IMG/VR virus record: IMGVR_UViG_3300006925_002211
Location: 1-24,025 of that record
Length of the DNA stretch: 24,025 bases
Source: a virus
Direction: 5' to 3' (one strand)
Positions 1 to 24,025 of this stretch are shown piece after piece (the first letter of the stretch is position 1; each line of letters begins with the position of its first letter). Position numbers and translations under genes: made by a program. Under the pieces are notes generated by a model that searched no databases, was not told the origin of the DNA, and saw only the letters and a list, made by a program, of their open reading frames with translations.

Positions 1-930
1 GGTACTCAGATTCGTGTTGTAACAGGATCACCGTATTACCAACACGACATTTTTGAAACTGTTGATTTAGATACCATGTCTTGGAATGTTCATATGCGAG
101 ACAGTGCAGAAAATGCCTCAAATGATTTCAATAGACGTTGGTTTGGTGGGCATTGTGGGTCTATGTCTATTTCCGCAGATGAGGGAGGTCTTCTAACTGC
201 TGGTTGGGACTCAGTAACCTTCCAAGATATGGTACATAATCAAAAACTTCACTCAGTTTACGAGTCTGGGTCAGGGAGTGGATTACCCGGACATGCACTA
301 ATGCAGCAAATAAGTTCTTCTAATATAGGTGTCCCCGCAAAAGACGCAGCTAGTGGTTTAACTTCCGCACATGGCGGGTTCCCTTCTACTGAACCTTATT
401 ACTTTTCACAGGGTTCATTAACCATTCATGGAGTAGAGTTTGCACGAGTTAGGAACTTTAGTCTCTCTGTATCTAATGCGGAGGAACCTAGATACTATAT
501 AAACAATCAAGGAAAAGGCACACGTAGGCATCGTGGCCCTGCTGAAATCAGGGAAAACCAAAGAGAATACTCTATGTCTGCATCAATTGCCTTACCAGAC
601 TCGACTGGTGCTACTACATCTTCTAGGGCAATCTTCAAAGAATTGATTCTTGAGGGCGATTACGGTACAAATACTCCCGGTACTGCGAATGCATCAGACG
701 GTATGTCAGGATTTGCAGTGACGCTTACTTTCACAAGAGCCACTAATGATACAATAACTATTACTATTCCGAATGATGGTACTGCCGCTGAAGGAGCGGG
801 GCAACAGGGTGCATTTATGCGTTCTGCCCCACATGGTATAACGGGAGACAACCCACTCCAAACAGACGTAGACATACTATTCAGGAACATGAAAATACAA
901 ATTAAAGACAGTGAACCATTTTATCCATAG
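1..930 (+). CDS. Tail tube-like structural protein (5' truncated)
   Basis: The reading frame is open from base 1. The 25 codons before the first ATG (position 76) read as ordinary coding sequence, so the true start most likely lies upstream and this is a partial gene of at least 309 residues. The protein is beta-rich in appearance, with a central pattern (SLTIHGVEFARVRNFSLSVS, then PRYYI) that resembles phage tail tube proteins, where a short domain is followed by a 'sensitive to small epitope, polar strand' repeat. It sits directly before the tail assembly chaperone pair, the usual place for the tail tube gene in siphoviruses. The role, polymerising into the tube around the tape measure, is inferred from family resemblance and position. 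Another tail structural role is possible. Confidence 0.6.
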   Translation, partial: GTQIRVVTGSPYYQHDIFETVDLDTMSWNVHMRDSAENASNDFNRRWFGGHCGSMSISADEGGLLTAGWDSVTFQDMVHNQKLHSVYESGSGSGLPGHALMQQISSSNIGVPAKDAASGLTSAHGGFPSTEPYYFSQGSLTIHGVEFARVRNFSLSVSNAEEPRYYINNQGKGTRRHRGPAEIRENQREYSMSASIALPDSTGATTSSRAIFKELILEGDYGTNTPGTANASDGMSGFAVTLTFTRATNDTITITIPNDGTAAEGAGQQGAFMRSAPHGITGDNPLQTDVDILFRNMKIQIKDSEPFYP

Positions 931-939
931 GAGGATATA

Positions 940-1323
940 GTGACAGAAGAAAATAGTGAAGTACAGTCGTTCGACATAGAAAAATACCGAGTATCTAGTG
1001 AACTTATACCCCAAAAAATAAAAATAGAGTCTACTGGGGATGAATTTGAGATCAAACTCAGACCTCTTTCGTGGAGTAAGCGAAGCCAGATGATGTCCGA
1101 ACATGTGAAAATGAAAATTTCTGGAGACCCTGAGTTTGATAGTGACGGTTTTATGAGAGCGTGTTTAAAAGAAGTTATAGTAGAAGCCCCTTGGGGTAGA
1201 ACTACAGAAGCTTTTTTACTATCTATTGATGCGAGACTTGGACGGGAACTTGAAAAGCTCATACCTACTATAACAGGGGAGGGTGAGGAGGAAAGCCCTG
1301 AGGAAATAAAAAAAGGTGTTTAG
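940..1323 (+). CDS. Tail assembly chaperone, short (G-type) product
   Basis: GTG start at 940, nine bases after the preceding stop and preceded by a strong AGGAGG site (929-934). The product is 127 residues, polar and acidic, and ends with an Asp/Glu-rich stretch before lysine codons. It lies between the tail tube gene and the tape measure candidate, the position of lambda gene G. Proteins of this family bind the tape measure and recruit tail tube subunits during tail assembly and are absent from the finished virion. No sequence motif alone fixes the function; the call rests on gene order, size, acidity and the slippery site at its 3' end, which fuses it to the next reading frame. Confidence 0.72.
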   Translation: MTEENSEVQSFDIEKYRVSSELIPQKIKIESTGDEFEIKLRPLSWSKRSQMMSEHVKMKISGDPEFDSDGFMRACLKEVIVEAPWGRTTEAFLLSIDARLGRELEKLIPTITGEGEEESPEEIKKGV

Positions 1324-1547
1324 CGTATCTTAGGAATATTGATACACCATATCATTACCAAATAAAATTTCAATATTGGCTGATTATGTTTGTATTATTA
1401 GATAAAGGTATTCCTTGGGACGTAATACAAAATTTATCTCAAGCAGAAGTAAATCTTATTTTAGGTATTGAGTCGGCTGTAAAAACTAAAGAAGTTGAAG
1501 ACCAAGAAGCAGAGATGCGTGTTGCGGGTCATAAAATGAGACAATAA
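940..1547 (+). CDS. Tail assembly chaperone, -1 frameshift (GT-type) product
   Basis: The zero frame runs GTG 940 to the second AAA at 1312-1314. A slip of one base back on A-AAA-AAA (1308-1314) bypasses the TAG at 1321 and continues in the -1 frame to TAA at 1545-1547, giving about 202 residues. The 77-residue extension has no start codon of its own near its beginning and is well formed: it starts RCLAYLRNIDTPYHYQ, contains a hydrophobic helix (FQYWLIMFVLLDKGIPWDV) and ends in a charged helix. It fills the otherwise empty 230-base gap up to the next gene. In lambda the T domain of gpGT contacts the tube subunit. I read this directly from the sequence; the frameshift event itself is inferred. 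Confidence 0.8.
1308..1314 (+). promoter_or_regulatory. Slippery heptamer for -1 ribosomal frameshifting
   Basis: A-AAA-AAA followed by G, with the two AAA codons in the zero frame, is a perfect X-XXY-YYZ heptamer. The purine-rich GAGGAGG at 1285-1291 lies 16 bases upstream and could act as an internal Shine-Dalgarno stimulator, although the spacing is longer than the roughly 10 bases of E. coli dnaX. Downstream, GTATC (1325-1329) can pair with GATAC (1341-1345), which would be only a weak hairpin. Confidence 0.78.
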
Positions 1548-1559
1548 AGGAGGATATAA

Positions 1560-2489
1560 ATGGCAGGGACGGAAGTAATTTTTAAATTAATATCCGAGGC
1601 ATCCGCTAAGAACGCAGCCGCAAACCCAGACGGAGGCGGAAATGCGGGTTCCGACAAGAAAAAAGGTGAAGGTTTAATTAAAGGCGGTCTAAAAAAGGCT
1701 GGTATTAGTTTCAGTTTAGCCTCCATTTTAAAACAGTCTCAGTTGTTTACTGGATTTCTGGGTTCTTTATTTCAAATTCTAGGTGGAATGGTTGACTTAA
1801 TGCTAGTCCCATTGATTCCTCCTATGATGGCGTTTCTTACTTGGCTCGCTAAACAGATGCCTCTCATTTCTAAAATAGGTCAGTTTTTTGTAGGTTCCTT
1901 TGTTGATTATATTACAGGAATTTTCGGCACCTTTAAAAAGGCTTGGGATTTATTCAAGGAAGCTTATCAATTATTTAAGGATGGGGAATATATAGCAGCG
2001 ATTAAAAAGGCTTTCCAAGGAATAGGATATCTACTGTGGGGGGTAGTAAAAGTATACTTTGCTGGTATATTCCTGTCTTGGGGTAAAATTTTCTTCCTAT
2101 TACCGGGGATTTGGAACGGTATTAAAAATGCTTTCAAGTGGTTAAAATCAGTCTTTACAGCAGACTTTTTTATGCTTATATTGTTAAAAGGACTTAAACT
2201 TCTTACTGATATTGCAACAGGACTAATTAGTATTTTTTCCACCCCTCTGAGAACGCTACTAAATATGCTTAGAGACCTAAAATTGCCAAAAATGTTAGGT
2301 GGGGGAAAACCGTTTGGGGCTATGCCTGAAATCCCGCAAGGTATGTTAGACAATCCTTTAGCGGGAAAAATTGAAATAATGATAGCAGGGTTAACACCGC
2401 AACAGACGGTTGAGGTAGAGCAAGCAGAGGAAAAAGTACGGGTAACTAACATGGATCAACAGATATTATCTGCTGGATATGGGTTCTAA
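1560..2489 (+). CDS. Putative short tape measure protein
   Basis: ATG at 1560 behind AAAGGAGG (1546-1553). The 309-residue product has a Gly/Lys-rich N-terminal linker (residues 20-45) and long hydrophobic segments at about 61-97, 153-185 and 203-228, separated by amphipathic Lys/Phe-rich helices. It ends in a short polar tail. Hydrophobic segments within a largely helical protein, placed directly after the G/GT chaperone pair, are typical of tape measure proteins, which set tail length and later help DNA pass the host membrane. At roughly 0.15 nm per residue this would measure a tail of only about 45 nm. An alternative is a membrane-active tail protein, but no other tape measure candidate is present in the tail genes seen here. 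Confidence 0.6.
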   Translation: MAGTEVIFKLISEASAKNAAANPDGGGNAGSDKKKGEGLIKGGLKKAGISFSLASILKQSQLFTGFLGSLFQILGGMVDLMLVPLIPPMMAFLTWLAKQMPLISKIGQFFVGSFVDYITGIFGTFKKAWDLFKEAYQLFKDGEYIAAIKKAFQGIGYLLWGVVKVYFAGIFLSWGKIFFLLPGIWNGIKNAFKWLKSVFTADFFMLILLKGLKLLTDIATGLISIFSTPLRTLLNMLRDLKLPKMLGGGKPFGAMPEIPQGMLDNPLAGKIEIMIAGLTPQQTVEVEQAEEKVRVTNMDQQILSAGYGF

Positions 2490-2502
2490 AGGAGTTTCAT
2501 AG

Positions 2503-3075
2503 GTGGCTTATACGTCAGCAAAAAATGTAACCGGAGAATTATCCGTTCTTCTTAGGAATGGGGTGCATGGCTCTGCGTCGTTACGCTTTGCTTTAAAGTG
2601 TGACTCCGTAGCTATTAGTTATAGTAAAACCCCAATTCAAATCCCAATCCCCCAAGCTAACCCTGAAATTATTGATTTAGGGTCTTTTAGACCTAGCATT
2701 AGTATAAGCGGTATTGTAGACACAACGCAACCAACTCCTTCATCTATAACGGTTGGGGGTCAAACATATTACATACCGTTTAAGAATTGGTTAGAGAACA
2801 CAGTGTACGATTGGGTTGCATCAGAGGCAGCTACTGGGCAAATAGAGTTAGAGGTAGGAGACACTACATTCCCAACAGATTCTAGTTCAAATGCCTATAA
2901 TTCTGATGGTGACTTATTATTACCAGCAAGTTGGACGGGTGGTGCGGTGTACAGAGTGGCTTTGCAGTCTGCTAGGTTTAGCATTGCGCCAGCAAAGGAA
3001 GATCGTTATGATTTCCAAATGTCTTTTGTGACCGAAGCTAGACAGGACTGGGTTGATCAGGCGGACTTAATCTAA
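2503..3075 (+). CDS. Probable tail protein (distal-tail/baseplate type)
   Basis: GTG start at 2503 with AAAGGAG (2488-2494) ahead; the gene stop overlaps the next start (TAATG at 3073-3077). The 190-residue product is predicted beta-rich, with a central segment SFRPSISISGIVDT and a C-terminal segment YRVALQSARFSIAPAKEDRY. Alternating hydrophobic strands that end in a phrase of the type 'rxxxxPGxEDxWxFxLxF' are common in small tail-tip proteins located between the tape measure and the hub. The assignment as a distal tail or tail-tip component rests on this resemblance and on gene order. I do not recognise a specific family with certainty. Confidence 0.5.
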   Translation: MAYTSAKNVTGELSVLLRNGVHGSASLRFALKCDSVAISYSKTPIQIPIPQANPEIIDLGSFRPSISISGIVDTTQPTPSSITVGGQTYYIPFKNWLENTVYDWVASEAATGQIELEVGDTTFPTDSSSNAYNSDGDLLLPASWTGGAVYRVALQSARFSIAPAKEDRYDFQMSFVTEARQDWVDQADLI

Positions 3076-6000
3076 TGGCACGGAAGTCTGAGTTATTATA
3101 TTGGACTGGCTCTAGATGGGCTAACGCTAAATTTAGGCATTGGGATGTCGGGGAGTCCCCAGATGCTTGGATGGATAATTACGAATCAGATGGTACCGAT
3201 TCTAATCCAGTAATGTCACTTAGGCTTGAAGAAAAGATAGGAAACCCACGTTCTGCCAAGCTTACTATTAGTAACACTCCTAGAAACGCCTCATCCGCCG
3301 CTGCTAATGAAAAAAAGGGTAGGTTTACTGGGGTTTTTACTGATTTCCAAAATGTTAGACTTCGTGATGGTGATACAGGTACAATTTTATTTGCTGGTAA
3401 AATTTACAATATGCAGGAAAAGTATGATGTAGTACTTGGAAATATAATTGTTTTAACTCTTCGAGATAATTTAGAAGAACTTAAAAATTATAAAATTGGA
3501 ACGTGGGTCGATAATCCATTAGCCTACACAACAGGTTCTAGAGTTTCTAGTGACATTGCAACAATAATAGATAACGTTGCTTACCTTGACTCTGATAGTA
3601 TATCTTTTTCCAATACAGATAAATATGAAGCGTCTGCTACTCAATATGATCAAGCAGGAAACATAGAGTTTCCGGGTAACTCAACTGTACTTAAAGCAGT
3701 TTCAAATCTAGCTAAGAAAGACCCCCATGAAGATGGAGCTACAGATGATTTCGGATATGATTACCTTGTTGACCCTGCTGTAGTTACTAGTGCAACAGAT
3801 ACTGCGGCTCCTTCCGCTGATTGGAATTACTTTAAACGTGGCACTCGTCCTAGTACAGCCCCAGAAACATATGGGTTGTCAATCAAGTACCCTAAACCCT
3901 CTAACTTCGCTAAAGATGGTTACAATACCCGAATGATGAATGATTTTGATTTCGAGGAACCTAAAGGTGAAATATATTCAGATGTTGTATTAACCTATCG
4001 TGATATGCATTTACAATTAGAAGGGGGAGTTGAGGCTACAGATGGGTCTCAAGGTGCCGCTGATCGAGTAGTCACTAAAAGATTTGAAAGAATAGATGTA
4101 ACATTCACTAATGATGGTGCTTTCACAGGGGCAACATACCCGATTGGGCAGGGGGAACTTCTCACATTTACACCTGACGGGGGAGGGGCTGCTCAATTTG
4201 CAAAATTTGAATATCAATCTGTTATACGTTCTGGAACTAATGTAACAGGTTTTATTATTGTAAGCCCCCTAATAGCATCACCTTCGTTTAATGCTAACTT
4301 TCCTGAAGCGGTAGGGACAATTACAGGGGTTACTTCAGGAAAAACAGCTACAACCACAGCAACATGTCGTGTAGCTAAAAATTTTGGGGTAAGAAAATCA
4401 AAAGCTGTAAAATCTGTTGATACATTAGACCCACAAAAAATACGGCAAGAAATAGCTTCGTACCTATCTAGAAACACTACGGTTATTAAACGTGGTACCT
4501 ACAAAGTAGCTAATTACCCATATCATTATATTGATGCTCAAGCCTCTAAGGTATCTCGTAGTAATGGGACGGTTTCGTTCACGACCGGAGCCTTTGCTAC
4601 AAATGGGGGTTCGGCTACCAATAACCCAGAACTATTTGGAGTACATGTTGGAGATGTGATTGTAGAATTAGACGCAACAGCCACTACTATTACACGATAT
4701 GCGTATATTTCGTCTACTGGAAGCTCATCGGTGGTCTATGGGGGTGATACAGCAACCCAAACAAGTGACGGGACTGCCCTTGACGCTACCAAACCTATGA
4801 GGATATATATTCCGTTACGTCCGGGGCATATCGCACAAGTTACTAACTCATTAGTTGATGTTTCTGGTACTCATTTAATTACCTATTTGAATTACGAAGA
4901 GAAAGACGGGGTTAGTTTTACTGAGATTGCCTCTGTAGGTAAAAACGACAGTGCTGCATTAAAGCCAAATATTTTCGATACTCTAGTTGACGGGGTAGAA
5001 AGTTATGGAGACACCGACCCGACAAAGGGTACAAATATTGCGAATGTAAAATCTTGGACATTTACTGGAACTGCAACAGCTACAGATTCCGATACAGTCG
5101 CATGGACAGCAGGAAAACTGTACGATGATACGGGGGCTATTTTATATTCGATATCGTCAGGAGACACGGGGAATATGTCGGCGGAGTCCATTGTTTACTT
5201 TGATGTTGTAGCTAATTCTGCAATCTTCTCAACAAGTACAAAGGCGACATATGTTGAAAAGGTTAATCGAGTAAAGATATTAGCTGCAAGTAACTCAGCT
5301 ACCGCAGTAGGTTCTCAAGCTACCTTCTCCTACCTAACCCCTGTATCAGGCTTTAGTACAACTGGAGCGCAACTGCTTAGTGCTGCTGATGCAATAGTTG
5401 ATAACTCTCTAACCGCTACCCTTGCGAAAAAAGGTGTACAGCAGTGGTCATCTAATTTAAGTTTCGAGGCAACGGGAACGGCAGGGGATTATAATAAAAT
5501 AAAATTTGGACTCAAAGGCACTATTGGCAATAATGCTAATGTGCAGTTTGCTGATGGAACCGACGAAACCGTTCTTTCAAGTAAAAATATTAGTAATGCG
5601 ACCAATATTGGTTCCGGGGCTAGTATCACAGTTACAACTAGTTCTACTGCTGGGGTAGTAACCTTTACAACTACGGGGACAATATATCTATATAAATCTG
5701 TTGGTGACTCAGAGTCAACTACAATTAAAGCAACAGATGACTATTCAGATGTATATGCGGACGACGCTATCTTGCTATGTACTGTTTCAGTCCCTAGTTC
5801 TGATGACGATTCTGACTCCCCGTCTATCTTCCCATTCACAGCGAATGAAGCAACGATATCAGCGGGAGTGCTTGCAGCAAATTCAATAACAGCCGACGTA
5901 ATACAAGCTGGAGTAGTTGCTGCGGATTTCTTATCTGCAAACGTAACATTAACAAATAAACTTTTTGCAGGAGCAGGGACTTTTGATTCCAATCTTTACG

Positions 6001-7481
6001 GAGTTGCATTAGGGACTTTGGGTAGTAATAGGAGTTTCGTAGCCCAAACTAACGGAACAACTCAGGTAGAAATACTTAGTTCTGGCACAAATGCAGGATT
6101 ATTAACTGCGGGGGGCGGGAACGTAATAATTGGAGCAAATGGAGTAGAAATAAAACAAGCTGCTGCGGAGGGGACATCAAGACTTTTCCTTAGCAGTGCT
6201 AATATCCATACGTTTGAAGATAGGGGATATACGCAAGGTGGCTCTACTGGTCAATCGGCTAGTCGAGGAGACATGGCGGGAGCAATGTCCGTGGCTTCCA
6301 CATCGTCCGATACCCTAAATTTCTTTTCTCCTTCAACATTAACAGCAGGGGCTACCGACTTTTCTTTCAGTAGAAGGAATAGTGCAAACTTAGCTAATGA
6401 TGGCGGGAGTGGCAGCAACGAAGTTACCTATCTCGAAGTAGGAAAACTTAAAGTAAATTTCGGTAATTCAACATATAATGATGATGTAGAGCTTCTTTTT
6501 AGTACTACAGCAGACTCTGAGGTAACCTTTACGCATAATAGAGGGAACGCTGCTATTGCAAATGGTGGAAAACTTGATTTAGATGGGTTCACTGGGTTAA
6601 CCTTTGCTACGGCAGTAACTTCAGGTAATGTTGAAACAGGGGCTTATGGAACGTTTAGATATGCGACAGATGGTGGAGGTGGCTCCGCAGATGTATTAGC
6701 ATTCTTATCTGGGCAAGGTAATGCTACTCCAGCAGCAGCGACGGGAGAGTCTGCGTTCTGGACTATGTTAAGTGAAGATGACGGAGCTAGTGGCAGTAGG
6801 CTGATATTTGAACCTATAGTTGATTATGGAACATCAGCAGGTAGCGATAACCATGCTTGGATTGGATACCATAACACCTTGGTAGGTATTCAAAGTTATT
6901 ACATGTATGTAGGAGACGGAACTAATTCTTTTCCCGGCATTGCATGGCAAGGTGACTCTAATACTGGTTTTTACCGAATATCTTCTGGTAAAGTAGGCTA
7001 CTCATCGGACGGAACGAACGAATTCTACTTTGACACGGGGATTTACCCCGCAACTGATTCGTCTGGGGGTACAGCAGGTGAAAGCCTAGGGGCGGGTTCT
7101 CAAGCATGGCACGCAATTCATGGATATACTTTATATATGTATAACAGTGTTTCCACAACGGGTACAGATTTAATTGTAACCGGGGCGGGACAGATAGCGA
7201 AAAAGTCTAGTTCAATACAATATAAAGATAATGTAAAAGAGTTAGTATTCGATTCTTCAAAACTTGACAGTCTAAGACCTGTAAGTTATGATTATAAATT
7301 CGATAACGCCCCAGATATAGGTTTAATTGCCGAGGAAGTTAATGAAGTTTACCCTGAATTGATTAATTACGATAAACACGGTAAGGCTGAATCAATAAAA
7401 TATCATAGCTTATCAGTTATGTTGTTAGATGAAGTTAATAAATTACGTAAAGAAGTTAAAATTTTAAAGGAGAAAAGCTAA
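3075..7481 (+). CDS. Tail hub/fibre protein with C-terminal S74 chaperone
   Basis: A 1468-residue structural protein. Residues about 1-150 resemble tail hub or baseplate domains with an OB-like insertion (VRLRDGDTGTILFAGKIYNM). The long middle is Ser/Thr/Ala/Gly-rich and beta-repetitive. Around residues 930-980 lies the pattern SAGVLAANSITADVIQAGVV, typical of the fibre-forming parts of host-specificity proteins. A segment near 1290 (DSNTGFYRISSGKVGYSSDG) is common in phage fibres. The last about 90 residues are an S74 intramolecular chaperone: S1378-S1380, K1384, then LRPVSYDY, GLIAEEV and a C-terminal coiled coil. In this family Ser and a Lys five residues later form the self-cleaving dyad, which maps here to S1379 and K1384. 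It starts at the overlapping TAATG of the previous gene. Probable role: receptor binding or tail-tip adhesion. Confidence 0.82.
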   Translation: MARKSELLYWTGSRWANAKFRHWDVGESPDAWMDNYESDGTDSNPVMSLRLEEKIGNPRSAKLTISNTPRNASSAAANEKKGRFTGVFTDFQNVRLRDGDTGTILFAGKIYNMQEKYDVVLGNIIVLTLRDNLEELKNYKIGTWVDNPLAYTTGSRVSSDIATIIDNVAYLDSDSISFSNTDKYEASATQYDQAGNIEFPGNSTVLKAVSNLAKKDPHEDGATDDFGYDYLVDPAVVTSATDTAAPSADWNYFKRGTRPSTAPETYGLSIKYPKPSNFAKDGYNTRMMNDFDFEEPKGEIYSDVVLTYRDMHLQLEGGVEATDGSQGAADRVVTKRFERIDVTFTNDGAFTGATYPIGQGELLTFTPDGGGAAQFAKFEYQSVIRSGTNVTGFIIVSPLIASPSFNANFPEAVGTITGVTSGKTATTTATCRVAKNFGVRKSKAVKSVDTLDPQKIRQEIASYLSRNTTVIKRGTYKVANYPYHYIDAQASKVSRSNGTVSFTTGAFATNGGSATNNPELFGVHVGDVIVELDATATTITRYAYISSTGSSSVVYGGDTATQTSDGTALDATKPMRIYIPLRPGHIAQVTNSLVDVSGTHLITYLNYEEKDGVSFTEIASVGKNDSAALKPNIFDTLVDGVESYGDTDPTKGTNIANVKSWTFTGTATATDSDTVAWTAGKLYDDTGAILYSISSGDTGNMSAESIVYFDVVANSAIFSTSTKATYVEKVNRVKILAASNSATAVGSQATFSYLTPVSGFSTTGAQLLSAADAIVDNSLTATLAKKGVQQWSSNLSFEATGTAGDYNKIKFGLKGTIGNNANVQFADGTDETVLSSKNISNATNIGSGASITVTTSSTAGVVTFTTTGTIYLYKSVGDSESTTIKATDDYSDVYADDAILLCTVSVPSSDDDSDSPSIFPFTANEATISAGVLAANSITADVIQAGVVAADFLSANVTLTNKLFAGAGTFDSNLYGVALGTLGSNRSFVAQTNGTTQVEILSSGTNAGLLTAGGGNVIIGANGVEIKQAAAEGTSRLFLSSANIHTFEDRGYTQGGSTGQSASRGDMAGAMSVASTSSDTLNFFSPSTLTAGATDFSFSRRNSANLANDGGSGSNEVTYLEVGKLKVNFGNSTYNDDVELLFSTTADSEVTFTHNRGNAAIANGGKLDLDGFTGLTFATAVTSGNVETGAYGTFRYATDGGGGSADVLAFLSGQGNATPAAATGESAFWTMLSEDDGASGSRLIFEPIVDYGTSAGSDNHAWIGYHNTLVGIQSYYMYVGDGTNSFPGIAWQGDSNTGFYRISSGKVGYSSDGTNEFYFDTGIYPATDSSGGTAGESLGAGSQAWHAIHGYTLYMYNSVSTTGTDLIVTGAGQIAKKSSSIQYKDNVKELVFDSSKLDSLRPVSYDYKFDNAPDIGLIAEEVNEVYPELINYDKHGKAESIKYHSLSVMLLDEVNKLRKEVKILKEKS

Positions 7482-7666
7482 TGCCTGACGTAACAGTATC
7501 GTTTACAGACGCACAATGGACTAGAATTGTTGCCGCATCGTCATTTATTTTAAGAATAGATGAGGGAGCAGTAGACGCAACTAAATTAGCAGCTAAATGG
7601 AAAGCTTTAGAAACCGATAACGTCAAAGCGTATGAGAAAGCTCAAGCTTCTATAGATGACTTCTAA
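7481..7666 (+). CDS. Small protein of unknown function
   Basis: ATG at 7481 shares one base with the fibre-gene stop and has AAAGGAG at 7466-7472. The 61-residue product begins with a beta-like segment (DVTVSFTDAQWTRI) and continues as an Ala-rich helix. It is soluble, with no cysteines, no signal peptide and no convincing transmembrane segment. Translational coupling to the fibre gene suggests a late structural or assembly accessory role. It is not recognised as a holin or tail fibre assembly protein. Confidence 0.6.
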   Translation: MPDVTVSFTDAQWTRIVAASSFILRIDEGAVDATKLAAKWKALETDNVKAYEKAQASIDDF

Positions 7667-8120
7667 ACGTGAGCAAATCATCAGATTACGTACAGAAAAC
7701 CCTATCTTACGTTTAACGCAAATTGCGGACAGGGTAGGGGTTAGAAAGTCATACGCACATAAAGTTTTAACTAATGCAGAATTACCCACTAAAAGCGTAC
7801 TAATAAATAAAAGATATTTACCTAAACGGGTAGTTTGTAGAGCGTGTAACGGGGACGTATCTAAAGCAACAGAATCCCACGCTGCAAGAGTACACCACAT
7901 TCATGATGCGTGTAGGTATGAATATTTTAACATCATAGTTAATTGTAGATTTTGTAAAGTAGCTTTTAGGCGAAAGCGTATAACGCTTATTTCCGCCGCA
8001 CCCCATAGTACATATATCTATTGTAGTAGAAAGTGTTATGCAAAAGGCATGAAAAGTGACAGCACTTATGACTTACGTTTATCTAGGCAAAAAGCGGCTA
8101 GTAATATTGACGAAGAGTAA
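7656..8120 (+). CDS. HTH and double zinc-site DNA-binding protein
   Basis: ATG at 7656 overlaps the previous gene by 11 bases. Residues about 5-45 look like a helix-turn-helix (QIIRLRTENPILRLTQIADR, then VGVRKSYAHKVL). Two likely zinc sites follow: C61-x2-C64 with H83-x2-C86, and C97-x2-C100 with C123-x3-C127. The protein is strongly basic (many Lys and Arg). Such a combination suggests a sequence-specific DNA-binding protein, perhaps a transcriptional regulator, or the DNA-recognition part of a homing-type nuclease that lacks a visible catalytic domain. It lies immediately upstream of the sigma factor gene, and its last codons contain the -35 element of the sigma gene promoter. The exact function is unknown. 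Confidence 0.6.
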   Translation: MTSKREQIIRLRTENPILRLTQIADRVGVRKSYAHKVLTNAELPTKSVLINKRYLPKRVVCRACNGDVSKATESHAARVHHIHDACRYEYFNIIVNCRFCKVAFRRKRITLISAAPHSTYIYCSRKCYAKGMKSDSTYDLRLSRQKAASNIDEE

Positions 8121-8135
8121 GGAAACTGATATAAT
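8107..8135 (+). promoter_or_regulatory. Sigma-70-type promoter before the sigma factor gene
   Basis: TTGACG (8107-8112) and TATAAT (8130-8135) are separated by exactly 17 bases. This is five of six consensus positions at -35 and six of six at -10. A second -10-like TATACT occurs at 8141-8146. The 48-base gap (8121-8168) is one of the few intergenic stretches in the window. It would drive the sigma factor and the replication genes downstream using host RNA polymerase, so probably as an early or middle promoter. Confidence 0.65.
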
Positions 8136-8168
8136 TAAGTTATACTAAAAAGAATAAAAAGGGGTTTA

Positions 8169-8720
8169 ATGGACATAAACAATAAATTGATAGAACAGTG
8201 GGAACCTAAGATTAATCGAATGCTCCAGACAACTTCTATACGTGGTATGGATAGGGAGGATATAGCACAAGAATTACGTATTGCTATTCTAAAAGCAGCA
8301 AAAGGCTTTGATCCTAGCAGAAAGGTTTCGTTTCACACCTATTTACATACCACTATGATTAATACAATAAGAACTTTGATAACTAAAGCCCAACGCCGCC
8401 CTGAACCGCAAAGTTTAGACGCTTATTTATCTTCTTTTAGTCACGAAACGGAATACTATCCGTCTTCTGCTGAAAAAGCTTTATCGGTAACCATTGACAT
8501 GGACTCTGAGTTAGTATTAAAATCTTCTTTAGAACACTTTGGGTTTTCCCATACGGAAAAATCTTTTTTAGCTTTACGTATGGAAAATCTAACAATGGAT
8601 GAAATTTCTAACACTTTACAAGAATCAGCGTATAAAATTAGAACTCAGATTAGGCAGAGATTGGGTAGGCAGAACGAGAAAAGAGTTTTATTATGGTTAA
8701 ACGGGACGGAAAACCTCTAA
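8169..8720 (+). CDS. Phage-encoded sigma-70 family factor
   Basis: ATG at 8169 behind the A-rich AAAAAGGGG site. The 183-residue protein has a region 2-like core at about residues 27-73 (MDREDIAQELRIAILKAAKG, FDPSRKVSFHTYLHTTMINT), matching the helix that binds RNA polymerase beta-prime and the -10 element. A region 4-like helix-turn-helix lies at about 130-165 (FLALRMENLTMDEISNTL). Regions 1.1 and 3 are absent, so it has the size and layout of ECF or phage alternative sigma factors. It probably redirects host RNA polymerase to phage promoters. It follows the only strong sigma-70 promoter seen, so it may itself be expressed by the host polymerase and then switch on later genes. Its own target promoter was not identified. 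Confidence 0.8.
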   Translation: MDINNKLIEQWEPKINRMLQTTSIRGMDREDIAQELRIAILKAAKGFDPSRKVSFHTYLHTTMINTIRTLITKAQRRPEPQSLDAYLSSFSHETEYYPSSAEKALSVTIDMDSELVLKSSLEHFGFSHTEKSFLALRMENLTMDEISNTLQESAYKIRTQIRQRLGRQNEKRVLLWLNGTENL

Positions 8721-9136
8721 AAGACTACAACTCGCAAGATGTGCGGGGGGTTTTTACATGGTTATATTCTAAAAAGCATAATAAAGAATATACTAATAAA
8801 GGTTTTATTGGTTATGACCTTAAGCTAATTAAAGAAGCTGTTAAGCAATACGGGTTATTTCCGGTTTTAGCTGGTTTTTATAATGGGATACACACCCGTA
8901 AAGATACAGTTACTATAAAATATATTATCAAGGGTTTTGAATTTAAATATTATCTCCCAGATAGCAATGCAGAAATATATTATAAAGTTATGGTCTATGG
9001 GACGGATAAAATAAAAGCGTACTGGCGAAAGTACACCCTTTTGAATTCTAAATGGTTCCCCACAGCAGCTTCGGAGCAAAAAAAGAAAAAGATTTTAAAC
9101 AAGTTAAAGGAGTGGGGCAATGCCCAGACAGAATAA
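8693..9136 (+). CDS. Protein of unknown function upstream of helicase
   Basis: ATG at 8693 overlaps the sigma gene by 28 bases. The 147-residue protein is basic and rich in Tyr, Lys and Phe, with an opening segment (GKPLKDYNSQDVRGVFTWLY) and a Lys-rich C-terminal helix (SEQKKKKILNKLKEW). There are no Cys, no nucleotide-binding motif and no membrane segment. Its position two genes before the replicative helicase makes a replication accessory role (origin binding or helicase loading) possible, but nothing in the sequence proves it. The sequence A-AAA-AAG at 9079-9085 lies in frame; I see no evidence of functional frameshifting there. Confidence 0.55.
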   Translation: MVKRDGKPLKDYNSQDVRGVFTWLYSKKHNKEYTNKGFIGYDLKLIKEAVKQYGLFPVLAGFYNGIHTRKDTVTIKYIIKGFEFKYYLPDSNAEIYYKVMVYGTDKIKAYWRKYTLLNSKWFPTAASEQKKKKILNKLKEWGNAQTE

Positions 9137-9386
9137 AAACAGGCGGGGCGGGTTTGTGAAGGTTGACAATACCCGCAAACACTTAAAGGCATCAGATTTA
9201 CGCTCTCGTGAAGCTCCGCAAGGCTCCTTCCGAGTGATATCCATAACAGATAATAAAGACGTATGGCTCGAAGGCACACACAGCACGTTCTTAGAAGCGA
9301 AAAAAATTGCTGATGACACATGTGGTGGTGGTGTGGTATGCTATGTACATGGTAACGGGCCAAGAGTACTTTATATAGCGAGGTAA
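9120..9386 (+). CDS. Small basic protein of unknown function
   Basis: ATG at 9120 with AAAGGAG at 9106-9112, overlapping the preceding gene by 17 bases and ending two bases before the helicase start. The 88-residue product has a very basic N-terminus (MPRQNKNRRGGFVKVDNTRK) followed by a compact alpha/beta-like part. The start of the compact part (FRVISITDNKDVWLEGTH) resembles small single-domain phage proteins. Basic charge and position suggest a nucleic acid-binding accessory of replication, which is inference. Confidence 0.55.
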   Translation: MPRQNKNRRGGFVKVDNTRKHLKASDLRSREAPQGSFRVISITDNKDVWLEGTHSTFLEAKKIADDTCGGGVVCYVHGNGPRVLYIAR

Positions 9387-9388
9387 TA

Positions 9389-10660
9389 ATGCAGAGTTTT
9401 GAATATATTGAATCAGGGGTTTTATTTAATTTAACAGACCCAGTAAACTTTAAAAACTTTAGGTACACTGGTAAGGACTTTGCGAAACACGGGGAAGTAC
9501 ATACATTTATCGTAGATTATGTAGATCAGTATAGGGAAACTCCTTCTGCATCCACATTGTCCGAAAATTATCCTACCTTAGACGTTTCCGCACAGACGTT
9601 AAATTATGATTACGCTGTAGATCAGTTCAAAGATCAGGTTATTTATCGTAAAATTGTAGCTTCCATTCAATCGGAAAAGGAAATGCTTAAGGATAATCCC
9701 GCAAAGGCATTATCAACAATTATTTCAAAGCTGGGGGACGTAGAGATAGAGACCGATGAAGACGTTTCTATCTATAACAGCGGCTCCTCTGAACGCTTCG
9801 ATGAGTGGAAAGAGAGAACTGAAAAACGTGCTATGGGTGAAGGTATGATGGGAGTACCAACACCCTTTAAGACCTTCAATAGCACAGGTGTTGGGTGGAT
9901 GCCGGGAGAACTTGTAGCTATGTTTGCACGACCAACAGTAGGTAAAACGTGGATGTGTGTTGAGGCGGCTGCTACTGCGGTTGCGGCTGGGTATAAAACC
10001 TTATTAGTTTCTACAGAAATGACAACATCAGCAATAAGTCTAAGGGCGGATGTGGTACTAGCTAATAAAATGGGGTATAACTTCTCCCATAGAGCCTTGC
10101 GTAACGGTGACCCAATTGATGAAGTTCAATACAAGAAGTTTCTACAAGAATTGAATGGTAGGTCACTTTTAGTTTGTGACCATATAGAAGGTGAGTCCAC
10201 CATTTCTATTGAAAGTATCGCTCGTTTGATACGGAAACACTCTCCAGACTTTGTAGTTCTAGATGGAATCTACTTAGTTTCTTCAGGGGACGGTAAGAAA
10301 GCCATGTGGGAACAGTCTCATGCGCTTTTCTACGGCATGAAAAACTTATGTTTATCTACTAACACAGCAATTTGGGTTTCAACGCAAGCTACTAGAGAAG
10401 CCGCTAATATGTTTGAGCCACCACGAGCCGATCAGGTTGCCTTTGGAGACGCTTTAATCAGAGCGGCAGACGTTGCTATGGCTATGTGCCTTGTAGAAGA
10501 CAACGAGGATAAACGCCTAATGCAGATACAGAAGTATCGAGATGGGGTATTACCCTCTGAAGAATACTACTTGCATTGGGACGTAAACTATGGTAAAATC
10601 TATGAAGACGATGAATTTTCCATCGTTGACGACGATGATTTAGATGATGGTGGTTTTTAG
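9389..10660 (+). CDS. Replicative DNA helicase (DnaB-like, RecA fold)
   Basis: The 423-residue protein has an all-helical N-terminal part (about 1-150) and a RecA-fold ATPase. The Walker A motif is ARPTVGKT at 180-187 with K186, where the family usually starts with Gly rather than Ala. The following VSTEM is the H1a-type motif with a glutamate. Walker B is FVVLDGIYLV with D292. A later motif is WVSTQATREA. DnaB-family helicases form hexamers that unwind DNA at the fork 5' to 3'. The protein ends in a strongly acidic tail (residues about 405-420). The start has GAGG shortly upstream. Its neighbours, primase, SSB and polymerase, support a full phage replisome. Confidence in superfamily is high; the loader is unidentified. 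Confidence 0.88.
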   Translation: MQSFEYIESGVLFNLTDPVNFKNFRYTGKDFAKHGEVHTFIVDYVDQYRETPSASTLSENYPTLDVSAQTLNYDYAVDQFKDQVIYRKIVASIQSEKEMLKDNPAKALSTIISKLGDVEIETDEDVSIYNSGSSERFDEWKERTEKRAMGEGMMGVPTPFKTFNSTGVGWMPGELVAMFARPTVGKTWMCVEAAATAVAAGYKTLLVSTEMTTSAISLRADVVLANKMGYNFSHRALRNGDPIDEVQYKKFLQELNGRSLLVCDHIEGESTISIESIARLIRKHSPDFVVLDGIYLVSSGDGKKAMWEQSHALFYGMKNLCLSTNTAIWVSTQATREAANMFEPPRADQVAFGDALIRAADVAMAMCLVEDNEDKRLMQIQKYRDGVLPSEEYYLHWDVNYGKIYEDDEFSIVDDDDLDDGGF

Positions 10661-10674
10661 TAAGGAGATTTTTA

Positions 10675-10860
10675 ATGGGATTATTTGATTTATTTAAATC
10701 TGATACCGATAGCGTTATAGTAAAGCAAGGCACTTCTAAAGGGCCAGGCAAGCCTAAGGTTGATATTACCGTTGGTGATATTAAGAAAGGCAAAGTTGTA
10801 GACGCTAACGGGTACACCAGCGATATTGTGTTGTTTTTACGTGCATCGAAAGGTAAGTAG
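10675..10860 (+). CDS. Small protein of unknown function
   Basis: ATG at 10675 with TAAGGAG just upstream. The 61-residue product opens with MGLFDLFKSD, a short amphipathic segment, followed by a Lys/Gly-rich stretch and a likely beta pair (VDITVGDIKKGKVVDANGYT). Its TAG stop overlaps the GTG start of the primase gene (10858-10862), so the two are probably translationally coupled. No known motif is seen. A replication accessory role is possible from location only. Confidence 0.55.
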   Translation: MGLFDLFKSDTDSVIVKQGTSKGPGKPKVDITVGDIKKGKVVDANGYTSDIVLFLRASKGK

Positions 10861-11720
10861 TGGTTAATTGGTCTAGTTTATTACTTGACGTAGGGATAGA
10901 TGTTCCCTTAGAGCGTGAACAATTTAATATTTCCTGTCCTTTCCATATAGACCAACTACCTTCATGCTCTATAAACGTAACAATGGGTAAATGGATATGT
11001 TTTGCTGGCTGTGGGCAGGGGTCTTTAGTAACATTTTTAGCTAAGTACACAGGTAAAGATACTACAAAGATTGAACAAGACGTTGCTAACAGTGCAATTG
11101 AAATAGAGTTTGATTTTTTTGAAGACGAGTTTCCCCCTCTTGACCAGATGGAGGTAGTAACGTACCCCGGAGACGCAGGGGTAGTCCCTAAATGGATTTT
11201 TGATCGGGGGTTTTCCTCCGACACATTAAAATCTTGGGGTTGCGGCATGAATAAGTATAATGATTTAATCATTCCTGTACATGATGCATCTTCAAATTTA
11301 GTTGGGTGGATGGAGAGGCGCATAGACGCAACTCCTAAATATTTATACTCTAAAGGCTTGAAGAAATCCCACCTTTTATTTGGGGAGCATAAAATAAAAT
11401 CAACACAAACTGTATGTATTACTGAGGGTGCATTGGATACTATGTGGTTATCCCAAAACGGCTACACAAGTATGGCTTTATTAGGGGCTTCTTTTTCACG
11501 AGAGCAGCAATCTAGGCTAACAGCCTTGAAACCAGAAGAAATTGTATTGTGTTTAGACAATGATGAAGCGGGACAAAAAGCAATTAATAAAATTAATAGT
11601 TGCATGAAAGATACTTGTATGGTATCATGGATAGAGTTACCCAAAGGGGTAAACGACGTACAAGAGATACGTAAAAAATCATTACTTAATGAAGTAATAG
11701 AAAACAGAGCCTTTTGGTAA
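10860..11720 (+). CDS. DNA primase (zinc finger plus Toprim)
   Basis: GTG at 10860 overlaps the previous stop. The 286-residue protein starts with a CHC2-type zinc-binding region (residues about 25-60: CPFH, then C and FAGCGQGS), as in DnaG N-terminal domains that recognise template. The catalytic Toprim domain follows, with E189 in ITEGALD and D233/D235 in the DNDEAG motif, which bind metal. It is about half the length of DnaG: a helicase-interacting C-terminal domain and the full polymerase core are reduced. It would lay down RNA primers for lagging-strand synthesis. Sits between helicase and SSB-like genes. Confidence 0.87.
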   Translation: MVNWSSLLLDVGIDVPLEREQFNISCPFHIDQLPSCSINVTMGKWICFAGCGQGSLVTFLAKYTGKDTTKIEQDVANSAIEIEFDFFEDEFPPLDQMEVVTYPGDAGVVPKWIFDRGFSSDTLKSWGCGMNKYNDLIIPVHDASSNLVGWMERRIDATPKYLYSKGLKKSHLLFGEHKIKSTQTVCITEGALDTMWLSQNGYTSMALLGASFSREQQSRLTALKPEEIVLCLDNDEAGQKAINKINSCMKDTCMVSWIELPKGVNDVQEIRKKSLLNEVIENRAFW

Positions 11721-11738
11721 AGGCTAAAGGAGGTACGC

Positions 11739-12431
11739 ATGGGTGGCATATTCGCTATTCAAAACAGGGTTGAAGAACGTTCTAACCCTCAACTGTCGCA
11801 AGCTAATGGGCAGGAAGTCTTTTTCAAAGATGGTGACCAAGCGTTCGTAACGCCGGTTGCTTCTGGAGAAGAGAACGATAAATTACTAGATGAAGTTTAT
11901 CTTTACACGTATCGTTCAGGTACTCGTTGGATTAATCTTCTAAAAGACGACGACACAGACGCTTCAGATGTTCCTGATAACGTTAGAGCCTCTCACAAGT
12001 TTGCGTTCTGGGGCTATGTTCATGATATCATGCACACTGAGAAGCGTTTTGACGACTGGGAAGAAGTTGAAGGGCCTCAGGGCAAGAAGTTGTTTGTTCA
12101 GCATGTTGATGATTTCAGGGTTATCCCTCTAGGCTTTGGGCGTAGTAATTACATTTGGAACCAACTGGTTGATATTTATAACGACTGGGGTTCACTAAAC
12201 AAAGGTGTTATGCGTATCAAGCGGGCAGGAACAGGCATGTACGACACGTCATACACGCTTTCTGCCACAGCTAGGAACACTTCCGTTCCAGAAGACAAGT
12301 TAGCTAACGTTTCCGATTTAGTTGATATTAAGAGTTATTACAAAAACCGTTACGGTGGTGAGCAGTCTAGTGCGCCATCAAATCAGTCTGACCCTGTTTC
12401 ATTAAACAGTTCAGACGATCTTTTTGGATAA
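11739..12431 (+). CDS. Probable single-stranded DNA-binding protein
   Basis: ATG at 11739 with a very strong AAAGGAGGT site (11726-11734), suggesting high expression as expected for an SSB. The 230-residue protein has a beta-rich core rich in Trp and Tyr (FAFWGYVHDIM, FGRSNYIWNQLVDIYNDWG) suitable for stacking on bases. A phrase VMRIKRAGTGMYDTSYTL is reminiscent of phage gp32-like proteins. The Ser/Asn-rich C-terminus ends in acidic residues (SSDDLFG), comparable to the protein-binding tail of SSBs. It lies between primase and polymerase. The call is from architecture, expression signal and context rather than a clear family motif, so a different replication-associated protein is possible. 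Confidence 0.58.
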   Translation: MGGIFAIQNRVEERSNPQLSQANGQEVFFKDGDQAFVTPVASGEENDKLLDEVYLYTYRSGTRWINLLKDDDTDASDVPDNVRASHKFAFWGYVHDIMHTEKRFDDWEEVEGPQGKKLFVQHVDDFRVIPLGFGRSNYIWNQLVDIYNDWGSLNKGVMRIKRAGTGMYDTSYTLSATARNTSVPEDKLANVSDLVDIKSYYKNRYGGEQSSAPSNQSDPVSLNSSDDLFG

Positions 12432-12443
12432 CCTTTTTTCTTG

Positions 12444-12486
12444 TAGGTATTTCTTGCTGGGGGGAATCCCCCAGTAAGATACCTAT
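12444..12486 (+). terminator. Long hairpin (terminator or leader structure)
   Basis: The 73-base gap between the SSB-like gene and DNA polymerase contains an unusually strong inverted repeat. CTGGGGG (12457-12463) pairs with CCCCCAG (12468-12474) across a GAAT loop. The stem continues with four more pairs and, after a two-base bulge, with TAGGTAT (12444-12450) against ATACCTA (12479-12485). A run of five T (12491-12495) starts four to five bases after the stem. It therefore looks like a rho-independent terminator or attenuator. The T-run is set back and runs directly into the polymerase RBS (TAGGAG, 12495-12500), so it could instead regulate polymerase translation or mRNA stability. Confidence 0.62.
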
Positions 12487-12504
12487 TACCTTTTTAGGAG
12501 CGGG

Positions 12505-14472
12505 ATGCTAGTTACCTCTAAAACATACGATGAAACCTTAGATAAATTAAAAAATTATCCTACATGGACGGTTGATGTAGAAACTAACGGTTTAGATTGG
12601 TTTGGGAAAAATCAAATATGTGGGGTGGGAGTCGGTATCGAAACAGGGGAGACTTTCTATTTCCCGTTTAGGCACTTCCCGTCTTTAGAGGCGGAGAACC
12701 TACACCCGCTCCAATTAGGTCAACTAATGGAAGCTATGAACCAATGCTCTACTCTTATTGGGTATAACATTAAATTCGATCTACACTTCTTAGAGAAGGA
12801 TGGATTATCTATTACAGGTAAAGAATTATTAGATGTTATTGTACTAGTAAGATTGACGGAACCTGCGGATGTTAGAGAGTTTTCCCTTACAGCCACAATA
12901 AAACGCCTTTACGGTGAAGCTGCCGCAGAGTACGACATATCTACTAAAAAGATATTACGTAAAAATAAGTGGAACAAGGACTTTTCTCAAGCCCCTCCAA
13001 CAATTCTAGGGCCTTATTGCGAAAAGGACGTTGAGTATACATGGAAAATTTTCCAAGATAGGTTTCCACGAATAGAGAAAACGAAGCAAACTAGAATATT
13101 TGAACTAGAAAAAGAATTAACACATGTTTTATTTGCTATGGAAAAGCGTGGGTTACCTGTAGATAGCTTGTATGCTAAAAAAGCTGCGGATAAGTTAACT
13201 AAAAGGCAGGAGCAGATTAAGGAACGTATTTTCAACACGGTAGGGCATGAGTTCTTACTTACCAGCCCTGTACAGGTCGGAACAGCCTTAAAGGGGTTAG
13301 GCATTAAATCTGCGGTGCAGACCGTAAAAGGCAACGAATCGTGGGGGGAAGAAGCATTAGCGCAAATAAATCACCCTGTTGCAGGTTATATAAGGCAATA
13401 TAGAACATTAGGTAAACTACGTTCAACCTATCTGGAACCTTACTTTGATATACATACAATACATACTACCTTTTGTAATTGGGGAACCCTAACAGGGCGT
13501 TTATCTTCCAGAGACCCTAACCTACAAAATTTACCTAGAACTCACTTCAGGCTTTCAGATGATGCTCTGTCGCCACAAGAACGGGAAACAGTGAAAGGGC
13601 GAATCTCTGCGGCTGTTTCTGCTAAAGGTGGAACGTTCAATGAGGATTTATCTGATGAGGTTATTGATACATGGGGCTTTATTGGGGATGAATCTTTCGA
13701 TGAAACAGAGGAACATCAGATTTCTATCCGTAGATTATTTGTACCCCGTCCCGGCTACACCTTAGTTGGATTTGACTACTCTCAAATGGAAGTACGAGTC
13801 TTTTTAGATTACTTCCGTAACGCTGAAATTGACGCACTACTTAAAAAAGAGAATGTAGACTTTCACGGTGAAGCTGCTACACTAGCTTTCAATGTTGAGA
13901 AGGACGACCCAGAGTATAAGTACTATCGCCAAATGGCAAAAGCTATTACATTCGGCACTATTTACGGCATTGGGGCTAAGAAGCTAGGTATTCAACTTGG
14001 AGTACCGATGAGTCAAGCCTCCGACTATAAGAAAAAGTATTTTAAGGGACTAAAAGGGTCACGGGAATTCTTTGAGAAGGTAGTACGTGTTGTTAGTAGC
14101 AGGGGGTGGATTAAGAATAGGTACGGCAGAGTATACGTAGTTCCAAAAGACTTGGCGTATAAAGGGGTGAATTACCTTGTTCAAGGCACAAGTGCTGATA
14201 TTTTAAGTGAAAGAATGATAGAAGTAGATAAATATTTATCAAATAAGAAAAGTAATATTTTAGTACAGGTTCATGATGAGATTATTTGTGAAGTTCATGA
14301 TTCAGAACTAAACGATGTAACTCCTAACATTCAAAACCTACTACAAGAAAACTCTTTAGGAATCCCGCTAGAAGTTGACGTTGAGGTATGTAAACCGTCA
14401 TGGGCTACTAAAGTAGATTTCGAGCCGAACGTACAAGAAGCAGAAATAGATTGGACAATAGATTGGTCTTAA
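12505..14472 (+). CDS. DNA polymerase, family A, with 3'-5' exonuclease
   Basis: The 655-residue polymerase lacks the 5'-3' nuclease domain of bacterial Pol I. Exonuclease motifs are present: D24-x-E26 (DVETNGLD), D92 (YNIKFD) and Y171-x3-D175. Polymerase motif A is DYSQMEVR with D424. Motif B is R475-x3-K479-x3-F483-x3-Y487. Motif C is VHDE with D591. The residue equivalent to E. coli Pol I position 762 is Phe. An acidic insertion of about 50-55 residues (roughly 350-405) lies between NLQNLPR (339-345) and IRRLFVPRPG, where Pol I has only a short linker. ATG at 12505 follows TAGGAG and the hairpin just upstream. It is the replicative polymerase of the phage. Confidence 0.95.
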   Translation: MLVTSKTYDETLDKLKNYPTWTVDVETNGLDWFGKNQICGVGVGIETGETFYFPFRHFPSLEAENLHPLQLGQLMEAMNQCSTLIGYNIKFDLHFLEKDGLSITGKELLDVIVLVRLTEPADVREFSLTATIKRLYGEAAAEYDISTKKILRKNKWNKDFSQAPPTILGPYCEKDVEYTWKIFQDRFPRIEKTKQTRIFELEKELTHVLFAMEKRGLPVDSLYAKKAADKLTKRQEQIKERIFNTVGHEFLLTSPVQVGTALKGLGIKSAVQTVKGNESWGEEALAQINHPVAGYIRQYRTLGKLRSTYLEPYFDIHTIHTTFCNWGTLTGRLSSRDPNLQNLPRTHFRLSDDALSPQERETVKGRISAAVSAKGGTFNEDLSDEVIDTWGFIGDESFDETEEHQISIRRLFVPRPGYTLVGFDYSQMEVRVFLDYFRNAEIDALLKKENVDFHGEAATLAFNVEKDDPEYKYYRQMAKAITFGTIYGIGAKKLGIQLGVPMSQASDYKKKYFKGLKGSREFFEKVVRVVSSRGWIKNRYGRVYVVPKDLAYKGVNYLVQGTSADILSERMIEVDKYLSNKKSNILVQVHDEIICEVHDSELNDVTPNIQNLLQENSLGIPLEVDVEVCKPSWATKVDFEPNVQEAEIDWTIDWS

Positions 14473-15398
14473 AGGCACACCAAAGGTTTAGCAATTACGA
14501 TAAAGAACATAGTTGGCAATATGAGATACGTCTTCAAAATAAAGTAGAAGACTTAGCCCTTTCCAATCTATCGGAAGAAGCTGTTAAAGCTTTATCTATA
14601 GATGATTTTAAGTTTGAGTACATTGCTAAAGACAACAAAGCGGGTTGCCGGGAAGTTAAAGAGTTTATCGAACGGCACGAATGGCTTGGTAAAATGCCTA
14701 TATGGGTTACAGATAGATTTACCGCTAGGTTAAAGTCCTCTAATCTGCTTGCAGGGGTTGTTGTAATGGCTACACCTAACACGTTTTCAAATTTATTAGG
14801 GGCGGAAGGTAAGAATTTAGAAAAATTAATTGCTAGGGGTGCCTGTATTTCGTGGTCACCTAAAAATTTAGCTTCATGGTTAATAATGCAATCTATTAAA
14901 TGGATGGTGAAAAACACAGACTTTAGGTATTTTACAGCGTACAGTGACCCCGAAGCTAAGGAATTAGGTACTATTTATCAAGCTTGCAACTTCATCTATT
15001 TAGGTCAAAAATTTGGTAGCGGCTATCAGTACCTTGACCCTCAAAACAGAGAACGTGGGTGGTTTGGAGACTCTGGGTTTAGTGATAGGAGTCAGATTGT
15101 TCGATATGCGAAGGCTTTAGGGTTGCAATGGCAGCCAGAATGGTATAAAATGGTAGGTGCCAAAAAGAATTACCGCAAAGTAAATTGGCAAAATATACCC
15201 GAAGAAAGTACACAATTACTAAAACAAGAGAGGGCTAGGCATAAAAACAGTTGCGAGAAAAGGCAGTCCCCCACAAAGCATAAATATTGTTATATTTTAG
15301 GTATAAACCGTAAAGAGACTAAAAGTTTAGTGCGGCAGTTCAAACAAAACAACCCAGATAAAATTAATTTACCATACCCCCAGTTGAGGGGTAAGTAA
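14451..15398 (+). CDS. Mom-like DNA adenine modification protein
   Basis: A 315-residue protein resembling the Mom family (GNAT fold), which in phage Mu converts adenine in DNA to N6-methylcarbamoyl (acetamido-type) adenine to resist restriction. Visible family-like landmarks are ERHEWLGKMP (74-83), the substrate-binding-like LLAGVVVMATPNTF (99-112), SWSPKNLASWLI (134-145), and YSDPEAKELGTIYQACNF (164-181). D166 is a candidate for the catalytic Asp. The C-terminal KHKYCYILGINRK and LPYPQ resemble Mom-family ends. The start is uncertain: TTG at 14451 is the longest; TTG 14463 is another. Neither has a good RBS, and the first ATG (14694) would remove conserved residues. It overlaps the polymerase stop by 22 bases. 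Chemistry is inferred from family only. Confidence 0.68.
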   Translation: MDNRLVLKAHQRFSNYDKEHSWQYEIRLQNKVEDLALSNLSEEAVKALSIDDFKFEYIAKDNKAGCREVKEFIERHEWLGKMPIWVTDRFTARLKSSNLLAGVVVMATPNTFSNLLGAEGKNLEKLIARGACISWSPKNLASWLIMQSIKWMVKNTDFRYFTAYSDPEAKELGTIYQACNFIYLGQKFGSGYQYLDPQNRERGWFGDSGFSDRSQIVRYAKALGLQWQPEWYKMVGAKKNYRKVNWQNIPEESTQLLKQERARHKNSCEKRQSPTKHKYCYILGINRKETKSLVRQFKQNNPDKINLPYPQLRGK

Positions 15399-15411
15399 GA
15401 AGGAGAGACTA

Positions 15412-15636
15412 ATGGCTAAGGTAGGACTAAAATTAGGGTTTACATTCAGGGTAGGGCCTTTAGACACTAATCAGTACGCACGTATTGATTGTGAAGTACA
15501 TGATATTGATACTGATATGGATATCCCCACTCAGATTGAGGGAACGGAACTTGCCTTAGGGCAAATCTGGGCGCATGTACGAGATGAAGTAGACAAGAAT
15601 ATTGATGAAGTACTGAATGAAGGGACTTCTAAATGA
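15412..15636 (+). CDS. Small acidic protein of unknown function
   Basis: ATG at 15412 with AAGGAGAG at 15400-15407. The 74-residue product is acidic, with a first half of beta character (KLGFTFRVGPLDTNQYARID) and a C-terminal helix rich in Asp and Glu. No recognised motif. It shares an ATGA overlap with the next gene, so expression is probably coupled to the MazG-like protein. Confidence 0.58.
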   Translation: MAKVGLKLGFTFRVGPLDTNQYARIDCEVHDIDTDMDIPTQIEGTELALGQIWAHVRDEVDKNIDEVLNEGTSK

Positions 15637-15923
15637 GCCGTACACGGAGAGGTAACGAAATAATTAGAGCTACGGTACTGGAAAAAGTTTTAGCTGAAAG
15701 AGAGCGTCAAGACTTAAAGTGGGGTGACCAAACACAGAACTCTGACTCTCATTGGACGGTAATCTTAACAGAAGAACTAGGTGAAGTCGCAAGAGAAGTG
15801 TATGAAAAAAACGAAACAGATATGTATACAGAAATCATTCAATGTGCCGCAGTTTGCTTTGCATGGGCGGAGGCATATCTAAACCGAACCTACGATATTA
15901 GTTTTACACCGGAAGAGGAATAA
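15633..15923 (+). CDS. MazG-like nucleotide pyrophosphohydrolase-related protein
   Basis: A 96-residue protein with an opening ERERQDLKWGDQ, then EELGE (47-51) and E67-x2-Q70 in a helix continuing as AAVCFAWAEAYL. An EExxE motif followed by a second acidic helix is the metal-binding pattern of all-alpha NTP pyrophosphatases (MazG/dUTPase-like superfamily). The opening ERxRQdxKWG resembles short phage proteins annotated as MazG-like. It may hydrolyse nucleoside triphosphates and influence alarmone or nucleotide pools, although many phage versions are untested. It starts at an ATGA overlap and stops directly before the recombinase ATG, suggesting one operon. Confidence 0.7.
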   Translation: MSRTRRGNEIIRATVLEKVLAERERQDLKWGDQTQNSDSHWTVILTEELGEVAREVYEKNETDMYTEIIQCAAVCFAWAEAYLNRTYDISFTPEEE

Positions 15924-16862
15924 ATGGAAAAAGATTCAGAAAAAATTATTAATGAGCTACTTAAAAATAAAAAATTAAACCTTTTTAGGGGTGACGATAA
16001 AGAGTTTGAGTATTCTAAAATCCCCTTTGAGATACCTGCGTTAGACAGATTAACGGCGGGTGGTATAGCTAAGAAGCGTTTAACACTTATATACGGGCCT
16101 ACCAACGTGGGAAAGTCCTACCTAGCCTCCCAAATCTGTGCAAACGTTTTGAAGGCAGGTGGAAAAGCAGCTTGGATTGATACAGAGTTATCATGGGACT
16201 CCGATTGGATGGAGCGTTGCGGAATAGACACAGGTAAAATAATTGTAGGGCAACCTGAAAGCGGTGAGGAAGCTATGGATACAATCCGTACCTTACTTGA
16301 TGCCTCTTTTGATTTAGTAGTATTAGATAGTATTGCTGGGCTTGTTCCCCACAAGAACCTAGAAGAGGATTTCTCGTTCAACCCAATGGCGTGGCAAGCA
16401 CGTTTCGTTAACTCTTCGTTACCTAAAGTCCTCCCTAGTCTATCTAACGGCGGTGCGTTGGTGGCAATCAATCAGGTACGTAGTAGCATTGGCCCCGTAG
16501 CATTAGATAACATGCCGGGAGGCTTGGCACAGTCATTCTTTGCACATGCACTTTTACAGGTACGTCGTAAAGGTTGGATAGAAGATGCTGGCGTTAAGGT
16601 TGGTTTTGATATGGATGTACGCTTGCGGAAAACTAAAATCGGGGGAGAGAACTGGAATTCTGCAACGGTACCTTTTAGGGTAGATGGAGGCATAGACATT
16701 CTAGAAAGCTATATTAGAGAAGCAATAGGCATCAAACTTATAACTCAGGCAGGGCCTTGGTATACGTATAAAGAACAGAAATACATGGGTCTGAATGGAT
16801 TAAAGAAAGTCTTTTTAGAGGATGAACAATTACTGGAGGAACTAAAAAACAGTGTTACCTAG
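15924..16862 (+). CDS. RecA/UvsX-like recombinase
   Basis: A 312-residue RecA-fold ATPase starting with ATG directly after the preceding stop. Walker A is GPTNVGKS (58-65) with K64. A conserved Glu follows in WIDTELSW. Walker B is DLVVLDS (130-136). The sequence then contains AINQVRSSIG (a RecA L2-adjacent motif with the usual NQ) and the segment GGLAQSFFAHALLQVRR resembles the RecA/UvsX monomer core. It lacks the long RecA C-terminal domain. It should polymerise on ssDNA and drive strand exchange in phage recombination and recombination-dependent replication. The following genes for two nucleases and a resolvase support this. Confidence 0.86.
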   Translation: MEKDSEKIINELLKNKKLNLFRGDDKEFEYSKIPFEIPALDRLTAGGIAKKRLTLIYGPTNVGKSYLASQICANVLKAGGKAAWIDTELSWDSDWMERCGIDTGKIIVGQPESGEEAMDTIRTLLDASFDLVVLDSIAGLVPHKNLEEDFSFNPMAWQARFVNSSLPKVLPSLSNGGALVAINQVRSSIGPVALDNMPGGLAQSFFAHALLQVRRKGWIEDAGVKVGFDMDVRLRKTKIGGENWNSATVPFRVDGGIDILESYIREAIGIKLITQAGPWYTYKEQKYMGLNGLKKVFLEDEQLLEELKNSVT

Positions 16863-17160
16863 AGACTATACTGCCCAAGAAAATATAATTGCTAACTATT
16901 TATCGGAATGGGGAATACGTTATGAGACGCAAGCACCGTTTCCTCCGTATACAGTTGATTTTTATATTGCAGAATTAAATATGGTAATTGAAGCGGATGG
17001 GGTGTACGGTCATTTAGGTAAACGTGATAGAATACGAGATCGCAACTTAATACAGACCGGAGACATACAAATTGTATTGCATTGTAAAGAAACAACTAAA
17101 GGTAAAATAAAGGAATTTCTATGGCAGGAATTAAACAAATTGGGAAATCTAAAGGATTAA
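16852..17160 (+). CDS. DUF559/Vsr-like PD-(D/E)XK endonuclease
   Basis: GTG at 16852 overlaps the recombinase stop by 11 bases. The 102-residue protein has the compact nuclease-like core: a first strand ending TVDFYI with D36, then MVIEADGVYGH with E47 and D49, and a later strand QIVLHCKE. In the DUF559/very-short-patch-repair family the signature is 'VDFxxxxxxLxIEvDGxxH'. This would place metal-binding at D36, E47 and D49. It may nick DNA in recombination or cleave host or rival DNA. It is encoded within the RecA-to-RuvC cassette. Active-site Lys is not clear. Confidence 0.7.
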   Translation: MLPRDYTAQENIIANYLSEWGIRYETQAPFPPYTVDFYIAELNMVIEADGVYGHLGKRDRIRDRNLIQTGDIQIVLHCKETTKGKIKEFLWQELNKLGNLKD

Positions 17161-17825
17161 CAAAGCAGAAAACGAAAAGGAAGGCTGCGGTTAGAACAAC
17201 TAACCAAGATAGGGAGTTTTTAAAATTACTAAATACGCATTTAGAAGGTAAAATGGCTCCCCACAGAGGGCAGGTGTTCTACCCTTCTGCTTTGGGTAGC
17301 ACTTGTGATCGGTACTTATATGCTTCATTCAATGGTTTATTGCCTTGGGAAACCCTAGACCCAAGAGTAAAACGTATCTTTGATGTAGGTGGCTCCCTAG
17401 AAGATAGGATGGATAAGTACTTCACTAAAATGGGTATTGTTATCGCTCGTGAGCAACCATTAAAGATGGACATGCCTCCTATCAGTGGGCGGTTAGACTT
17501 CCTTATCCAGCACCCAACCGAAGGCAGGGCGGTGTTAGAGTTAAAATCTATTAATGATAAAGGGTTTAAAGAACTAAAAAGTTCACCAAAACATGAGCAT
17601 TTTATACAATTACAAATTTATCTAAACATGCTAAATAATGAATATGGTATCGTTTTGTATGAAAATAAAAATGACCAAAATTTAAAAGCCTTCAAAGTAT
17701 CTAGGCAACCCTTAGTATGGGAAACCTTACTAGAACGTTGTACTAATATAATGGGCATGACGAGCATACCGGAAACCTGTACTGGGGATACGTGGTGTAA
17801 ATGTAAAGGGGTAACCAATGGTTAA
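17121..17825 (+). CDS. RecB/Cas4-like PD-(D/E)XK exonuclease with four cysteines
   Basis: ATG at 17121 within the end of the previous gene (40-base overlap). After a basic N-terminus (Lys/Arg-rich residues 5-25) the 234-residue protein has YPSALGSTCDRYLY, containing C62. The nuclease core is GRLDF with D126 and LELKS with E140-L-K142, followed by QLQIYLNMLN, the QxxxY-type motif of RecB and Cas4 nucleases. The C-terminus holds C220, C226 and C228. One cysteine before and three after the nuclease core is the layout of Cas4 and AddB iron-sulfur nucleases. It probably trims DNA ends for recombination. Iron-sulfur binding is inference; the C-terminal cysteine spacing (C-x5-C-x-C) is unusual. Confidence 0.82.
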   Translation: MAGIKQIGKSKGLTKQKTKRKAAVRTTNQDREFLKLLNTHLEGKMAPHRGQVFYPSALGSTCDRYLYASFNGLLPWETLDPRVKRIFDVGGSLEDRMDKYFTKMGIVIAREQPLKMDMPPISGRLDFLIQHPTEGRAVLELKSINDKGFKELKSSPKHEHFIQLQIYLNMLNNEYGIVLYENKNDQNLKAFKVSRQPLVWETLLERCTNIMGMTSIPETCTGDTWCKCKGVTNG

Positions 17826-18351
17826 CTATAAAGACGACAACCCACAAGACCAAAATAAAGCATGGTCTCCAATGAAAGCCTTAGGTAATGTACGAAGAAA
17901 ATTAGCTTCCGATTTACAAGTGTCCTCCTTTGATGTGGACATTTCTAACCTACCTAAGTTGCCATTAGGAGATTACGCCTCCACATCTAATGAGGGGCTA
18001 GAAAGCTACCTAGCCATGTTTGGTGGATACACTAGTTATCTAGAAGCAGAGGTAGCAAAATTGGATAGTACCCTTTCCGCATTACAGGCAGCTTTTGATG
18101 ACGGGTTAGCTAAAGCTATGAACAAACTTGCTACGGAAAGAGAAGAAGCGGGTAAGAAGAAACCTACACGAGAAGAATTGCGTGGGGAAGCCTTAAACTC
18201 ATACACCCAATTGTGGGAATTACGGAAAGAGGTTATCGAAACAGAGGCAGGTTTAAAACAACTAAGTGGGACACTTAAGGCATATGATAAAGCCTATGCA
18301 TCGGTGTCAAGGGTTGTAGGTCTTAGAACAATGGGGGAGCGGCAAAGATGA
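17818..18351 (+). CDS. Coiled-coil protein of unknown function
   Basis: ATG at 17818 overlaps the nuclease stop by 8 bases, and its own stop overlaps the next start (ATGA at 18348-18351). Residues about 55-170 are rich in Leu, Glu, Lys and Ala in a long helical pattern (YLEAEVAKLDSTLSALQAAF), suggesting coiled coil. The N-terminal 50 residues are polar and contain SFDVDISNLPKLPLGDY. No Cys, no nucleotide-binding motif. Placed between the exonuclease and Holliday junction resolvase, it may be a recombination partner, perhaps a nuclease subunit or mediator, but that is only context. Confidence 0.6.
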   Translation: MVNYKDDNPQDQNKAWSPMKALGNVRRKLASDLQVSSFDVDISNLPKLPLGDYASTSNEGLESYLAMFGGYTSYLEAEVAKLDSTLSALQAAFDDGLAKAMNKLATEREEAGKKKPTREELRGEALNSYTQLWELRKEVIETEAGLKQLSGTLKAYDKAYASVSRVVGLRTMGERQR

Positions 18352-18824
18352 ATTACTTAGGATTAGACTGCTCATCTAAAGCAGTTCACGGAGTTATCGT
18401 AAACGATCAAGAAGAACTTGTAGCTAAATTAAAATTCGCATCTACCCCTAAAGACCCATTTGATTTTAGGCTTTATCAAATATTTGACAACTTTAGTGTA
18501 TACCTAAACCAAAAATTAGAGTATAATGGAATACATAGTTCTGCAATTGAGGCAGCCATTTATATTCAAAATGCACGTACCACAATGGAGATTTCCGGTG
18601 TGGTTAGTGTTGCGAAGTACATGCTTCATACTAAGGGGATTGAGTGCGTTCCTGTCGATAATAGGAGTTGGAAAAAGCAGATTTTAGGTAAGGGGAACGC
18701 CGGGAAACCTGATATAAAAAAATACGCTGTAGAGAAATGGGGAGACGTATTCCCTGAACAAGATTATGCCGATGCCGCTTGCATTGCGTTATGGGCAAAG
18801 AGAAGAGGAGAAGAGAATGCCTAA
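18348..18824 (+). CDS. RuvC-like Holliday junction resolvase
   Basis: A 158-residue RNase H-fold protein. The first strand YLGLDCSS carries D7. A second acidic residue is E68 in AIEAAIY. The C-terminal helix YADAACIALWA carries D139 and D142, matching the RuvC pattern of two Asp three residues apart followed by Ala-rich helix. The segment KQILGKGNAGKPDIKKYAVE is the RuvC-type basic loop that contacts DNA. It should cut branched DNA before packaging. The start is an ATGA overlap with the previous gene. Size is close to bacterial RuvC (about 170 residues). Confidence 0.85.
   Translation: MNYLGLDCSSKAVHGVIVNDQEELVAKLKFASTPKDPFDFRLYQIFDNFSVYLNQKLEYNGIHSSAIEAAIYIQNARTTMEISGVVSVAKYMLHTKGIECVPVDNRSWKKQILGKGNAGKPDIKKYAVEKWGDVFPEQDYADAACIALWAKRRGEENA
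18805..18810 (+). promoter_or_regulatory. Ribosome binding site that sets the next gene start
   Basis: GAGGAG, six bases before ATG 18817 (18811-18816 spacing). It supports 18817 as the start of the next gene over the in-frame ATG at 18766, which lies deep within the resolvase gene. Confidence 0.6.
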
Positions 18825-19290
18825 TTTCGAGAAGGTTGTTAAGCCGCCTACCTTTTACATGAGTCCGGGTAAGAAGGCAGAAAAGGTGGAATATAAAGAT
18901 AAATTCCCAGAAGGAACCACCCTTGAAGATTTAAAGAAACAACAAGGGGTTGTAGTTTGGTGTAAGTACTTGGCGTGTGTGAATAATAAACAATTTGATG
19001 ATACCCAAAGAACTACAGGGGCGTTGCGGAAGAACAGCAATTATAAACCAATCAGTGAACGAGAAAATGTTTGGCAGGGGGTTTGTACAAGAGATGAAAT
19101 TGGAGTGGATTTTCAAGAATTCTTTTCTAACGGAGCTAAATTTAAAGTACCTATGTGCTTCAATGCAGCTTCTAACAAAACGGGGTACACGGATTTCAGT
19201 AAACTTCTTCAATCAGATGGAAGTCCTTACGGTGGTAGCATTGAGTCTCAGTCATTCGAGTATTCTTCTGACCCTAATGAGGGGCGGTAA
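18817..19290 (+). CDS. Protein of unknown function before terminase
   Basis: I choose ATG 18817, giving 157 residues, because of the GAGGAG site and an 8-base overlap with the resolvase stop. The protein is polar, with two cysteine-containing segments (VWCKYLACVNNKQF and QGVCTRDEIGVDF) and a later MCFN. The C-terminal part is Ser/Gly/Tyr-rich (SIESQSFEYSSDPNEG). No known motif or membrane segment was recognised. Its stop overlaps the small terminase start (TAATG), so it is probably translated together with the packaging genes. Confidence 0.6.
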   Translation: MPNFEKVVKPPTFYMSPGKKAEKVEYKDKFPEGTTLEDLKKQQGVVVWCKYLACVNNKQFDDTQRTTGALRKNSNYKPISERENVWQGVCTRDEIGVDFQEFFSNGAKFKVPMCFNAASNKTGYTDFSKLLQSDGSPYGGSIESQSFEYSSDPNEGR

Positions 19291-19793
19291 TGCCTAGATT
19301 AATTCCAACTGATGTTAGATTAGAAGCAATGAGTTTGTATGTTGCAGGGTCAGACACAGCAAAACAAATAACTGAAAAACTTGCGGAAAAGTTTGAAGTC
19401 GATATTACTATTTCGACTATTTATTCGTGGGCTAAGAAGTTTAACTGGGATGAGAAGCGTCTACAAATTCAAGAGACTGGGGTTTCTACGGTAATGGAAA
19501 CCGAAAGCCAACGCTTTGCTAGGCTACAAACAGAGCATTTAGATACATATACAGACATACGCGAAAAAGCTCAAAATGAATTAAAGGGTTTAAACTTCCA
19601 TGATGCTGGAGTAGCGGCACGTACCGTGGATATGAGTATTCAAGGGGAACGTAAAACTATGGAAGGTTTGATACACGTTCAATTTGTGCAGGACATATTA
19701 AATGTTTTAGTTGAGGAAATTGCTGACCCTGAAACCGTTAGTCGTATTGCGGCTCGTTTTCAAGGTGTTATTCAACAAGCAGGTGATAAGTAA
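19290..19793 (+). CDS. Putative terminase small subunit
   Basis: A 167-residue protein starting in a TAATG overlap and itself overlapping the large subunit start in the same way. Residues about 6-55 look like a helix-turn-helix (RLEAMSLYVAGSDTAKQITE, then STIYSWAKKFNWDEKR), followed by helical segments that could oligomerise. Small terminase subunits bind the packaging site through such a domain and form a ring with a helical core and C-terminal contact to the large subunit. Adjacent TerL makes this likely. A different HTH regulator is the alternative. Confidence 0.72.
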   Translation: MPRLIPTDVRLEAMSLYVAGSDTAKQITEKLAEKFEVDITISTIYSWAKKFNWDEKRLQIQETGVSTVMETESQRFARLQTEHLDTYTDIREKAQNELKGLNFHDAGVAARTVDMSIQGERKTMEGLIHVQFVQDILNVLVEEIADPETVSRIAARFQGVIQQAGDK

Positions 19794-21454
19794 TGGCTAA
19801 TGAGGTTGTAACGGTAGCTGATGCGTTAGCACGGTTATCTGAAGGACTTTCTACCAATCAAAAACAATCTATAGGAAGCTTTCATGAATTTGTTGTAGAT
19901 ATTTGGTCTCAAAGTTTTGAGCGACCAGAACTATTTGATACGTGGCACGTAGGGGTTATTACAGAAGATGCTGAAAGAGCTTTATCAGACAATAAAAACT
20001 ATGTGGCGATCTTACCCCGTTTTCATTTCAAAAGTACTTTACTAGGACATGCTTTTAGTGTGTGGCGTTTGTTGAAAGCAACTCGTGACATGTCAATCCT
20101 ATATTTATCATATAGCGATACGATGGCACGTTACCACATATCAGAAATTAATAAAACGGTTCAGAGAAACCCAATCTTAATGGATATGCTCACCGCCCGT
20201 AATTCTCGTGCGGAATTTCAATTTAGGTATACAGTAAATAATAAACCTGTTGAAATACTGCATGGGGGTTTGTTTTCATTCAAACGTGGTATGCACGTAA
20301 ACGGAGCGTTGATTGCTGATGACATATTGCGAGACCCAGAAAACCCGTTACAGTTGGGCGAGATAAATAAAATTGAAGATCACTTCATGACTGAAAGTAT
20401 GTTTATCCCGAATCAAGAAGCCCCAGTTATTGTTCTGGGAACCCCTATGCTCCCCGACGACTTATTAGGTAAACTACAACGTGATGACCGGTTTATATCT
20501 CGTGTTCTCCCCGCTATTGACCCTACCCCTGATCGCCACATACTTATGCCCTCACTGTATTCTGAGGAATGGCTAACAGCACAACAAAAGGCACGACCGA
20601 AATCATTCGCTTCTGAGTTCTTACTACAACCATCATTCCAAACGGAATCTTATTTCAACAGGGAAGATATTGCCGCTTGTGAAGATAGTTCTCTACGACA
20701 ATTTAGTGTCCACACCCCGTATAAAAAAGCAGAAAACGAACAGTTGTTTGCAGGGTTTGATGTTGGTAAAAAGCGACACCCTTCCCACTTAGTAATCTTC
20801 AGTCGGGTAGGTGACGAAATAAAACAAATTAATCAGACGTGGTTAGACGGGTGGAATTATTCTGATCAAATACAGTTTTTGAACGAAATAGCGCAAAACT
20901 TTCAGCTAGAAAAAGGGTATATTGATAATACAAGAGGAGAATTAGAAGATCGTGGATTAGCGCAAGTTTGGCACCCTATGGTATTCACTGCAAAAAGTAA
21001 ACACACTATGGCGCAGGTTTTAGAAGAATATGTACATGGGGGTAAGCTAAAACTCCTAAAAGATGAAAGACAGTCCCAACAGATAATTTCTGTAAACAAT
21101 GATTTAAAAGCCCCCGTTACTCCTATGGGACACGGGGATGCTTTCTTTTCCATTGCTATGGCGGTACAAGCCGCTTACGAAACTACTATCTACAAGTATG
21201 CAACTTTAGGTAGCGCAACGGACTGGCTTGATGCGGTGTCTCCGGGGGAAACTCCAGAAGATCGGGCTAAAGAAAATGGTGTTGATAATAAAGGGGTTTC
21301 CGAACGTTTAGATAACATGCTAAAATTAAAGAGCGTGAACCCCGTTGAGGAAAGTGGTGAGCATTTAAACCCCGATTGTTCTGAATCGGTATGTCAACCA
21401 AGTTTTTGGGTACGAGAACGTAAATTATGTATATACTGTGGATACAGAGGGTAG
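19793..21454 (+). CDS. Terminase large subunit (ATPase and nuclease)
   Basis: A 553-residue packaging motor. The ATPase has an atypical Walker A, LPRFHFKST, with K80. Walker B is LIADD near residue 175. The coupling motif region VIVLGTPM follows. The RNase H-like nuclease has D323 (FAGFDVGKKR), D378 (GYIDNTRG) and D449 (GHGDAFF). The C-terminus holds CSESVC and CIYCG (C-x4-C and C-x2-C), a zinc-ribbon-like tail unusual for the family. It translocates DNA into the prohead and cuts concatemers. The start is coupled to the small subunit by TAATG. Confidence 0.9.
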   Translation: MANEVVTVADALARLSEGLSTNQKQSIGSFHEFVVDIWSQSFERPELFDTWHVGVITEDAERALSDNKNYVAILPRFHFKSTLLGHAFSVWRLLKATRDMSILYLSYSDTMARYHISEINKTVQRNPILMDMLTARNSRAEFQFRYTVNNKPVEILHGGLFSFKRGMHVNGALIADDILRDPENPLQLGEINKIEDHFMTESMFIPNQEAPVIVLGTPMLPDDLLGKLQRDDRFISRVLPAIDPTPDRHILMPSLYSEEWLTAQQKARPKSFASEFLLQPSFQTESYFNREDIAACEDSSLRQFSVHTPYKKAENEQLFAGFDVGKKRHPSHLVIFSRVGDEIKQINQTWLDGWNYSDQIQFLNEIAQNFQLEKGYIDNTRGELEDRGLAQVWHPMVFTAKSKHTMAQVLEEYVHGGKLKLLKDERQSQQIISVNNDLKAPVTPMGHGDAFFSIAMAVQAAYETTIYKYATLGSATDWLDAVSPGETPEDRAKENGVDNKGVSERLDNMLKLKSVNPVEESGEHLNPDCSESVCQPSFWVRERKLCIYCGYRG

Positions 21455-21463
21455 GAGAAATAA

Positions 21464-23398
21464 ATGACAACAACTATGACACTAACGGATACCATCGGAA
21501 CGATACCAGTAATCTTAAGTCCACAGGCAAAGGTAGTAGCCGAGAAACGTTACTTCCTAAAGAACGATAATAATGAGGTTACCGAAGATGCTTCCGCTTT
21601 GTTTAGGCGTGTCGCTGACGCAATCGCCGCTATTGAAACACGGTACGGCAAACTAGATGTAGACACCCAGCTTTCAGCTAACGAGTTTTATACTATTATG
21701 TCTAATTTAGATTTTATACCGAATTCCCCAACACTAATGAATGCGGGAACAAAACAAGGAACCTTATCCGCATGTTTCGTGCTTCCTTTAGAAGATAGCA
21801 TGGAAGGCATTATGAAAGCCGCCCATGACACTGCTATGGTTCAAAAATTTGGTGGTGGCACTGGGTTCGCTTTATCTAATCTTCGCCCTAAGGGGGATAG
21901 AATTAAGACGACTCATGGTATTTCGTGTGGCCCGATAGAGGTGCTTAAGACGTTATCAAGGGTGTCTTCGATGATTACTCAAGGCGGTAAACGTGATGGT
22001 GCTAACATGGCTGTTATGGATATTCACCACCCAGATATTTTAGAATTTATTGACTGTAAAAAGATTGAGGGTGAAATCCACAACTTTAATATATCTGTTG
22101 GCGTAACTGATAATTTCATGAAGGCAGTTAAAGCCGGTACTACTTACCCTTTAATTAACCCACGAACAAAAGAAATCGTCACAGAGTTAGACGCTCGTGA
22201 GGTGTTCAGTAAGATTGTATATGGGGCGTGGAGGAACGGTGAGCCGGGAATGATCTTCTTAGATACCGTAAATAAAGATAATCACGTATCAGACACTTAC
22301 GGTAAAATGATTGCAACTAATCCGTGTGGGGAACAACCCCTTCTGGGTAATGAGTCATGCAACTTAGGCTCTATTAATGTTGCTAATTTTTATGCTGACA
22401 CTAAATTAGCACACTCCTCAGAACCCACCTTGGACTGGAAAGAAAATATAGATTGGTCTGAATTAGGTAAAGTTGTAAAGATAGCAACACGCTTTTTAGA
22501 TAATGTTATTGATGCAAATTATTACGCAACGCCTGAAATAGAAAACATGACAAAGGCAACTCGAAAAATTGGTTTAGGTGTAATGGGTTTCGCAGACTTA
22601 CTAATTCGTTTACGTGTGGGTTATGATACGGAAACAGGTAGACATGTTGGTGAAACACTTATGGGCTTCATCCAAGACGTAGCAGATAACGAGTCAGCCG
22701 TATTAGCTGAAGAACGTGGGGTATTTCCCGCATGGGAGAAAAGTGACTACGCTGAATCCGGTCGAAAATTCAGGAACGCTTGCCGCTTAACGGTAGCTCC
22801 AACAGGAACTATTTCTATGTTAGCCGACACTTCTAGTGGCGTAGAGCCTACATTTGCATTGGCGTGGAAGAAGATGAATATCCTTGAAGGGGAAACTTTG
22901 TATTATGTAAACAAATATTTCCAAAAAGATGCTCATAATTTCGGCTTCTACTCTGATGATCTGATGGAACATATTTCTAATGGGGGTTCCTTGAAGGACA
23001 GAGCGGAAGTTCCAGACTGGGTTAAGGGTGTGTACACAACTGCTATGGATATTTCCCCAGAAGCACATGTGGCTATGCAAGCCGCTTTCCAAAAATCGTG
23101 TGATTCCGGTATTTCTAAAACAATTAACTTTGCTAATGACGCAACATTAGAAGACGTGTATACTGCATATATGCTATCTTGGGAAAGTAACTGTAAAGGT
23201 ATAACGGTATATAGGTCTGGTAGCAGGGACAAAGAAGTTTTGGTAAAATCTGAAGCCAATAATCAACCTGTCCTTGAGGGGTTTGAGGCAACGTACAACG
23301 AGTTAGAAGAAACGTGCTGTGATAACGCTTTTTTAATTGAGGAAAGTGGGTGCATAACGTGTAAATCTTGTGGTTGGAGTAAGTGCCACATAGCGTAA
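21464..23398 (+). CDS. nrdJ: Ribonucleotide reductase, class II (B12-dependent)
   Basis: A 644-residue reductase that converts ribonucleotides to deoxyribonucleotides using adenosylcobalamin, so no NrdB partner is needed. Motifs: C104 in SACFVLP, FGGGTGF, NPCGEQ with C288 and E290, and ESCNLGS with C299. By analogy to Lactobacillus leichmannii (C119, C408, C419), C104 and C299 are the redox pair and C288 carries the thiyl radical; the spacing of 11 between the last two is kept. The N-terminus lacks an ATP-cone. The C-terminus is cysteine-rich (GCITCKSCGWSKC), as in other NrdJ proteins that pass electrons from thioredoxin. ATG 21464 follows GTAGGAG. No thioredoxin or B12 gene is in the window. 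Confidence 0.92.
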   Translation: MTTTMTLTDTIGTIPVILSPQAKVVAEKRYFLKNDNNEVTEDASALFRRVADAIAAIETRYGKLDVDTQLSANEFYTIMSNLDFIPNSPTLMNAGTKQGTLSACFVLPLEDSMEGIMKAAHDTAMVQKFGGGTGFALSNLRPKGDRIKTTHGISCGPIEVLKTLSRVSSMITQGGKRDGANMAVMDIHHPDILEFIDCKKIEGEIHNFNISVGVTDNFMKAVKAGTTYPLINPRTKEIVTELDAREVFSKIVYGAWRNGEPGMIFLDTVNKDNHVSDTYGKMIATNPCGEQPLLGNESCNLGSINVANFYADTKLAHSSEPTLDWKENIDWSELGKVVKIATRFLDNVIDANYYATPEIENMTKATRKIGLGVMGFADLLIRLRVGYDTETGRHVGETLMGFIQDVADNESAVLAEERGVFPAWEKSDYAESGRKFRNACRLTVAPTGTISMLADTSSGVEPTFALAWKKMNILEGETLYYVNKYFQKDAHNFGFYSDDLMEHISNGGSLKDRAEVPDWVKGVYTTAMDISPEAHVAMQAAFQKSCDSGISKTINFANDATLEDVYTAYMLSWESNCKGITVYRSGSRDKEVLVKSEANNQPVLEGFEATYNELEETCCDNAFLIEESGCITCKSCGWSKCHIA

Positions 23399-23414
23399 AT
23401 TTTAGTTTATGTAG

Positions 23415-23420
23415 TATAAT
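23415..23420 (+). promoter_or_regulatory. Possible -10 element before the last gene cluster
   Basis: TATAAT occurs in the 47-base gap between reductase and the next gene. No -35 match at 16-18 bases and no TGn extension are seen, so it could be a chance match or a promoter read by the phage sigma factor. The downstream genes probably begin a structural module. Confidence 0.25.
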
Positions 23421-23445
23421 AGTTTAGGTAAGTAGGAGAGTAATT

Positions 23446-23904
23446 ATGACTTTAGGTAATATTCTTAGAGAACGTGACGAGCAGTATATTTCTAATAGGG
23501 ATGCATCTGGGACGTGGCGTATTTTAGATACATGGCATGAAGAGTTGAAGACTATAGGCCCGGAAGACGAGGTAGGTGATTCATCTGAGGCGGTAACCGT
23601 TATATCTGAGGGGGCATTTATATCCTTGATGAAGGAAGCGGGACGGTCAGGAATTCTTGATAACGTGTCGAACACGGGGGATTCAGAAGAGTTTGCTGAT
23701 ATGTCTGAACAGTACGAGCAAGCTATACTAAAAATACAAAATTTGGAAACCATAATTGCGAATCAGAAAGAGCAATTGTCTGATACACGTACTGTGTATT
23801 CCGAGCATTCCCATATTAAAGAGAAAGCGATGGACACCGTTCTTAAATTAGCAGGTATGGATACATTGGTTTCGCAACGGTTTAATGACTTAGGTAAGGA
23901 TTAA
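23446..23904 (+). CDS. Protein of unknown function, coiled coil
   Basis: ATG at 23446 with TAGGAGAG upstream. The 152-residue product starts with GNILRERDEQYISNRDASGT and a Trp-rich segment (TWRILDTWHEELK), then an acidic Ser/Glu region, and a coiled coil from about residue 85 (MSEQYEQAILKIQNLETIIA). No known motif. Location after terminase and reductase, before another structural-looking gene, suggests a virion or assembly protein, which is inference. Confidence 0.6.
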   Translation: MTLGNILRERDEQYISNRDASGTWRILDTWHEELKTIGPEDEVGDSSEAVTVISEGAFISLMKEAGRSGILDNVSNTGDSEEFADMSEQYEQAILKIQNLETIIANQKEQLSDTRTVYSEHSHIKEKAMDTVLKLAGMDTLVSQRFNDLGKD

Positions 23905-23907
23905 TTT

Positions 23908-24025
23908 ATGAAATTATCTGAATATATGCCTGAAATGCCCGGAATGGCGCAACAAATGCTTGACATGAATGAGGGATTGAACTTCATTCAGTTAATGAAA
24001 CAGCAGGGCGACAAAAGTGAGTCAC
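23908..24025 (+). CDS. Unknown protein, 3' truncated by window end
   Basis: ATG at 23908 with GGTAAGGA at 23893-23900 upstream. The frame is open to the last base with 39 complete codons (MKLSEYMPEMPGMAQQMLDM onward), Met-rich and acidic. The preceding gene ends at 23904. Too short to classify; a head or portal-region protein would be expected here from gene order. Confidence 0.55.
   Translation, partial: MKLSEYMPEMPGMAQQMLDMNEGLNFIQLMKQQGDKSES

Follow-up and report, generated by a model that had tools for sequence, protein, structure and literature searches.

Mom of bacteriophage Mu produces N6-carbamoylmethyladenine in DNA, a modification that blocks restriction, and how a GNAT enzyme arrives at this adduct has been called a puzzle. 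Mu Mom is said to be an iron and acetyl-CoA enzyme, as Karambelkar reportedly described in a 2020 study cited in PMC8072286. The gene is expressed late and is controlled by overlapping com, and the protein has been crystallized as the S124A form (entry 8bv8), described there as an inactive mutant. We number Mu Mom by its 231-residue form; crystal numbering is 10 higher, as shown by the S-to-A change at position 114. Mom-like proteins (phrog_1384) from the isolated phages RaK2, PK3.6, Phynn, DSL-LC03, PMBT8 and P12002L share the family and its core residues and carry the canonical H-Y (HY) and H-x-G motifs. Several of their genes lie among DNA-metabolism or methyltransferase genes: that of Geobacillus phage PK3.6 is beside helicase and SSB genes, that of RaK2 beside dihydrofolate reductase (DHFR) and Dda, and those of P12002L and Phynn beside DNA methyltransferases. 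Mom-REase fusions have already been described for jumbo phages (PMC7824862); they share the Mom domain with the protein considered here, which is unfused.

The window, by which we mean the whole stretch of 24,025 nucleotides of viral DNA that was analysed (IMG/VR record IMGVR_UViG_3300006925_002211), contains an ORF encoding a Mom-family, GNAT-fold relative of Mu Mom directly behind a DNA polymerase gene:

12505..14472, + strand: upstream family-A DNA polymerase (PolA) with a 3'-5' exonuclease domain (PF00476, 3.6e-73; PF01612, 6.5e-9; phrog_17)
14451..15398, + strand: mom-like gene, 315 aa, TTG start (PF25680, 2.2e-11; phrog_1384, 1.4e-15; best match of the AlphaFold2 model Mu Mom 8bv8, Z 16.7)
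14451..14472, + strand: 22-nt overlap of the polymerase and mom-like genes, without a Shine-Dalgarno site
14463, + strand: second in-frame TTG, alternative start of the mom-like gene

Several lines of evidence support the family assignment. The Pfam Mom model scores the window protein at 44.2 bits against a curated cut-off of 27.1, and the PHROG 'Mom-like' family matches it over residues 65-306; a search of NCBIfam returned no meaningful match. Within the core, only about 16% of residues are identical to Mu Mom. A single-sequence phmmer search against the PDB missed Mom, whereas a profile from the group alignment, with some canonical Moms included, found 8bv8 at 2.6e-8, and profile-profile comparison of the group with 17 canonical Moms gave 99.8% (E 1.7e-28). 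The AlphaFold2 model (pLDDT 91.9) has 8bv8 as its best solved match, with an rmsd of 3.2 over 185 residues, and other GNATs reach a Z of at most 12.1; when a canonical phage Mom was modelled as a control, its score was 19.7 with 8bv8 and 12.9 with the structure ranked second. In a viral structure library the top match was 'Mom' of Salmonella phage FSL SP-031. An earlier note on this DNA had proposed a Mom-like gene from four landmarks, all of which are present in the window protein (YSDP at residues 164-167, GTIYQACNF at 173-181, KHKYCYILG at 276-284 and PYP at 308-310), and its proposal held up in the sequence- and structure-based checks it had suggested: the family HMM search, the comparison of a predicted structure with Mu Mom, and alignment of the catalytic Asp, for which Mu D139 is matched by window D166.

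The reading frame is confirmed as open throughout, and because the gene is open and conserved in relatives at 100%, 85%, 70% and lower identity, across dozens of viral contigs, the ORF is not a chance one. The polymerase overlap and TTG start that the note had also described are both there. Relatives at 85% identity have GTG at the position of the TTG start, and the TTGs at 14451 and 14463 are equal candidates for initiation. Neither is preceded by a Shine-Dalgarno site, unlike the start of the next gene, with AAGGAG before 15412. Together with the overlap, this suggests that translation of mom is probably coupled to that of the polymerase gene. Among the window's remaining overlapping genes, several likewise have no Shine-Dalgarno site, so that coupled translation is likely this phage's rule and not a peculiarity of mom. 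Scans for promoters and terminators gave fewer hits than in shuffled sequence. In contrast to Mu mom, the window gene has neither a Com-like regulator nor a Mu-type late operon; the gene that overlaps it upstream is PolA, and there is no small Com-like ORF. A protein with sigma-70 region 2, encoded at 8169-8720, may serve the phage as a sigma-like factor of its own. The terminase of the window is too distant from those of known phages to indicate a host.

Set against an alignment of 63 sequences, thinned so that none shares more than 80% identity with another, the window protein keeps the residues common to all Moms and departs from canonical Mom at several others:

14451..14630, + strand: N-terminal helical extension, residues 1-60, as seen in alignments; canonical Moms are without it
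14679..14684, + strand: E77-W78, replacing the invariant His48-Tyr49 of canonical Mom
14826..14828, + strand: L126, replacing the invariant Glu98 of canonical Mom in strand beta-4
14835..14837, + strand: R129, equivalent to Mu R101, the same in all 63 aligned sequences
14874..14876, + strand: S142, equivalent to Mu S114 (S124 in the crystal), the same in all 63
14946..14948, + strand: D166, equivalent to Mu D139, present in all but one (HY-type) sequence
14961..14963, + strand: E171, at canonical His144 (Arg in Mu)
14976..14978, + strand: Y176, equivalent to Mu Y149, present in all 63

Mu N153 is also kept, as N180, as are the C-terminal PYP and the Mom-specific pattern D-x4-[HRE]-x-G-x2-Y-[QK]-A-x-N. 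At Mu positions 48-49, 41 of the 63 sequences have E-W and 22 have H-Y, counts taken from a collection assembled by scans whose patterns derived in part from EW-type proteins. The EW and HY labels were set from the E-W motif, and positions 98, 144 and 173 are outside that definition. HY-type sequences have Glu98 in 22/22, His144 in 21/22 (Mu has Arg) and His173 in 20/22; the 41 EW-type sequences all have Glu at 144, and all lack both Glu98, replaced by Leu in 38, and His173. No mixed states occur among the 63. The window protein thus departs from the canonical subgroup at E77-W78, L126, E171 and G206, the last at Mu His173. Independently of MAFFT, hhalign sets H48-Y49 opposite E77-W78, and in a tree one branch, supported at 100/97, sets all EW-type sequences apart. 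As judged from sequence, the EW-type is a separate, well-supported Mom branch in which residues fixed elsewhere have been exchanged in a coordinated way. Its swapped positions would be near the cleft, judging by where they fall in the succession of GNAT strands and helices; Glu98 lies in beta-4, a strand where GNATs often hold the general base. The extension, part of a protein 84 residues longer than Mu Mom, carries an S/C-W-Q motif with a nearly invariant Q23, and in the model it forms helices at residues 22-38 and 42-47. The earlier note had missed both the swap and the branch.

The window gene belongs to a run of replication genes that share its strand, with which it is presumably co-expressed. 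About 1.5 kb downstream of it, the same run includes a small DUF559 / Vsr-like nuclease gene (16852-17160) that could be related to recombination or counter-restriction. From the position behind the polymerase, the earlier note had suggested modification during replication. Such a tie of the enzyme's action to replication would be in keeping with the shared strand, the overlap without a Shine-Dalgarno site and a PolA-Mom order that does not vary within the window's lineage (L003-L007, L014, L020, L028, L041) on any contig spanning this site. An EW-type gene also follows a Pol III alpha-type polymerase in L022 and L031 and is within three genes of PolA in L011/L012. However, where an EW-type record includes a polymerase gene recognised as PolA or Pol III alpha, Mom adjoins that gene or lies within about three genes of it in only three lineages; in the remainder, which are most of the related phages, whole-record searches place it 7-47 kb from the nearest polymerase, and other relatives are in integrating elements. 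Adjacency in three of about fifteen lineages, one of them the reason for picking the window, is not clearly above chance. We therefore rejected polymerase adjacency as a functional clue and regard a tie to replication as improbable; of the note as a whole, the Mom identification stands and the replication timing does not. It is common for Mom genes to lie elsewhere than in a Mu-like late operon. The EW-type protein of Vibrio phage 501E54-1 (CAH9014377.1), 44-45% identical over almost the full length, and that of phage f2b1 (QIA28539.1), on a distant early branch, differ from the window protein in gene neighbourhood, neither being encoded behind a polymerase, and the f2b1 gene is flanked by ribonucleotide-reductase genes. 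Since Mom neighbourhoods vary so widely among DNA-metabolism genes, a place in a replication operon is unremarkable.

EW-type genes also occur in Bdellovibrionota, the phylum of Bdellovibrio-like predatory bacteria. A search of 369 genomes of this phylum with the Pfam model only hit 15 of them, at 17 places: 15 are EW-type, one (L246) is too short to class and one (L231) is divergent and has neither pattern; in the L231 protein, from position 1405 onward, Phe takes the place of the conserved Tyr. Most of the EW-type genes share an arrangement of FtsK-like ATPase, replication-relaxation-like protein (a weak match), Mom, HTH_17 (separate or fused) and tyrosine integrase, which reads as an integrating mobile element. 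About ten loci on contigs from Bdellovibrionota and other MAGs (L094-L105) have this order with HTH_17 or an excisionase-like gene and one or more tyrosine integrases. A search of plasmids gave no match. On two viral contigs the EW-type Mom is fused behind a DUF7487 homing-endonuclease-like region (L033:3879-5819 and L036:3843-5831). Other copies are unusual in form. Two tandem Mom genes occur on one phage contig (L042 record, G028:12825-13457 and 13696-14052), the first an early-branching EW-type, and again in L190; EW-related Mom-domain fusions of about 1001 aa and about 505 aa begin at L111:1953 (KSB1 MAG) and L112:3131 (Bacteroidales MAG); and an EW-type Mom of 376 aa (L031:5004-6131) carries two insertions, one of ~40 residues that separates the N-terminal extension from the core and another near the C terminus.

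The most reasonable explanation, which we hold with good confidence, is that the window gene encodes a DNA-modifying, anti-restriction acyl-transfer enzyme of the Mom family, on a distinct EW branch with a rebuilt active site and probably coupled in translation to the polymerase gene. Such an enzyme would bind acyl-CoA through the Arg/Ser region, with Tyr176 at the usual alpha-4 GNAT position and DNA adenine as the acceptor, and would add a small acyl-derived group to phage DNA bases, most likely at N6 of adenine; DNA so modified could then no longer be cut by host restriction enzymes. We count in favour of an anti-restriction role that the carriers, phages and the FtsK/tyrosine-integrase/HTH elements of Bdellovibrionota, are mobile DNA that meets restriction, and that fusions to homing-endonuclease-like nuclease domains occur. 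The GNAT fold alone is compatible with a protein or small-molecule substrate, and protein N-acetyltransferases share it at a Z of about 12; yet Mu Mom scores clearly higher and the Mom-specific pattern is kept, so that acylation of host or phage proteins in place of DNA is very unlikely.

Within an anti-restriction, DNA-modifying role, the swap could be read in more than one way. The window protein may well be an ordinary Mom that makes Mu's product, N6-carbamoylmethyladenine, with the swaps only re-tuning DNA contacts or metal binding. The common fold and the core Arg, Ser, Asp, Tyr and Asn shared by both groups are what this would predict, and we rate it a strong candidate that falls a little short of probable, since the swap hits otherwise invariant His, Tyr and Glu without intermediates. 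Because the canonically invariant His and Glu are among the swapped positions, the reaction may have changed. We tentatively entertain a modification other than that of Mu, made by a rebuilt active site that uses a different acyl donor, leaves a different adduct or transfers without metal. The coordinated change from H48/Y49/E98/H144 (or Arg)/H173 to E/W/L/E/non-His in one branch argues for it, and loss of two conserved His could matter for an iron enzyme, if the chemistry reported for Mu applies; by eye, however, the basal EW-type protein L230 seems to have retained a His close to position 173. It is conceivable, though doubtful, that the EW branch of marine phages and Bdellovibrionota integrating elements, without the conserved His and the beta-4 Glu, makes a different, perhaps metal-independent and uncatalogued base modification.

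The worthwhile finding, on sequence grounds, is an EW-type branch with a coordinated residue swap, represented here by a marine phage gene. This branch, in which positions fixed in other Moms are cleanly exchanged, offers a ready natural comparison for Mom chemistry: should its product prove identical to that of Mu, the His and Glu that it has lost are dispensable, and should it differ, there is a new DNA mark. The range of Mom is also widened, from phages to integrating elements in the genomes of predatory bacteria.
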